Below, piece after piece: positions 1-64,000 of a DNA stretch of 64,000 nucleotides. A program made the position numbers and the translations under genes. The notes below the pieces were generated by a model. The model worked only from the letters and a program-made list of their open reading frames with translations, was not told where the DNA came from and did not search any database. The first letter of the stretch is position 1; every line of letters starts with the position of its first letter. Source of the stretch: Leucothrix arctica (GTDB lineage: Bacteria; Pseudomonadota; Gammaproteobacteria; Thiotrichales; Thiotrichaceae); contig NZ_QGKL01000042.1 in NCBI RefSeq assembly GCF_003172895.1, forward strand, positions 372,001 to 436,000, given 5' to 3'.

Positions 1-100
1 CCCTGAGAGCTTCTTCGATCGAATCTTTTTCATGAGTAGATAAATGACCTGTATATTTATCTATCATTGCCTTTGTTGGCAATTCCTTTAAAAAGAACAC
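1..100 (-). CDS. Partial open frame cut by window edge, unknown
   Basis: An open frame follows the ABM monooxygenase on the same strand. It could start at GTG (98-100) or ATG (65-67) and runs off the left edge with no stop. The visible residues (FFLKELPTKAMIDKYTGHLS, then a Glu-rich stretch) look like ordinary coding sequence. GTG lies four bases after the upstream TAA, which suggests translational coupling. Only about 33 codons are visible, so no family can be given. Confidence 0.35.
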   Translation of the reverse strand, partial: MFFLKELPTKAMIDKYTGHLSTHEKDSIEEALR

Positions 101-104
101 GCCC

Positions 105-395
105 TTATGCTAGTTTCATAAGCTTAGTAATTTCTGGTGTTACAGCTAACCAAGATTTGTACGCTTCAAAAACAGCTTTTGTGTAATCCATCGAATGATG
201 AAGCTCTAGAGCCTCATCACTAGCCCACTCTTCGTATAAATATAAACTACCACTTCCATCTTGATGAAGTGTGAACTCTATGCAACCAGATTCATTGCGA
301 GTTTGTGGGATAATTTCTGTGATGGCGTCTCTTGCAGCGTCAAAAAATTCATTCTTTGGAGTTATCTTTGCAAAGATAAAAGTGTGCTTATTCAT
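105..395 (-). CDS. Antibiotic biosynthesis monooxygenase (ABM) domain protein, YgiN-like
   Basis: This 96-aa protein is a single ABM-fold unit, the usual size of YgiN-type quinol monooxygenases. Visible family traits are the early beta strand (FIFAKITPKNEF), the NESGCIEF strand and the LYEEWASDEALELHH segment that lines the ligand pocket in this fold. Members act as cytoplasmic dimers on quinones or small aromatics or detoxify reactive carbonyls; the substrate cannot be read from sequence. A candidate promoter (TTGACT, 16 bases, TATCAT) lies just upstream with an 18-bp palindrome across its -10, which suggests repressor control. The next frame toward the left edge may be in the same transcript. 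Family call firm, function inferred. Confidence 0.8.
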   Translation of the reverse strand: MNKHTFIFAKITPKNEFFDAARDAITEIIPQTRNESGCIEFTLHQDGSGSLYLYEEWASDEALELHHSMDYTKAVFEAYKSWLAVTPEITKLMKLA

Positions 396-420
396 GACTT
401 TGTCTCGTTTGATTTAAATA

Positions 421-456
421 TAGTTACCATGATAACTAGTTTAAATGCCAAGTCAA
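421..456 (-). promoter_or_regulatory. Candidate promoter with overlapping palindromic operator
   Basis: Reading leftward, -35 TTGACT (451-456) and -10 TATCAT (429-434) are 16 bases apart, giving a start near 422, about 27 bases before the ABM gene. The -10 lies inside TAGTTACCATGATAACTA (421-438), an inverted repeat with one mismatched pair. A repressor on this site would block the promoter. TAGTTA...TAACTA-type sites are known for some MarR/HxlR regulators of electrophile stress; assignment to that family is inference. Confidence 0.4.
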
Positions 457-579
457 TTGAAACTAGGTACTTTTACGTTAACCCTTTTATGCTTCATTTA
501 ATTTGAAACTGAGCTGTGATATCACTGTTTCTATATCACTACCTCGTAAATCTGATATCGTTCACCAAACTAATCGGAA

Positions 580-2037
580 GTGAACATCTTGGAAAATAAA
601 GAGACTTGCTGGATTATTTGTCCAGAATGTCAGGGGCGTGGCAAAAAGAACAAAAGACTCAGAAAAAAAGTGAAGCTCCGCTTTCAACGTGAGTTAGAAA
701 CCTTTGAGAAGTCGAATAAAGAAGGGCCTGCGCCTGTTCGTCCTGTCGGTCACTTAGACGCTTGTTCAAACTGTTCCGGCTCAAGCCTGATTCCTGCTGC
801 AAACTACCCACTACCCGATAAAGAAAACTATCCCCATGTTGCCATCATCGGCGGAGGAATAGGGGGGGGTGCGCTAGCTACTTCCTGTTTACACCGAGGC
901 ATTCCTTTTACGCTGTATGAGCGAGATAATGGTTTTGAAGCCCGTTCTCAGGGTTATGGACTGACTCTACAACAAGCGAGTAAAGCGATTGAAGGGTTAG
1001 GCATTTTTGCATTAGATAAAGGCGTGATTTCTACACGACACGTCGTTCACACAACCGATGGCAAAGTCATCGGCGAGTGGGGCATGAGAAAGTGGCTGGA
1101 GTCAGACGCGAAAACATCGGTGAAGCGAACTAATATTCATATTGCCCGACAGTCTTTACGTTTAGCGCTACTGGAACAACTCGATGGCGATGATGCAATA
1201 AAGTGGGGGCACCAACTCGTCGAATTTAAGGAAGGCCAGAACAAAGGTGATGCCGCTGAGTTAACGTTTGAAGTTAATGGCACACTTAAACACGCCAAGG
1301 CAGATATTATTGTAGGTGCTGATGGGATTCGCAGTACCGTAAGACGTTTATTAATCGGTGAGGACGTTAGTCCATTACGCTACCTCGGTTGTATTGTCAT
1401 CTTAGGTATTTGCCCATTAGCTGCACTTGATGGTCTTGAGAGTGAGCTACTAGACTCAGCCACCGTGTTTCAAACTGCTAATGGCAATGAGCGTATTTAC
1501 ATGATGCCTTATGACTCAGAGTCAGTCATGTGGCAGCTAAGCTTCCCAATGCCAGAAGATGAGGCTAAAGCATTAAGTACGCTAGGAGTGAAAGCACTTA
1601 AACAGGAAGCGTGTCGTAGAACGCAGTGGCACGATCCTATTCCTCAGATATTGTCGGCTACACTAGAGTCAAATATTACGGGTTACCCTGTATATGATCG
1701 TGCATTGCTTGCATCAGAGTTATTGGAAAAAGCGCAACAAGTCACCTTGATCGGTGATGCGGCTCACCCTATGAGTCCATTTAAAGGACAGGGTGCTAAT
1801 CAAGCATTGTTAGATGCGTTAGCGCTGGCTCGTGCTATTTCTAAGGGTTGTGGTCCTTATAAACAATGGCGAGGAGAGGGAATTAGGAAAAGTGTATTAA
1901 CGGAATTTGAATCAGAAATGCTAGAACGCAGTGCGGCCAAAGTTAAGGACTCTGCTGATGCTGCTGAGTTTTTGCATTCTGACGCTGTACTACACGAAGG
2001 GGATGAGCCGAGAGGTCGCAGTCTAAAGAAAGGGTGA
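580..2037 (+). CDS. FAD-dependent monooxygenase with N-terminal DnaJ-type cysteine motifs
   Basis: The main part is a class A flavin monooxygenase (UbiH/PHBH fold): dinucleotide motif IIGGGIGGG at residues 89-97 and the FAD-ribose motif GDAAHPMSPFKGQGAN near 392-407. The first 70 residues are unusual for the family: C14-x2-C17 (CPECQGRGK) and C62-x2-C65 (CSNCSGSS), two CxxCxGxG-like motifs as in DnaJ zinc fingers, joined by a basic stretch. The enzyme should hydroxylate or epoxidise a small, probably aromatic, substrate with NAD(P)H and O2. GTG at 580 directly abuts GGAAG; a TTG at 589 has better spacing to that same Shine-Dalgarno and may be the true start. A run of eight G (862-869) lies in the Rossmann motif. 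Confidence 0.85.
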   Translation: MNILENKETCWIICPECQGRGKKNKRLRKKVKLRFQRELETFEKSNKEGPAPVRPVGHLDACSNCSGSSLIPAANYPLPDKENYPHVAIIGGGIGGGALATSCLHRGIPFTLYERDNGFEARSQGYGLTLQQASKAIEGLGIFALDKGVISTRHVVHTTDGKVIGEWGMRKWLESDAKTSVKRTNIHIARQSLRLALLEQLDGDDAIKWGHQLVEFKEGQNKGDAAELTFEVNGTLKHAKADIIVGADGIRSTVRRLLIGEDVSPLRYLGCIVILGICPLAALDGLESELLDSATVFQTANGNERIYMMPYDSESVMWQLSFPMPEDEAKALSTLGVKALKQEACRRTQWHDPIPQILSATLESNITGYPVYDRALLASELLEKAQQVTLIGDAAHPMSPFKGQGANQALLDALALARAISKGCGPYKQWRGEGIRKSVLTEFESEMLERSAAKVKDSADAAEFLHSDAVLHEGDEPRGRSLKKG

Positions 2038-2165
2038 CAACGTTAGATGTTGGCAGCGTATGCCTAATTGACTTGATACCTTTCATTTTGAAAAATTCGT
2101 TTCAGTGGCGTAGTTTGATAACATACAGTTTAGAATTAATTATAACCATAAATCAGGTAAACACT

Positions 2166-2567
2166 ATGCGTGGAGCAGGCGGTTCAGACGGTGGACTCAT
2201 GTCGTTTTTTGTTGGACTAATCATGATGTGTACGGGTTTCTATATGTTACTAAGCTCAATCGTTATTCGTTCCCGATTTGGCTTTGGAAGTAGCATTTTT
2301 AACGCAGGTGGCTTGAATATTACCGGCGGTATGATTATGATTCCGTTTATCTTTGGTGTCGGTTTTATCTTTTATAACTCAAAGAGTTATTTAGGCTGGA
2401 TACTGGCTGGTGGGTCTGTCGCTTCACTTATCTTCGGTGCTATTGCTAGCGTAAACTTTAGCTTCCAACGCATGTCAGCGTTTGATTTGATCGTCATTCT
2501 TGTATTGGCTTTTGGTGGTTTAGGACTGTTTTTGAAGTCACTTTACCCGAGTAAAAGCAGTCGATAA
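2166..2567 (+). CDS. Small integral membrane protein, unknown
   Basis: From ATG 2166, preceded by AGGT, this is a 133-aa protein with about four hydrophobic segments: SFFVGLIMMCTGFYMLLSS, a segment around MIMIPFIFGVGFIF, LGWILAGGSVASLIFGAIA and FDLIVILVLAFGGLGLF. A longer in-frame start at 2034 would overlap the monooxygenase end and add residues that look untranslated. The glycine-rich N-terminus (MRGAGGSDGG) and short basic C-terminal tail are the only other features. I do not recognise a family. It is read in the same direction as the monooxygenase 128 bases upstream. Confidence 0.6.
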   Translation: MRGAGGSDGGLMSFFVGLIMMCTGFYMLLSSIVIRSRFGFGSSIFNAGGLNITGGMIMIPFIFGVGFIFYNSKSYLGWILAGGSVASLIFGAIASVNFSFQRMSAFDLIVILVLAFGGLGLFLKSLYPSKSSR

Positions 2568-2592
2568 GCGCTAACAATTTATATAATTCCTG

Positions 2593-2598
2593 TATAAT
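2593..2598 (+). promoter_or_regulatory. Candidate -10 element before the small coiled-coil protein
   Basis: A perfect TATAAT sits about 100 bases upstream of the start at 2700. No good -35 is visible at normal spacing, so this is a weak call. Confidence 0.3.
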
Positions 2599-2699
2599 GT
2601 CGACCCATACGTATTTAGTAGTGCCTTTTCATAGATAAATCAGTTATTTATGCAGAAAATAAGGCGCTACGTTTATTAATTATAAGTTGGTTACAACAG

Positions 2700-2903
2700 A
2701 TGACTCAAAAACAAACACTACTAAAAGAAATAAATGACATGAAAGCTCAGCTAGCTGACTCTAAAAGAGGCGCTGAAAGCTGGAACTCAAAGCGTACAAA
2801 GACAAATGGAATTGCTTTTTCGTCAAAGCTAACGACTCAGTCACTAGAAGCAAAAATTAAAGTACTAAGTGAAGAGCTTAGAGTGCTTCAAAACGCAAAG
2901 TAA
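2700..2903 (+). CDS. Small coiled-coil-like protein, unknown
   Basis: A 67-aa soluble protein starting at ATG 2700 and ending before a strong terminator. The N-terminal (KQTLLKEINDMKAQLADSK) and C-terminal (LEAKIKVLSEELRVLQ) parts have the heptad-like pattern of two amphipathic helices joined by a basic Ser/Thr-rich link (SWNSKRTKTNG). That suggests a helical hairpin that oligomerises or binds a partner. No family recognised. The upstream Shine-Dalgarno is weak. Support comes from clean ends, its own -10 box and the terminator. Confidence 0.5.
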   Translation: MTQKQTLLKEINDMKAQLADSKRGAESWNSKRTKTNGIAFSSKLTTQSLEAKIKVLSEELRVLQNAK

Positions 2904-2977
2904 TGAATACCTGTTTTGTGTCATTAACCTCAGTAATCTGAGATTAAACGTCTTTCAAGACGGGACACACAACGCAT

Positions 2978-3010
2978 AAAAAAGGCGCCCTTAGTAGGCG
3001 CCTTTTTTTG
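2978..3010. terminator. Bidirectional intrinsic terminator
   Basis: GGCGCC (2984-2989), a 7-base loop and GGCGCC (2997-3002) are flanked by A-run and T-run, so the hairpin ends transcription from both sides. It separates the convergent small protein gene and mannose-6-phosphate isomerase gene. Confidence 0.9.
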
Positions 3011-3035
3011 GTCTAAATATTACCTCATCCAGTTA

Positions 3036-4118
3036 TTACTTAACTGCTGGCGGGTAACACTCAAGAATCTCAACACCTGCTTCAGAGCTAATAGTCGCGG
3101 CATCAACACCTGCTGGACAGAGAAATCGGTCTAACTTATTAAGCTTAGTCGTCTCTTCACCAATCGTAATCGTACATTCGCCTTTCACTACGATACCGAT
3201 ATAAAAGTCATCTTCAGCTTTATCAACTGTTCCATTGATCGTCGACTTCTTAACGCGGAACTTGTCCGTCGCAGACTCATCAATCAATGTTTCCTGAAAT
3301 GACGTGTCAGAGTAATTACGCGCAGGATGTGGTTGCTGATAGAACTTCTCAATCGCTTCTGCGACTGATAACTGTGTGAAGTCAAACACATCCATACAGA
3401 ACTCTAGGTCACGCTTCATGAAACGCGCAGACTCAGGCATCGTGTAACCGGCTTTTGTAAATTCAAATCGTACAGCCCAGTCAGAAGGCTCCATGATCTC
3501 AACCATCAAAATACCTTCACCAATCGCATGAGGTGAGCCGCCAGGGATAAATAAGCAATCACCCGCTTTTACAGGGACTTTCTCAAAACACTTTTCCATT
3601 GCGTCAATGTCTTGAGACTCAATCATTTCCTTAAACGCTTCGCGGGTTGGCGGGTGCTGGAAGCCAACATAAACGTAAGGGTCATGACCTTCACGCACAT
3701 CTAGGATGTAATAACCTTCAGCCTTACCATGGTCGCTGTCTAGGAACTCACGCGCGAACTCAGCTGTCGGGTGCGCTTGAAAGTGCAAACGAACCGATGA
3801 GTCTAAAAACTTCACTAGTAGCATTGGGTTTAGCTTAAATGCTTCTGTGTGCTTTGCGCCTAAGAAGTAACTAGGATCTAACTTAAGTAGCTCATCAAAA
3901 CGGATAGTGTCTTCACCAACAACCGCATGAGAAACACCTTCAACGATGTGTTCTCTATCAGGGTTTAGTGCTTGTGTTGTTGAACCAATCCAGTCTTCAG
4001 GGAAGTGAGTATCTTCTGGTACTTCCTTGTTTTCCATCTGATCCAGAATCATGCCACCTGTGTAGGTGCGCCATACGCGGTTTGGTGGGAAACGAACGAG
4101 CTTGTTTGTGTAATTCAT
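3036..4118 (-). CDS. Class I mannose-6-phosphate isomerase family protein
   Basis: This 360-aa cupin-type protein matches the zinc-dependent class I phosphomannose isomerases that interconvert mannose 6-phosphate and fructose 6-phosphate. Visible family traits are the metal-binding RLHFQAHPT segment, the GDCLFIPGGSPHAIG segment and the following MVEIMEPSDWAVRFEF strand. It starts 15 bases after the mannitol dehydrogenase-family gene and is the second gene of that pair, so it probably handles a hexose phosphate from the same sugar or polyol route. It is a little shorter than E. coli ManA, like Bacillus-type enzymes. Substrate could be a related ketose or aldose phosphate. Confidence 0.8.
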   Translation of the reverse strand: MNYTNKLVRFPPNRVWRTYTGGMILDQMENKEVPEDTHFPEDWIGSTTQALNPDREHIVEGVSHAVVGEDTIRFDELLKLDPSYFLGAKHTEAFKLNPMLLVKFLDSSVRLHFQAHPTAEFAREFLDSDHGKAEGYYILDVREGHDPYVYVGFQHPPTREAFKEMIESQDIDAMEKCFEKVPVKAGDCLFIPGGSPHAIGEGILMVEIMEPSDWAVRFEFTKAGYTMPESARFMKRDLEFCMDVFDFTQLSVAEAIEKFYQQPHPARNYSDTSFQETLIDESATDKFRVKKSTINGTVDKAEDDFYIGIVVKGECTITIGEETTKLNKLDRFLCPAGVDAATISSEAGVEILECYPPAVK

Positions 4119-4133
4119 AATAATTCCGCGTAT

Positions 4134-5612
4134 TTAAAGAGTGGATTGGAGCGTTTTAACAACAACGGCTTGAGCGCCAAATTGTTTCAATTGATCGACA
4201 GCGTTGGTAAGGGTGCTTACAAACGTCTTGTTCGTGATTAAGTCTGTGCCAAAGATATTGCTTAAACCGAGTAGGGCAAGCACGATTTCGTCAGCGGTTT
4301 CCGCACCGCTATAAGCTTCTCTAAGCTGTTCGATCATAGGGTCGTTAACAATGATTTTTTCGCCTTTTTCATCTTGCTCACCGACATAAACCATCCAGCC
4401 AGCCATACCCAGAATCAACCAAGGCGTTGGCGTGCCGTTTTCTAGGTGGAAACGAAGTGATTCACACATGCGTTGTGGCAATTTCTGACTACCGTCAGTA
4501 GCGATCTGGTATGTCTCATGCTTGATATTTGCGTTTGAAAAACGTGAAATTAGCATATTTGCGTATGCGCTAAGGTTTGTACCTTCAGGCATTGATAATG
4601 TCACTGCTTGCTCATCCAACATGAGCTTTAGTGTCGCACTACGGAAGGCGTCATCAGCCATTGTTTGGTAGATGTAGCGGTAACCACCCAAATAACCTAG
4701 ATAGGCTAAGAATGAGTGACTACCATTAAGTAGACGAAGCTTCATGTCTTCAAAGGGTCTAACGTCTTTAACGAACGTTGCGCCGGCAGCATCCCACTCG
4801 GGTCTGCCGTTGACGAAATCGTCTTCGATAACCCACTGGGAGAATGACTCACAAACGATACCACAAGGGTCATTAACGCCTAGGTGTTCGGTTAGCTCGG
4901 TAAAGCTTTCGTCGGTGATTGCAGGAACGATGCGATCAACCATTGTGCAAGGGAAGGTGACGTTCTGCTCAATCCATGCACCCAGTGTTTTATCAAGCTG
5001 GTTTGCGTAATCAAGAATGACTTGTTTAGCAACACGACTGTTGTCAGGTACGTTGTCACAAGACATTACCGTAAACGGTGTGATTGACGCTTCTTTACGT
5101 ATGCGCAGTGCTTCGACAATATAACCAATGGCAGACTTAGGACTTTGTGGTTCTGCTAGGTCAGCGATGATCAATGCGTTATTTAGGTCTAAGTGACCTG
5201 TACTTAAATCAGCACAATAGCCTTTCTCAGTAATCGTTAACGAGACGATAGCGACTTGAGGCTCTGCCATTTTATCTAAAACGGCCTGTGTGCCGTCTAG
5301 CTTAGGATGTACTGACTCGACCACTGAGCCACTGATTTTTGCAGTGATGGTGTCTGTGTCTTTTTCTAATACTGAGTAGAGGTGATCTTGAGCACGTAGC
5401 TGCTTAATGAGATCAACACCAAATAAACTAATCTCACAGATTCCCCAGTCTAAGCCTGTTTTTTCTAGCATTTCACTGGTGTATAAACCTTGATGCGCTC
5501 TATGGAATGCGCCAAAACCAATGTGGACAATTCGGGACTTTAAAGCTGACCTATCGAAACTCGGGCGTACAACTTGAGTTTTCAATTCGGTATTCGAGAT
5601 ATTTTGGCCCAC
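4134..5612 (-). CDS. Mannitol dehydrogenase family oxidoreductase (fructuronate reductase / mannitol 2-dehydrogenase type)
   Basis: A 492-aa long-chain dehydrogenase of the mannitol dehydrogenase family. The NAD motif is IGFGAFHRAH (31-40), SCDNVPDNS is at 184-192, and the catalytic set K291-x4-N296-x2-H299 lies in KLRLLNGSHS. Members oxidise mannitol or arabinitol to the ketose, or reduce fructuronate to mannonate (UxuB); sequence reading alone does not separate these. The start is GTG at 5612 with an ideal AGGAGG six bases before it. Pairing with a mannose-6-phosphate isomerase favours mannitol or fructose/mannose metabolism; no uronate isomerase or mannonate dehydratase is nearby. Confidence 0.85.
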   Translation of the reverse strand: MGQNISNTELKTQVVRPSFDRSALKSRIVHIGFGAFHRAHQGLYTSEMLEKTGLDWGICEISLFGVDLIKQLRAQDHLYSVLEKDTDTITAKISGSVVESVHPKLDGTQAVLDKMAEPQVAIVSLTITEKGYCADLSTGHLDLNNALIIADLAEPQSPKSAIGYIVEALRIRKEASITPFTVMSCDNVPDNSRVAKQVILDYANQLDKTLGAWIEQNVTFPCTMVDRIVPAITDESFTELTEHLGVNDPCGIVCESFSQWVIEDDFVNGRPEWDAAGATFVKDVRPFEDMKLRLLNGSHSFLAYLGYLGGYRYIYQTMADDAFRSATLKLMLDEQAVTLSMPEGTNLSAYANMLISRFSNANIKHETYQIATDGSQKLPQRMCESLRFHLENGTPTPWLILGMAGWMVYVGEQDEKGEKIIVNDPMIEQLREAYSGAETADEIVLALLGLSNIFGTDLITNKTFVSTLTNAVDQLKQFGAQAVVVKTLQSTL

Positions 5613-5702
5613 GATTTGCCTCCTATGGTTTAAATTTCAGGTAATATTAGAGCATCGTTTTCAATGCAGTGCCTAGTATATTACTTAATGACTACAGTAT
5701 GA

Positions 5703-5939
5703 ATAGAAAAGGTAGTAGTGGTGAACGAAAATGGTATTCCAATAGGATTATTGGCTGACAAAGAAGCTTCATTACTAACAGATATATAAAAATTGCATAG
5801 GCTAATTGAGAAGTACGGACTTCCGAATGATGACTTTCGAAAGGAGTATAAGAACTATGCTAATGAAGACTTTGAAAATTTTATTGAGATTCAGGTATGG
5901 GATGGCTCGTCGCTGGATTGGCTCAAAAACCTGCCTTAG
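5703..5939 (+). pseudogene. Broken reading frame with in-frame TAA, unknown
   Basis: One frame reads like protein across an in-frame stop: from GTG 5718 it gives NENGIPIGLLADKEASLLTD, then TAA at 5787-5789, then KLHRLIEKYGLPNDDFRKEY and on to a tryptophan-containing end (QVWDGSSLDWLKNLP) with TAG at 5937-5939. Composition on both sides of the TAA fits a real soluble protein of about 73 aa, so I read it as a gene broken by a single nonsense change, or as two short peptides. The second half may start independently but has no clear start codon or Shine-Dalgarno. The rest of the 5613-6019 gap shows only the upstream region of the mannitol dehydrogenase-family gene. Confidence 0.5.
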
Positions 5940-6019
5940 AAGCTCTGATTACCTGACTTTTAACGCTATAGGGCGGATTAAAGTGACTAAGCAATTACCA
6001 ACGATTGTGAAGTTGAAGC

Positions 6020-6727
6020 TTATTTAGAATAACCATCAACCACTTGGTTTAACCCGTCAGAATCAACTAATCGGACAGTGCTACGGGTGTCTTCAATATA
6101 GCCTTTGCGCTTCCAGTCAGATAAAAACCGACTCACTGTTTCAACGGTTAACCCTAATAGCTCTGCTATTTCAGTACGAGACAATGGTAAATCTATCCAC
6201 TGGCCTTGCTCTGTATCTTTACACCATTTAAGCAAGAAGCTGGCGAGGCGCTCTGGTGCTTTCTTTGCACCCAAATCCAACAGCATGTTTTCCGCAGCTC
6301 TCAAACCCTGAATCCAGCCTTGCATCATGGCTTTATCAACCGAAGGATTATTGATACGAATTCTCTCTAAACCTGACATGGGTAGTTTACAAATTTCAAT
6401 GTCTGTCAGTGCTAAAGCAGTATGGTTATGATTTTCGTTAGCCAAACCATCAAAACCAAATAGCTCTCCGTGACCAATAATTCGCACGATTTGGATGCGA
6501 CCATCGGGTAAGGATTTAGTGAGTTTGATTAAGCCTTTGCGCAAAGTATAGGTATGTGTTGGTGCATCACCTTCAGAATAAATGACTTCATTATGCGTTA
6601 AAGTGAGAATAGATGTGCGAAAGTCACCTATAACTTCTGGTAGTTTATCTTCAGGGATGTCTGCAAAAATACTGCGATAGCGGATAGGACAGGTCTGACA
6701 GTTGCCTTTACCTTGTAGTTTTGCCAT
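6020..6727 (-). CDS. Crp/Fnr family transcriptional regulator
   Basis: A cNMP-fold sensor domain is followed by a winged helix with the FNR-type recognition helix GLTVETVSR, where Glu, Ser and Arg match the residues FNR uses to read TTGAT sites. From ATG 6727 (GGGGA upstream) it has 235 aa; a GTG at 6751 would add eight residues. Cysteines are C10 and C13 (NCQTCP) and C113 (EICKLP); the third N-terminal cysteine that E. coli FNR uses for its 4Fe-4S cluster is absent, so oxygen sensing by that exact cluster is doubtful. It follows cydC by 39 bases as the last cyd operon gene, and a perfect FNR box precedes cydA, so it probably controls its own operon. Confidence 0.85.
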   Translation of the reverse strand: MAKLQGKGNCQTCPIRYRSIFADIPEDKLPEVIGDFRTSILTLTHNEVIYSEGDAPTHTYTLRKGLIKLTKSLPDGRIQIVRIIGHGELFGFDGLANENHNHTALALTDIEICKLPMSGLERIRINNPSVDKAMMQGWIQGLRAAENMLLDLGAKKAPERLASFLLKWCKDTEQGQWIDLPLSRTEIAELLGLTVETVSRFLSDWKRKGYIEDTRSTVRLVDSDGLNQVVDGYSK

Positions 6728-6790
6728 GTTTCCCCAGACTCCCAAACGCACCCGCGTAACTATTAATTCGAGGGTATAGGATAGTCTAGA

Positions 6791-8467
6791 TTATTGGTCT
6801 TTTACAATATGCCCCTGTTCTAATTGAACTATTTGATCCATATTCTCAAGCCCAACCAAGTGATGAGTGATCAATATTAAGGTCTTACCTTTAGCATTTT
6901 CACTAATCGCTTGAAGCATTTTCTGCTCAGTGACACTGTCTAAGCCTTCACCTGGCTCATCCAAAATCAATACCGACGCAGGCTTTAATAGCGCACGCGC
7001 AATACCTAATCGACGAATCTGCCCGCCAGATAATTTATGCCCCGCTTCACCAATCCAAGTCTCATAGCCTTCGGGCAATGATTCAATAAACTCATGAATC
7101 TGTGACAACTTACACGCCTGTACAACTTCGTCATCAGTCGCATCACGCTTAGCCAATAACAAATTACGTTTGATGGTGCTGTTAAATAGGGTGCTTTGCT
7201 GTGTCGCTACGGCAAACTGTAAGCGTAAGTCTTCACCACTAAATTGCTCGATATTGACACCGTCCAATTGAATGCTGCCAGACTCGATAGGCCAAAAACG
7301 CATTAACGCATTGATCAATGTACTTTTACCAGAACCACTTGGACCAACAATCGCAAGGTGAGTACCTTGGGGAATGCTGAGACTAATAGACTCTAGCGCA
7401 TTGATTTGGCTAATTGGGTAGCACAGACTGGCATTGTCTATTTCAATATCGAACCGTTCCGGCATAACCGCTGGAGTAACAGGCTCAATTACTGCTGGTT
7501 TTGTATCCACTATCTCGAATAAGCGCCGAGCTGCAGCCAGCGTACCGGGGAGTGTTTGAAATGCTAGAGGCAACGGTAAAATCGCCTCAAAACTAGCGAG
7601 CGCAAATAACGCAAGCATGGGTAGATTTGCCGGGGCAAGATTACCTGATGTCACCATTGGAATAGCCACAATCAACATCAACCACATTGTCAAATTGGCG
7701 CATAAACCAAGTGCTGAGGCTGAGCCGCCATTCAATTTTGCTAAGTGCTGTTGATCATCTAACAACTGATCACTGAGCGCATTCACACGCTCAGTTTGCT
7801 TAACTGCCGCACCGTAAATCAATAACTCACTCATACCTTGCGTGCTATCAATAACCGCAGAGCGTAGTTCAGAATTGGTTTCAATTTGTCGTGTCGAGGC
7901 TTGCTGCGCTAGCTTGTTAACAAATAGCGGCACCACGATGCCTGCGATCATTAAAAACACCAGCTCGATTAAGGCTAATAAAGTACTGAACTGCAATAAG
8001 AACAATAGAATGATTAGACTGGTAATCGCGGCCACTAAGAGCGGCGCTAAAATTCGCAGATAGAAGTTCTCCAATGCATCAATGTCTGCACGGATACGAC
8101 TTAACAAGTCACCACTTCGGTAATTTTGTAAAATAGCAGGTGCAAGCGGCTCAAGGTGCTCATAAAACCAAGTTCGCAATGTGGCTAACAGTCGGAATGT
8201 GGCTTCATGCGTTACTAGGCGCTCACCGTAACGACTCGCAGTACGCGCGATAGCAAACCCACGGATACCAGCAGCAGGGGTGAAGTAATTAACACTCGCT
8301 CCCGAAATACCCGCCATCGCCATGGTCGCGATAAACCAGCCAGACAGTGCCATCAAACTGATATTGGCAATAATAGTAATCAACGAAAGCAGGGTGCCTA
8401 ACAACATCCAGCCGTACCAAGGACGCATCAGTATTAGAAGTCGCTTGGTGACTTGCCAGTTACTCAT
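6791..8467 (-). CDS. cydC: Heterodimeric thiol exporter ABC subunit CydC
   Basis: A 558-aa inner-membrane half transporter: six hydrophobic helices in the first 300 residues, then a nucleotide-binding domain with Walker A GPSGSGKST, signature LSGGQ and Walker B VLILDEP. With CydD it exports cysteine and glutathione to the periplasm, which is needed to assemble haem-bearing cytochrome bd. Its start overlaps the cydD stop by four bases, as expected for coupled translation of the two subunits. Position directly after cydABXD fixes the assignment as CydC rather than a generic lipid exporter. Confidence 0.95.
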   Translation of the reverse strand: MSNWQVTKRLLILMRPWYGWMLLGTLLSLITIIANISLMALSGWFIATMAMAGISGASVNYFTPAAGIRGFAIARTASRYGERLVTHEATFRLLATLRTWFYEHLEPLAPAILQNYRSGDLLSRIRADIDALENFYLRILAPLLVAAITSLIILLFLLQFSTLLALIELVFLMIAGIVVPLFVNKLAQQASTRQIETNSELRSAVIDSTQGMSELLIYGAAVKQTERVNALSDQLLDDQQHLAKLNGGSASALGLCANLTMWLMLIVAIPMVTSGNLAPANLPMLALFALASFEAILPLPLAFQTLPGTLAAARRLFEIVDTKPAVIEPVTPAVMPERFDIEIDNASLCYPISQINALESISLSIPQGTHLAIVGPSGSGKSTLINALMRFWPIESGSIQLDGVNIEQFSGEDLRLQFAVATQQSTLFNSTIKRNLLLAKRDATDDEVVQACKLSQIHEFIESLPEGYETWIGEAGHKLSGGQIRRLGIARALLKPASVLILDEPGEGLDSVTEQKMLQAISENAKGKTLILITHHLVGLENMDQIVQLEQGHIVKDQ

Positions 8468-10287
8468 AGTGCACCTTCTTGAAATCGTGACACCATTTCT
8501 TTGTACAATGGCTGTTCTGCAAGTAGCGCTTCATGAGTGCCTACCGCCAGTATTTCACCAGCATCTAGCAATACAATACGATCCGCTTGCTCAACCGTAT
8601 TTAAACGATGTGCAATACTAATCACCGTACGATTCTCAGACAGTCTCTTTAAACTCTGGCGAATCTTCTGCTCACTTTCTTGGTCAAGATGTGCCGTCGG
8701 CTCATCTAACAACATCACAGGCGCATCTTTTAGAAATGCGCGTGCTAGTGCGATTCGTTGAATTTGCCCACCCGATAAACCTGCGCCACGCTCTCCGACA
8801 TGCGTGTCGTACCTATTTGGAAGTGATTCTATATAATCTGAAATTTGTGCAGCGTTAGCGGCCGCTTCCATTGCTGGCTGGTTGGCGTCGTCTTGGCCTA
8901 AATAAATGTTATCTCGAACCGAGCCATGGAATAAATGCGCTTTCTGTGGCATCCAAGCGATTTGCTTACGCCATGCTTCGAGGTGTTGAGGTTGTAGTAG
9001 TGTGTTATTAATTTGAATCTCACCAGATTGTGGCGTGATAAACCCTAATAACAAATTCATTAGCGTGCTTTTACCTGCACCACTCCCGCCAACAATAGCA
9101 ATTTTCTCATTAGGCTTTATTCTGAGGCTAATATTTTTAAGTGCAGGGCGGCCAACTTCATAGTCAAAACTAACCCCGTTGAAATCAATGCTGACAGAGC
9201 CTGATGTATTAAGTTGGCTAGATGCATCTCGTTCACTAGAAGTGGCAGTGTTCACCTGTTCCGTTGTCTTTGTTGATGATTTGAGATCAACAGTAGGAGC
9301 TAGTTTCGGGTCAGAAACTGAGTCCCCAAGTACTTCAACCATCTTCTCAGCCGCACCAATCGCTTCCATTCGTGCGTGATAATGCGTTCCCATATTGCGC
9401 AACGGCAAATAAAACTCCGGTGCCAATAGCAACGCAAAGAACCCAAAAAAGAAGTCCATTTCACCATACATCAAACGGAAACCAATGATCACCGCGACCA
9501 TCGCAATACTCACCGTTGATAAAAACTCCAACAGCAGTGATGACAAAAATGCCACACGTAATACTGACATCGTACTACGACGATAATCATCTGAAATTTT
9601 TGCAATGACCTTTGCTTCACGACGGCTCGCATTAAACAACTTAAGCGTCGTTAAACCCTGAATCATATCCAGAAAGTGCGCACTCATACGTGCCAGCTTG
9701 CGCCATTGCTTCTTATTAAGCCGTTCAGTGCCTTTACCAATCATGATCATAAAGAACGGAATCAATGGTGCTGTCACCATTAAGATTAGTCCTGAAATCC
9801 AATCAATAGGAAAGATAAACACAAGAATTGATAAAGGAATTAACGCTACTAATGACATAACTGGGAGGTATCGTGCGTAGTAATTTTCAAGCGCATCAAC
9901 ACCGTCAACGAGCGTGTTGACCAACTCGCCACTGCGTTCATCATTTAATAATAGCGGGCCACCATCAAACAATCGTTGATGTAACCTTTTACGTACGTCA
10001 CGTTTGACCCGCATGGCCGCTATAACAGCCGTTTGCTCCGACGCCCAGTTTAGTGCAGCGCGAAGTAAAAATATGGCCAGTAATGCAGCGAGATAGAGAA
10101 CGACATCAGCAAGTGCTGCCTTCTCAAAAATCACTGCATTAATAATACTGGCAAGGCTCCAGGCCTGTGCGATAAGCAACAGACCTGAAAGCAAACCCAA
10201 ACCCACTGACAGTTTCAAATATGAACCTGCCAATGGCTTTTGGGCCTTTAAAAATGCAGGGATAGCTGCATCAGTCACCTTAGACAT
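8464..10287 (-). CDS. cydD: Heterodimeric thiol exporter ABC subunit CydD
   Basis: A 607-aa ABC half transporter with an N-terminal membrane region and a C-terminal ATPase: Walker A GGSGAGKST, signature LSGGQ and Walker B VMLLDEPTAHLD. A Ser/Thr-rich linker near residues 330-365 joins the two parts. It pairs with CydC to move reduced thiols outward for cytochrome bd maturation. The gene begins two bases after the cydX stop and overlaps cydC. Length and order match the family. Confidence 0.95.
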   Translation of the reverse strand: MSKVTDAAIPAFLKAQKPLAGSYLKLSVGLGLLSGLLLIAQAWSLASIINAVIFEKAALADVVLYLAALLAIFLLRAALNWASEQTAVIAAMRVKRDVRKRLHQRLFDGGPLLLNDERSGELVNTLVDGVDALENYYARYLPVMSLVALIPLSILVFIFPIDWISGLILMVTAPLIPFFMIMIGKGTERLNKKQWRKLARMSAHFLDMIQGLTTLKLFNASRREAKVIAKISDDYRRSTMSVLRVAFLSSLLLEFLSTVSIAMVAVIIGFRLMYGEMDFFFGFFALLLAPEFYLPLRNMGTHYHARMEAIGAAEKMVEVLGDSVSDPKLAPTVDLKSSTKTTEQVNTATSSERDASSQLNTSGSVSIDFNGVSFDYEVGRPALKNISLRIKPNEKIAIVGGSGAGKSTLMNLLLGFITPQSGEIQINNTLLQPQHLEAWRKQIAWMPQKAHLFHGSVRDNIYLGQDDANQPAMEAAANAAQISDYIESLPNRYDTHVGERGAGLSGGQIQRIALARAFLKDAPVMLLDEPTAHLDQESEQKIRQSLKRLSENRTVISIAHRLNTVEQADRIVLLDAGEILAVGTHEALLAEQPLYKEMVSRFQEGAL

Positions 10288-10289
10288 TA

Positions 10290-10400
10290 TTAGTCTTCTT
10301 TCTCATCATCATCCAAGCCGTTTAGTTCTAACCACATCACGTTAATGATGCCGAAAGCACAGGCCAATAAAACGCCTAGTAACCAAGCAAAATACCACAT
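10290..10400 (-). CDS. cydX: Cytochrome bd oxidase small subunit CydX
   Basis: A 36-aa frame between cydB and cydD starts MWYFAWLLGVLLACAFGIIN and continues to an acidic tail ending DDDEKED. This closely matches the CydX pattern: MWYFAW start, one transmembrane helix, then a Glu. CydX packs against CydA and stabilises the haems of cytochrome bd. The Shine-Dalgarno AAAAGGAG lies seven bases before ATG, and the start is 12 bases after cydB. Confidence 0.95.
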   Translation of the reverse strand: MWYFAWLLGVLLACAFGIINVMWLELNGLDDDEKED

Positions 10401-10412
10401 GATTAGCTCCTT

Positions 10413-11558
10413 TTAGTAAAGTGAGTGCTCGTTAGCACGGATATCTTCAACACCATAAGAACCCCAAAGTTTGACGTAGCACCATACGGTGTAGATCAAA
10501 ATAATAGGGATAAACAATACCGTTGCAAACAACATAATCGATAAGGTTAGCTCACTTGATGCAGCATCCCAAATTGTCAGGCTGTGGCTAGGGTCAGTGC
10601 TTGAAGGAAACACAAACGGGAACAATGCAAATGCGCCAGTCAGAATAATAGCGAACATGCTAACAGTCGTGAAAGCAAATGCAGTCCCAGCATTGTTAAG
10701 CTTAGCCATTAGGTAAGCGCCCGCTGCCGCTGCAATACCAACCACTGGTGCAATCATAGTGAGTGGGTACTCAGAGTAATTATTAAACCAACCACCTTCA
10801 ACGATCTCAACAGTCTTGTTCAATGGGTTTGCTGGAGCAGCTTGATCAATTACGCTAGTGATGACATAGCCATCAATACCGAAGTACAACCAAATACCCT
10901 CAATGATAAACAAACCTAATACCGCTAAAGCAGCCCACTGTGTGTATTTGCGAGCACGTGACTGAACATCATCACGCGTACGCATCATCAAGTAAGCACC
11001 ACCATGCATTGTGAACATAGAGATTGCTAGCAAACCAGACAGTACTGCAAATGGGTGTAGCAAGCCGAAGAAGTTACCTTCGTAATAAGAACGCAAGTAG
11101 TCGTCATAATGAAAAGGTATCCCTAAGAACAAGTTACCAAACGCGACACCAAGAATGAGCGGAGGAACCACACCGGCGATGAATAACCCCCAATCCCAAG
11201 TGCTGCGCCATTGCTTGTGTTCTAGCTTAGAGCGGTAATCAAAACCAACCGGACGGAAGAATAATGAAAACAGCATCAGCATCAGTGCTAAATAAAAGCC
11301 TGAGAAAGCCGTCGCATACAAGATTGGCCAAGCTGCAAACACTGCACCAGCGGCTAGAATCAACCAAACCTGATTACCATCCCAGTGAGGCGCAACTGCA
11401 TTAATCGCCACTCGACGCTCTTCATCTGATTTACCTACGAAAGGCAACAGGATGCCGACACCCATGTCGAAGCCTTCGGTCATGGCAAAGCCTAACCAGA
11501 GGATCCCAACCAATAACCACCACACCATTTTCAGTGTTGGATAATCAATAAATTCCAT
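10413..11558 (-). CDS. cydB: Cytochrome bd ubiquinol oxidase subunit II
   Basis: A 381-aa subunit with eight or more transmembrane helices. The family start region is recognisable (WWLLVGILWLGFAMTEGFDM, with the GFDMGVG motif), followed by RRVAINAVAPHWDGNQVWL, highly conserved in CydB. It forms the inner-membrane core with CydA and contributes structurally to quinol oxidation and O2 reduction. AAGGAAA precedes ATG 11558, 11 bases after cydA. Confidence 0.97.
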   Translation of the reverse strand: MEFIDYPTLKMVWWLLVGILWLGFAMTEGFDMGVGILLPFVGKSDEERRVAINAVAPHWDGNQVWLILAAGAVFAAWPILYATAFSGFYLALMLMLFSLFFRPVGFDYRSKLEHKQWRSTWDWGLFIAGVVPPLILGVAFGNLFLGIPFHYDDYLRSYYEGNFFGLLHPFAVLSGLLAISMFTMHGGAYLMMRTRDDVQSRARKYTQWAALAVLGLFIIEGIWLYFGIDGYVITSVIDQAAPANPLNKTVEIVEGGWFNNYSEYPLTMIAPVVGIAAAAGAYLMAKLNNAGTAFAFTTVSMFAIILTGAFALFPFVFPSSTDPSHSLTIWDAASSELTLSIMLFATVLFIPIILIYTVWCYVKLWGSYGVEDIRANEHSLY

Positions 11559-11569
11559 AACAAATTTCC

Positions 11570-13171
11570 TTACAGTAGCTCAGCTTCTGGGTTAGTCGAA
11601 GGCGCATGGTACATAGAGCCACCAGGCTTTTCGTGGAAGTAACGGCCAGTGTGTAGGCTGCTCGGTCCAAGACGCGCGAATTTCTGCATTAAGTAAACTT
11701 CGATGATCAACAAGATGGTGTAGAAAATCACAAAGCCAATCAAACTAGACAAGATGTCGTTGTAAGTCAGAGATGATACTGCTGCAGAAGTTGGTAATAT
11801 TTCACCGACTGCCCAAGGCTGACGACCATACTCAGCAACTACCCAACCGGTTTCAATCGCAATCCACGGCAGTGGCAGACTGATGAATGATAACCATAAG
11901 AACCAACGCTTTTTAAACGCAGTACGGCGAGCCGTGAATATAAAGGCAAGCAAGAAAAGCCCCAGCATAGCGAAGCCACAAGCAACCATGATGCGGAATG
12001 ACCAGAACACAGGTGCTACATGAGGTATAGAACCTTCAGCAGCCGCTTTGATCTGCTCTTCAGTCGCATCAACTACGTTCGGTGCATACTGTTTAAGGAG
12101 TAACGCGTAACCTAACTCACCTTTGGTTTCTTCAAAGCTTTGTTTTTCAGCCTCAGTCGCTTCACCTTTACGGACTTTCTCAAACAGCGCGTAAGTGTCT
12201 TTAGAATCACGAATACGAACTTCGTTTTCCTTGATGATGTCGTTTAAGCCTTTTACTTCTTCATCAAAAGAGCGAGTAGCGATGATGCCCATCACATAAG
12301 GGATTTTAACCGCATTATGTGTTTCTTTAGCTTCCTGATCAGGAAAACCAAATAGGGTGAACGCTGCAGGTGCAGGCTCTGTTTCCCACTCAGCTTCAAT
12401 CGCTGCTAGCTTAGCTTTCTGTAGCTCACCCGTCTCATAACCACTCTCATCACCCAGCAAGATAACGGACAGAATAGACGCTAGACCGAAACCGGCTGCT
12501 ATCGCGAATGAACGCTTCGCAAAGCCTGTGTCACGACCTTTTAGCAAGTACCAAGCACTGATGCTCAAAACGAACATAGAACCCGCTACATAACCACCAG
12601 ACACGGTGTGAATGAATTTCACCTGTGCGATTGGGTTAAATAGAATCTCGGTGAAACTGGTCATCTCCATCCGCATGGTTTCGACATTGAACTCAGCCCC
12701 AACAGGATTTTGCATCCAGCCGTTTGCGATCAAAATCCAAAGCGCAGAAAAGTTTGTTCCAATCGCCATCAGCCAAGTAACCGTTAAGTGCGACACTCTG
12801 CTTAAACGATCCCAACCGAAGAAGAAGATACCCACAAAGGTAGACTCTAAGAAGAAAGCCATCAGACCTTCAATAGCCAGCGGGGCCCCGAAAATATCAC
12901 CCACATAATGTGAGTAATACGACCAGTTAGTTCCGAACTGGAATTCCATGGTCAAACCAGTAGCAACACCTAAAGCGAAGTTGATACCGAATAGCTTTCC
13001 CCAAAACTTAACCATGTCCTTGTAGACCTGCTTACCGGTCATGACATAGACCGACTCCATAATGGCTAGCAGGAAGGTCATTCCTAGGGTTAGGGGTACA
13101 AATATAAAGTGATATAACGCTACTGTTGCGAACTGCAATCGCGATATATCGACTATTTCTTGTGCGATCAT
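11570..13171 (-). CDS. cydA: Cytochrome bd ubiquinol oxidase subunit I
   Basis: A 533-aa haem subunit. H21 (ALYHFIFV) corresponds to the haem b595/d region ligand, E101 and E109 (EGLMAFFLES) to the proton-path glutamates and H188 (FIHTVSGG) to the b558 ligand. The long Q-loop insert is present (GDESGYETGELQKAKLAAIE onward), placing it with E. coli-type long-loop bd oxidases. The enzyme oxidises ubiquinol and reduces O2 with high affinity under low oxygen. First gene of cydABXDC plus regulator; AAGGAG lies ten bases before ATG, and the upstream region carries an FNR box. Confidence 0.97.
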   Translation of the reverse strand: MIAQEIVDISRLQFATVALYHFIFVPLTLGMTFLLAIMESVYVMTGKQVYKDMVKFWGKLFGINFALGVATGLTMEFQFGTNWSYYSHYVGDIFGAPLAIEGLMAFFLESTFVGIFFFGWDRLSRVSHLTVTWLMAIGTNFSALWILIANGWMQNPVGAEFNVETMRMEMTSFTEILFNPIAQVKFIHTVSGGYVAGSMFVLSISAWYLLKGRDTGFAKRSFAIAAGFGLASILSVILLGDESGYETGELQKAKLAAIEAEWETEPAPAAFTLFGFPDQEAKETHNAVKIPYVMGIIATRSFDEEVKGLNDIIKENEVRIRDSKDTYALFEKVRKGEATEAEKQSFEETKGELGYALLLKQYAPNVVDATEEQIKAAAEGSIPHVAPVFWSFRIMVACGFAMLGLFLLAFIFTARRTAFKKRWFLWLSFISLPLPWIAIETGWVVAEYGRQPWAVGEILPTSAAVSSLTYNDILSSLIGFVIFYTILLIIEVYLMQKFARLGPSSLHTGRYFHEKPGGSMYHAPSTNPEAELL

Positions 13172-13212
13172 GATACTAATGCTCCTTAGTAACTCATCTA
13201 TTAGGGTGGTTT

Positions 13213-13225
13213 AAACTGCTTTATA
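13213..13225 (-). promoter_or_regulatory. Candidate cydA -10 and start
   Basis: TATAAA (read leftward, 13225-13220) lies about 50 bases before the cydA start; transcription would begin near 13213. No good -35 is needed if the FNR-type activator binds at -41.5. Confidence 0.45.
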
Positions 13226-13247
13226 AATGAGAACTAGGAAGTCGTCC

Positions 13248-13261
13248 TTGATATATATCAA
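13248..13261 (-). promoter_or_regulatory. Perfect FNR box of the cyd operon
   Basis: TTGATATATATCAA matches the FNR consensus TTGAT-N4-ATCAA exactly. Its centre (13254.5) is 41.5 bases from the start predicted by the -10 at 13220-13225, the geometry of class II FNR activation. Confidence 0.8.
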
Positions 13262-13498
13262 GAAGTGGTAGAAAGGTGGAAATAGGGAGGTTTTACTAGG
13301 CTTTTAAGGCATAAAAGTAACTCGTTGGATGAGCAAAACTATACTAATTAAAAGGTGAAAATATGATATAAAGCTGGGCTGATATTTGGTGAGGAAACGG
13401 GGAAGTTGCCTTTAGGGTTTTAGAGGCTAGAGGTAGCCTTTTAAAGAAGATTAATACTACTTTGAGTAGGTGTGAAGTTGATAAGTTAGTTTCTAAGT

Positions 13499-14125
13499 TT
13501 ATTGAAAGCTGCCCGTATTCAAAAAACTAACCGTCAAATCAGCCACATCTTTAGAAAACAATAAACCAGTATGGTTCTTATCTACCACTATGTGTTCTTT
13601 CAAGATTTCGTGCTGTGTTTCACTCAGGAGAACCGTACCGTCGCTTTCTTCTGGTAAACCACCTACTAGCGTACCAACTCCTAATGAATCACTTACCCCT
13701 GCAATCATGCCGATTTCATAAGGCATACTGGGCATTGTGAAGTTTCCGTCTAAGCCATTACCCATACTGTTTTTCAGCAATCTATTAACAAGTGGCCAAG
13801 TCATAAACTTATCAGCGATATAACTTCCATTAAGCGGACTTCCTAACAAAACAATGCGTTCTATTTTTGGTAAGCCATCTAGCGCCAACAAGTGCATGGA
13901 CATTATGCCGCCGAGGCTATGTGCAACAATGTAAGTACTATCTAAGTTAAGCGCTAGGAGCTTTTGCTTGAGCAACTGAGTGTTGTGAGCGATATCGTGC
14001 TTAGCACTAGGGTAGGACAGGCTGTGAACAGTGAAGTTAGCCTTGGAGAGTTGGTGATTAAGGTAGAGCATTTCCACAGAGTTCATGAGAACTCCGTGGA
14101 TTAATACAATATTAGCTGTCGTCAT
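13499..14125 (-). CDS. Alpha/beta hydrolase, lipase-like
   Basis: A 208-aa alpha/beta hydrolase if started at ATG 14125, which overlaps the ygfZ stop by 14 bases; a start at 14173 would add 16 residues with no support. Visible motifs are the oxyanion region VLIHGVLMN, the nucleophile elbow AHSLGG (GxSxG-type serine) and a likely catalytic His late in the protein (DKNHTGLLFS). The NxxxHGVLM-type start and short lid resemble small esterases or lipase-like proteins. No signal peptide is seen, so it is probably cytoplasmic; substrate unknown. Confidence 0.75.
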   Translation of the reverse strand: MTTANIVLIHGVLMNSVEMLYLNHQLSKANFTVHSLSYPSAKHDIAHNTQLLKQKLLALNLDSTYIVAHSLGGIMSMHLLALDGLPKIERIVLLGSPLNGSYIADKFMTWPLVNRLLKNSMGNGLDGNFTMPSMPYEIGMIAGVSDSLGVGTLVGGLPEESDGTVLLSETQHEILKEHIVVDKNHTGLLFSKDVADLTVSFLNTGSFQ

Positions 14126-15152
14126 TAACGGTGTAAGGCAGTGTGAGTACCTTAATCGCAGCGAGGGTTTCACCTTGCGCTAAAAACAATGGCTTTTCAC
14201 TATCTGCAATCTTAAGGATTACCAATGCTTGCACATTATCATCAGGATTAATAACTGCATTAAGTATTTTACCAACTTCAGTTCCGTCTTCTAAAACGAT
14301 ACTGTCATTAGCTTTCGGCACGTCATGTGTTGTGATTTCCACATTAAACATACGACGTTTGTTTTTACCTAAGTAATGCAAGCGGGCAACCACTTCTTGA
14401 CCTGGGTAGCAGCCTTTTTGAAAGTCTACGCCATCGATATCCGTCAGATTTATCATCTGCGGAATCCAGACTTCAGTACTTTCAGCCGTAATCACAGGGC
14501 GACCCGCAAGGATATTAATGTAATCCCATGCTTGGCTACTCACAGGCGCAGCGCGAACGTTGCACTTAACCCATAACGCAGAAGCTTCAGCAACATCACC
14601 AAACACTTCAAAACGTGGTGTATTGCCCGGCAAACGAAGAATCGTTAACTGCCCAACACTCATTGTTTGATTGGGTTCAGTCGGTACTTTGTCCAAGATC
14701 AACTCTAGGTCAGACTGTGCGTTTTCACCCGCATAGCCAAAGTGTACAAGACTGTCCGTAGCATCACTGATCGATACCTTAGACATCATGATGTAACGAC
14801 TTAGCTTAGTCATAACCGTCTCAACCATGTCGCGAGACATAATCAAGAAGATGCTTTGACCACGCTTAAACGCACGAAAGTTAGCGATAACACGGCCTTT
14901 AGGGCTACACCAAGCAGTAAGCTGATGCGTTTTATCGTCAATTTTTGTGATGTCGTTTGTCAGCTGATTTTGTAAAAAGCTTTCAGCGTCAGCGCCACTC
15001 ACTTCAAGTAAACCACGATCAGCCAAGTTAGACAGTACCGCACCCTGAGGTGCGATACGTCTTTCACGGTTAGGGTTGCCAAATGATACTAGGCGTTCCT
15101 CTTCGAACTCTGCACCTTGGTCGATCAGAAATGCTTTCCATGCAGACTTCAT
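14112..15152 (-). CDS. ygfZ: Folate-binding tRNA-modifying protein YgfZ
   Basis: A 346-aa GcvT-like protein with the YgfZ signature KGCYPGQE (near 245). YgfZ binds tetrahydrofolate and supports iron-sulphur enzymes such as MiaB. The N-terminal segment (LLEVSGADAESFLQNQLTND) is also typical. The gene starts four bases after the parvulin stop in a leftward group (YciI, parvulin, ygfZ, hydrolase). Slightly longer than E. coli YgfZ (326 aa). Confidence 0.92.
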   Translation of the reverse strand: MKSAWKAFLIDQGAEFEEERLVSFGNPNRERRIAPQGAVLSNLADRGLLEVSGADAESFLQNQLTNDITKIDDKTHQLTAWCSPKGRVIANFRAFKRGQSIFLIMSRDMVETVMTKLSRYIMMSKVSISDATDSLVHFGYAGENAQSDLELILDKVPTEPNQTMSVGQLTILRLPGNTPRFEVFGDVAEASALWVKCNVRAAPVSSQAWDYINILAGRPVITAESTEVWIPQMINLTDIDGVDFQKGCYPGQEVVARLHYLGKNKRRMFNVEITTHDVPKANDSIVLEDGTEVGKILNAVINPDDNVQALVILKIADSEKPLFLAQGETLAAIKVLTLPYTVNDDS

Positions 15153-15156
15153 ACTA

Positions 15157-16065
15157 TTACTCCGATTTTGCTGGTTCAGCAGTTACTTCAACGGCTGGTA
15201 CTTTAATTTCTGGCAGCATGATTTTGATCTCAGCTTTTTCTTTCATCTCATCCATAAATGCCATCATCTTTTGCTGTGCCAACATACGCGTTAGCTGTGG
15301 CTTAAGAGAGTCCATTGGCGGCAATTTAGCAGGACGAGTTTCTTCAAGTTTGATTACGTGGAAACCAAACTGCGTCTTAACTGGCTCTGCAGATACATCG
15401 CCTTTCTTCATGCCTTTAACCGCATCAGAGAATGGCTTAACCATTGTCGCTGATTTGAACCAACCTAAATCACCACCGTTCTTTGCAGAAGGGCCTGTTG
15501 ATTTTTCTTCAGCAACTTTAACAAAGTCTGCACCCGCTGCAATTTCAGCGATAACTGCTTTTGCTTCGTCTTCAGTCTTCAGAAGAATGTGACGTGCTTT
15601 AAACTCGTCATTCGCGTCTTTCTGAACACGCTCTTCATAAACCTTTGTGATTTCTTCATCAGTAACCTCAAACCCTTCAACTTTTTCTTTCGTCCAAGTC
15701 GTTAGTAGAATATTACGAGTAAAGTCTTCGATACGTTGCTTGATCTCAGCACGCTCTAGAATATCTGTCTCACCAGCGGCTTGAAGTGCAATCTCAGTTG
15801 CAACAAGGTCATCAAGTGCAGCGCGAGGGTCGTTCTTCTTAGGATCTGCAGAGCGCTGTACAACACTCAGGTACTGGTTAAGTACGTCTTGCGTAATTTC
15901 TTTACCATTTACCACAGCAACAACCGCTTTGCTTGGTGCCATAACTTCAATTGTCGTTTCAGCAGGCTTCTTTTCTGCGTGACTATCTGCGAATGCAACC
16001 TGTGATAAGCCAGCTGCTAATGCAACGCTAATACCCGCAATAAGTAGTTTTTTTGTAATTATCAT
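15157..16065 (-). CDS. Periplasmic parvulin-type peptidyl-prolyl isomerase
   Basis: A 302-aa exported foldase. The signal peptide ends VAFA-DS around residue 27; a SurA/PrsA-like helical N-domain follows, then a parvulin domain about 157-250 (RHILLKTEDEA, NGGDLGWF, FGFHVIKLEE). It should assist folding of exported or outer-membrane proteins. The C-terminus is Glu/Val/Lys-rich and may be flexible. The gene lies between YciI and ygfZ and is probably cotranscribed. Family PpiC/PrsA-like; not a clear SurA, which would have two parvulin domains. Confidence 0.9.
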   Translation of the reverse strand: MIITKKLLIAGISVALAAGLSQVAFADSHAEKKPAETTIEVMAPSKAVVAVVNGKEITQDVLNQYLSVVQRSADPKKNDPRAALDDLVATEIALQAAGETDILERAEIKQRIEDFTRNILLTTWTKEKVEGFEVTDEEITKVYEERVQKDANDEFKARHILLKTEDEAKAVIAEIAAGADFVKVAEEKSTGPSAKNGGDLGWFKSATMVKPFSDAVKGMKKGDVSAEPVKTQFGFHVIKLEETRPAKLPPMDSLKPQLTRMLAQQKMMAFMDEMKEKAEIKIMLPEIKVPAVEVTAEPAKSE

Positions 16066-16085
16066 GTCTTTTTATAATCCTAAGT

Positions 16086-16385
16086 TTAAGGTAACACTTT
16101 TTTAAATGGTTTTACGGTCACTTTTTTATAAACGCCCGCGGCAATATAAGGATCTGAATCAGCCCAAGCCTGAGCGGCATCCAAGGTATCAAATTCCGCA
16201 ACGATCAAACTGCCAGTAAATCCAGCTTCACCCGGGTCTTCACTGTCAATTGCTGGATGAGGGCCCGCTATTACTAAGCGTCCTTCATCTTTCAACTTAT
16301 TTAATCGCTCAAGGTGAGCTGAGCGAACACTTGCCCGTTTTTCTGAACTATTTGCAATATCTTGAGATATAACTGCATAGAGCAT
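16086..16385 (-). CDS. YciI family protein
   Basis: A 99-aa protein of the YciI ferredoxin-like fold. Visible are [20 protein letters not shown] (catalytic-site His and Gly-Pro of the family) and [19 protein letters not shown], typical of YciI. Function of most YciI members is not settled. It is the first gene of the leftward group and lies divergently from yciO, which also neighbours yciI-like genes in other gammaproteobacteria. Confidence 0.9.
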
Positions 16386-16549
16386 AAAAAATTCCTGTAA
16401 TACAAAGCCTTTATTGCCACTCTATTCGAACAGTTTTAGAGCAGTTTCGCAAATTAAGCCTTATTAATATAGAGATTGATGCACATCTATCGTACAAACC
16501 TAAAAAATCATAGTGTAGAATAACCGATTTTTCCGAGCTTGGCAGTGAT

Positions 16550-17176
16550 ATGAGCGAGTATTTTCAGATCCACCCAGATAATCCACAGCACCGTTTGATT
16601 GCCAAGGCTGTGGAAATTATAAACAAAGGTGGCGTGGTCGTCTATCCTACAGATTCTAGCTACGCAATTGGTTGCTTGTTAGGCAATAAGCAAGCAGCAG
16701 AACGAATCCGTAGAATCCGTCAATTAAACAAAGATCACAACTTCACACTAGTGTGTCGTGACCTGTCGGAGATTGCGCAGTATTCTAAGGTAGATAATAT
16801 TAACTACCGTCTACTTAAAGCACAGACACCCGGCCCATTTACCTTTATATTGCCGGCTACCGGGGAAGTGCCGAAGCGTTTGCAAAATGCCCGTCGTAAA
16901 ACGATTGGTTTGCGCATACCTGACAACCAAATTACACAAGCATTGTTAACAGAGCTTCAAGCACCTTTAATGTCGAGTACATTAATAATGCCAGATGACG
17001 AGTTTCCAATGACTGATCCATACCAGATCCAGCTACAACTTGAAAATCATGTCGATTTAATTATTGATGGCGGCTATAGCGGGCACCTGCCTACTACCGT
17101 GATTGACTTAACTGATGATGATCCAGTTGTACTGCGTGAAGGTAAAGGTGAGGTTGATTGGCTGGTACGTCACTGA
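16550..17176 (+). CDS. yciO: L-threonylcarbamoyladenylate synthase-family protein YciO
   Basis: A 208-aa YrdC/Sua5-fold protein close to E. coli YciO (206 aa). Family traits: GGVVVYPTDSSYAIGC near 29-44, KDHNFTLVCRDLSEIAQYS, and TPGPFTFILPAT, with an ATP and bicarbonate-binding cleft. It is a paralogue of TsaC; whether it makes threonylcarbamoyl-AMP in vivo is debated. It starts a rightward run with trpS, scpA and scpB. Confidence 0.9.
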   Translation: MSEYFQIHPDNPQHRLIAKAVEIINKGGVVVYPTDSSYAIGCLLGNKQAAERIRRIRQLNKDHNFTLVCRDLSEIAQYSKVDNINYRLLKAQTPGPFTFILPATGEVPKRLQNARRKTIGLRIPDNQITQALLTELQAPLMSSTLIMPDDEFPMTDPYQIQLQLENHVDLIIDGGYSGHLPTTVIDLTDDDPVVLREGKGEVDWLVRH

Positions 17177-17224
17177 TAGCTGTTTTATACTGTATCTAAT
17201 ATATTAACTAATGAGAGTAAATTC

Positions 17225-18448
17225 TTGAGCACCAATCCATCACACAATGAACGTGTCGTTTCTGGCATGCGCCCCACTGGTCGACTTCACCTTGGACATT
17301 ACCACGGTGTTATAAAGAACTGGGTGGAAATGCAACTCAACTATGAGTGCTTCTTCTTTGTGGCAGATTGGCATGCGCTAACCACGCATTACGATGACCC
17401 AAGTCGCACACCTGAACATGTTGAAGATATGGTTATCGATTGGTTGGCAGCAGGTATTAGCCCAAGCTCAGCAACAATCTTCTTGCAGTCAGAAGTCCCA
17501 GAGCATGCAGAGTTGCATTTGCTGTTGTCTATGATGACGCCGATTGGTTGGTTAGAACGTGTCCCTACTTACAAGGACCAGCAAGCTAAGTTACGTGAGA
17601 AAGATTTAGCGACTTATGGCTTCCTAGGTTATCCACTACTGCAATCTGCTGACATACTTATGTATAAAGCTGATTACGTACCAGTAGGTGAAGATCAAGT
17701 CTCACATATCGAGCTGACGCGTGAAGTAGCCCGTCGCTTTAATTATATTTATGGTCGTGAGCCTGATTTTGAAAAGCGTGCTGAAGAAGCTATTTCAAAG
17801 ATGGGTAAGAAAAATGCTAAGGCATACCGTAACTATCGTAAAGCTTACCAAGAGCAGGGCGATGCTGAAGCACTAGAAGTGGCTAAAGCATTACTTGAGT
17901 CGCAGCAGAATATTTCTGTCGGTGATCAAGAGCGTCTATTTGGTTACCTTGAAGGAATCAGTAAGATCATCCTACCTGAGCCTCAAGCTCGCTTAACGCC
18001 TGCGTCTAAGATGCCGGGTCTTGATGGTCAAAAGATGTCTAAGTCTTATGGCAACACTATCGCACTACGCGATGCGCCTGAAGACGTTGAGCTAAAAATT
18101 CGTAAAATGCCAACGGACCCAGCACGTGTTCGTTTGACTGACGCGGGTGATCCAGATAAGTGTCCAGTATGGCAGTTCCATATCGTTTACTCCGATGACC
18201 AAGTTAAAGACTGGGTACAAACGGGTTGTCGCTCTGCGGGTATTGGTTGTCTTGAGTGTAAGCAACCAGTAATCGATGCAGTCATCAATGAGCTAAAGCC
18301 AATGCGTGACCGTGCTGAAGAGTTTGAACAAGACCGCCAGCTAGTCCGTCAAATCATTACCGATGGCAGTGAAGCAGCACGTGATGTTGCTCGCGAAACA
18401 TTGGATGACGTTGTTGAAGCAATGCGCTTCTCAAGCTTTTCTCGTTAA
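17225..18448 (+). CDS. trpS: Tryptophan--tRNA ligase
   Basis: A 407-aa class I aminoacyl-tRNA synthetase. The HIGH-type motif is in GRLHLGHYHG (about 19-28) and the KMSKS motif in GQKMSKSYGN (about 268). Between them is an insert of some 60 residues (KNAKAYRNYRKAYQ region) that makes it longer than E. coli TrpS (334 aa), as in Pseudomonas-type enzymes. The start is TTG at 17225, after GAGAG; a rare start codon for an essential gene. Charges tRNA-Trp in the cytoplasm. Confidence 0.95.
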   Translation: MSTNPSHNERVVSGMRPTGRLHLGHYHGVIKNWVEMQLNYECFFFVADWHALTTHYDDPSRTPEHVEDMVIDWLAAGISPSSATIFLQSEVPEHAELHLLLSMMTPIGWLERVPTYKDQQAKLREKDLATYGFLGYPLLQSADILMYKADYVPVGEDQVSHIELTREVARRFNYIYGREPDFEKRAEEAISKMGKKNAKAYRNYRKAYQEQGDAEALEVAKALLESQQNISVGDQERLFGYLEGISKIILPEPQARLTPASKMPGLDGQKMSKSYGNTIALRDAPEDVELKIRKMPTDPARVRLTDAGDPDKCPVWQFHIVYSDDQVKDWVQTGCRSAGIGCLECKQPVIDAVINELKPMRDRAEEFEQDRQLVRQIITDGSEAARDVARETLDDVVEAMRFSSFSR

Positions 18449-18466
18449 TACGGCTGATAAAACTTA

Positions 18467-19303
18467 GTGTCTACTACTGATACGACAGCGCCTGTTCAGC
18501 AGGAGCTACCGTTAGCTATTGTGCAAGGCGAGCAGCTCACTACGTTTCCGGAGGATTTATACATTCCTCCGGATGCGCTTGAAGTTATTTTAGATAGCTT
18601 TGAGGGGCCGCTCGATCTTTTGCTCTACCTGATTCGTCGCCAAAATCTCAATATCCTAGATATTCCTATTGCTGAAATAACCACTCAGTACATGGCGTAT
18701 GTCCAAGTTATGCATAAACAGCACCTTGACCTTGCAGCAGAGTACCTGCTGATGGCGGCTTTATTAGCTGAGATCAAGTCGCGCTTGTTACTACCACAAC
18801 GATCTAACGCAGAAGAGGAAGAAGACCCTCGTGCTGAGTTAGTCCGTCGTTTGCAAGAGTATGAGCGCTTTAAAAAAGCAGCTGAGGACGTTGATGACCT
18901 AGATCGTGAAGAGCGTGACTTTAGTGTTATTAAAATTACCCCTGTGACTGAGGAAAAAGAAATCCCACAGCCAGAGGTCAGTTTAGATAAGTTAATGCAC
19001 GTATTTAACGATATCTTACAGCGTGTTGACCTCAAGATTAGTCATCAAATCAAACGTGAAACTATTTCAATACGCGCGCGTATGACGGATGTACTTGATC
19101 GTTTAAAGATTGGTGAGTTTGTATCATTTGAGTCATTACTACTCAGTCAGCAAGGCCGTTTGGGTGTTGTTGTGACGTTTATGGCGATACTTGAGCTACT
19201 AAAATCTCGAGTGATTGATCTAAAGCAAGATGAGCCTTTTGGTTCAATATATGTAATACCCGTTAGTGCTTCAGAAGAGGTTGGTTTAGATGAATCCGAG
19301 TGA
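18467..19303 (+). CDS. scpA: Segregation and condensation protein A
   Basis: A 278-aa kleisin. The conserved ScpA segment FEGPLDLLLYLIRRQNLNIL (near 46-65) and LAAEYLLMAALLAEIKSRLL are clear. ScpA bridges SMC heads and recruits ScpB in chromosome condensation. Translation appears to start at GTG 18467, 18 bases after trpS, with a weak Shine-Dalgarno. It overlaps scpB by 14 bases. Presence of Smc-ScpAB rather than MukBEF separates this organism from the enteric group. Confidence 0.95.
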   Translation: MSTTDTTAPVQQELPLAIVQGEQLTTFPEDLYIPPDALEVILDSFEGPLDLLLYLIRRQNLNILDIPIAEITTQYMAYVQVMHKQHLDLAAEYLLMAALLAEIKSRLLLPQRSNAEEEEDPRAELVRRLQEYERFKKAAEDVDDLDREERDFSVIKITPVTEEKEIPQPEVSLDKLMHVFNDILQRVDLKISHQIKRETISIRARMTDVLDRLKIGEFVSFESLLLSQQGRLGVVVTFMAILELLKSRVIDLKQDEPFGSIYVIPVSASEEVGLDESE

Positions 19304-19961
19304 GTTAGTCAGAGTACTTGAAGCGATTTTAATGAGTGCTGAAAAGCCACTATCGTTTGCAGAACTGATGAAGTATTTCCCCGTGAAAGAATTAGTGACT
19401 AAAGTGGCGGTACGACAAGCTTTGGCTGAGCTATCTGGACGTTGTGAAGGACGTGGTTTTGAGCTTAAGCAGGTAGCTAATGGTTACCGCTATCAAACAC
19501 GCTCAGAGTATAAATACTGGGTATCTAAGCACTGGGACGAAAAGCCACCGCGTTATTCACGTGCGCTACTAGAAACATTGGCTTTGATCGTTTACCGCCA
19601 GCCTACGACTCGTGCTGAAATTGAAGAAGTGCGTGGTGTAGCGGTGAGTTCTAACATCATCAAAACACTGGTTGAGCGTGAGTGGATTAGGGTTGTTGGG
19701 CACAAAGAAGTTCCAGGTCGTCCTGAGATGTTTGGTACAACGCCGCAACTATTAGATTATTTCAACCTTAACTCGCTAGATGAGCTACCAGCACTACCAG
19801 AGCTAAAGAACCTTGATGAGATTTACCCTGAACTAACTAAAGATGCGCCTAAAAAGCCACTTTTGAGTGCTGTTAACAGCGAAACCCCAGAACCGCTTAA
19901 AAACAAACCAATTGAAACATCAGAAAGTATCACTGAAGATCTTTTCGATAACAAAGAATAA
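19290..19961 (+). CDS. scpB: Segregation and condensation protein B
   Basis: A 223-aa winged-helix protein. The ScpB signature ALIVYRQPTTRAEIEEVRGV (near 95-114) and GRPEMFGTTPQLLDYFNL are present. It dimerises on ScpA in the SMC complex. The start overlaps scpA. The acidic, Pro/Ser-rich tail after residue 185 is probably disordered. In many relatives rluB follows; here it does not. Confidence 0.95.
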   Translation: MNPSELVRVLEAILMSAEKPLSFAELMKYFPVKELVTKVAVRQALAELSGRCEGRGFELKQVANGYRYQTRSEYKYWVSKHWDEKPPRYSRALLETLALIVYRQPTTRAEIEEVRGVAVSSNIIKTLVEREWIRVVGHKEVPGRPEMFGTTPQLLDYFNLNSLDELPALPELKNLDEIYPELTKDAPKKPLLSAVNSETPEPLKNKPIETSESITEDLFDNKE

Positions 19962-20058
19962 AATTTTTCAAATACCTTCATAAAAAACTACGAGCGCAAT
20001 GTCTTAAACTTTGTGTTCTGATTGTAGTCTCAGGATATGGAGGAAGAACTCTTAGTCC

Positions 20059-20109
20059 GCTGCAGCACAAGGACGTGTTGCAGCATGTATTTATCTCCCC
20101 CGGATAAAT
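20059..20109 (+). repeat. Two hairpins in the leader of the exported small protein
   Basis: GCTGCAGCAC (20059-20068) pairs with GTGTTGCAGC (20075-20084) across a 6-base loop, with one G-T pair. ATTTATC (20089-20095) pairs with GATAAAT (20103-20109). The second ends 12 bases before the AAGGA of the gene at 20130, so either could set mRNA stability or translation. Confidence 0.5.
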
Positions 20110-20129
20110 TAATAGGAAAAGGAATTCTC

Positions 20130-20549
20130 ATGAAAATTTGTACTATGATAATACTCACGACGTCTATGTTGGTGAGTTCGGTTTATGCACAATCATTACC
20201 AGTGCTGGCATCAACAATGGACGTCGCCGCAGGCCGAAATTTGAGAAACCAAGGCACACGCTTTTGCTCAGTCACTGTTGACAGTAAGTATTCGCGACAC
20301 TCAAGTACGACAACCGCCCTGATTCTTTTACCAAAGAACGCTCGGTTACTCGATGCTCGTGTCATTTCGCCGAGTAAAACCTCTGCAAATTGCGGTAAAG
20401 CCAAGTCTATTGGTGATAACAATGTAGTGAGTTGTAAGCTGTCCCGCTTATTACCGAATAAAAAAGTAACACTTCGCGCTCGCTACCACCAAAAAATCCC
20501 AACTGGAAGCGGTTGTACTGCTTATATTCAAGCGAGTAGTACCATTTAA
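20130..20549 (+). CDS. Exported cysteine-containing small protein, unknown
   Basis: From ATG 20130 (AAGGA seven bases upstream) the product has 139 aa with a clear signal peptide: MKICTMIILTTSMLVSSVYA then cleavage before QS. The mature part has four cysteines (FCSVT, ANCGK, VSCKL, GCTAY), which could form two disulphides in the periplasm or outside, and alternating short beta-like strands. No family recognised. A longer frame from 20037 is not supported, since it would translate the leader hairpins. An inverted repeat follows the gene. Confidence 0.65.
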   Translation: MKICTMIILTTSMLVSSVYAQSLPVLASTMDVAAGRNLRNQGTRFCSVTVDSKYSRHSSTTTALILLPKNARLLDARVISPSKTSANCGKAKSIGDNNVVSCKLSRLLPNKKVTLRARYHQKIPTGSGCTAYIQASSTI

Positions 20550-20569
20550 TATGTTAAAATAACTCCAGC

Positions 20570-20603
20570 GTGAACACTTTGTTAAATAATACAAAGTGTT
20601 CAC
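20570..20603 (+). terminator. Inverted repeat after the exported small protein, probable terminator
   Basis: GTGAACACTTTG (20570-20581) and CAAAGTGTTCAC (20592-20603) are a perfect 12-bp stem with a 10-base loop. The tail TGTATTTT is a weak T-run, so termination is likely but not certain. Confidence 0.5.
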
Positions 20604-20636
20604 TGTATTTTAAGACATTCTGGAGCTTCAAGATTA

Positions 20637-21779
20637 GTGGAAACCTTTCTATCACCGTTTGGTGAGATTCAATTAGCGCGTTGGCCACAACGTAAAATGG
20701 AGTTATTACGTGCTTGGGATGCTGCAGATGAGTACATCTTAAATCATCTACACGAACAAGCCGTTCTGACTCCAGATACATCTAAACGTACTTTAATAGT
20801 AAACGATAGCTTCGGAGCACTTTCTTGTGCACTGCATTCTTTTGCGCCAGATAACTGGTCAGACTCTAGCATTGCCCACATGGCAGCTAAAGAAAACCTG
20901 AAGGCAAATGAATTCAGTACGGACCTCAACACCATTGAGTCACTACAAGACCTAGAAGGTCATTATGACGTAGTGATCATTAAAATCCCTAAAACGACGT
21001 CATTCTTGGAAGAGCAGCTGATTCGTTTAAAGCCTCATGTCACGAAAGACACCGTTATTATTGCGGCTGGCATGGTTAAGCATTTACAAAAGTCGGCGTT
21101 CCAGTGTTTCGAACGCATTATGGGGCCGGTGACGACTTCATTAGCTAAGAAAAAAGCGCGCTTACTTTTTGCTGAAGTTGATGAAAGCCTAGCAGAGCAG
21201 GTAAGTCCTTACCCAACGACTTACATTGAGCCTGATGTTGGTGTACCGCTGAGTAACCACGCTAATTTATTCTCTCGTGAGCACTTGGATTTAGGTGCGC
21301 GTTTCTTTTTAACGCAATACACTGAGATGCCAAAGAACGCAAAGCATGTGATCGACCTTGCCTCTGGTAATGGTGTGCTAGGTATTAAATATCAGCAAAT
21401 GAGTCCAGATGCGCAAATCAGCTTTCTTGATGAGTCATACATGGCGGTTGCGTCTTCTAAAGAGAACTACGAAGCAACGTTTCCTGATATCGAAGCAGCG
21501 GCAAGCTTTTTAGCAACAGATGGCTTAAGAGGCATAGAGTCTCAGTCTGTTGACTTGATTTTATGTAACCCTCCGTTTCACCAGCAACATGTCGTGGGCG
21601 AGCAAATCGCGATGGATATGTTTCTTGAGAGCAAGCGTTGCTTAGCTCAAGGTGGTTCACTTTGGGTAGTAGCGAATGTACATCTCGCTTACCAAGCTAA
21701 ACTGACTCAAATGTTCGGAAATTGCAGAACGGTTGATAGCGATAAGCGATTCGCTGTCATGAAAGTAATTAAGCGCTAA
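20637..21779 (+). CDS. rlmG: 23S rRNA m2G1835 methyltransferase RlmG
   Basis: A 380-aa protein with the two-domain layout of RlmG/RsmC: a degenerate N-terminal methyltransferase-like half and a catalytic C-terminal half with the AdoMet loop DLASGNGVLG near 240 and the amino-methyltransferase motif NPPFHQQH near 311. The segments WDAADEYIL, NDSFGALSCAL and IKIPKTTSFLEEQL match RlmG closely and distinguish it from RsmC. It modifies G1835 of 23S rRNA. The start is GTG 20637; GGAG lies about 12 bases upstream. Confidence 0.92.
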   Translation: METFLSPFGEIQLARWPQRKMELLRAWDAADEYILNHLHEQAVLTPDTSKRTLIVNDSFGALSCALHSFAPDNWSDSSIAHMAAKENLKANEFSTDLNTIESLQDLEGHYDVVIIKIPKTTSFLEEQLIRLKPHVTKDTVIIAAGMVKHLQKSAFQCFERIMGPVTTSLAKKKARLLFAEVDESLAEQVSPYPTTYIEPDVGVPLSNHANLFSREHLDLGARFFLTQYTEMPKNAKHVIDLASGNGVLGIKYQQMSPDAQISFLDESYMAVASSKENYEATFPDIEAAASFLATDGLRGIESQSVDLILCNPPFHQQHVVGEQIAMDMFLESKRCLAQGGSLWVVANVHLAYQAKLTQMFGNCRTVDSDKRFAVMKVIKR

Positions 21780-21821
21780 TTATCAGCCAATAAATCGATA
21801 CTTAATATATTTTGTTTATCC

Positions 21822-21842
21822 GAAAAAACAGCAAGTTTTTTC
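21822..21842 (+). terminator. Weak A/T hairpin after rlmG
   Basis: GAAAAAAC and GTTTTTTC pair over a 5-base loop between rlmG and hscC. All inner pairs are A-T, so this is at best a weak terminator. Confidence 0.25.
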
Positions 21843-21895
21843 TAGTTTGCTATACTTGAGCTATTATTGACTTTCAGTATTAAGTGAACAAATAA

Positions 21896-23596
21896 ATGAC
21901 AATATTAGGTATCGATCTTGGTACGACCAATAGCGCGTGTGGCGTGTGGCGTGACGACAAAGTTGAGCTAATCCCTAACTCTTTAGGCGACTTTTTGACA
22001 CCCTCCGCTATTTATATTGATAGTGATGAACGGGTACATGTCGGCAAAGTTGCCCGTGAACGCTCTGTTACCCACCCTAATGATACTGCTCAAGTATTTA
22101 AGCGCTATATGGGCTCACGCAAGCAAATCAAGCTTGGCAAACGTGAATACACTGCCGTAGAGCTATCTAGTTTTGTATTATCTCGTCTTAAAGAAGACGC
22201 AGAAAAGCACTTAGGTGAGACTGTAACGCAGGCCGTTATTAGTGTTCCCGCCTACTTTAATGACACGCAGCGTAAAGCGACTAAACAGGCCGGTGAAATG
22301 GCAGGTCTAAGCGTCGAGCGTTTGGTTAACGAACCTACCGCAGCGGCTATAGCTTATGGCCTACACGATAAGCCTGAACACTCACAATTTATGGTTCTTG
22401 ATCTTGGTGGTGGAACGTTTGACGTCTCTATCATGGAGTATTTCTCTGGTGTATTAGAAGTTCACGCCTCATCGGGTGATAACTTTTTAGGTGGCGAGGA
22501 CTTTCTTGATCTGCTTGTTGATCTTTATTTGCAAAAAGCATCGTTAAAGCGTGAAAAATTAAGTCGTCAAGAATTACAAAAAATCCAAATGCAGATGGAA
22601 TTAGCAAAGCGCGAATTCAATGTTGCTGACACAGTAAATATCGAACCTATTTTAGCGTCACAAACAGAATCAATAACCGTGACTCGAGATGAGTTTGTAA
22701 AAGCGACAGAGAGCTTATTACAACGTATTCAAGTGCCAGTTGAAACTACACTGCGTGATGCCAACTTACGCGCTTCTGATTTGGATGAAGTGATCTTAGT
22801 CGGAGGCGCAACCCGTATGCAAAGTTTGCGTTCTGCGGTCGCTAAGATGTTTAGACGTTTGCCAATGGCGAATCTTGACCCTGACTTAGTGGTTGCAATG
22901 GGCGCCGCTATTCAAGGTGGTTTAAAAGCAAAAGATAAAGCGTTAGATGATGTGGTTTTGACGGACGTGTGTCCTTATACCTTAGGCACAGGTACTCATA
23001 ACGAAGCGGATGTGAGCGGTGTTCAAGGTGACTTGTTTAGCCCGATACTTGAGCGCAATACCGTGATTCCAGCAAGTCGTGTGTCGAGTTATTACACTGT
23101 CGCAAATAATCAGAAAGCATTACAGTTCAATATTTACCAAGGTGAAAGCCGCCTCGTAAAAAACAACATCCCACTCGGTGAGATAACCGTTAAAATCCCT
23201 AAAAACAAAAAAGGCGAAGAGGGTGCAGAGGTACGTTTTAGTTATGACATGAACGGCTTACTCGAAGTCGACATCAAAGTGATTAGTACCGGCGAAACCT
23301 ATAATAAGATGATTCAAAATGCGCCCGGTGAACTATCGGAAGCGGAGCTTGAAGCATCCCGCAAAAAATTGTCTAAGTTGAAATTTCACCCACGTGAAGA
23401 AGAAACTAATCAGTTGCTAATTGCCCGTGCTGAGCGACTCTTTGAAAGCCGACTTGCTGATGACCGAGTGACCATTCAAAACAGTTTACGTTGGTTTGAA
23501 GAGTTACTTGAAAAACAGGATAAACGTGAGATTCAAGAAGGTCAGGTCGAATTCTCTGACTTTTTAGAGCGTTTTGAACAGGATCGGTTATTCTGA
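21896..23596 (+). CDS. hscC: Hsp70 family chaperone HscC
   Basis: A 566-aa Hsp70 close in length to E. coli HscC (556) and shorter than DnaK (about 640). The ATPase domain shows GIDLGTTNSACG (5-16), NEPTAAAIAYG, LDLGGGTFDVSIMEY and VILVGGATRM. The substrate domain is followed by a truncated lid without the long DnaK tail. HscC chaperones have specific, non-housekeeping clients. The stop codon overlaps the ATG of a J-domain protein, so chaperone and cochaperone are made together. Confidence 0.92.
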   Translation: MTILGIDLGTTNSACGVWRDDKVELIPNSLGDFLTPSAIYIDSDERVHVGKVARERSVTHPNDTAQVFKRYMGSRKQIKLGKREYTAVELSSFVLSRLKEDAEKHLGETVTQAVISVPAYFNDTQRKATKQAGEMAGLSVERLVNEPTAAAIAYGLHDKPEHSQFMVLDLGGGTFDVSIMEYFSGVLEVHASSGDNFLGGEDFLDLLVDLYLQKASLKREKLSRQELQKIQMQMELAKREFNVADTVNIEPILASQTESITVTRDEFVKATESLLQRIQVPVETTLRDANLRASDLDEVILVGGATRMQSLRSAVAKMFRRLPMANLDPDLVVAMGAAIQGGLKAKDKALDDVVLTDVCPYTLGTGTHNEADVSGVQGDLFSPILERNTVIPASRVSSYYTVANNQKALQFNIYQGESRLVKNNIPLGEITVKIPKNKKGEEGAEVRFSYDMNGLLEVDIKVISTGETYNKMIQNAPGELSEAELEASRKKLSKLKFHPREEETNQLLIARAERLFESRLADDRVTIQNSLRWFEELLEKQDKREIQEGQVEFSDFLERFEQDRLF

Positions 23597-24837
23597 TGGA
23601 TTGCTGGGAAGTATTAGGTATTGAGCCTAGGTCTGATAAAAAGACAATTAAAATTGCGTATGCAAAGCTGCTTAAAAAGACGCGTCCTGATGAAGACCCT
23701 GAAGGTTTTCAAAGACTGCACTCTGCTTATAAAGAAGCGCAAAGCTGGGAAGACTATTATTACGAAGAGGATGAGTCAGAGTGGGACTCAACTAAAAGCG
23801 CCTCTGAACCTGCTGTACTTTCGGTAGATAATAGTGAGTCTCCAAATGATGTGACACTTGCATCACCTAGTGCTGACTACGTCTTTTCTGAAGATGTTAA
23901 ACCCTTAGAGGTAACAGTTACTTATTCGGAAAGTATGGATAATGACTCAGTCACAGAAACAATTGAGTCAACGCTACCCAGTGTGGATTTGATAGAAGAA
24001 CCCGTTCAACAATTGAGTAAAGAAGACTTACAGCTTCTTGATGATATTCGAGAGCAAGAGGACGCACTTGCAGAAAGCTGGGAGTCATTCCGTGAACAAG
24101 TGAATACCTTAGTTGCAGATCACAAAGCCTGTAATGTAGTGGCGAACTGGTCATTTTTAGAAGAAATGCCAGCGATGCAGGATTTAGAATTCCGCAAAAA
24201 TGTTGCGGACAGTCTATTTGAAGTCGTTTCTGAGCTTAATGAAGAGTCACTTAAGAAGAAAAGCCTCTACATTAAACGTCCGGTTATAAACCATTTAAAC
24301 AATCTATTTAAGTGGGATAAACACTGGCAAGAATACGAATACCGTTACTCTGCTTCGTTACACGAAGCCGTTTTTCCCTACCTTGAAGAAACCGAAAAAG
24401 TGGTACCGGGATCCTATATCAGCCGCGAAGTGCATTACTACCGTCGTATTGCTGCATTTGCTATTGATGTCGCCATTTTTGCAGTCATTGGCTTTTTACT
24501 TTTTACAATCGGTAATAACCTTACTTCGACAGAAGATGGTGTTCTATGGCTAATAGGGTGGGGCTTTATTTACCAACTAGTGCTGACACCGATTCAAGAA
24601 TGTTCTCACCACCAAGCGACGATAGGCAAACGGATAATGAACCTGCAAGTGATTGACATGAAAGGTAAGCGCTTAGGCTTCTTTCATGCATTGGGCAGAA
24701 GCTTTACAACCATAATTTGCTGCTCACTGTTTAAATTTGTGCTTTGGATCAATCTCATTCTATCGTGGTGGAAAAACGAGTTACTTCAAGACAGACTCAG
24801 TCGTTCTTACATTGTATTAAATGCTAGAAAAGATTAA
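23596..24837 (+). CDS. J-domain-like cochaperone with C-terminal RDD membrane domain
   Basis: A 413-aa protein whose first 50 residues form a J-like domain (CWEVLGIEPRSDKKTIKIAY then RPDEDPEGFQ). The usual HPD is RPD, as in the HscC partners of E. coli (DjlB/DjlC type). An acidic linker and helical middle follow, and residues about 275-410 are an RDD domain with three membrane helices (YRRIAAFAIDVAIFAVIGF start; TIGKRIMNLQV; a WINLILSWW segment). The J-like domain probably recruits HscC to the membrane. Start overlaps hscC by one base (TGATG). The RDD tail is the unusual part. Confidence 0.85.
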   Translation: MDCWEVLGIEPRSDKKTIKIAYAKLLKKTRPDEDPEGFQRLHSAYKEAQSWEDYYYEEDESEWDSTKSASEPAVLSVDNSESPNDVTLASPSADYVFSEDVKPLEVTVTYSESMDNDSVTETIESTLPSVDLIEEPVQQLSKEDLQLLDDIREQEDALAESWESFREQVNTLVADHKACNVVANWSFLEEMPAMQDLEFRKNVADSLFEVVSELNEESLKKKSLYIKRPVINHLNNLFKWDKHWQEYEYRYSASLHEAVFPYLEETEKVVPGSYISREVHYYRRIAAFAIDVAIFAVIGFLLFTIGNNLTSTEDGVLWLIGWGFIYQLVLTPIQECSHHQATIGKRIMNLQVIDMKGKRLGFFHALGRSFTTIICCSLFKFVLWINLILSWWKNELLQDRLSRSYIVLNARKD

Positions 24838-24847
24838 GCAATATTCT

Positions 24848-24865
24848 GGCCTAATCAATTAGGCC
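24848..24865. repeat. Palindrome across the cobQ stop codon
   Basis: GGCCTAAT-CA-ATTAGGCC spans the last codons of cobQ in the 13-base gap between two convergent genes. No T-run follows on either strand, but it could still slow convergent transcription. Confidence 0.4.
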
Positions 24866-26311
24866 AATGGCACGATCAATGGCATCCATATCACAATGAG
24901 TTTCAAGGTGTAGCGCGAGTGTATCTAGCGCTGCATCGACTTGCTCAGCCCATTCACCTGACTCACTTTGAATGCCAATTTTCTGTAAGAAAACCTGACG
25001 GTAGACTGCATTATCAAACAAACCATGAGCGTACATGCCCGCAATATTGCCCTGAATATAGCCAATGACTTTCTGCTGTTGGTTTAGCAAATAAGGTTTA
25101 GCGTTAATGTCTGCAACTGTTTTACCGTGATGAATCTCATAACCCAGCACCTGCGCACCGCCATCAACCAGTTTCGCTTGTGTTTGCTGTGTGATTTTTT
25201 CAGATTCTAGAGTGGTATCGATGCTGAGTAGATTGAGGCCCTGACTAGTAAAACCGCCTTCTAAGTTGTGCGGGTCTTGGAGTGTTTTACCCAGCATTTG
25301 CATACCACCGCAAACTCCTAATATCTGAACACCTTGATTGGCTAACTCATGAAGTTTTGCTGCAAAACCATTTTTCTTAAGAAAGTCTAGGTCATGACTC
25401 ACATGCTTAGAACCAGGCAAGATAACCGCAGCAACATTGTTTAAATCACTGACTTTATCGACAAAGTTTAGCTGAATACTTGAGTCATTAACCAACGCAT
25501 CAAACTCGTCAAAATTCGACATATAAGGCGTTCGTATGATGGCCACTTCAGGCTTCTCAGAATGCTCAACGTGTGTGTTGTGAGAGTAAGCATCTTCAGT
25601 GGGCAAGGGTAGATTCAACATGGGAATAATGCCAACGGTTGGGATATTAGTTTTTTCTTCCAACCAATCCATCGCGTTACCTAATAACGTCGAGTCGCCT
25701 CTAAATTTATTCAGTAAAAAACCTGCAACACGTTGCTGCTCATTAGCCGCAAGGCAGTGCCATGTACCTAGCAGATGCGCGAATGCACCACCACGATCAA
25801 TGTCAGAAGCAATAAGGACTTGTGCATCAGCCTCAATAGCCACACTCATATTAACGATGTCACCTGAGCGTAGGTTTATTTCAGCAGGACTGCCTGCACC
25901 TTCGATTATGACAAGATCATAGTCATTCTTCATGGTGTGAATGCTACTTTTAACCGTTTCCCACAAGTGTTCTTTGCGTTTTTGCCACGGGATTTTTTTC
26001 AAATGAGGCTGGGCTTTACCTAGCAGAATAACTTGCGACATTGAGTCTGCTTCTGGTTTTAGTAGGACAGGATTCATCAAGACGGTTGGAGTAACACGTG
26101 CCGCCTGTGCTTGTAGTAACTGTGCGCGACCGATCTCTCCGCCATCGATGGTGACACCTGCATTATTACTCATGTTTTGCGCTTTAAAAGGAGCCACCTT
26201 GATTCCGCGATTAGCATAGAGTCGACAGAAGCCAGCGGCAATATAAGATTTACCTGCATCAGAGGTACAGCCTTGTATCATCAGTGGGGAGAGTTTTTTT
26301 GAGTTAGGCAT
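24851..26311 (-). CDS. cobQ: Cobyric acid synthase
   Basis: A 486-aa enzyme with an N-terminal P-loop domain (QGCTSDAGKS near 14-23, PFKAQNMSNN) and a C-terminal class I glutamine amidotransferase domain (nucleophile Cys in LGVCGGMQMLG, later His in YEIHHGKT). It amidates four carboxyl side chains of adenosylcobyrinic acid diamide, using glutamine and ATP. No other cobalamin gene and no cobalamin riboswitch is visible nearby; the gene stands alone, divergent from folD. Confidence 0.95.
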   Translation of the reverse strand: MPNSKKLSPLMIQGCTSDAGKSYIAAGFCRLYANRGIKVAPFKAQNMSNNAGVTIDGGEIGRAQLLQAQAARVTPTVLMNPVLLKPEADSMSQVILLGKAQPHLKKIPWQKRKEHLWETVKSSIHTMKNDYDLVIIEGAGSPAEINLRSGDIVNMSVAIEADAQVLIASDIDRGGAFAHLLGTWHCLAANEQQRVAGFLLNKFRGDSTLLGNAMDWLEEKTNIPTVGIIPMLNLPLPTEDAYSHNTHVEHSEKPEVAIIRTPYMSNFDEFDALVNDSSIQLNFVDKVSDLNNVAAVILPGSKHVSHDLDFLKKNGFAAKLHELANQGVQILGVCGGMQMLGKTLQDPHNLEGGFTSQGLNLLSIDTTLESEKITQQTQAKLVDGGAQVLGYEIHHGKTVADINAKPYLLNQQQKVIGYIQGNIAGMYAHGLFDNAVYRQVFLQKIGIQSESGEWAEQVDAALDTLALHLETHCDMDAIDRAIGLID

Positions 26312-26470
26312 AGTGTTTTATAGTCGTGAGTGAAAATGCGTGACGAATCATAACGCGAACGTGTCGCTTCTGTGACAATTATCTAAAAAGTGAGGAAATA
26401 TATTGACTCTAAATAGTCACATGAACACTATTGGCATCTATTTAAAACATGTATGAATTGGAGCTAATTA

Positions 26471-27343
26471 ATGGGTAAATTAATCGATGGCAAAGCATTT
26501 GCTAACCGCCTATGTGAAACCTTAGCTGAAGAGGTTGCATCACTGAAAAGCGAAAAGCAGCTTACACCTTGTATTGCCGTGGTTCTCGTTGGTGAAGACC
26601 CTGCTAGTGCAACGTATGTTGGCGCAAAAGTAAAACGTTGCGAGCAATTAGGGATTGACTCTCGCTCTCATCATTTGGATGTAACTACCTCCGAAGAGGA
26701 ATTACTTTCTCTAATTGATAGCTTAAATAATGACCCAGCAGTACATGGCATTTTAGTACAACTGCCTGTACCTAAGCAGATCAATTCAGAAGCGGTGATC
26801 AATGCAATCAGCCCTGATAAAGACGTCGATGGTTTTCATATCAGTAACGTTGGCGCAATGGCTGTTGGCCAGAATAATATGGTGCCATGTACACCGCTTG
26901 GTTCGATGATGCTATTAGAAGATGAGCTAGGTGATTTAAGCGGCCTAAATGCTGTTGTCGTTGGGCGTTCTAATATCGTTGGTAAGCCAATGGCTACCTT
27001 ATTGCTACAGAAAAGCTGCACAGTAACAGTAGCTCATTCACGTACCAAAGACTTACCGGCAGTTTGTCGCGGTGCAGATATTTTGGTAGCGGCAGTGGGT
27101 ATTCCTCATTTTGTTAAAGCTGACTGGATTAAAGAAGGCGCTACAGTTATTGACGTTGGTATCAACCGCATTCAAGATCCTGAAACAGGTAAGAACAGAT
27201 TGGTTGGTGATGTTGACTTCGATGCGGCAAAAGATGTGGCAGGTGCAATCACTCCTGTTCCAGGCGGTGTAGGTCCAATGACCATTGCTTGCTTGATGTA
27301 TAACACGGTTGCAGCGGCTAAGAAATTATCTGGCATAGCGTAA
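26471..27343 (+). CDS. folD: Bifunctional methylenetetrahydrofolate dehydrogenase / methenyltetrahydrofolate cyclohydrolase
   Basis: A 290-aa FolD. The catalytic YxxxK is in [14 protein letters not shown], the substrate loop is VQLPVPKQI, and the NADP-binding region is [13 protein letters not shown]; the C-terminal [10 protein letters not shown] is intact. It interconverts methylene-, methenyl- and 10-formyl-tetrahydrofolate for one-carbon supply. Length matches E. coli (288). A rho-independent terminator follows within 30 bases, so it is monocistronic. Confidence 0.97.
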
Positions 27344-27368
27344 CTATTGTTTGTTGTGTATTTTAAAG

Positions 27369-27393
27369 AGCGGGCTTTTTAGTCCGCTTTTTT
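27369..27393 (+). terminator. folD terminator
   Basis: AGCGGGC (27369-27375) pairs with GTCCGCT (27382-27388), including one G-T pair, across TTTTTA and runs into six T. Confidence 0.85.
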
Positions 27394-27407
27394 ATTGGTT
27401 ATTTAAA

Positions 27408-28724
27408 ATGATTATTGATCACAAGCTTTTCGCGCTACCGATACTCTTAACGTTATCTGCCTGCGGCGTTGCAAACACAGATATCAACCAAGAGGGTTGG
27501 GGAAGTGACTCAGTCGATCAGCGTTATCGTCCTTCATTGAACTGGATCGATAATTTTAGCGATGCAAAAGTTGTAACCGCGGACGGCTCTCTGAGTGAAG
27601 CTATCGATGCTTGTGATGAAGTTGCGGGGGGTAATAAATATTGTGTGGTTACAGTCAGTGATTCAACAACGGGCGCTGCTGTTGACATTTTTCGCTCTAA
27701 TACCAAGATTATCGGCTCAAATAGAACAACACCTCTCATACCCAGTAAAAATGGTACGTTTATCTATATAGGTGAAAATACTCAAAATGTAGTCATTGAA
27801 AGCCTAACGCTTAAAGGGCGTCATGTCGGTGAAGACGAATTATTCGCTATCGTTGTTGAAGGCAAAAAAATCAATAATATTCTCATCAAAAGCAATATGA
27901 TTTTTGAGTTTAATAGTGATGAAAATGCTCATGGTATTGCAGTTTTTGGTACGGGCATTACAGAACAAGAGGCTATTACAAACGTAGTGATTGATAACAA
28001 CACCATTCACACCATGAGAACGGGTTCCAGTGAAAGCCTAGTGGTGAATGGTAATGTCAGTGGCTGGGAAATCACCAACAACAAAATTTACGATGTTAAT
28101 AATATCGCGATAGATGCAATTGGTGGTGAAGGTGTTTCAACGAAACTCGCCACTGACGAGCATGGTCGTCAACTACCCGGTAAATTTGATGCCGCTCGAA
28201 ATGGCTTTATCGAAGGTAACTCTGTGACCAATATGAGTACCAAAGATAATCCCGCCTATGGCAATGATTACACTTGGGCTGGAGCGATATACGTGGACGG
28301 TGGACACCATATTCAAATTAAAGATAACACCGTTGTAAACGCACCTTGGGCTTATGATGTCGGCTCTGAAAATTGCCTTACATCGAGTCACATTACATTG
28401 ACTGGAAATACCGCATCAAGAAGCTATTATGGCGACTTGCTTTTAGGTGGTTACGCTGAGACTGGCTACCTTGAAGACAAGAATATTGACTGCAACCCAA
28501 ACAATACTGAAGATGCAAATGAGGGTCACGGTTATGTTAGATTTGTAACCGTTAAAGATAACTTTTTTAATACTCTCGAGCCAGTTGATAAAGATACCAG
28601 TAATGCGCTCATTCAATATAGAACCACTAATAGTATTGTAGTAGGCACTAGCGTTAAGCCTAGTAATGAATCTGGGAATGGGGTGGTTACAGGCGATGAT
28701 AATTCGATAAAGACTATTGAGTAG
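27408..28724 (+). CDS. Lipoprotein with right-handed beta-helix repeats
   Basis: From ATG 27408 this is a 438-aa lipoprotein: signal LFALPILLTLSAC with lipobox LSAC and Cys about residue 18. The body is rich in short repeated strands typical of parallel beta-helix proteins (NVVIESLTLKG, NILIKSNMIF, NVVIDNNTIH, GWEITNNKIYDV, HIQIKDNTVV, HITLTGNT). Pectate-lyase-like and NosD/DUF1565-type proteins share this pattern. I cannot point to catalytic residues, so lyase activity is only possible; surface binding of polysaccharide is the alternative. A longer start at 27351 would run through the folD terminator and is rejected. Confidence 0.75.
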   Translation: MIIDHKLFALPILLTLSACGVANTDINQEGWGSDSVDQRYRPSLNWIDNFSDAKVVTADGSLSEAIDACDEVAGGNKYCVVTVSDSTTGAAVDIFRSNTKIIGSNRTTPLIPSKNGTFIYIGENTQNVVIESLTLKGRHVGEDELFAIVVEGKKINNILIKSNMIFEFNSDENAHGIAVFGTGITEQEAITNVVIDNNTIHTMRTGSSESLVVNGNVSGWEITNNKIYDVNNIAIDAIGGEGVSTKLATDEHGRQLPGKFDAARNGFIEGNSVTNMSTKDNPAYGNDYTWAGAIYVDGGHHIQIKDNTVVNAPWAYDVGSENCLTSSHITLTGNTASRSYYGDLLLGGYAETGYLEDKNIDCNPNNTEDANEGHGYVRFVTVKDNFFNTLEPVDKDTSNALIQYRTTNSIVVGTSVKPSNESGNGVVTGDDNSIKTIE

Positions 28725-28787
28725 CATCACTTGCATGCGGTTTTTTCTTCACGTATCTTCAAGCTACTCACTTAAAAAATAATAATC

Positions 28788-29912
28788 ATGTCAGAATTTT
28801 TACAAAACAGTTGGCAGCAGTTGAGTCACTTATCTACCTTAGAATACATTTTATTAGCCAGTTGTATCTTATTGATTACTACTGCTCGACTCATTTTCAA
28901 ACATATCTTCCGATTGCCCGTCGATAGCAATCAGTATTCTAATAAGCTACAAACATTTAGAGACATCGCTTTTCTGACGATTGCGGCAATAGTACTTAAT
29001 CGCCTAATATTCTCAGATGCTAGTCACGACAGTGTTGCCACAAAATTGCTAGGCATTATCATTATCATTTTTTGTGCGTTCTGGACGGTACAAATCCTAC
29101 ACTTTTTAATCCGACGCCAGTACGGACAAAACACTGAAGTGTCAGGACAAAAAATCATTACTGATAGTTACAATAGCCGTTTATTGAGCGTACTTGTGAC
29201 GGTACTAGTGGTGATATTTTCGATCATTAGTATTGTGCAGTTACTGGGTTTAGATAGTTTGCTAGAAGCAGGTGGAGTCATCGGCTTTATCGGCGTTATG
29301 TTAGCGCTGACTCAAGGGGCATGGGCACCTGACATTATCAGCGGCTTAGTTATTCTAAACAGTGACTTACTGAACAGTGGTGAAATTGTGGAGATTGATG
29401 ATGGCAAAATCGTTGGCCAAGTTTTTAGAATAAAGCTATTCCACACCGAGTTGCTTGATTTGGTACATAACAACCGTATCCTGATTAAGAACGCTAAGTT
29501 ACGAGACATGACCATTCATAACCTTTCTAAGTTTTCTTCTGCGAGAGGTTACCGTGAAAAGTTGGTGTTTAAGATTGGTTATGATGCGGATGTCGCCGAG
29601 GTTAAAGCGCTGTTTGAACGCACCTATGAGCTTGCACTGACTGACAGTGAAATAGCAATTGAAGGTGATCATGCCTTAGAAATCAGAGTCCAAGATACTG
29701 GCGACTACGCCGTTGAGTGGGCGGTGTTTTATTACACCAAAAAAGTACGTTATATGCTTAAAACAAGACAGTTATTTAAAGAACTGGCCCTTAAAGAATC
29801 CATACGATCAGGCATTAGTTTATCAACACCTGATTTATATCAACGAATTCCAGAGGTCTGCACCGTTGCTTCTAACAGCAAAATTGAAGACAATCTGAAC
29901 CCGAACCCATAA
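28788..29912 (+). CDS. MscS family mechanosensitive channel
   Basis: A 374-aa inner-membrane protein with about four N-terminal hydrophobic segments, then the MscS pore and beta domain. TM3-like pore sequence is around GGVIGFIGVMLALTQGAWAPD, and the beta domain is around GEIVEIDDGKIVGQVFRIKL. The long cytoplasmic C-terminal part fits the MscS cage. It should open under membrane tension to release osmolytes. It precedes tatD by 12 bases. Confidence 0.82.
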   Translation: MSEFLQNSWQQLSHLSTLEYILLASCILLITTARLIFKHIFRLPVDSNQYSNKLQTFRDIAFLTIAAIVLNRLIFSDASHDSVATKLLGIIIIIFCAFWTVQILHFLIRRQYGQNTEVSGQKIITDSYNSRLLSVLVTVLVVIFSIISIVQLLGLDSLLEAGGVIGFIGVMLALTQGAWAPDIISGLVILNSDLLNSGEIVEIDDGKIVGQVFRIKLFHTELLDLVHNNRILIKNAKLRDMTIHNLSKFSSARGYREKLVFKIGYDADVAEVKALFERTYELALTDSEIAIEGDHALEIRVQDTGDYAVEWAVFYYTKKVRYMLKTRQLFKELALKESIRSGISLSTPDLYQRIPEVCTVASNSKIEDNLNPNP

Positions 29913-29924
29913 CAAGTAATTTAC

Positions 29925-30731
29925 ATGGCTAAGAAAAAACGCGATATCCCAGTTTTCGAGCATCCTATTATCGAAACGCATTGTCACTTGGATTATCTTG
30001 AAGACCGTACGCTGGATGAAGTCGTTAATGATGCAAAGCTCGTTAACATCGAGCGCATTATAACCATTGCTGTTTCAGCGGGTAATTTAGATAAAGTCTT
30101 AGCGATGACTCAGGCCAATGAAACGATTTGGGGGACTCAGGGTATTCATCCACATGATGCTGACGAGTATAACGATGATGTAGAAGCTAAGATTCGTGAA
30201 AACGCGACTAATGAGCGTATCGTAGCGATTGGCGAAATTGGTTTAGATTATTTCTACGACCACTGTGATAGAGCGAAGCAACGTGCTGCATTTGAAAGTC
30301 AGTTACAAATTGCCATTGATTTGGCAATGCCAATTGTTGTGCACACGCGTGAAGCAGATGAAGACACACAGGCAATTCTACAAAACTTTGTTGGTCAAAT
30401 GCCAAAGCGAGGCGTTATTCATAGCTTCACCTCAGGCAAGTCGCTTGCAGAGTATTGCTTAGGCGAGGGGTTTCACTTAGGATTTAACGGCATTAGCACG
30501 TTTAAAACGGCTGAGAATGTTCGTGAAATAGTCGAACTTACACCCGTTGAAAAGATTCTGTTTGAAACGGATGCACCGTACTTAACACCAGTACCGTATC
30601 GCGGCACAGTCAATGAGCCAAAGTACTTACCATTTATTGCTGAGCATATAGCTAGTGTGAAGCAGGTACCCGTTGAAGAGTTATTACCTCAAGTTTGGAA
30701 AAATAGTATGGGGCTTTTCTTTAATACTTGA
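29925..30731 (+). CDS. TatD family deoxyribonuclease/hydrolase
   Basis: A 268-aa TIM-barrel metallohydrolase. Metal-binding HCHLDYL near residue 20, GIHPHDA, GEIGLDYF, VVHTREA and the late FETDAPYLTP are all present. TatD-family enzymes are metal-dependent DNases or related hydrolases; YcfH-type paralogues have poorly known roles. The region between this gene and the next start (30732-30856) shows no other gene. Confidence 0.9.
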   Translation: MAKKKRDIPVFEHPIIETHCHLDYLEDRTLDEVVNDAKLVNIERIITIAVSAGNLDKVLAMTQANETIWGTQGIHPHDADEYNDDVEAKIRENATNERIVAIGEIGLDYFYDHCDRAKQRAAFESQLQIAIDLAMPIVVHTREADEDTQAILQNFVGQMPKRGVIHSFTSGKSLAEYCLGEGFHLGFNGISTFKTAENVREIVELTPVEKILFETDAPYLTPVPYRGTVNEPKYLPFIAEHIASVKQVPVEELLPQVWKNSMGLFFNT

Positions 30732-30856
30732 ACTTTTTACGCGAAATCTGCACAAAATAGCCACAAATAAGGCATTGGGAAATAGTCTGACACTTGTTAG
30801 TATTATTGACTGAACAAATCATCATAAAAAATTAATAAGCTTGATAGAGGCGCTGC

Positions 30857-32719
30857 ATGAATATTGGAAGGGTTTTAAAGTATTTAATCACTGGGGTTGT
30901 TGTTGGAGCGATATTGTTTTTTGCCGGCTTCGGTGTTGTTAATCTTCTTACGAAAGATTCCGCTGAAATTGTTGCAGTTCCACAGCCAACAATTATCCCC
31001 GATACAACTGCTGACACTACGACTGATACGGCTACCGTTGAAGTGATTCCACCTTCAATCAATGTATCTGAAGGTACAAGTAGCTCACCTATCAAAATCA
31101 AACCATTAGGTGCTGCAGACGACTCCGCTACTACAGCAGAGGGTGAAGCTGCTGACGCAACACCGACTTTGGCATTTGGTACGTTGACGCTTAACGCGAT
31201 TAACTCAACCAACAAGCAGCCACTTAAGGCTGACTTCCTCATTCAAAATGATGCCGGCGCGGCCATCGCTCAGGTAAAAAGCACTGAGCAAACTACATTG
31301 AGCTTTCCTGTTGGCAGCTACAAAATCACAGTTAACCAAGGCAAGAATAAGATTGTTCGCTACCTAGGCGTTAAGAACGGCCAAAATGGCTCTGAGACAT
31401 TTGAAATCGATGCGCCCGTTATTGCAGGTGACAACGCTGTTGCGGTCGCTCCAATTGTCAGTGAACGACCTAACGTATCAGCAAATACAAACACGGCAGT
31501 CATTGTTGATGAGCCAGCCGCTCCCGTAGTTAAATCTCAAACATCAGCGACGGTCACTAAAGTACCTGCAAAAGCGACGAATAACGCTAGCGCAACAACA
31601 ACTCAAACACCGACAGCGGCTACAGAAACGCCTGCTGCAACTAGTACAACCGCAAACTCTACTGCAACCGCACCATCTGCAGAGACTGAGCAAACTGCAT
31701 CAACGACGGAAACCACAACACCTACAACTGCGAGCGAAGCGGCTGATCAAGGTATTGGTGGTTTACGTGTTTCGGCACTGACTAAAGTAGGTAATCGTCC
31801 AATGCCTGCGAGTTTTTACATTCAGCGATTAAATGGTGAGAATGTTGCAAACATTAAAAATGTAAACACACATCAGTTTAATTTACCTGCAGGCAGTTAC
31901 CGCATCACCGCTCGTTCGGGCACTGTGCGTATGGTTAAGCAGATTAAAGTGGTTGCCGCTCGCGGGATTCATGAAATCTTTAATATGCCTTCTCTAGGCA
32001 ATTCAACAACTACTGCACCGACTAGCACAGCATCAGTCGCTACCGCACCTAAAGCAGCTCCAGCAGTGGTCGCACCGACACCTGTAGCGCCAACACCGTC
32101 AGCAGATGCGACAGGACGTTTAGAGTTATTTGCGCGTGATGAGTCAACCAACAAACCTATTCGTTCAAACTTCTATATCCATACGCCAGCGGGCAAGTTG
32201 ATCACAAGTAAGACTTACGTTGAGTCTATTGGTTATAAATTACCAACAGCACAGTATAAAGTCACCGTTCGTGCGACTGGCTATAAGAACAAAATCATTA
32301 CATTAAATGTACGAAAAGATCAGACGCGTCGTGAAACGTTTAAGATGGAACTAGTGGCACCTGTAATGCCGCCTGCACCGGTAGCACCTCCAGTGAACCG
32401 TGTAACAGCGCCTGTTACTGCTGTACCACCGGCTCAAGCATTACGACAAGCACCAAGACCAAATCGTGGTGGCTTACAAGTAAACGTAGTGTCAAAAGAG
32501 GGCGTTCCTTTAAAAGCTGACATTATGGTGTTACGCCGAAATGGCACACCGGTTAAACGTGCAATCAATGCTTCAACAGCTAACTTTGACTTGAATCCAA
32601 GAAACTTTGTCGTGAGAGTACGTCATGGTGGGTTTGTGACAAACCAACAAATCAATGTTATAGCGGGCAAACTGGCAATCAAAACAATTACGTTTGATCT
32701 AAATACAGGCTTCCGTTAA
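30857..32719 (+). CDS. Membrane-anchored protein with four beta-sandwich repeats and Thr/Ala/Pro linkers
   Basis: A 620-aa protein with one N-terminal transmembrane segment (about 10-31) and no lipobox. Four related modules of about 75 residues lie at 108-184, 301-377, 419-497 and 538-615. Each starts GxLxLxA, has a central FxIQ or FYIxxxxG and ends PxGxYxITV plus a second strand pair, the pattern of carboxypeptidase-regulatory-like/PEGA domains. Thr/Ala/Pro-rich stretches separate them, the longest at 185-300, likely spanning the periplasm. The role is unknown; an envelope spacer or glycan-binding rod is a reasonable inference. No homologue is recognised. Confidence 0.7.
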   Translation: MNIGRVLKYLITGVVVGAILFFAGFGVVNLLTKDSAEIVAVPQPTIIPDTTADTTTDTATVEVIPPSINVSEGTSSSPIKIKPLGAADDSATTAEGEAADATPTLAFGTLTLNAINSTNKQPLKADFLIQNDAGAAIAQVKSTEQTTLSFPVGSYKITVNQGKNKIVRYLGVKNGQNGSETFEIDAPVIAGDNAVAVAPIVSERPNVSANTNTAVIVDEPAAPVVKSQTSATVTKVPAKATNNASATTTQTPTAATETPAATSTTANSTATAPSAETEQTASTTETTTPTTASEAADQGIGGLRVSALTKVGNRPMPASFYIQRLNGENVANIKNVNTHQFNLPAGSYRITARSGTVRMVKQIKVVAARGIHEIFNMPSLGNSTTTAPTSTASVATAPKAAPAVVAPTPVAPTPSADATGRLELFARDESTNKPIRSNFYIHTPAGKLITSKTYVESIGYKLPTAQYKVTVRATGYKNKIITLNVRKDQTRRETFKMELVAPVMPPAPVAPPVNRVTAPVTAVPPAQALRQAPRPNRGGLQVNVVSKEGVPLKADIMVLRRNGTPVKRAINASTANFDLNPRNFVVRVRHGGFVTNQQINVIAGKLAIKTITFDLNTGFR

Positions 32720-32786
32720 TAGGTTTTAGATAACTTATATCGGCGCGTTAAAAACAGACTATACCCCCGTTTTCTGGAGCAATTTC

Positions 32787-33512
32787 ATGTTAAAGCTGCA
32801 CCAATTCCCCATCTCGCATTATTGTGAAAAAGCTCGCTGGGCGCTTGAAATAAAAGAATTACAGTACCGAAAAGTAAACTTACTACCCGGTCCACACATA
32901 AAAAAAGCGAAGAAAATAGCCAAGCGTAGCTCGTTGCCGATTTTGGAACATGATGGTGTTTTTATACAAGAATCGTCAGATATCATTACGTACTTAGATA
33001 ATAATTTTTCACGCCGCTCTCTCACTCCAGAGCAACCTAAGGAGCAAGAACTTGCTGCGGCTTGGGAGTCATTTGCTGACCGAGAAATTGGACCAGCAGT
33101 ACGCTTGCTGTGCTACAGCACGCTGCTCGACCACCCTGGCATAATGATTCCATTGTTTACCAAAAACGGTCCTTGGTATGGGCGTTGGGCACTAAAACCA
33201 GCATTCCCTAAGATTGCTGAGTCTATGCGTGACATGTTTAAAATAACCCCGCAGTCAGCCATTGAAGCTGAGAATAAAGTCTCAACGGCACTTGATAATT
33301 TAAATGCTACGTTAGGTGATCGTGAGTTTTTGGTGGGTGATACATTTACCCGCGCTGACCTATCAGTTGCTTCATTATTATCACCGCTGATTATGCATCG
33401 TACTTATGGGGTCGAGTGGCCAGACTCAATGCCTGAACCACTAGCCTCACAAATGACTAGTTTTCATGATCGCCTAGGTTGGGTTGAACACATTTACGAC
33501 AACTTCCGTTAA
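32787..33512 (+). CDS. Glutathione S-transferase family protein
   Basis: A 241-aa GST. The N-terminal thioredoxin-like domain (LKLHQFPISHYCEKARWALE, with Ser/Cys in the active-site region) has cis-Pro in LPILEHDG and a G-site ESSDIITYL; a helical C-domain follows (GDTFTRADLSVASLL). The substrate is unknown. GGAGCAA precedes ATG. Its stop codon directly abuts that of the convergent rhomboid gene, with no space for a separate terminator. Confidence 0.88.
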   Translation: MLKLHQFPISHYCEKARWALEIKELQYRKVNLLPGPHIKKAKKIAKRSSLPILEHDGVFIQESSDIITYLDNNFSRRSLTPEQPKEQELAAAWESFADREIGPAVRLLCYSTLLDHPGIMIPLFTKNGPWYGRWALKPAFPKIAESMRDMFKITPQSAIEAENKVSTALDNLNATLGDREFLVGDTFTRADLSVASLLSPLIMHRTYGVEWPDSMPEPLASQMTSFHDRLGWVEHIYDNFR

Positions 33513-34229
33513 TTACTTAATGTGACGCCAATAAAGCATTAGTAAGAAACCAACAAGCGCACCGCCCAAATGAGCGAAGTGCGCTATGCCACCACCCAAT
33601 AATGAATAACCGGTAACACCAGAAAACAGATCAAGGCACAGCAAGGCAGGAACGAAATACTTGGCTGCTATTGGAAACGGCACAAACATCAAGAACATTT
33701 TCATGTTTGGGTAGCGCATAGCAAATGCCACGATTACCCCATATAGAGCACCTGATGCTCCTACCGTCTTCATATGATAAGTTTGATAAACCTCACCGAC
33801 CATTTCGGCCGTTAGATTACTAGTCGGCATATACATCCGAGTCTCTAGCAAATCTTTAATATCGAGACTTGTCATCCCTGCGGCACTGACCGCTGCAACA
33901 CTCGCAGTGTATTCATAACTATCTACTAGACTGGAAATTACACCCGCACCAATACCTGCGACGAAATACAGAATAAGAAATTTCTGACTGCCCCAAATGC
34001 GCTCTAAGGCACTTCCAAACATCCACAAACCCAGCATATTAAACAAAATATGCATGACCCCACCGTGCATGAACATACTGGTAACGTACTGCCAGACGGC
34101 AAAGTTCTCATTTTCAGGCAAATAAAGCCCAAATAATGAGTTTAAGTCGTACAGCAGTACGTTATCCAAAAGGAACAGGGCAACGTTGATGATCAGTAAA
34201 ATGCGTACCGCAGGTGTTATCTTATACAT
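33513..34229 (-). CDS. Rhomboid family intramembrane serine protease
   Basis: A 238-aa polytopic protease. S159 is in GASGALYG and H220 in AHLGGALVG, the catalytic dyad; FMHGGVMHILFNMLGLWMFG marks TM2. Between TM3 and the Ser helix is an unusually long polar segment (about 103-155). Rhomboids cut single-pass membrane proteins within the bilayer. It follows the MATE gene by 12 bases. It lacks the look of a rhombosortase, so it is probably not the sorting enzyme for the GlyGly-CTERM-like protein at 41.7 kb. Confidence 0.9.
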   Translation of the reverse strand: MYKITPAVRILLIINVALFLLDNVLLYDLNSLFGLYLPENENFAVWQYVTSMFMHGGVMHILFNMLGLWMFGSALERIWGSQKFLILYFVAGIGAGVISSLVDSYEYTASVAAVSAAGMTSLDIKDLLETRMYMPTSNLTAEMVGEVYQTYHMKTVGASGALYGVIVAFAMRYPNMKMFLMFVPFPIAAKYFVPALLCLDLFSGVTGYSLLGGGIAHFAHLGGALVGFLLMLYWRHIK

Positions 34230-34241
34230 AGCAAGTCAGTA

Positions 34242-35612
34242 TCAGGTTATTGAAGGTGTTTTGCTTACATTCTTAGCTGAGCGAGTCAGTAAGTAGAAAC
34301 GATAATTTAGTGTAACAGCGGCACAAGCAAGACCCATGACAAGCCCCCACCATAAGCCAGCCGGCCCCATATTTTGATAAATACCTAACCACACAGCTGT
34401 ACCCATTCCGACAACCCAGTAACTAAATATCGCTAATAACATCGGTATTTTGGTGTCCTTGAAACCTCTTAGTGATCCCATAGCACCAATCTGAAGACCA
34501 TCGACTATCTGGAATAAAGCAGCTAACGCCAATAGCTGTGCAGCAATTTTAATAACGGCAGTGTCTTCAGTGTAAAGCTCAGCGAGCTGTTCTCCAAGTT
34601 GCCACAAGAAAATCGCCGATATCATAGTGATAGCCGTACATAACTGTATACCTAGCTGACCTTGCTTCTTAGCGTTTAATACTTGTTTCGCACCAACTGA
34701 TTGACCTATACGTACTGTCAGCGCCATCCCGCAACCTAATGGAATCATAAAGGTGAGTGATGCTAAGTTAAGTGCGATCTGGTGAGCGGCTGTCGCATCC
34801 ACACCAAAGCGCCCCATGACTAAGGCCGTAGCACTAAATAACCCCACTTCCATGCCCATTGATACCGCAATAGGCCAACCCACTTTAATAGTTTGATAAA
34901 TATGTGACCAGTCAGGTGGTGTCATACGCTTGAACAGATCAAAGTCTTTATATTTGGGTTCATGATAGGTGTAAATAAAGATAGCAACGCAACTAATACC
35001 CTGTGCGATCCCCGTCGATAACGCAGCACCTGAAGCACCCATTTCAGGGAAACCATAACTCCCATACATAAACAGGTAGTTACCAATGATATTTAACGGC
35101 AGTGCAATGATCTGAATCCATAACAATGGCATGGTATTTGCCATTGCTTCACTGACCGAACGCGGTACTAGGTACAGCATGGTCAGTGGTAGACTCCATG
35201 CTATCCATAATAAGTAGTCGTGCGCAGGAGGGATGATCTCTGGCTTAATTCCCATATATGGCAGGGCACTACCGACACCGACTACCATCAAGATCGTGAT
35301 AAAACCCAATGCAAGCGCAAGCCAAAGTCCTTGGCGGAATTCTTCACGCATTAAGCGTTGATTTTGGCTACCAATGTGCTGAGAAAGAATAGGGGTTAAT
35401 GCCAGTAAAATACCAAAACCGATCAACATTACAAAAAACCAAATAGACGAACCCAACGCAATGGAAGCAATGGACAAAGCATCTATACGGCCCGCCATAA
35501 TAGTATCGATCACACCCATGCTGACTTGCAGTAACTGAGCACCTATTATAGGAAGCGCTATTTTAGCTATTTGGATGAGTTCAGCAGTGCGGTTAAAAGC
35601 GGTAGTGCTCAC
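34242..35612 (-). CDS. MATE family efflux transporter
   Basis: A 456-aa protein with 12 membrane helices and NorM/MdtK-type sequence (KIALPIIGAQLLQVSMGVID, MAGRIDALSIASIALG, and a matching second half). It should export cationic drugs or metabolites by Na+ or H+ antiport. A 24-bp palindrome lies 73 bases upstream. Rhomboid is the next gene. Confidence 0.9.
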   Translation of the reverse strand: MSTTAFNRTAELIQIAKIALPIIGAQLLQVSMGVIDTIMAGRIDALSIASIALGSSIWFFVMLIGFGILLALTPILSQHIGSQNQRLMREEFRQGLWLALALGFITILMVVGVGSALPYMGIKPEIIPPAHDYLLWIAWSLPLTMLYLVPRSVSEAMANTMPLLWIQIIALPLNIIGNYLFMYGSYGFPEMGASGAALSTGIAQGISCVAIFIYTYHEPKYKDFDLFKRMTPPDWSHIYQTIKVGWPIAVSMGMEVGLFSATALVMGRFGVDATAAHQIALNLASLTFMIPLGCGMALTVRIGQSVGAKQVLNAKKQGQLGIQLCTAITMISAIFLWQLGEQLAELYTEDTAVIKIAAQLLALAALFQIVDGLQIGAMGSLRGFKDTKIPMLLAIFSYWVVGMGTAVWLGIYQNMGPAGLWWGLVMGLACAAVTLNYRFYLLTRSAKNVSKTPSIT

Positions 35613-35684
35613 GGCGATTCCTTAATGCGGGCAGGGTAGCCTCGTGATTATGATCACTAAACGCTATAAAGCAAGATAACAATA

Positions 35685-35708
35685 CTTTGCACTAGGTCTA
35701 GTGCAAAG
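35685..35708. repeat. Perfect 24-bp palindrome upstream of the MATE gene
   Basis: CTTTGCACTAG-GT-CTAGTGCAAAG. It lies 26 bases after the HIT-like stop. A two-base centre and lack of a good T-run make an operator more likely than a terminator, but both remain possible. Confidence 0.5.
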
Positions 35709-35733
35709 AGGCTTTAGGAGAGACAGAGGTCCA

Positions 35734-36108
35734 TTACAGCTTTTTGTCGATAACCTTAAGTAACTGGACAATAAACCCTTCCATAGATAGCAGGGTTAAG
35801 TTGCTCTCACGCTGCTTTTCACCCCACATTGGTTCTGGGTAATAACTATCTTCTTTAAAGCGAGCCATGATGTGCCAGTGAACTTGAGGCTTGTAATTAC
35901 CAAATGAGGCTATGTTTATTTTCTCTGGGTTGAAATAAGCCAACATTTCTACTTCGATGATATCCAGCAATTGCCAAATTTGCTGTTTGGTTGTTGAATC
36001 ACACTCAGAAAATTCTTTCAGACTTGCTTGAGAGTAAACTTTTACCCAAGGGATCTCACTGTCATGAATCTTAATATAGATATGCTCATTAGCGTAAAAC
36101 TGACTCAT
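35734..36108 (-). CDS. HIT-like domain protein
   Basis: A 124-aa protein with a HIT-type core. IPWVKVYSQA precedes a helix, and VHWHIMARF stands where the HxHxH motif is expected; the first two His are kept but the third position is Ala, with Arg next. This differs from the standard HinT-like protein at 40166. Members act on nucleotide phosphoramidates or related bonds; with the changed His triad, activity is uncertain. Confidence 0.65.
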   Translation of the reverse strand: MSQFYANEHIYIKIHDSEIPWVKVYSQASLKEFSECDSTTKQQIWQLLDIIEVEMLAYFNPEKINIASFGNYKPQVHWHIMARFKEDSYYPEPMWGEKQRESNLTLLSMEGFIVQLLKVIDKKL

Positions 36109-36143
36109 AAAACTCTCTTAATTTCGTTATTAATGGGGCGTTA

Positions 36144-36956
36144 TTAGCTAGCGAACTTATTTTCGCGGTATAAAAGCCACTGATAAAAGACCCCGACAAT
36201 TGCACTGGTGATAATAAACACAGCACCACCACCGACAATACCAAACTTAATACCGTGCTGTAAGCTATGTAAACCCCACAAAACGTTACTACTTGGCATA
36301 TTAATATAAGTATAAAATAGCCCTGCTAACCCTGGAATTAACAGAATAAGAAGCAGGGCACAGCGCTGTGTTATTAAGCTAGGCTGCCAAGCTAGTTGCT
36401 GCATGGGTGTCGTCATTTTATACCAACGATAAATCCACCACCCTAATAATACTAACCCACCAACAGTGCTTACATGCTGAAACACTCTAAACGGCATGAT
36501 TTGATATCCATCGAGCTTCAATAAGGGCGTGCTAAACCACGTCAGGGAATCCGTTAATGCATTTTCATGAGTAAACGCATCCCAAATAATATGTGTAGCA
36601 GCTCCGATCAGTATCGATACGATGACTGCATGGGCGTTATTACTAGGCGGGCACCGGCCTAATAGTAGGTGTTGAGGTAAGCGATGCTTTAACGGCTTTG
36701 GAAAAATCGAGGTGACAACAGGTGCCATTAATAAATGATATAAGTAGAAAAATCCGACACCCAATGGCAGACAGACGGTAAATAGCCCCATGAGGCTATG
36801 GCTTTCCAGCCGATAATAGTAGACAAATTCCGGTGGTAGCATGTAAACAAAGTCGGGACACATAGCACCAATAAACAGTGCAGAAAGAATTCCGAAGTTG
36901 CCCAAGTAGCGGCGGAGCGGGATTGAGACAACTGGATGAGATAAAGTAAAAGGCAT
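36144..36956 (-). CDS. DUF4184 family membrane protein
   Basis: From ATG 36956 (AAGAAG upstream) this is a 270-aa integral membrane protein. The start MPFTLSHPVVSIPLRRYLG and the following GAMCPDF and GAATHIIWDAFTHE are characteristic of DUF4184, where conserved His and Asp suggest a metal-dependent hydrolase-like centre (PldA/phosphoesterase-like membrane proteins). Function unproven. Extra upstream residues to 36995 reach back to the ffs promoter and are unlikely. Confidence 0.8.
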   Translation of the reverse strand: MPFTLSHPVVSIPLRRYLGNFGILSALFIGAMCPDFVYMLPPEFVYYYRLESHSLMGLFTVCLPLGVGFFYLYHLLMAPVVTSIFPKPLKHRLPQHLLLGRCPPSNNAHAVIVSILIGAATHIIWDAFTHENALTDSLTWFSTPLLKLDGYQIMPFRVFQHVSTVGGLVLLGWWIYRWYKMTTPMQQLAWQPSLITQRCALLLILLIPGLAGLFYTYINMPSSNVLWGLHSLQHGIKFGIVGGGAVFIITSAIVGVFYQWLLYRENKFAS

Positions 36957-36969
36957 AGTATAATTCTTC

Positions 36970-36998
36970 TTGTTAGTGAGGACATTTTCGCGCATAAT
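36970..36998 (+). promoter_or_regulatory. ffs promoter
   Basis: -35 TTGTTA (36970-36975), 17-base spacer, -10 CATAAT (36993-36998); start near 37005. Confidence 0.6.
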
Positions 36999-37015
36999 CC
37001 TTCGCTCTGCAATAT

Positions 37016-37130
37016 GGTGATCTGCATTGGTCTCCTCGCGACGATAAACTACGAACCCAGCCAGGACCGGAAGGTAGCAACTGTAGTAGTGGATTTGTGC
37101 GCTGAGAATCGGCTGATGTGGATTGCCACC
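37016..37130 (+). ncRNA. ffs: 4.5S signal recognition particle RNA
   Basis: The conserved SRP domain IV core CCAGGACCGGAAGGTAGCA is present with the GGAA tetraloop at 37069-37072. The ends pair as a stem: GGTG plus ATCTGCAT at 37016-37027 with ATGTGGAT at 37116-37123 and CACC at 37127-37130, with two wobble pairs. The length, about 115 bases, matches E. coli 4.5S RNA (114). The RNA binds Ffh for cotranslational membrane targeting. Exact 5' and 3' ends are approximate. A T-run (37143-37147) follows but readthrough into dnaX is possible. Confidence 0.88.
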
Positions 37131-37168
37131 CTAATTGCGCTCTTTTTAAGCCATCTGTACTTTGTCTA

Positions 37169-39172
37169 ATGAGTTATCAGGTTCTCGCTCGAAAATGGCG
37201 ACCTCAAAATTTTAAAGAAATGGTTGGTCAGCAGCACGTTTTACGTGGACTGATTAATGCGCTCGATAACGACCGCCTTCACCATGCTTATCTTTTCACC
37301 GGCACTCGTGGTGTTGGTAAAACAACAATTGCCCGAATTCTTGCAAAATGTCTTAACTGCGAAACTGGCATCACTTCAGAACCTTGTGGTGAGTGCGGCG
37401 CATGTAAAGAAATCGCATCAGGCCGTTTTGTTGACCTAATCGAGGTCGATGCTGCATCTCGTACTAAAGTCGAAGACACTCGAGAATTATTGGACAATGT
37501 TCAATATGCACCGACGCATGGTCGCTTCAAAGTTTACCTGATAGATGAAGTCCATATGCTATCAGGCCATAGCTTTAACGCCTTGCTTAAGACGTTGGAA
37601 GAACCACCTGAGCACGTAAAATTCCTATTTGCGACGACAGACCCACAAAAATTGCCCGTTACGATTTTATCTCGCTGCCTTCAATTTAATTTGAAGCGTA
37701 TGACGATGGATATGATCGCTAACCACTTGCAACACCTTGTTACTGAAGAAAGCATTAAAGCAGACGATCCTGCACTTCGTTTATTAGCACGTGCAGCCGA
37801 CGGCAGCATGCGTGACGCGTTGAGTTTAATGGACCAAGCGATAGCGTTTGGTAACGGTAATGTCGAGTTCGCTGATGTCCAAGAAATGCTGGGCAGTATT
37901 GCTCATGACCCGTTAATCGAAATGATTAAGATGGTTGCTTCAGGCGATGGTGCAGGCATCATCAATAAAGTTGAAGATATGGCAGGAGTTACTCCTGACT
38001 TTGCAGCCGCCACTGATGCGATGATTTCAATGCTTCACCAGATGGCTGTTCTACAAGTAGTAGATGGTGCCGATGAAGACAACGATAACCTTCGTGAGTT
38101 AGCTCAACAACTTAGTAAAGAAGACGTACAGCTTTATTATCAAATAGCGATAACGGGTCGACGTGACTTATCACTAGCACTGGATCCACGTAGTGGGTTT
38201 GAAATGTTGTTATTGCGCATGCTGGCATTTAGACCAACGAATGTTGCGCCTGTTGCTTCTCAAACAATTACAGATGCTACAAAAAGCGACGAAATCAAAA
38301 AAAAAACGTTAGGTAGTAAAGTCTCAGCCGAGACATTATTGCCAGCACCAGCACCAGCACCAGCACCAACACCAACACCAGTACAGACTCCACCACCTGA
38401 ACCTAAAGTTGTGCCGACACAAACTGTTCAGGAAAGTAGCGGCGGTTCTGAGTGGGATGAATATGATCAAATGGTTAATTCAGAGCCTGTATCTAAAGCA
38501 CCTGATACACACTCTGCTGACAGCACAATAAGCACATCTGAAGTACAACAGCCGCCAGTATCACCACAGTCACCGACGCCTCCACCATGGGGTGACGCAC
38601 CAGCGACTAATGAAACAATAAAAGAGCCTACTGCTAAAGCAACTGATCCCGTTGAGCAGGTGATTGCAAAAAGTGCAGAGCCAATAACTCCAGTTGATAA
38701 CACGCAACCTATAAAACAAGCTGTAGAGCTAGCACCTGAAGTGAATTTAGAAAGCAAGGCTGTAGACATTAAGGAAATGTCTGCTCATTCTGCTGATGAG
38801 TGGTATGGTATTGTTAAGGCATTACCATTAACAGGCCGTGCTGCAGCCCTTGCGCAAAATTGCGTATTAGCGGAACAAACTGAAGACCGTATTGAGATTC
38901 ATTTAGAAAGCGCTAGTGAAATGTTGATGAGTAGCGGCGTCACAGATGAAATTGAAGCAGCACTAAACGCTCACTTTGGGACTAAAAGAACCTTAGTTGT
39001 TGCAGTAAGAGAGTTGAATACTGAAACACCGGCCCAATATAATGATCGTTATATTGTTGAACGACAGAAGGCCGTTGAACGACATATTAACGAAGATAGC
39101 TTTGTATTAAAGCTAGCCAAAGAGTTTGACGCAAAGGTTGTACCGGGCTCGGTAAAACCGAAGAGCGACTAA
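37169..39172 (+). CDS. dnaX: DNA polymerase III subunits tau and gamma
   Basis: A 667-aa clamp-loader ATPase from ATG 37169 ([13 protein letters not shown]); an earlier in-frame ATG lies inside the SRP RNA. Walker A ends at K51 (GTRGVGKTT), zinc Cys are C64, C73, C76, C79, and the SRC sensor is present (LSRCLQFNL). Domains I-III end near 365. A run of ten A begins at codon 377, and both shifted frames reach a stop within a few codons, so a gamma-length product of about 380 residues is likely. The middle is Pro/Ala/Thr-rich, and the C-terminal region should bind DnaB and the polymerase. First gene of dnaX-ybaB-recR. Confidence 0.97.
38297..38334 (+). promoter_or_regulatory. Slippage site in dnaX: A10 run and downstream hairpin
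   Basis: Ten A at 38297-38306 encode Lys377-379. Loss of one A gives CGT then TAG; gain gives AAC GTT AGG TAG. A small stem GTCTC-AGCC-GAGAC lies at 38321-38334, 14 bases on. Either transcriptional slippage or ribosomal frameshifting would give gamma. Confidence 0.65.
38342..38381 (+). repeat. Hexamer repeat coding [13 protein letters not shown] in dnaX
   Basis: About four CCAGCA units followed by CCAACA units form a short in-frame minisatellite coding Pro-Ala then Pro-Thr in the linker after domain III. Length change would be tolerated in frame. Confidence 0.7.
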
Positions 39173-39203
39173 TCATTACAAATTTGAATTTAGGAGAGAT
39201 GTT

Positions 39204-39533
39204 ATGTTGAAAGGTGGTTTGGGCGGAATGATGAAGCAGGCTCAGAAAATGCAAGAGGACGTTAAGCGTGCTCAAGATGAGATTGCTTTGCTAGAAGTAA
39301 CTGGTCAGTCTGGTGGTGGTTTGGTTGCAGTAACAATCAACGGTCAACATGAATGCAAAAAAGTTAAAATCGACCCTAGTTTAATGGAAGATGATGACCA
39401 AGAAATGCTAGAAGACTTGATCGCAGCTTCTCTGAATGACGCAGTACACAAACTTGCTGAAGAAACTAAGTCTCGCATGTCTGGCGTTACCGCGGGTATG
39501 AACTTGCCTGCTGGCATGAAGCTGCCGTTTTAA
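39204..39533 (+). CDS. ybaB: YbaB/EbfC family nucleoid-associated protein
   Basis: A 109-aa protein with [20 protein letters not shown] and [18 protein letters not shown], the classic YbaB layout of a helix pair and beta hairpin; it dimerises and binds DNA. GGAGAG precedes ATG 39204. Between dnaX and recR as in most bacteria. Confidence 0.96.
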
Positions 39534-39536
39534 TCG

Positions 39537-40130
39537 ATGGAATCCTCACTGCTTAATGAAATGGTGGAGGCCTTTAAATGCCTTCCAGGTGTTGGCGCTC
39601 GAACAGCACAGCGCATGAGTTTCCATTTATTAGAGCGGGATCGTGAAGCTGGGCTTCGTCTAGCTTCTGCGATGCAGCAAGCGATCGATAAAATTGGTCA
39701 CTGCCAACTTTGCCGCACCTTGACAGAGCATGAGTTCTGTAAAATCTGCAGCAACACAGGCCGTGACTCAAGTAAGTTATGTATCGTTGAAAGCCCATCC
39801 GACGTAATTGCCCTTGAGCAAGCAACAGATTACCGTGGTCATTACTTTGTATTGATGGGTAAATTGTCGCCGTTAGATGGTGTTGGCCCAGAGCAACTAG
39901 GTTTAGACCTACTAGAAAATCGCTTTGAGACAGGTGAAATTAAAGAGTTAATTTTAGCTACAAATCCAACCATCGAAGGTGAGGTGACTGCTCACTATAT
40001 CCACCAGTTGGCAGGGAAGCATGATATCTCTGCAACGCGCATAGCACATGGCGTACCTATTGGCGGTGAGTTAGATTATGTTGACAGTGGTACACTTTCG
40101 CATGCGTTTGACGGTCGTCGCGCTTACTAA
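39537..40130 (+). CDS. recR: Recombination mediator RecR
   Basis: A 197-aa protein: helix-hairpin-helix start (FKCLPGVGARTAQRMSFHLL), four-Cys zinc motif (CQLCRTLTEHEFCKIC, 57-72), Toprim domain (LCIVESPSDVIALEQ, ATNPTIEGEVTAHYI) and a C-terminal Walker B-like end. It loads RecA at gaps with RecO. It begins three bases after ybaB. Confidence 0.97.
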   Translation: MESSLLNEMVEAFKCLPGVGARTAQRMSFHLLERDREAGLRLASAMQQAIDKIGHCQLCRTLTEHEFCKICSNTGRDSSKLCIVESPSDVIALEQATDYRGHYFVLMGKLSPLDGVGPEQLGLDLLENRFETGEIKELILATNPTIEGEVTAHYIHQLAGKHDISATRIAHGVPIGGELDYVDSGTLSHAFDGRRAY

Positions 40131-40165
40131 ACTTTAAATTTTTGTAAATCTTCTTAGGTATAACT

Positions 40166-40501
40166 ATGTCTGATTGTTTATTTTGTAAAATTCTTGCAGG
40201 TGAAGTGCCATCTGATGTGGTTTATGAAGATGAGCATGTTCTCGCATTTAAAGACATCTACCCACAAGCACCATTCCATGTGCTTATTATCCCTAAGAAA
40301 CACATCTCAACATTAAATGATTTAGATGTTAACGATAATGAATTAGCCGGTCGCTTATTCACAACAGCTAAAATTATTGCCCAAGAGCAGGGCTTTGCTG
40401 ATGATGGTTATCGTGTCCAAATGAATTGCGGAGAAGGTGGTGGTCAAATCATCTTCCACATGCATTTACACCTTCTTGCAGGTAAAAAGTTTAGCGCATA
40501 A
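40166..40501 (+). CDS. HIT family hydrolase, HinT-like
   Basis: A 111-aa HIT protein: DCLFCKILAGEVPSDVVYED start, HVLIIPKKHIS, and the catalytic triad HMHLHLLAG. It should cleave nucleoside phosphoramidates such as AMP-lysine intermediates. It follows recR by 35 bases. Standard length for HinT. Confidence 0.93.
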   Translation: MSDCLFCKILAGEVPSDVVYEDEHVLAFKDIYPQAPFHVLIIPKKHISTLNDLDVNDNELAGRLFTTAKIIAQEQGFADDGYRVQMNCGEGGGQIIFHMHLHLLAGKKFSA

Positions 40502-40504
40502 CTG

Positions 40505-41038
40505 CTAACTTTCTTTTTTTGGTACATCAATACTCATTAAATTCGCGCATTCTGGTGCAATATCTTTCCACGCGTCAATTTCCAGCTCAAGCTGAATTAA
40601 TGCACAGGTAGGTATCGGTGCAGCCTTTTGTTTACTGAGTGTATTGACCAAACCTGACATTCCAGGATTGTGCCCAACCAGCAATAAACAATCGATATCG
40701 TCACTGGTTTCTTGCAGCAAATACATTAATGTAAAAATATTTGCCTCATATATCCTTTTTTCTGAACCTATTTCACTTTCAGTGATACCTATTTGTACTG
40801 CCACAATTTTTGCAGTACTTAAGGCCCTGTTCGCAGGACTGCTAATAATAGCTTGAGGGTAGTTATTCTTAGCAGCGAGTACATTAGCAATTTGTGGCGC
40901 TTGTATTGCTCCTCGTACATTTAATGGTCGCTCAAAATCACTTAACTTACGGTCATTCCAATCTGATTTGGCATGCCTAAGTAAGTAAAGAGTTTTAATA
41001 TTTGATGATTTAGTAGTCATGTATCCAACTAGGTTCAT
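40505..41038 (-). CDS. Phosphohistidine phosphatase SixA-like
   Basis: A 177-aa histidine phosphatase. The active-site RHAKS is near residue 21, SSPANRALSTA follows, and the second His is in LLVGHNPGM, where SixA members have this short form without an alpha-helical insert. SixA removes phosphate from histidine on phosphotransfer proteins. ATG 41020 with GGATA upstream is an alternative start that would remove six residues. Convergent with the HIT gene, three bases apart. Confidence 0.85.
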   Translation of the reverse strand: MNLVGYMTTKSSNIKTLYLLRHAKSDWNDRKLSDFERPLNVRGAIQAPQIANVLAAKNNYPQAIISSPANRALSTAKIVAVQIGITESEIGSEKRIYEANIFTLMYLLQETSDDIDCLLLVGHNPGMSGLVNTLSKQKAAPIPTCALIQLELEIDAWKDIAPECANLMSIDVPKKES

Positions 41039-41112
41039 TCGATTACTTTCAATATATCACTAATAACCATGACGAGGAAAAGCTGATAACTTTGGATAGA
41101 TGAGATAATAGA

Positions 41113-41385
41113 ATGCAAACTGACCGCGAACAAAAAAGATTAATTAACTGCACAAAAATTAACGAGATTACAGGGTGCCTAATTTGGACTCGCCAAGTAT
41201 CGATTGATGGTCACGGAAGGACTATGGTCAAAGACGCTAATGGTAATACATCTCTAGATAGTGCTCACCGAGCAAGTTATATGGCTTTTTATGGTGATGT
41301 ACCTAAAGGCAAAAAAGTACGCCAAGGCTGTGGTAACTCTTTATGTATAAATCCAGAGCACCTTGAGTTGATCGTAGATAAGTAA
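41113..41385 (+). CDS. HNH-like small protein with altered motif
   Basis: A 90-aa protein resembling the small HNH nucleases of phages: a CLIWTRQVSIDGHGRT front strand pair, AHRASYMAFYGDVPKGKKV and CGNSLCINPEHLEL. In this family the segment usually reads VxHxCdNPxCvNPxHL; here the first His is Gln (RQGCGN), while the CxxxxC pair, Asn-Pro and second His remain. Cleavage activity is therefore doubtful; a DNA-binding or inactive relative is possible. It stands alone with no phage gene near it. Confidence 0.6.
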   Translation: MQTDREQKRLINCTKINEITGCLIWTRQVSIDGHGRTMVKDANGNTSLDSAHRASYMAFYGDVPKGKKVRQGCGNSLCINPEHLELIVDK

Positions 41386-41507
41386 GTATTTACTTAAAAA
41401 CCGAAAATTCTAGATTAAGATTGAATATCAATCAAATAAGTCGTGCACTGACTCTTTTGTTTACCGATATTTAACCTTTAGTACAGATAAAATAAACTAT
41501 ACTAGTT

Positions 41508-41615
41508 AAGTAGATTAGATGAAGACCAACTCACTCCTCCTTAAAACTAGTTAGTTTGAGTGATTCATTCGCGCCCATGTAATAACTAGATTGTTGTTAT
41601 TCCGGCGCGTTTTTT
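41508..41615 (+). ncRNA. Candidate small RNA with anti-Shine-Dalgarno-like motif
   Basis: TATACT (41498-41503) could start a transcript of about 105 bases that ends at a strong hairpin with T-run (41570-41615). It contains CTCACTCCTCCTTA, very like the 16S rRNA 3' end and complementary to AGGAGG, so it could mask ribosome binding sites. No good -35 is seen. It may instead be an attenuated leader of the downstream gene. Confidence 0.35.
41570..41615 (+). terminator. Strong intrinsic terminator
   Basis: CGCGCC (41570-41575) pairs with GGCGCG (41604-41609), with inner pairing AATAAC (41581-41586) to GTTATT (41596-41601), followed by six T. Confidence 0.85.
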
Positions 41616-41749
41616 ACTTTTTGCGCCATCCCTTCCAAACGCCAGTCATCCGCACAGTCACTCCCTTAATCAATGCCCTAGGTTACTTCTTCGTCAGCCT
41701 AACAAATAATGGATCTCATTATAAATCTGTGTATAAACGCGGAGAGACA

Positions 41750-43345
41750 ATGAGAAACAAATTATTAGTACTGAGCTCACTTTTAGGCTTACTTTTTTGC
41801 TACGGCAACGCCTCAACTGCAGAATTTTGTGATGACCAGTACTACGTCAGTCAAAGCTTACCTAATGGCGCTACTTGGGATATGTGTTGGACACAAGATG
41901 ATAAGCAAGGTATCCGCTATCACCATGTGTTTTATCAACCTAAAGATGAGACGCGCCGCATGGTGCTTTACGATGCATCAATCGCTCAAATCCATGTGCC
42001 TTACGATGATAATGGTGCCCGTTACCATGACGTCTCTGATTTTGGATTAGGTGCTGACAATCTAGTTGCACTACAACAAGCCGAATGTAGTAATGGCCAA
42101 CTTGGCTATTACAATTCTAAAGCGGCTATCTGTCAGCAGGTTATAAACGGCGGGGCTGCTTACCGTAGCGGCACAAGTACAAAACAACAGTCTTATTTGA
42201 AGCTATTTAGCATTTCAGATGTTGGGGAGTATTTATATTCATCCTCTTGGAAATTCTATGGTGATGGACGAATTATTCCTTCAATCGAAGCCACTGGGTC
42301 ATTGCAGCGTTTTGGTGGTTTAGATAAAGAACAGCACGGTTGGTTAATGTCTAATAATTCTGAAGGATCAGTTGGCTTAGCGCATATGCACAACTTTTTC
42401 TGGCGTTTAGACTTTGATCTAGATGGTACTGGTAATTCTAGCTCTATTGATACCAACGACACTGTTCAAGAAATTAATTACAGTGACTACGCCGGTAAGC
42501 GATATCGCGAGTTAACTACGTTTACACAAGAACAAGCTCGCTCAGTAAACCCTACTAGCATGCGTTCTTGGTTAGTTAAAGACAGTAATACCACCAACAG
42601 TAAAGGCCACAACATTGCTTATGAAGTACGACTAAATCAAGCAGGCCAGCGTGAAATTGGTCCAACATTCGAGCCTTTCACCAATAACGACTTCTTTGTA
42701 AGTAAAGCTAAAAGCTGTGAGCGTATTGCATCTCATAATCAACGCGTCTTTGCTGACTGTAGTACTAACAATCTAAATGAGTTTGTCGATGGAGAGTCTA
42801 TTCAAGGGCAAGATATTGTTGCCTGGGTTGGAGTCTCTTTCTACCACATGCCACGCTCAGAAGATGCTCCATACATGGACTCACACGAGTCAACCTTTGA
42901 AATCATTCCACGAGGCTGGCATACGTCAAATCCAATGTTAGATGAAGCTCCTACGACACAACTACGCCTTAGTGCATCTGAAGATCGCGCTACGACAGAT
43001 AATAAAAGCTCTATATTAATCAATGTTCTTGCAAATGATACAGGGAGCAACATCACTTTTAACACACTTGATGATCCAGCTAACGGTACAGCACGTATAG
43101 TAGGTAACCAAGTTGAATACACACCCGATACTGGCTTTGTTGGTATAGATAGTTTTTGGTACTCGATTAAAGACTCAACAGGTACACCGTTTGGCACCAA
43201 GATTTATGTCACGGTTACAGAGCCTGAGGTAACAACGTCTAGCGTAAGTAGTGGTAGCGGTGGTGGTAGCTTAAGTGGATCATTTATTTTCTTGTTATGT
43301 CTACTTGGTTCTTACAAATGGTTTAGTCGTAAATATAAACACTAG
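41750..43345 (+). CDS. Exported copper amine oxidase-like protein with Ig-like domain and GlyGly-CTERM-like tail
   Basis: From ATG 41750 (GGAGAG upstream) 531 aa. The signal peptide ends near residue 22-24. Residues about 55-395 match the copper amine oxidase catalytic core: base D94 (YHDVSDFGLG), tyrosine Y161 in VGEYLY where TPQ forms in NY(D/E), DGRIIPSIEATG, copper ligands H212 and H214 (HMHNFFWRLDFDLDG) and H366 (FYHMPRSEDAPYM). The usual Asn before the TPQ Tyr is Glu. The N2/N3 domains are missing. A cadherin/VCBS-like unit (about 405-490) follows, then GSGGGSLSG, a hydrophobic helix and a basic end, as in GlyGly-CTERM proteins. It likely oxidises a primary amine at the cell envelope. 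Confidence 0.75.
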   Translation: MRNKLLVLSSLLGLLFCYGNASTAEFCDDQYYVSQSLPNGATWDMCWTQDDKQGIRYHHVFYQPKDETRRMVLYDASIAQIHVPYDDNGARYHDVSDFGLGADNLVALQQAECSNGQLGYYNSKAAICQQVINGGAAYRSGTSTKQQSYLKLFSISDVGEYLYSSSWKFYGDGRIIPSIEATGSLQRFGGLDKEQHGWLMSNNSEGSVGLAHMHNFFWRLDFDLDGTGNSSSIDTNDTVQEINYSDYAGKRYRELTTFTQEQARSVNPTSMRSWLVKDSNTTNSKGHNIAYEVRLNQAGQREIGPTFEPFTNNDFFVSKAKSCERIASHNQRVFADCSTNNLNEFVDGESIQGQDIVAWVGVSFYHMPRSEDAPYMDSHESTFEIIPRGWHTSNPMLDEAPTTQLRLSASEDRATTDNKSSILINVLANDTGSNITFNTLDDPANGTARIVGNQVEYTPDTGFVGIDSFWYSIKDSTGTPFGTKIYVTVTEPEVTTSSVSSGSGGGSLSGSFIFLLCLLGSYKWFSRKYKH

Positions 43346-43443
43346 TTAGTGCTGTGCGTTTACTGAGAAGTGAATATAATGGCCTATAAATTTATTGGCT
43401 CATCCCATATTTCACTAACTCAGAAATAGAAAGGAAATATTCT

Positions 43444-45027
43444 ATGAACGCACGTAAGGCTTTTGTTCTAATTGCCATAGCCAGCACTGTTTTAACGCTT
43501 TTACTAAGCCTTATATCAGTCTCTTTTCTTTGGTTGTTTATAATTATCGGGCCACTAGTGTTACTGGGTTTGTACGATATTAAGCAAACAAGGAAAGCAG
43601 TTTTACGCCTTTATCCTGTTGTTGGGCATATCCGTTATTTGCTGGAGTCTATACGTCCTGAGATTCAGCAGTATTTTATTGAGTCAGATATTGGTGGTCG
43701 TCCGATTAGTCGAGAATTTCGCTCACTAATCTATCAGCGTTCAAAAGGTGAGCTAGATACACGCCCATTTGGAACACTGTTTGATACTTACGGTGACGGA
43801 TACGAATGGATGACCCATTCAATTTCACCTTCTCATATCGAAGACAAAAACCTTCGAGTAAAGTTTGGTGGGCCAGACTGTAAGCAACCTTATAATGCTT
43901 CATTATTAAATATCTCTGCAATGAGTTTCGGTGCACTTAGTCAGACTGCAATACAATCGCTTAGTAGTGGTGCTAACAAAGGTGGATTTTTTCACAATAC
44001 AGGCGAGGGTGGTGTTAGTCCGTATCATTTAGCTGGTGGTGGTGATCTTGTTTGGCAAGTTGGTACAGGTTACTTTGGTTGTCGTAATGCCGAAGGCAAC
44101 TTTGATCCAGAGATATTTAGAGAAACAGCTATAACTGACCCAATTAAAATGATTGAGATCAAGCTTTCTCAAGGTGCGAAACCAGGTCATGGCGGTATCT
44201 TACCAGCAGCTAAGCTGACAGAAGAAATTGCGGCCATTCGTAAAGTGTCAATGGGTCAAGATGTACTATCACCCTCTGGTCACTCTGCATTTTCTGATCC
44301 AAAAGGTCTTCTGGGATTTGTTAAGCAACTGCGTGAGTTATCAGGTGGAAAACCAGTTGGATTTAAGCTTTGTATTGGCCGTAAGAGCGAATTCTTGGCA
44401 ATCTGTAAAGCAATGGTAGAAACAGGCATCACTCCTGACTTTATCACTGTTGATGGTGGTGAAGGCGGTACCGGAGCATCACCCGTTGAGTTGACAAACT
44501 CAGTAGGTACGCCAATGCGTGAAGGTCTAAACCTTGTTCATTCTGCTTTGATCGGTTTTGGTCTGCGAGACAAGATACGCTTGATTGCTGCAGGTAAAAT
44601 CTTCTCAGCTTTCCACATGGTTAGAGCAATGGCACTGGGTGCTGACACGGTTAATGCAGCAAGAGGCATGATGCTTTCACTGGGTTGCATACAATCTCGT
44701 AGCTGTAACAACGACCATTGCCCAACGGGTATTGCAACACAGAATCCAGATCGTTATCTAGCACTAGATGTGACAGATAAATCTGTGCGTGTTGCACGCT
44801 ATCAAGGCTCAATGATTCATAACGTCGCTGAATTAATGGAAACAGCTGGTTTGCACCATGTTGATGACATTACACCAGATCGTGTTATGAAGCGTATCAG
44901 TACTGAAAAAGTGACTAGTCTAGCGGATCTTTATCCGGTACTTGAGAAGGGTTGCTTGCTGGATGACAGCACAATCCCGGCAGATTGGGCAAATGACTTT
45001 GTGTTAGCTAACGCGTCAAAATGGTGA
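43444..45027 (+). CDS. FMN-binding glutamate synthase-family protein
   Basis: A 527-aa protein with two N-terminal hydrophobic segments (about 8-45) and a glutamate synthase-type FMN barrel: GALSQTAIQSL, KPGHGGILPAAKL, TVDGGEGGTGASP, and a Cys cluster CIQSRSCNNDHCPTGIATQN for a 3Fe-4S centre. It lacks the amidotransferase domain of GltB. Such standalone membrane-anchored proteins occur in many proteobacteria with unknown donor and product. AAAGGAAA precedes ATG. Ends in a bidirectional terminator shared with leuB. Confidence 0.9.
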   Translation: MNARKAFVLIAIASTVLTLLLSLISVSFLWLFIIIGPLVLLGLYDIKQTRKAVLRLYPVVGHIRYLLESIRPEIQQYFIESDIGGRPISREFRSLIYQRSKGELDTRPFGTLFDTYGDGYEWMTHSISPSHIEDKNLRVKFGGPDCKQPYNASLLNISAMSFGALSQTAIQSLSSGANKGGFFHNTGEGGVSPYHLAGGGDLVWQVGTGYFGCRNAEGNFDPEIFRETAITDPIKMIEIKLSQGAKPGHGGILPAAKLTEEIAAIRKVSMGQDVLSPSGHSAFSDPKGLLGFVKQLRELSGGKPVGFKLCIGRKSEFLAICKAMVETGITPDFITVDGGEGGTGASPVELTNSVGTPMREGLNLVHSALIGFGLRDKIRLIAAGKIFSAFHMVRAMALGADTVNAARGMMLSLGCIQSRSCNNDHCPTGIATQNPDRYLALDVTDKSVRVARYQGSMIHNVAELMETAGLHHVDDITPDRVMKRISTEKVTSLADLYPVLEKGCLLDDSTIPADWANDFVLANASKW

Positions 45028-45063
45028 TCTAGATAGTTGAATTAAACATTCTAGTTTAGCGAT

Positions 45064-45102
45064 AATGCCCTAACTATCTTGAAAAGTAGTTAGGGCATTT
45101 TT
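45064..45102. terminator. Bidirectional terminator between the glutamate synthase-like gene and leuB
   Basis: AATGCCCTAACTA (45064-45076) pairs with TAGTTAGGGCATT (45087-45099) across ten bases and has T-rich tails on both strands. Confidence 0.88.
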
Positions 45103-45107
45103 ACATC

Positions 45108-46187
45108 TTACTTAGCCAATGCTGCAATTACCGCATCACCCATTTCAGCAGTTCCAACTTTCGTTGTTCCTTCTTCATAGATATCAGCCGTACGTAAACC
45201 GTTAGCCAACACTGTCTGAACAGCAGCTTCAATACGATCAGCAAGCTCACCTTGGTCTAAGCTGTAACGCAACATCATCGCCGCAGACAAAATAGTCGCT
45301 AATGGATTAGCAATATTTTGACCCGCAATATCAGGTGCTGAACCATGGCTTGGCTCATACAAACCTTGCTTAGACGCATTTAAAGAGGCTGACGGCAACA
45401 TACCGATAGAGCCTGTTAGCATCGATGCCTGATCTGACAAGATATCACCAAACATGTTTGTCGTAACCATCACGTCAAACTGCTTAGGCTTCATGACTAA
45501 CTGCATTGCTGCATTATCAACGTACATGTGACTTAGCTCAACTTCAGGGTATTCTTTAGCAATACGCTCCATCACTTCGCGCCAAAGCTCTGACGCTTCT
45601 AGAACGTTAGCCTTGTCTACAGAGCAAAGACGCTTGTCACGCTTCATAGCAATATCAAAAGCAACACGACCGATACGCTCGATCTCACTTTCTTTATAAA
45701 CTAGCGTGTTATAACCAAAGCGCTCGCCATCTTCATTAGTCTCGATACCTCGTGGCTGACCGAAGTAGATACCACCTGTTAGCTCACGAACGATCATAAT
45801 ATCTAGTCCCGACACTATTTCAGGCTTAAGACTTGATGCATTAGCCAGCTCTTTATAAAGCACAGCAGGACGCAAGTTACCAAATAGCTCAAGATGGCTA
45901 CGTATACCAAGCAAGCCACGTTCTGGGCGAAGAGGGCGATCAAGGTTGTCATACTGTGGACCACCAACAGCACCTAACAAAATAGCGTCAGACGCTTTTG
46001 CTAGTTTTTGTGTTGATTCTGGGTAAGGCGAGCCTTCTGCGTCATAAGCACTTCCACCAAGCTTAGCAAATTGCAGCTCCATATCTAGACTGCCTTCAGC
46101 TTTCAAGGCATTTAGCACTTTGACTGCTTCACCGATAATTTCTGGACCGATACCGTCGCCGGGCAAGATAAGAATATTGTGGCTCAT
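45108..46187 (-). CDS. leuB: 3-isopropylmalate dehydrogenase
   Basis: A 359-aa beta-decarboxylating dehydrogenase: [10 protein letters not shown] (7-16), [32 protein letters not shown] with the catalytic Tyr, and [18 protein letters not shown]. It makes 2-oxoisocaproate precursor in leucine synthesis. leuA, leuC and leuD are not next to it here. The upstream gap holds a 17-codon frame with AAGGA (46212-46265) that may be nothing. Confidence 0.97.
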
Positions 46188-46301
46188 GACTGTTTTCCAT
46201 TAGTTTGAAAATTATTCAGGCATGATAAGTAGAGTACATGTATAAATCAAATTCATTGTTTTCATTTAATTCATTCCTTACAGTTTTACATCAACCAAGT
46301 C

Positions 46302-48893
46302 TCAACTAACCAATGCATTAGATCGACATTTGTTTAATCCTATGGATCCTATAATCATCTGCGGCGACTTATTTTTTTGCTTTTGCAGCATCTCTGAAAT
46401 TTCAGCTGGCGTGATCGGCTTATTGAAAAGATAACCTTGGGCGTATTCACAATTACGCTTAGCTAAGTAATCTAACTGAGCACTACTTTCAACACCTTCA
46501 GCAACTATTTCAAGTCCCAATGCTTGAGCCATAGCAATAATGGCATTCACTAACTCACGGTTAGCTGAGCTGACGGTAATATCTTTTACAAAACTGCGGT
46601 CAATCTTCAAAACATCAAAGGAATACCTACGCAAATAACTTAGTGATGAGTAACCAGTACCAAAGTCATCCATCGCTAGCCTTATCCCGAGCTTACTCAA
46701 CGACTTGAGCGCATCATCAATAAAGCTGTGACCACTCATTAATACACCTTCAGTGATTTCAAGCTCTATTGTATTTGCTGCAACACCGCTGACGTTTAGC
46801 TTTTCTTCGATGAAGCTTATGAGATTAGGATCACGAAATTGGCGTGGTGATAAGTTAATGGCTATTCGGAACGAACTGTTGTAGTCCTTTTGCCATAACG
46901 CTAATTGACGTAATGACTCCGCTAAAACAAACTGACTCAGGGGTATTATTAAGCCGGTATGTTCAGCAATAGGAATAAACTCTTCGGGGCAAACATTACC
47001 AAGAACATCACACTCCCACCTAATTAATGCTTCAACCCCAATGACTTTTCCTGTGCGAATTTCAACTTGAGGCTGATAAACAAGTCTGAACTCATTACGC
47101 TCCAGCGCATTATGCATTTGCTCTTCAAGAGCGAGCTCACGAGATACCTCAAGGTTCATCGACTCTGTAAAGAAGGTATAAGTATTACGTCCACCTTCCT
47201 TGGAGCTATACATTGCGGAGTCGGCGTTACGTAACAATTCTGAAGCACTAGAACCGTCTTCTGGATAGGTTGAAAGACCCACACTTGTGGTCAGTATCAA
47301 CTCACGACCATCAATTTCAAATGGTTTTCTAAACTGCTGAACAATCTTCTCTACAGTAGGAACGACGCTCTCGCTTGTTTTAAGATCATAAAGTATCACA
47401 ATAAATTCATCGCCACCCAAACGACCCACCGTTCCACTACTGCCAACAACGCCTTTTAAACGTTTTCCCGCTTCAATGAGAAGCTTATCACCCGCTTCAT
47501 GGCCGAGTGTGTCATTAATCTTTTTGAAACCATCTAAATCAAGGAATAGTACTGAGAGCATTTCATCGTCTTTTTGCGCCTTCTTAATTCCTTTTCTAAG
47601 AGAGTCTAGCGCCAAGAAACGGTTTGGTAAATCAGTTAATGCATCGTAATGTGCCTTATGCAGAATTTCGCTCTCAGCCTGCATACGCTCGGTTATATCC
47701 GTAATTGCAAAAATCTTTACAGATTCGTTGGATAAATTTAGCCTAGCTACATTGGATTCTATATAAAATTGCTCACCATTTTTTTTCTGTGCAAGTAATG
47801 GCCCTCTATCAATCTCTGATAAATCCTCAGTATTATCTACAAGCTCACCAAAGCTTTGTTTTAGTTTTTTCGCTTTAGGTTCTGCTGCGAGCATGTCCAT
47901 TGGCTTGCCAATAGTTTCACTATTGTTATAACCATAAATTTCTTCTGCTGATTTATTAAAGAGCACAATTTTACCGCTATCATTTATAGCAATGATAGCG
48001 GTAGGAATTAAGTTTAGCAGCGTATAGTAGCGCTCTTTACTCTCAGTCAGCTCCGTAATTGTTTTATTAAGAGTATCTTGCTGCTCTTCATTTTTATCCA
48101 GTGATCGTTTAAAAGTAGTAACAACATTGTATAGCTGACTCATATTGTTATTACCTGCTACTACTGGCTCAGGTAGTTCGATGTCTTGCTCACCTTCAGA
48201 TAATCCAATCAATGACTTATTAACGAGGTTAATTTCTGCAGACATTCTCTGGGAAAAGAATAGGGCAGACACAATCATTATCGCTAACAATATGGATGAA
48301 ATAATAGTGAGTGAGGACTTGTCATAAAGAGAGTTTTCCACAGCTTCCGACTGCACCGTCAGATTTTTAATATAGAACTCTGACAACACCATGAATAAAT
48401 CATTTAGTTGAAGCAACACAGAGTTGGCACTGTGCATTTCTCTATCTGCAAGATCAGGCCTCACTGTAGAGAGTTCAATAGCGTTAATACTTTGTTCTCG
48501 GTAGTTATTAAATATTAGTTTTATCTGTTCAAAAACGTCAGTATTGTTAATTATTTTATAAGACTCACCCAGCGTTAGATTTAGCTGCTCTTCTAAAACA
48601 TGTAATTCATCTAGAATAACTCTCCCTTCAAGGTAAATTTTCTCTTCGTCTGGTGCAATTTTGGCCGAAGCTAAGAGAGTCTCTAATTTTCCATGATTAT
48701 TAGACAGCATAATAACACTGCGGCTAATTTCACCCACTTGAGGTAAGTTTGATTGATTCAACCCCTTAAGAATATCTGTGTGTCCTTGGATGATTGAGTT
48801 ACTACTGTAAAAAATGATCATGGTGAGGACCACACCAATAAATGGTGCTATCAGAAAACGGCTGCGTAAAGAAAGTGAGTCAAAGAACTTCAT
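46302..48893 (-). CDS. Membrane GGDEF-EAL protein with PAS domain
   Basis: An 863-aa sensor. TM1 is about 13-32, a helical periplasmic sensor about 33-190, TM2 about 195-215, then a linker, PAS domain (IPTAIIAINDSGKIVLFNKS, about 290-400), GGDEF (GRLGGDEFIV) and EAL (VEALIRW, ELEITEGVLM, DDFGTGYSSLSYL, AEGVES). The EAL metal residues are kept, so phosphodiesterase activity is likely; GGDEF keeps its core but lacks an RxxD inhibitory site. It could make and break c-di-GMP in response to an envelope signal. Monocistronic as far as seen. Confidence 0.92.
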   Translation of the reverse strand: MKFFDSLSLRSRFLIAPFIGVVLTMIIFYSSNSIIQGHTDILKGLNQSNLPQVGEISRSVIMLSNNHGKLETLLASAKIAPDEEKIYLEGRVILDELHVLEEQLNLTLGESYKIINNTDVFEQIKLIFNNYREQSINAIELSTVRPDLADREMHSANSVLLQLNDLFMVLSEFYIKNLTVQSEAVENSLYDKSSLTIISSILLAIMIVSALFFSQRMSAEINLVNKSLIGLSEGEQDIELPEPVVAGNNNMSQLYNVVTTFKRSLDKNEEQQDTLNKTITELTESKERYYTLLNLIPTAIIAINDSGKIVLFNKSAEEIYGYNNSETIGKPMDMLAAEPKAKKLKQSFGELVDNTEDLSEIDRGPLLAQKKNGEQFYIESNVARLNLSNESVKIFAITDITERMQAESEILHKAHYDALTDLPNRFLALDSLRKGIKKAQKDDEMLSVLFLDLDGFKKINDTLGHEAGDKLLIEAGKRLKGVVGSSGTVGRLGGDEFIVILYDLKTSESVVPTVEKIVQQFRKPFEIDGRELILTTSVGLSTYPEDGSSASELLRNADSAMYSSKEGGRNTYTFFTESMNLEVSRELALEEQMHNALERNEFRLVYQPQVEIRTGKVIGVEALIRWECDVLGNVCPEEFIPIAEHTGLIIPLSQFVLAESLRQLALWQKDYNSSFRIAINLSPRQFRDPNLISFIEEKLNVSGVAANTIELEITEGVLMSGHSFIDDALKSLSKLGIRLAMDDFGTGYSSLSYLRRYSFDVLKIDRSFVKDITVSSANRELVNAIIAMAQALGLEIVAEGVESSAQLDYLAKRNCEYAQGYLFNKPITPAEISEMLQKQKNKSPQMIIGSIGLNKCRSNALVS

Positions 48894-48922
48894 GACTCAT
48901 GACCCTCCCTAATTGTTTTCCA

Positions 48923-49543
48923 TTATTCATCACACCACTCGTCTGGCTTGACCATACCCTTAAATACGATCTTCCCGTCCTGTTTTTTAAACACTGCCAT
49001 AACCCCTTCAGGCTTTGGCCAAATACCTAACCCATCCTTTAAGTTAGCGGTATGCCCTACAAACACCACATTCTTAACCATATTTTTTGTATCCAACATC
49101 ATAGAGACCAGATCCTCTCCGAGCTTCTTTGCTTCAGCTTTATTTTTGCTGATAGAAAATTGTAAGTTGGGCTCTATCTCAAATTCACCAAAAGCGATTT
49201 TCGCCGTATCTTTGGTGCGACAATAAGGGCTTGAAGTGACATGACCAATTGGAATTTTTAGCTCTTGAATACTGTCCCCAATTTTTTTAACTTCGGCACG
49301 ACCTTTATCAGAAAGGTTTCTTTGGTTACTACAATCATCAAAAGAATCTCGGCTCTTATCCTTTTGAGAAATATCAGTTTCACCGTGACGCATATAAATT
49401 ATGTGTCCGCCTGACTGTAGCGCTTTGATCAGCTCGGGAGCTGATAGAACCTCTGAAGGTACAGATGAAACAACGACACATGTTGGAATCAATAATAAAC
49501 CCGCAATAAGGGCCTTTAAAGTATGTGCTAATGAGTTAGTCAT
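48923..49543 (-). CDS. Exported histidine phosphatase family protein
   Basis: A 206-aa protein with an N-terminal hydrophobic export segment (about 8-28), then the histidine phosphatase core: IYMRHGETD near 48-56, SSPYCRTKDTA, and second His in VFVGHTANLKDGLG. Two extra Cys (DDCSNQ and PYC) and a C-terminal Cys suggest disulphides in the periplasm. Such lone exported forms act on phosphorylated sugars or peptides; substrate unknown. The start is ATG 49543. Confidence 0.82.
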   Translation of the reverse strand: MTNSLAHTLKALIAGLLLIPTCVVVSSVPSEVLSAPELIKALQSGGHIIYMRHGETDISQKDKSRDSFDDCSNQRNLSDKGRAEVKKIGDSIQELKIPIGHVTSSPYCRTKDTAKIAFGEFEIEPNLQFSISKNKAEAKKLGEDLVSMMLDTKNMVKNVVFVGHTANLKDGLGIWPKPEGVMAVFKKQDGKIVFKGMVKPDEWCDE

Positions 49544-50118
49544 TGTGATTACCTGTGGTCAAATTTTACAATTAATCTTTATGCTTCTAGTCCATCACTG
49601 GGTATTTTGAAGACGTTAGGCTGGCCATATACATTTCAGTCGTAGCATTCTTATGAGGAATAATTGATACACAAACCCTGATTAGGGAGTATTGAGTAAA
49701 TTACTGAATAATGAGCAGTGTAAATCATTGAACTATAGTGACTTTGTAGCCTTAGCCAAACGGATCTGTATCGATCAAAAATTCACTACTTCTTATATTA
49801 TTTAACTTCAAGTCTCTCATTAGAGATTTGAATATAGGCTTAACATGGTGTTTAAATGAATAAAAGAAGCCAGTAACTATGAGCTGGAACTTAATAATGT
49901 TTACTAATTAAACACAGCGCTCATTATTGTCTATTTATTACACTGGAAAATTATCGATCCTAATCCAGTACCCCTGACGCCTTATATATATATAAGTTAC
50001 ATTGGTTTATTTGCACAGAATTTGAAGAGTCTTTATAGTGAGTAGATGGCCTTCTTTTAATCATATGAACGTCACCCGTCGCAAGAGCTTATACCTTTGT
50101 AATAATAAGAGAATTGTA
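49544..50118. other. 575-base intergenic region, no gene seen
   Basis: AT-rich region between the divergent phosphatase and lipoprotein genes. Frames are short and broken. A perfect AT palindrome CTTATATATATATAAG lies at 49981-49996 and may mark a promoter of the lipoprotein. I see no RNA gene, repeat pair or terminator. Confidence 0.4.
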
Positions 50119-50892
50119 ATGAAAAACACTGTAATTTTAGCTTTATCACTACTTGGTATTGTACTTAGCGGCTGTGCAGTAAAGTCAGATCTCACAGAAA
50201 GCAGCAGCTTCCTTGAAATTGCAGGTGATAAGTATCGTAAAACGGGTGCTATTAATACCGATATTCTGTTCGCTGGCGTAAAGCGAAGCAAAGGATTTAA
50301 TGAGGATACATTTGACCCTAAGTTTTTGCCTGTACTGGAGCAAGACATCAGCGCAAGACAAGTCACTGAAGCCTTCAATGAGCAAACGGGAAAAGCAGCG
50401 CTAGAAGCAGCCACAAAAGCGGGGATAGGCCGTATTTTTGGAGGTAACACGACGAGCGAGTCAAAAGTTGCAGGGAAATACTCTGTTTTCACGCTATTTA
50501 ATGTCCACAAATTTGTATCAGAACTAAACTCAGATAAGAACAAAAATAATATTAGACTGCTTTCTCGTTATGACAGTCCCAGGATTATCACGAGTGTGGC
50601 CATCGTATTTAGCCGCGGAACCACTAGAAACGCCAGCATAGCGGGCAATGCTAGCTTGCAAATTGATAGCACAGGAAGTGATACTTCTGAGTTAACGGTC
50701 AAAGCAGGTGCATCTGGAAGAACATCATCCAGCCTATCTAACGGAACGGTGTTTGCTTACCAATACTCAAGCATTTGCTGGGAAAAACGTGACGGTGAAA
50801 TCAAGGTAGCAACTATCGAAGTTGATCGCCCAGGAATAGGGTTAGGGCAAAGCTGCCCTTCTGGCACACAGGACAGAGTATCTAACTTGTAG
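50119..50892 (+). CDS. Lipoprotein, unknown
   Basis: A 257-aa protein from ATG 50119, signal MKNTVILALSLLGIVLSGC with lipobox LSGC (Cys 19). The position after Cys is Ala, which suggests outer-membrane sorting. The body has alternating charged and Ser/Thr-rich strands (TSVAIVFSRG, NASLQIDS, ELTVKAGASGRTSSS) and one late Cys pair (SICWEK, QSCPSG). No family recognised. A strong terminator follows. A start at 50038 would put the signal inside the protein and is rejected. Confidence 0.65.
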   Translation: MKNTVILALSLLGIVLSGCAVKSDLTESSSFLEIAGDKYRKTGAINTDILFAGVKRSKGFNEDTFDPKFLPVLEQDISARQVTEAFNEQTGKAALEAATKAGIGRIFGGNTTSESKVAGKYSVFTLFNVHKFVSELNSDKNKNNIRLLSRYDSPRIITSVAIVFSRGTTRNASIAGNASLQIDSTGSDTSELTVKAGASGRTSSSLSNGTVFAYQYSSICWEKRDGEIKVATIEVDRPGIGLGQSCPSGTQDRVSNL

Positions 50893-50930
50893 CAACAACG
50901 GTTCAAGCACCTTAGTGCCACGATCTAGGC

Positions 50931-50974
50931 AACAATAAAAAAGGCAGAGGATAAACTCTGCCTTTTTTATTGTT
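50931..50974. terminator. Bidirectional terminator after the lipoprotein gene
   Basis: GGCAGAG (50943-50949) and CTCTGCC (50956-50962) over GATAAA, with flanking A and T runs pairing to a 19-bp perfect inverted repeat. Confidence 0.92.
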
Positions 50975-51025
50975 ACATCAGTGATTAAAAACTATTTTCT
51001 TAGTTTCACTCATGTAGTGACGCCA

Positions 51026-52879
51026 TTAACGTACCATTTTTTCTGGTGCTAATACTTCCTCAAGCTGTGCTTTAGTGAGAAGCTCTTGCTCAAGCACCAA
51101 GTCATAAACACTTCGACCATACTCCAAGGCTTCCTTAGCAAGCGCAGTGCATATTTCATAACCTAGTAGTGGATTGAGTGCCGTCACAATCCCGATGGAG
51201 TTTTTAACGTTTGCAGCACATACGGCTTCATTAGCAGTAATTCCAGCAATACAGCGACTACCGAGCGTATCCATTCCGCGTTTAAGAATTTCGATAGACT
51301 CAAACAAGCTCTCAACCATGACCGGCTCCATAACATTAAGTTCGAGCTGTCCTGCTTCGGCACCTAGCGTGATGGTCAAGTCATTACCGATTACCTTAAA
51401 GGCAATTTGATTAACCACTTCAGGGATAACAGGATTTACTTTACCGGGCATGATAGAAGAGCCAGGTTGCATCGGTGGTAAGTTAATTTCATTGAACCCT
51501 GCGCGAGGACCAGAAGATAGTAAGCGTAAGTCATTACAGATTTTGGAAAGTTTGACTGCTAACTGCTTGAGGGCTGATGAGTACATTACCAGTGGACCTG
51601 TATCGTGAGTGGCTTCAACCAGGTCGTCTGCCAAAACAATATCGCGGCCTGTGATTTTACTTAGGTGTTGTACTACGCGATCACGGTAGCGAGGGTCGGC
51701 ATTTAACCCTGTGCCAATCGCAGTCCCACCCATATTCACGGTCAGAAATGACTGGCTGCTAGTTTTGAGGCGTTTAATCTCATTGCGCAGGCTGGTGGCG
51801 TAAGCATTGAAGCTTTGACCCAGCGTCATCGGGACTGCATCTTGCAACTGGGTACGGCCCATTTTTAACACATCAGAAAACTCAAAGGTCTTAAAATCAA
51901 TGATGTCGATCAGTTTGTGAACTTCTGCTAACAGCTTGTCGTTGGCATCCATCAGTGCAACTTTCATCGCAGTAGGATAGGCGTCGTTGGTGGACTGAGA
52001 GAAGTTGATGTGGTTGTTTGGGTGGCAATATTTATACTCACCGCGCTTATGGCCTAGTATTTCAAGGCTGCGATTAGCGATTACTTCGTTGGCATTCATG
52101 TTGGTGGATGTACCGGCTCCACCTTGTAGCATGTCGACGATAAAATGGTTATGTAACATGCCCATTCCGATTTCATCGCATGACTGACAAATCGCACCAA
52201 TAATATTATCGGGTATATGTCCCAAATCATGATTAGCCATAGCTGCCGCTTTTTTAACTTTAGCTAAACCCTTAATGAAGTCGGGATAGAAGTTAAGGGT
52301 GATGCCGCTAATGTTAAAGTTTTCTAAGGCTCGAAGCGTTTGAATGCCATAGTAAGCAGTCGCAGGAACCTCTTTATCGCCTAGTAAGTCATGCTCAAGT
52401 CGTCTACCTCGCGCTCGGTACAGCGCAGATATATTTTTATAACGGCTGTTCGCATGCTCCATTCTGCGAATAATGATTTGTGACACTGTAGAGGAAATTT
52501 TCAGTGCTAGATCACCCCGTTGACTGAGTAGCTCATGAAAGTCTTCACGCTCAAATCGATACAATACACCGTCCGATAATAGTCGCGCACAAACACCTTG
52601 CCTATGTGCATCCGCAATCAGCATCGTTTCCCCAATAAATTCATACTGCGAAAACACGGTAAGGCTTCTTTCTGTTTCATCCTGGTCATCAAACAGTTGA
52701 ATACTACCAGATGCAATGACATATAGCGCATCGGTAAGGTCTTCAGTACGAAATAGAAGATCTCCGGCTTGAAGGTTTTGACATTGAGCATGCTGTGCAA
52801 ACAGTTCGAGATCTTGCTCTTTGATTCCTTGAAATAGCTCAACTTCACTTAAGAAATCAGTGACGGATTTTGTAATCAT
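51026..52879 (-). CDS. Aspartate ammonia-lyase with N-terminal cyclic-nucleotide-binding domain
   Basis: A 617-aa fusion. Residues about 10-135 are a cNMP-binding domain (LEAGDLLFRTED-type region, YVIASGSIQLFDD, YEFIGETMLIADAHRQGVCA) without a helix-turn-helix; a short helical link leads to a full aspartase of about 470 aa: GTSTNMNANEV, NHINFSQSTNDAYPTA, GRTQLQDAVPMTLGQ, and the catalytic Ser loop PGSSIMPGKVNP. It releases ammonia from aspartate to give fumarate, apparently under nucleotide control. The cNMP part has the conserved G-E pocket but an R at the phosphate position cannot be confirmed by eye. Confidence 0.92.
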   Translation of the reverse strand: MITKSVTDFLSEVELFQGIKEQDLELFAQHAQCQNLQAGDLLFRTEDLTDALYVIASGSIQLFDDQDETERSLTVFSQYEFIGETMLIADAHRQGVCARLLSDGVLYRFEREDFHELLSQRGDLALKISSTVSQIIIRRMEHANSRYKNISALYRARGRRLEHDLLGDKEVPATAYYGIQTLRALENFNISGITLNFYPDFIKGLAKVKKAAAMANHDLGHIPDNIIGAICQSCDEIGMGMLHNHFIVDMLQGGAGTSTNMNANEVIANRSLEILGHKRGEYKYCHPNNHINFSQSTNDAYPTAMKVALMDANDKLLAEVHKLIDIIDFKTFEFSDVLKMGRTQLQDAVPMTLGQSFNAYATSLRNEIKRLKTSSQSFLTVNMGGTAIGTGLNADPRYRDRVVQHLSKITGRDIVLADDLVEATHDTGPLVMYSSALKQLAVKLSKICNDLRLLSSGPRAGFNEINLPPMQPGSSIMPGKVNPVIPEVVNQIAFKVIGNDLTITLGAEAGQLELNVMEPVMVESLFESIEILKRGMDTLGSRCIAGITANEAVCAANVKNSIGIVTALNPLLGYEICTALAKEALEYGRSVYDLVLEQELLTKAQLEEVLAPEKMVR

Positions 52880-53252
52880 TTTTACATATTCCTTTCAGTA
52901 GGAAGAATAGGGGTTCTGTATGCATGACACATGCGATAGTTATCTATAGTAGCTAAAGGATATATAGCAAGGGATATGCCAAAAACAGAACTCGAAGAAA
53001 TACAGTGAGTTATATTTTCTGCCAATATAAAGACTCTTTTCGTTGCACCAAAAGAGCCAAGAAAGGGCAGGTACAGCGCTTATTAAATGCACTAAACTGA
53101 TTTTTCTTAAGGCTAATTGGCAGAGTTAATTGCAGGAATTAACGCTTTTATTGACAGCCATCTAACGAGTTTTCCTAAGTATTACGGCAACTCTTGAGCG
53201 CTAAGCCCATATTGCCTACAATGGTAAAATTTCTTTAATCTAGGTCACTCAA
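52880..53252. other. 373-base intergenic region with candidate operator
   Basis: It holds the upstream regions of the aspartase and DUF3297 genes. GTTAATT-gcagg-AATTAAC (53125-53143) is a perfect 7-bp inverted repeat directly before TTGACA (53151-53156), a possible -35 of the DUF3297 gene. CTCTTTT and AAAAGAG (53034-53056) form a weak hairpin. No gene is seen. Confidence 0.4.
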
Positions 53253-53501
53253 ATGAACGACGCTACATCAAAACCAGAATTACCAGATCGCCTTGCAGGC
53301 AATGCTCGCAGCCCATTTCACGTTGCAGAGATTTTTGAGCATGAAATTGGTATTCGCCTTAACGGTAAAGAGCGTAGCGATGTTGAAGAATATTGCATCA
53401 GTGAAGGCTGGGTAAAAGTTGCATCAGCAAACGCACTAGACCGCAGAGGACAACCACTTTTGATGACTATGAAAGGAACTGTTGAAGCTTATTATAAGTA
53501 A
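53253..53501 (+). CDS. DUF3297 family protein
   Basis: An 82-aa soluble protein with PDRLAGNARSPFH, FEHEIGIRLNGKER and GQPLLMTMKGTVEAYY, matching the DUF3297 family of small proteobacterial proteins. The family is uncharacterised. ATG 53253 follows AGGTC. A hairpin between this gene and the convergent lyase may end both. Confidence 0.88.
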   Translation: MNDATSKPELPDRLAGNARSPFHVAEIFEHEIGIRLNGKERSDVEEYCISEGWVKVASANALDRRGQPLLMTMKGTVEAYYK

Positions 53502-53541
53502 ACTGCTCTAATAAAATAGTTTAGTAAAATCGATTTCAAAA

Positions 53542-53582
53542 TACGGCTAGTAGCGATGGATAATCATCTGCCACTAGCCGTA
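53542..53582. terminator. Hairpin between convergent DUF3297 and lyase genes
   Basis: TACGGCTAGT (53542-53551) pairs with ACTAGCCGTA (53573-53582), with inner GATG/CATC pairing. Tails are only mildly T-rich, so termination is likely but weaker than usual. Confidence 0.5.
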
Positions 53583-53594
53583 CTTGTAAACCAT

Positions 53595-55826
53595 TCACAC
53601 AGTGATGAGATATCCTTGAATCTTTAATTCAATAACAGTCTTAGCTTCGGTAGCATCTTTCAAGTATCGGATTTGCGGCAATTCTAGACCCTCACGAATA
53701 CAGCAACCCACCACAAGATGCTCACGTCCCTCCGGTAACGCCCAATCTAAGTGAACAACATCTTTGCTAGCGTCCGACTCAATCGCACGATCAGGAATAC
53801 TTAGCTCACCTTCGTAGCCATGCTCCAATGTTGCCGGCACACCCGAATGACTCACCAAGCTACACTTGTACGGCTTAATACGTTGAGCTGAGTCGCTCAG
53901 TACAACAGAGTCATCACTTAAGGTAGTGTCAAGTGGGCTATGCAGTCGCCAGTTCAACGCTTTCGCTTCAGTCAGTAAAATAAAGTCCACAATAATCAGA
54001 CCATAATTTTCTAGCAACACAAACGTTCGATGAAAACGCTCCACTGGCTCAGCATAAGTGTCACTCAAGTCCAATGTGATAACGTGATAATCAGTCTCAG
54101 TCCGTCTATCCACTATACGAGCAATAGCACTCTGATCATCAAGTGTCTGACCTTGTCCGCCCACTAACGGCAAGTTATGAGCAATCGTATGACGCGTCCA
54201 CTCACTATGGTGCTTACTACCAAAACGATAACCGTAGCTACCCGTTGGCACCAAAATATCGACATCATTATCAAAGAATCCAATATTTCCCTGATCACCA
54301 TGACGATGCGAGCTATTTCCAAATGGACTAGCACGATAGTAAAGCGCCATTTGCTGCTGTGTTAACTTCCCAAGCCCAGCATGATAATAATAATGATTTA
54401 GCGCCTGTAGCTCAGTCAGCTTCTTTTCATCTGCTTTTTTAGACTGTACTGCTTGATTAAACTCAATTTGTTTAATCGTTGGTATGACATCCAGCAAGTG
54501 TAAGCGGTAGTCCGTTATTGAACTTTCAAGCGCCTGTGACTGCTGATAATCAACTTGATCACCAAACCTTACCGCATAAATACGCAATGGATTTTGAGAG
54601 AAAAACCCTGGCCATTCCTTGCCATCTCTTCGACACCAAAAACCATCGCCAAACGGATGAATATCTTGCTCTGGCGCAATAAAGTCACGCGCAAAGGTTA
54701 AGAAGTTTTGGTAAAACGGGTGCTCATAAAACGAGAAGTCAGAAAGACGTTCGACACTCAAAAAGAACGGGTGATACCACTTACTGTAAGTAGATGCATA
54801 AAACGGGCCTTCAACCCAACTGCCATCAATACCCCCGTAAAACGGCAAGATACCTCTGTAGATCGTCAACGCTTCCGATAGCCACTTTTCACACTCTTCA
54901 CGGTCATGCTCACGATATAATGCTAGCCCGGCAAGACCAAGGTAAGCAGGTAGTCGAGAAGTGTGCGAGTGACCCGGATATTGAATAAATTCATCCTGCT
55001 CAAGACGCTCTGAAATTTGTCGAGCAATACGGATTAACATCGGTCGAATAAACAGACCTTTTTCGTTTTCGTTAAGTAACGGACTTAACCAGTGATAAGC
55101 TAAAAATAGGTTGCGCGCTAAAGAGCAACCCACTTCGTCTCCCCATGTACAAGGGCGCAGCAGTGACGCAGGGCCTTCCATACTCCATTCTGCAAATTGC
55201 AATAACCTTTCGACGGCTTCAAGCCCATGTACTTCCTCACCCCAAACTCTGTAGAGCAGGGCATGTGTCATTAAGTCACGATCTATCCATAACCTAGCGT
55301 TAGCAATCGCTTCACGCTTACCTTCTTCCTGACCACGCTGATAGTGCTTAGGGTAGGTAATCTGTGACATCGGAACAGACAGCGTCGCAGTGTGTTTAAG
55401 TTTGGGATAAATGTCGGCAGACTGTTTTTTAACAGCGTCAATATCTTCATCGAAGTACATCAACCATTGTTCACGCCCATCACATTGTTCAAACAACTCT
55501 TTAGTAGTGGGGGCAATGTAACTCGACAGCGCTTCAGTAATCTCAAACTCAACCCACTCAGAGACTTGCTCAGGCTCATCCCCCGAAGCTGTCACTAATC
55601 GCCATTGGTATTGTCCCAGAGGAAGCTCAAACGACAATTGCATGGGTGAGTTAACTTTTTGCCAATCACAGCTGTAACCATTTGAAATATTCTTTAGTTC
55701 AAGGTTGTATTGCTGGGACTCAATATTTTCAGGCCAGTTAAAGCTCGGCGGATTGACGGCTGCTGGATACTCAGGACTAGGAGATAGATGAACTTGGAAG
55801 TCATGTGTTCTCGACAGATTAAGCAT
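53595..55826 (-). CDS. Heparinase II/III-like polysaccharide lyase (DUF4962-type)
   Basis: From ATG 55826 (AGAGGAA upstream) 743 aa, overlapping the acetyltransferase stop by eight bases. An N-terminal beta domain (about 15-100) is followed by an alpha/alpha toroid (about 110-440) and a C-terminal beta-sandwich of the heparinase II/III type. Likely catalytic features are the His/Tyr-rich toroid segments (PGHSHTSRLPAY, EGPFYASTYSKWY) and SSHRHGDQGNIGFF in the beta domain. No signal peptide, so it acts inside on imported oligosaccharides. Substrate cannot be told; alginate, heparin-like and ulvan-type uronic acid polymers are all used by relatives. Confidence 0.82.
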   Translation of the reverse strand: MLNLSRTHDFQVHLSPSPEYPAAVNPPSFNWPENIESQQYNLELKNISNGYSCDWQKVNSPMQLSFELPLGQYQWRLVTASGDEPEQVSEWVEFEITEALSSYIAPTTKELFEQCDGREQWLMYFDEDIDAVKKQSADIYPKLKHTATLSVPMSQITYPKHYQRGQEEGKREAIANARLWIDRDLMTHALLYRVWGEEVHGLEAVERLLQFAEWSMEGPASLLRPCTWGDEVGCSLARNLFLAYHWLSPLLNENEKGLFIRPMLIRIARQISERLEQDEFIQYPGHSHTSRLPAYLGLAGLALYREHDREECEKWLSEALTIYRGILPFYGGIDGSWVEGPFYASTYSKWYHPFFLSVERLSDFSFYEHPFYQNFLTFARDFIAPEQDIHPFGDGFWCRRDGKEWPGFFSQNPLRIYAVRFGDQVDYQQSQALESSITDYRLHLLDVIPTIKQIEFNQAVQSKKADEKKLTELQALNHYYYHAGLGKLTQQQMALYYRASPFGNSSHRHGDQGNIGFFDNDVDILVPTGSYGYRFGSKHHSEWTRHTIAHNLPLVGGQGQTLDDQSAIARIVDRRTETDYHVITLDLSDTYAEPVERFHRTFVLLENYGLIIVDFILLTEAKALNWRLHSPLDTTLSDDSVVLSDSAQRIKPYKCSLVSHSGVPATLEHGYEGELSIPDRAIESDASKDVVHLDWALPEGREHLVVGCCIREGLELPQIRYLKDATEAKTVIELKIQGYLITV

Positions 55827-56379
55827 CTTTTTCCTCTCTATTAAACCAATTGTACTTACCCGTTTCAGGGTCAATACTGCCAATGATTTTAGCCGGTGTA
55901 CCTGCCGCTATTCCGTAAGCAGGAACATCTTTAGTCACGACTGAGTTGGCACAAATAAGTGCGCATTTACCGATAGTGCAGCCGGGGGTAATCGTTACGC
56001 CACCCGTTAACCAAACACCATCTTCTATCACAACCTTGCCAGCAGCTTCGTCGCTACGGCCACTGAAGTCATCTTTAATAGGGTTGTAAACATGATTTGA
56101 ACCAACAATATTGGCGTGCGGACCGATTAAGACATTCTCCCCAATCTCTATATTGCCGTTTACATAACTGTATAGACCAACATAGGTTTTTTTGCCTATT
56201 TGGTTTCCTTTAATTCGAACGATAGCACCGGGTGCTATTCTTACATCTTCATTGGTTTGACCGAGAATCTCGGCACGTTTTGTGTCGTCTTCATAGTTGT
56301 TGCTCTGGTTGCAATAGAGTGTGAACTTACGAAATTCATCATCACTTAACTCACCGCCATGCTTCTTTTGTACTGACAT
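55819..56379 (-). CDS. Left-handed beta-helix acyltransferase, maltose/galactoside acetyltransferase type
   Basis: A 186-aa hexapeptide-repeat protein: IKGNQIGKKTYVGLYSYVNG, IEIGENVLIGPHANIVG and VVIEDGVWLTGGVTITPGCT, ending with AAGTPAKIIG. The His of IGPHANIVGSNHVYNP is the likely catalytic base. Members acetylate sugars with acetyl-CoA; here it may modify sugars imported by the adjacent transporter. GGAGA precedes ATG. A LacI-operator-like palindrome and a large hairpin lie upstream, so it may have its own promoter. Confidence 0.85.
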   Translation of the reverse strand: MSVQKKHGGELSDDEFRKFTLYCNQSNNYEDDTKRAEILGQTNEDVRIAPGAIVRIKGNQIGKKTYVGLYSYVNGNIEIGENVLIGPHANIVGSNHVYNPIKDDFSGRSDEAAGKVVIEDGVWLTGGVTITPGCTIGKCALICANSVVTKDVPAYGIAAGTPAKIIGSIDPETGKYNWFNREEKDA

Positions 56380-56400
56380 AAGTTGTCTCCATTACCACTG

Positions 56401-56412
56401 TTAAACGTTTAA
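56401..56412. promoter_or_regulatory. LacI-operator-like palindrome
   Basis: TTAAACGTTTAA is a perfect 12-bp palindrome with central CG, as in many LacI-family operators, 22 bases upstream of the acetyltransferase start. Confidence 0.4.
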
Positions 56413-56532
56413 AAATCAAAGATAAAAAATGGGCTTACTCAAACGAGCAAACCCAGTGTCATAACAAACAAACCAATCGCAAAATCAGCTCATTTGTTTT
56501 TAGCTTAGAGTAAACACCTAGTAACCAATCAA

Positions 56533-56607
56533 GGTAATCAGTTACTCACTTCACGAAGTCCTTCCAAGCACCGCTTGGCGGCGCAGTGAAGTGAGTGACT
56601 GATTGCC
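56533..56607. repeat. Large hairpin between binding protein and acetyltransferase genes
   Basis: Arms of 22 bases (56533-56554 and 56586-56607) pair with two mismatches; a smaller stem CCAAGC/GCTTGG sits in the loop. In the mRNA it would shield the 3' end of the binding-protein message, as intergenic stems do in other ABC operons. No T-run follows, so readthrough is likely. Confidence 0.7.
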
Positions 56608-56650
56608 AAGCCCAACTAATAAATAGCTAAGCTAGGCAAAAGCCAACATA

Positions 56651-58513
56651 TCACTCAGAGATATAGTACTGCTCTTTCTTGTGATAGAAAGGGCTCTTGT
56701 ATACTGAGTAAAGCTTCTTAGGAATGTTCTTCATACGGTTATGAACAACAGCAGGAGAAGCCGTATAACGTAAGATACCGATTGCCCAAAGGTTCTCAGC
56801 ATGAAGCTCCATCACTTCATTTACTTTCTTAGCAAATACTTCTTTATCTGCTTCGTTAAGTAGCTCTTCGTAGTACTTCGCTAACTCTTTCATTTCATCT
56901 GTTAGCTCACGACCGCTAGCACCTTTAGAAAGGTAGTAAGCTGACTGCTTAGGTGCAAAGTTATTTGCAGACATAACAGGGAAGTAGTTGTTAGCACCAA
57001 ACAAAGGGTTTAAACCTGAAGTATTGTTGTGCAATACCATCTGGTAGTCACCACCACGACGAAGCTGGTTATAGTAACTCTTCTCATCTGAACGCATAAC
57101 AAAGCGTAAACCTATCTTATCCATATCAGCTTTCAGAAGGATTGCGCCTTCTTCAGAGATCTTACGACCTGCTTGGAAATGTACCAAGAAGCTTAGCTTG
57201 CTACCATCTTTACCTAAACGATACTTCTCACCATCACGCTCAGTAAGGCCTAACTCATCTAGCATCTTGTTTGCTTTCACTAAATCAGTCTTAGTGTAAG
57301 CAGAAGTAGTTTTGTCACTACCACCTGGTGATGTTGGCAAAAGAACCGATTGAGAAGGTGTTGATAAACCTACACCCAAAATCTCGTTTTGTGTCTGGCG
57401 ATCCATACCAATAGAAACAGCTTGTCTGAACGACTTTTCACGCATTAGGCGCTGTACTTCTTTCTCTTCACCATCGTAATCTTGGTTAGGAATAAGTACC
57501 AACATGTTAGCGTGATCATCCAACTCCATCATGCGAGTCGTGTAGTTACCTTTAGCTTCACCTTTCTTCAACGCTGTGAAATCACTCGTCAGCTTTGAGA
57601 TACGATCCATATCTACTTCACCGGCTAACGCTTTCAGGATTCTAACCTGTGGTTCAGCCGTTTGTGGCCAGCTCATTCCATCAATGTAAGGTAACTGGTT
57701 ACCCGCAGTATCAACTTTCCAGTAGTACGGGTTACGTACTGCTTGCTGCTGAAGTGCCTGAGGGTCAGTGTTGTAAACCCATGTGTATAGCACAGGAAGA
57801 TCAGGGTTAGTGTTTGCACGTGTATTCCAACGGTTATGGAATAGCTGACGCCAATCTGTCATACCTGCATCTTTAACTTTCTTCGCAAGTACTTCTTCAG
57901 AAACCATACCTGGAAGGTAGTCTTTCAAGTAATGCTTTGGACTTTGCGGAAGACGGAACTCCATCGTAGAACGCTGGTGCATTTCGATAAGATTAGGGTT
58001 CGGCTTCGAGTACGTTAACTCAAACTTCTGCTTATCAATAATCTTAAGTTTAGCGGGCTCGCCATCCGTTAAGAATAGTGACTTAACACTAGGCTCAAGG
58101 TCAGAGTTAAGCTCTAGGTTGTTGTACCAAAAGTCTACGTCATCAGTAGTAAAGGGAACACCATCAGACCATTTCATGCCCTTACGTAGAGTAAAAGTAT
58201 AGGTACGCTTATCTTCAGATAACTCAAAAGATTCTGCTAAGTTAGGTACATATTCTTGCTTATCATCCAGTGCAACAAGCGGTTCATTACTCCACTCATG
58301 AAAGTGATAGTTAGGCTCAATACGACGCCATGTTCCACCGTACTTACCTACTTCATTAATAGGGGTAACGACCATTGGCTTTTCAGGAAGACGCTTATCT
58401 AGAGCAGGAAGCGTTCCTTTTTCAACCATCGCAGTTAATGACGGCGCTTCTTGATAAGCCCAGGCATTAAATGAGCCCAACAATAGGGCCATTGTAATCA
58501 GTTTACGTTTCAT
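56651..58513 (-). CDS. Family 5 ABC transporter substrate-binding protein
   Basis: A 620-aa periplasmic protein. The signal peptide ends AWA before residue 20. Family 5 traits are GTWRRIEPNYHFHEWSNEPL, FTLRKGMKWSDGVPFTTDDV and SFRQAVSIGMDRQ. It is longer than DppA/OppA (about 540), like the group that carries plant or algal oligosaccharides, with a KxPEEP-type N-terminus (PALDKRLPEKPMVV). Given the lyase next door, oligosaccharide uptake is more likely than peptide uptake. GAGGAAA precedes ATG; 15 bases after the second ATPase. Confidence 0.92.
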   Translation of the reverse strand: MKRKLITMALLLGSFNAWAYQEAPSLTAMVEKGTLPALDKRLPEKPMVVTPINEVGKYGGTWRRIEPNYHFHEWSNEPLVALDDKQEYVPNLAESFELSEDKRTYTFTLRKGMKWSDGVPFTTDDVDFWYNNLELNSDLEPSVKSLFLTDGEPAKLKIIDKQKFELTYSKPNPNLIEMHQRSTMEFRLPQSPKHYLKDYLPGMVSEEVLAKKVKDAGMTDWRQLFHNRWNTRANTNPDLPVLYTWVYNTDPQALQQQAVRNPYYWKVDTAGNQLPYIDGMSWPQTAEPQVRILKALAGEVDMDRISKLTSDFTALKKGEAKGNYTTRMMELDDHANMLVLIPNQDYDGEEKEVQRLMREKSFRQAVSIGMDRQTQNEILGVGLSTPSQSVLLPTSPGGSDKTTSAYTKTDLVKANKMLDELGLTERDGEKYRLGKDGSKLSFLVHFQAGRKISEEGAILLKADMDKIGLRFVMRSDEKSYYNQLRRGGDYQMVLHNNTSGLNPLFGANNYFPVMSANNFAPKQSAYYLSKGASGRELTDEMKELAKYYEELLNEADKEVFAKKVNEVMELHAENLWAIGILRYTASPAVVHNRMKNIPKKLYSVYKSPFYHKKEQYYISE

Positions 58514-58528
58514 ATGATTTCCTCATCA

Positions 58529-59563
58529 TTACTTGTTATATATCTCTTCAACAAAGTGACATGCACTCTGCCTCAAGATCGGTTGACCTTCGATAGTGTC
58601 AGTAAATTCCCGTAAAGCAGGAACATCCGTTTTACACTTATCTTTGGCGTATTTGCAGCGGTTATGGAATGCGCAGCCAGAGGGAGGATTGGCCGCATCA
58701 GGAATCTCTCCTGCCAATATATCGCCGCGAATTTCTCGTTCGTTAATGTCAGGGATTGCATGCATTAATGCTTCGGTGTACGGGTGTAGAGGGTTGCTAA
58801 ACAAAGATTCTGTCGGTGCAACTTCTACAATCCGTCCAAGGTACATAACACCCACTCTGTCACAGAGATACTTCACGACACTTAAGTCGTGTGAAATGAA
58901 CAGAAAAGAAAGGTCTAACTTATCTTTAAGTTCAGCCAAAATCTCCAGTATTTGCGCTTGGACAGAAACGTCCAAGGCACTTACCGCTTCATCAGCCACA
59001 ATAAAGCGTGGTCGGGTTATTAGCGCTCGGGCAATACCGATTCGTTGACGTTGCCCACCAGAAAATGCATGTGGGTAACGCATCAAGTGAGAGCTTCTCA
59101 GTCCTACTTGTTGAATCATGTCGACTGCTTGGTCATACAGATATTTTTTGTCTGTGTGGCCTGCAAGTCGTAGTGGTTCTTCCAAAATTTCCTGAACCGT
59201 CATTCTTGGAGATAGTGACGAGTAAGGGTCTTGGAATATCATTTGTACTTCTTGTCGGTAAGGGCGTAATTCCTTATTCGACATTGTTACAAAATCAATT
59301 TTTTCGCCTTTCTTACTGTGATAAATCACTTTACCCGCAGTCGGTTGAATGGCTTTCAAAATAGCGCGGCCAACGGTTGTTTTACCGCAGCCTGACTCAC
59401 CCACCAAACCAAATGTTTCATTGGGGTATATCTTAAAGTTCACACCATCAACGGCTTTAATCACGCCTTTACGACGACTAAAAGCACCGCCTTTCATACT
59501 GAAGTGCATTTGTAGCGCTTCAACTTCTACTAGTGGCGCAGTGTTAGTACTGTTATCCATCAT
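58529..59563 (-). CDS. ABC transporter ATP-binding protein, OppF/DppF type
   Basis: A 344-aa ATPase: Walker [13 protein letters not shown] (55-66), signature [15 protein letters not shown], Walker [15 protein letters not shown], and the oligopeptide/dipeptide C-terminal extension with Cys-rich [14 protein letters not shown], which in this group can hold an iron-sulphur centre. It pairs with the preceding ATPase to drive the importer. A second Met follows the first. Confidence 0.92.
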
Positions 59564-59566
59564 GAC

Positions 59567-60547
59567 TTATGCCTCGAAACATCTGACTTTGTGTTCATTT
59601 TCATGTGTAACAAAAGGAGGGACTTCTTCACGGCATTTAGCCGTTACTTTGTCACATCGCATCCAGAACGGGCATCCAGTAATCTTACTGTAAGGGTCCG
59701 GAATACTACCTTTAATGGGCTTCAATGACTCGTTAGTGTGAAGCGTCGGGATCGAAGCAATCAGTGCTTTTGTATAAGGGTGTTTCGGGCTCTTTAGTAT
59801 CTGATCGGTCGTACCTTGCTCAACAATGTAACCCAGATAAAAGACCGCAATCTCCTCAACCATATTTGCCACAACCGCAAGGTCATGTGTGATCAAAACC
59901 AACGCCATGTTTTGCTCACGCTGAATGTCTTTGATCAAACCAAGAATCTGCGCCTGAATCGTTACATCTAGTGCGGTGGTCGGCTCATCAGCAAACAGTA
60001 GGCGAGGGCTACAACTCACACCCATCGCAATCATTACACGCTGACGCATTCCACCAGAAAGCTGGAAAGTATAGTCATCATAAACATCACGAGCACGAGG
60101 AACACGTGCGCGTTCCAACATGTGAATGGCGTGTTCTTTAGCTTCGGTCTTATCCATATCAGTATGCTGCATGATTAATTCAATCATTTGGCTACCAACA
60201 GTATGGATAGGGCTTAAGCTACTCATCGGCTCTTGGAAGATCATGGAAATTTCTTTACCACGAATCTTGTTAATTTCCTTACCGTTTTGCTTCGCTTTAA
60301 GCACTTCGAACGGTTCACCGTTGTGATGATAAATAACATCACCATTTGTCACTTTAAACATTGGCTCAGGCAACAGACGAATAGGTAGGCGAGCGGTAAC
60401 GCTCTTACCACAACCTGACTCTCCAACAATCCCTAAACTCATCCCTTCATAGATGGTTAGATCTATGTCGTTCAATGTGTTTGTTTGTCCCTCAATCGTA
60501 TTAAATTGAGCGGCAATATTTCTATATTCGAGTAATTTTTTACGCAT
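59567..60547 (-). CDS. ABC transporter ATP-binding protein, OppD/DppD type
   Basis: A 326-aa ATPase: Walker [16 protein letters not shown], signature [14 protein letters not shown], Walker [14 protein letters not shown], and a C-terminal oligopeptide-type segment with [15 protein letters not shown]. It forms the heterodimer motor with the next gene. The start follows the permease stop by three bases. Confidence 0.93.
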
Positions 60548-60550
60548 GAT

Positions 60551-61714
60551 TTAAGCTCTATTCATGTATGGGTCAGCAGCGTCACGTAGACCGTCACCAA
60601 GGAAGTTGAAAAACAGTACAGTGGCAATCACGAAAAATGCTGGATAAAGAACCCAAGGGTAATTAGCAATAACGGTGATGCTCTGTGCTTCCTGAAGTAG
60701 TACACCCCAGCTCACAACTGGTGGGCGTAGTCCTATGCCTAAAAAGCTTAACGATGTCTCTGCAATAATCATGGCAGGGATACTTAGCGTTGCATGTGCG
60801 ATAACGAAGCTGGTTGAGCCAGGCAGCAAATGCTTACGGATAATGTAGAAGTTACCAGCGCCTGATAATAGTGCAGCTTCGGTATACTTCTCTTCCTTCA
60901 AGCGCATAACGATACCGCGCACCACTCGCGCTATACCTGTCCAACCAATCAGCGATAAGATCAAGGTAATCATGAAGTAAACAATTAATGGAGACCAATG
61001 TGGTGGCAATGAAGCGGCCAGTGCCATCCATAACGGAATAGATGGGAATGACATCAGTACTTCAATCAATCGTTGGATTAAAGTATCTGTTCGTCCACCA
61101 TAGAAGCCTGATATTCCCCCTAAAATTGCACCAAAGACCAGACTCAAAAATACACCAATCAAACCGATTGAAAGTGATATACGAGCACCGTGGACAACTT
61201 TACTAAAAATATCTCGGCCAAGTTTATCTGACCCCATCAAGAATAAAGCTGCACCATCGTCAACACCCATAAGGTGAAGGTCAGTTTCTACAAGCCCTAG
61301 TAACTTATAAGAGTAGCCGCGGTGTAAAAACTTAATCGGGTACATCTCATCGCCAGCAGTGTATTCATACTCCAGCGTTTCCATGTTTAACTTACGCGTA
61401 ATATTCTTAATATAAGGACGAGTGAAGCTTCCATCCGGATCTGTCCAGTGAATGTCTGTCGGTGCCACATATTTGTACTTAGCATTAAACGAATTGATAT
61501 CTTGTACGCTGACAAAGTTAGCGAAAAGCGCAACTAAGTAGAAAAAGATGATCATGATTCCACTAAACAGTGCAACCTTGTGCTGCTTAAATCTAAGCCA
61601 CATTAAACGTTTCTTAGAGGCGTAGAAAATATCATTTCCTTGATCTTGCGCTTCTAAGCTCTTTTCTAATTCTTCTTCCGAGCTACTTTGCCCAGGGGTA
61701 TATGTCGTGGTCAT
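60551..61714 (-). CDS. ABC transporter permease, OppC/DppC type
   Basis: A 387-aa membrane protein: one TM near 48-70, then a long extracytoplasmic insert (about 75-150), five more TMs, and the EAA-type loop around GAGNFYIIRKHLLPGS. The insert between TM1 and the core is larger than in OppC and recurs in carbohydrate-type members. It shares the operon with the OppB-like permease, nine bases upstream. Confidence 0.9.
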   Translation of the reverse strand: MTTTYTPGQSSSEEELEKSLEAQDQGNDIFYASKKRLMWLRFKQHKVALFSGIMIIFFYLVALFANFVSVQDINSFNAKYKYVAPTDIHWTDPDGSFTRPYIKNITRKLNMETLEYEYTAGDEMYPIKFLHRGYSYKLLGLVETDLHLMGVDDGAALFLMGSDKLGRDIFSKVVHGARISLSIGLIGVFLSLVFGAILGGISGFYGGRTDTLIQRLIEVLMSFPSIPLWMALAASLPPHWSPLIVYFMITLILSLIGWTGIARVVRGIVMRLKEEKYTEAALLSGAGNFYIIRKHLLPGSTSFVIAHATLSIPAMIIAETSLSFLGIGLRPPVVSWGVLLQEAQSITVIANYPWVLYPAFFVIATVLFFNFLGDGLRDAADPYMNRA

Positions 61715-61723
61715 AGTAGTTCC

Positions 61724-62713
61724 TTAAGAAAGACGAATGCGCGGATCAAGCAACGCAAGAATGATGTCTGATAAAAGCGTTCCTATGATGGTCAAAATAG
61801 CGAGCATCATTAGGAAAGTACCCGCCAAGTACATGTCTTGGCCTCGTAGTGCTTCTAATAAGTAAGGTCCTGTTGTCGGTAGACTCAAAACAATCGCTAC
61901 AATCGCACTACCAGAAACTAACTCAGGAAGCTGCCATCCAATCGTTGATGCAAGCGGTGTAATTGCGTGGCGAACAGGGTACTTAAGGATGACTTTGTAA
62001 GTCGGTAGACCTTTAGAGCGTGCAGTGTCAACGTATGGCTTGTGTAACTCATCCATCATAGTGGCACGCATAATACGAATCTGACTCGCAGTACCTGCAG
62101 TACCAACAACAATCACTGGTATCCAAATATGCTTAAGTGCGTCGTACAGCTTATCCATACTCCATGGCGCATTTATATACTCTGGTGAAAACAAACCGGA
62201 GAAGGGCGAGCCGAACCAGTTTAGCGAGAGGTACATTAGGAGTAGCGCTAACAGGAAGTTAGGAATAGCTAAACCAAGAAAGCCTAAAAAACTCACTACA
62301 TAATCAAATAGTGTGTATGGCTTCATCGCCGAAAGGATACCAGTGAAGAATGCTGTTGTTAGTGTGAAGATCAATGTAACAAATGTGATTAAGAAGGTTA
62401 AACCTAACTTACCCCAAATTAAGTCACTAACCGGCTTCTGATGCTGGAATGAATAACCGAAGTCACCACTTGGGAAGCCACTTATCCATTTGAAATAGTT
62501 AACGGCCATATTGTCACTGATATCAAGCTCTGCCTGAATACTTGCTCTTAGCGCGTCAACGTCAGTAATTGAACCATCAATGATTAGTCGTTCAGAGATA
62601 TAGGCATCAACAAAGTCACCAGGCGGAAGCTGGATAAGAATGAATGAGATAATGGATATTATTATGAGCGTCGGTATAGATATCAGACAGCGTCGTAAGA
62701 TGTAGAGCAGCAC
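61724..62713 (-). CDS. ABC transporter permease, OppB/DppB type
   Basis: A 329-aa membrane protein: MLLYILRRCLISIPTLIIIS start, IQLPPGDFVDAYISE, six TMs, and EAA loop around RSKGLPTYKVILKYPVRHAI. The start is GTG 62713 with AAGGAG six bases before it. First gene of the seven-gene cluster. The upstream region holds a 31-codon frame and an inverted repeat. Confidence 0.92.
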   Translation of the reverse strand: MLLYILRRCLISIPTLIIISIISFILIQLPPGDFVDAYISERLIIDGSITDVDALRASIQAELDISDNMAVNYFKWISGFPSGDFGYSFQHQKPVSDLIWGKLGLTFLITFVTLIFTLTTAFFTGILSAMKPYTLFDYVVSFLGFLGLAIPNFLLALLLMYLSLNWFGSPFSGLFSPEYINAPWSMDKLYDALKHIWIPVIVVGTAGTASQIRIMRATMMDELHKPYVDTARSKGLPTYKVILKYPVRHAITPLASTIGWQLPELVSGSAIVAIVLSLPTTGPYLLEALRGQDMYLAGTFLMMLAILTIIGTLLSDIILALLDPRIRLS

Positions 62714-62745
62714 AACTTCTCCTTAATGATTAATAAAGAGGTGCA

Positions 62746-62841
62746 TTAGTACTCCCAGCCTTGGGGGGTATTCATATCAGGGTCGATATGTGCTTCCTCT
62801 TTCCTCCTTGTAAAAACTACCGTTTTTAACGGCTGAACCAT
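62746..62841 (-). CDS. Possible 31-aa leader peptide or gene remnant
   Basis: ATG 62841 opens a frame whose product begins MVQPLKTVVFTRRKEEAHID and ends MNTPQGWEY, with TAA at 62746, 32 bases before the first permease. The C-terminal half looks like real protein. No Shine-Dalgarno precedes it. In-frame sequence upstream of a TAA also reads like protein (KKTYELAGLK), so this could be the tail of a lost gene instead of a leader peptide. Confidence 0.25.
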   Translation of the reverse strand: MVQPLKTVVFTRRKEEAHIDPDMNTPQGWEY

Positions 62842-63147
62842 TGGTTATTTTAAACCAGCCAGTTCATATGTTTTTTTTGGGCAATTACTCAAATCAAACA
62901 AGTACTATAAAAACCACTAACTTGTAATACAAGATTACTTACTTGATAAGTATATCGGTATATCAATTAACGTAAAAGAAAGCCGATACAAATACAATTG
63001 CCCTATAAAGATGTCTTGTTTTAGCAGCTATGTCAACTAAACATTGAGAAAAATCAAATTTAAAATCAACACATAAGTCGCTAATCCGCTAAATAGATTT
63101 CTTCGATGTTGTAATACTAATTTCAGTAACTATCCTTCACATAACCT

Positions 63148-63189
63148 TTTTAAACGTGGAATATGCTAATTAACATTCCACGTTTAAAA
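63148..63189. repeat. Perfect 15-bp inverted repeat with TTTAAACG arms
   Basis: TTTTAAACGTGGAAT (63148-63162) and ATTCCACGTTTAAAA (63175-63189). Each arm contains TTAAACGT, shared with the palindrome at 56401, so it may bind a regulator of the cluster. Confidence 0.6.
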
Positions 63190-63398
63190 GCCTTTATGGG
63201 TGAATTTTAAACACCTACTGAGAGTGTAATGCTAACTATTTGTAAGTCAACTTATAATTATGAATACCCAGCGTCATACTTGAGTATTTGATAGGATGTA
63301 TTATTTATCTGTAGGCTTCTGATGAGAACTTTGATGCAAAATATTATTCAGGCTAATAAAATCAACCTCAGAACTCCTATTCACTAAGACACATATTT

Positions 63399-63773
63399 AT
63401 GACCTGCTACTGCCAATCCAATAAGTCTTTTTTTGACTGCTGCGAGCCTTACCTCCGTGGAGAAGCAGCACCGACTGCCGAAGCCCTCATGCGCTCTCGC
63501 TACAGTGCTTATGTGCTAGACAAAGGAAATTACCTTTATAAAAGCTGGAGCCAAAGCACCCGTCCCAGTAAAAAGTCACTAAAGCAGGGCGAACCGATGC
63601 AGTGGCAATCATTAGAAATAATAAATACTGAAGCAGGTGGAGCCCTAGATACTGAAGGTGTTGTTGAATTTAAAGCGAGTTATTTAGTGGATGAAAAAAC
63701 TGAAACGCTTCATGAAGTTAGCCGTTTTATTAAAGAAAATAACCGTTGGGTTTATTTAGATGGTAATTATTAA
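63399..63773 (+). CDS. YchJ family protein
   Basis: A 124-aa protein with the SEC-C-like cysteine start (CYCQSNKSFFDCCEPYL) and EALMRSRYSAYVLDKGNYL, then a cystatin-like fold (VEFKASYL, FIKENNRWVYLDG). YchJ has no settled role; the Cys may bind zinc. It is slightly shorter than E. coli YchJ (152). Divergent from the uptake cluster. Confidence 0.9.
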   Translation: MTCYCQSNKSFFDCCEPYLRGEAAPTAEALMRSRYSAYVLDKGNYLYKSWSQSTRPSKKSLKQGEPMQWQSLEIINTEAGGALDTEGVVEFKASYLVDEKTETLHEVSRFIKENNRWVYLDGNY

Positions 63774-63783
63774 GTTTTGGGGG

Positions 63784-63813
63784 TTGACCAAAAACATCGC
63801 TTTGAATTATTGT
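63784..63813 (+). promoter_or_regulatory. Candidate promoter of the Val/Leu-rich leader
   Basis: -35 TTGACC (63784-63789) and -10 TTATTG (63107-offset position 63807-63812) at 17-base spacing, or TATTGT one base on; start about 63820, some 28 bases before the leader ATG. Confidence 0.45.
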
Positions 63814-63847
63814 AGCCAAACTGAATAATAAATCGCACTGACAACTA

Positions 63848-63952
63848 ATGACTAATCTTCGCCACACAAACCTAGTAACGAACTCAACACTGCTTGTCGC
63901 TGTGCTGATCGTCGTGGTGCCTGTCGTCGTAGATTACGAGAAAATGTCGTAG
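63848..63952 (+). CDS. Val/Leu-rich 34-aa leader peptide, probable ilv-type attenuator
   Basis: ATG 63848 to TAG 63950-63952. The product is MTNLRHTNLVTNS followed by TLLVAVLIVVVPVVVDYEKM and Ser. It has nine Val, five Leu and one Ile in 34 residues, with two Val triplets, as in IvbL and IlvL leader peptides. TCGTA (63927-63931) can pair with TACGA (63935-63939), which can instead pair with TCGTA at 63947-63951: two exclusive stems, the core of attenuation. The regulated gene lies past the window. Alternative: a small membrane peptide. The Shine-Dalgarno is weak. Confidence 0.6.
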   Translation: MTNLRHTNLVTNSTLLVAVLIVVVPVVVDYEKMS

Positions 63953-64000
63953 CGGTTTATTAGAGAAACAAATTCTAAAAACCCTTCGGCGAAAGCTAAA

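Follow-up and report, generated by a model that had tools for sequence, protein, structure and literature searches.

The 3' end of the analysed stretch of the Leucothrix arctica genome (contig NZ_QGKL01000042.1, positions 372,001–436,000; hereafter the window, 64,000 nucleotides) carries an element that, with a probability of roughly 93%, is a ribosome-mediated attenuator controlling transcription of the ilvBN operon (acetohydroxy acid synthase I, AHAS I). The gene order, the leader, the terminator, a conserved promoter motif, a covarying antiterminator and a conserved layout are all observed. The element, which the first-pass annotation had correctly spotted, is of a known control type, that of ivbL, and Rfam holds no family for it.

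The leader consists of a 34-codon open reading frame on the plus strand (63848–63952, ATG to TAG) with the translation MTNLRHTNLVTNSTLLVAVLIVVVPVVVDYEKMS. Nine of its codons specify valine (10, 17, 19, 22–24 and 26–28) and five specify leucine, which agrees with the first-pass count of nine and five in 34 codons and two valine triplets; codons 17–28 form the putative control region. No clear Shine-Dalgarno sequence precedes the ATG. The chance of at least nine valines in 33 codons is 9e-5 per ORF (binomial, window composition), and this is the sole frame with nine valines per 20 residues among the 1049 ORFs of 15–70 amino acids in the window. Given so many ORFs, valine richness by itself is just moderate evidence, and the status of the frame is settled by conservation in relatives. 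The commonness of valine codons, at ~1e-4 per ORF over this many frames, is what a chance ORF preceding an ordinary 5' UTR terminator would have in its favour. Such a coincidence is improbable in the extreme: the frame lies directly before ilvB, the antiterminator that follows it covaries, and orthologous valine-rich leaders stand at dozens of AHAS I loci, a conservation that refutes this explanation.

The sequence beyond the window was read from the same genome (4.75 Mb). The window had been said to end before the structural gene, and the ATG of ilvB indeed sits 41 nt beyond its edge, at 64041 in continued numbering and on the same strand as the leader. The 568-residue product, an acetolactate synthase large subunit, scores 875 bits against the NCBIfam model PRK08155 (cut-off 870) and 675 bits against TIGR00118 (cut-off 538), and falls under the cut-off of the AHAS 2 model PRK08978. 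It is followed by ilvN (104 amino acids), whose best match, PRK08178, reaches 106 bits (E 7e-31), under the cut-off of 128. By these matches the pair directly 3' of the leader is predicted to encode the large and small subunits of AHAS I. Between the leader and ilvB lies an intrinsic terminator on the plus strand (63977–64000, continuing past the window end to ~64011), composed of AAAAACCCTTCGGC-GAAA-GCTAAAGGGTTTTT and a U tract. In full, across the window end, it reads AAAAACCCTTCGGC-GAAA-GCTAAAGGGTTTTTTTTT, with a helix at 63977–64008 followed by the U tract. A simple pattern scan does not list it; it is evident from sequence and fold, and the helix is conserved in 10 relatives, where 95.7% of cells are paired. 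The first-pass reading of an ilvB/ilvG-type attenuator is thus supported by ilvB, ilvN and the terminator, and by the orthologous leader in E. coli, ivbL, annotated as the ilvBN operon leader peptide. The outcome that was to count against it, a following gene foreign to branched-chain amino acids and a missing terminator, did not occur.

A consensus scan places a promoter upstream of the leader (63784–63813, plus strand), with the -35 element TTGACC (63784–63789), an 18-nt spacer and the -10 element TATTGT (63808–63813). TTGACC is found equally distant from the leader in all three Leucothrix species, as well as in a Thiotrichaceae MAG and another gammaproteobacterial MAG. An alternative -10 element, AATAAT (63824–63829), was discarded in favour of the conserved TTGACC, which lies at the standard distance. 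Transcription would then start near 63820. Directly 5' of the leader, and ending 75 nt from it, is a gene for a 124-residue YchJ/SEC-C-like protein (63399–63773; PRK01617 family, under the cut-off), and Leucothrix pacifica has the same neighbour in this position (L033, 2360–2734). Divergent from the ychJ–ilvBN strand is a peptide/oligopeptide ABC transporter set (59567–62713, minus strand), by look an ATPase and two permeases.

The nearness of the ychJ-like gene, together with the hydrophobic second half of the leader peptide, could be taken to mean that the frame encodes a separate small expressed protein, such as a membrane peptide, and that the terminator belongs to ychJ. This is very unlikely, as ychJ and the leader are separated by a promoter and the peptide sequence is poorly conserved except for the valine run and the last few residues. 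What is kept before ilvB across distant lineages is instead the set of valine codons, the stop-proximal RNA and the terminator.

The attenuator reading is further supported by two short segments downstream of the leader stop. The first, region 2 (63954–63964, plus strand; GGUUUAUUAGA, GGUUU-A-UUAGA), begins 2 nt past the leader stop and forms the 5' arm of the antiterminator. The second, region 3 (63974–63983, plus strand; UCUAA-AAACC), forms the 3' arm and overlaps the terminator, whose 5' arm is made up by its 3' half, so that antiterminator and terminator compete. The stem core covaries across loci (UUAGA/UCUAA, CAGA/UCUG, UUGAU/AUCAA, UGGAA/UUCCA and CGAA/UUCG), and cognate arms outpair arms dealt among loci (permutation p 0.0005). 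With one locus per cluster (22 clusters) and adjustment for composition the median p is 0.0035, and the reversed control is null. A formal pair count from the MAFFT alignment was set aside because the alignment shifts the 5' arm by one column. In constrained folding, placing a ribosome on the stop codon blocks region 2 and abolishes the antiterminator. When the whole leader is folded at equilibrium, the terminator always comes out ahead; the model therefore has to invoke kinetics, as do those of all such attenuators. Covariation and constrained folding together indicate an antiterminator that is exclusive with the terminator and whose 5' arm a ribosome that has reached the leader stop would mask.

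In the proposed mechanism, transcription would begin near the predicted start, with ribosomes translating the leader in the wake of RNA polymerase. A shortage of Val-tRNA would stall the ribosome within codons 17–28 and leave region 2 free to pair with region 3, breaking up the terminator and allowing ilvBN to be transcribed. With ample Val-tRNA, the ribosome would reach the stop codon (63950–63952) and its footprint would hide region 2; region 3 would then join the terminator, and transcription would stop before ilvB. Ribosome stalling, the sensing of valine (with leucine at most secondary) and the regulatory outcome are all presumed from the arrangement of the locus.

The first-pass annotation had placed the switch elsewhere, in TCGTA/TACGA stems. 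These small hairpins are present at the end of the leader ORF (63927–63951, plus strand), where TCGTA (63927–63931), TACGA (63935–63939) and a second TCGTA (63947–63951) do allow mutually exclusive pairings. The complementarity is genuine, but it shows no conservation beyond Leucothrix and no overlap with the terminator, and the pairs that form the switch lie just 3' of the leader stop. Two sister Leucothrix carry the related CUACG/CGUAG, and the other loci do not have these stems.

Loci for AHAS I were collected from a scan of named genomes and from whole-genome searches. They occur in Leucothrix, a Thiotrichaceae MAG, Granulosicoccaceae, Zoogloeaceae/Rhodocyclaceae (Rhodocyclales), and Proteus and other Enterobacterales, as well as in Verrucomicrobiae DG1235 and several gammaproteobacteria; within the order Thiotrichales, 4 of 63 genomes have AHAS I. 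Nearly every AHAS I locus examined has a valine-rich ORF and a terminator within a few hundred bases 5' of ilvB, the weakest cases being L083 and L103. Across 37 leaders the mean content is 9.0 valines, 3.5 leucines and 1.0 isoleucine, with 8.5 of the valines within the final 20 residues. No valine-rich leader was found upstream of the AHAS III-type genes examined, including the copy in the same genome. This last gene (L068) has a tRNA-like sequence with a CAT anticodon region some 200–300 nt 5' of it, and no leader. In a tree of IlvB, interpreted with long rows left out, the Leucothrix sequence groups with those from Thiotrichaceae, Granulosicoccaceae and relatives, apart from the Enterobacterales clade.

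Several loci depart from the common layout. In Verrucomicrobiae DG1235 (L042) a valine leader (MHPSAIKPTSLINLVLVNVVVVVVVGWTASARG) and a terminator precede an AHAS I-like gene, and the antiterminator seems to take in the leader stop codon (GGUUG/CAACC); this attenuator was probably transferred. In one enterobacterial family (L119, L120 and L121) the leader stop has moved downstream (...GNAPRRD*), which would change how far from the antiterminator the ribosome finishes. Upstream of each of two further AHAS genes, both more distantly related (L086 and L087), a hydrophobic leader rich in valine, leucine and isoleucine is followed by a terminator and by another short ORF containing valine, possibly representing tandem leaders.

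The closest known counterpart is ivbL/ilvBN of E. coli. There, too, a valine-rich leader of ~32 codons (MTTSMLNAKLLPTAPSAAVVVVRVVVVVGNAP) and a U-tract terminator precede ilvB and ilvN, and region 2 begins at the leader stop or at most 2 nt from it and pairs with the 5' arm of the terminator. The identities of the pairs differ, the antiterminator core being UGGAA/UUCCA in E. coli and UUAGA/UCUAA in Leucothrix, as do most leader residues; the peptides end in ...YEAMP or ...DYEKMS as against ...GNAP in ivbL, and the E. coli IlvB falls in the separate Enterobacterales clade. The ilvGMEDA leader (ilvL) of Enterobacteria is another branched-chain leader-peptide attenuator, which precedes AHAS II and senses isoleucine, valine and leucine. 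It differs in that the Leucothrix enzyme scores above the cut-off of PRK08155 and below that for AHAS 2, and in that the leaders described here are nearly without isoleucine. Proteobacterial attenuators have reportedly been surveyed comparatively by Vitreschak et al. in 2004 (cited in PMC1262725). For Leucothrix, no earlier paper on an attenuator was found in the open-licence literature. Attenuation of E. coli ilvBN itself is textbook knowledge (listed in PMC1183508). In the actinobacteria, the ilvB leader or ilvB-II uORF (Corynebacterium) is likewise a short ORF with isoleucine, valine and leucine codons before ilvB (PMC1262725, PMC10272879), although in another phylum. Branched-chain codons there overlap candidate terminator hairpins, and in S. 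coelicolor codon substitution was without effect (PMC1262725). A search of the leader with Rfam 15 gave nothing above the gathering score, and at the E. coli locus the same search detected istR alone and missed the ilvB leader. A trpB motif match that scored 19 bits (gathering score 59, E 4.3) was dismissed as chance.

Region 2 has a second potential partner at the start of the leader. A segment of the 5' UTR, UAAUAAAUCGC (63826–63836, plus strand), is complementary over 11 bp to GCGGUUUAUUA at 63952–63962, forming a predicted duplex of -13.0 kcal/mol (shuffle p 0.004–0.008), and is a candidate protector arm. In both sister species the complementary segment, CUAAUGAAC(C), spans the start codon itself. 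In equilibrium folding with a single stalled ribosome and the 5' UTR otherwise free, region 2 prefers the leader start over the antiterminator, and in constrained folding the antiterminator is favoured only when the start region is occupied too. Across the three Leucothrix leaders, the start-region helix forms without ribosomes and is replaced by the antiterminator once a ribosome occupies the start. This shift is absent in the more distant L034 and partial in L040.

This suggested pairing may represent a protector (1:2) helix that would keep untranslated leaders off. The attenuator would then be gated at its start: region 2 would alternatively pair with the leader's own ribosome-binding region, and read-through would need both initiation and stalling, with the first ribosome stalled at the valine codons and a second, initiating one preventing the start region from closing. 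This would refine the attenuator reading without contradicting it, and is offered tentatively, at somewhat less than even odds. The median of 18 codons between leader start and valine run leaves space for a second ribosome. In 28-nt windows along the leader, the excess of cognate complementarity to region 2 is found only between about -30 and +18 relative to the start codon, and it recurs in 15 Enterobacterales loci (peak z -4.5), a set mostly separate from the first, with E. coli and Proteus common to both. The unadjusted cognate test was partly inflated by base composition, as its reversed-sequence control also gave z -2.15, and it was replaced by a composition-adjusted test. In that test the signal persists when the loci are reduced to 22 clusters (median z -2.8 to -2.9, p 0.0035–0.005 in the best windows) and the reversed control is null. 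However, the effect is moderate, with p ~0.03–0.05 once corrected for about nine windows, and there is no signal in L034, L076, L084 and L087. In addition, the arm in the window lies upstream of the start codon, not on it. The extension of this idea to ilvBN attenuators generally, including that of E. coli, in which region 2 would be sequestered by the leader ribosome-binding region rather than by the control codons and read-through would depend on a two-ribosome AND gate, is more doubtful still.

Should the start-region pairing prove genuine, the textbook mechanism would gain a check on translation initiation. The collected loci provide some 40 leaders for the comparative study of an element without an Rfam family. 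They indicate that the ilvBN operon is transferred or inherited together with its valine attenuator, as a single unit and well outside the enterobacteria, in patchily distributed lineages.
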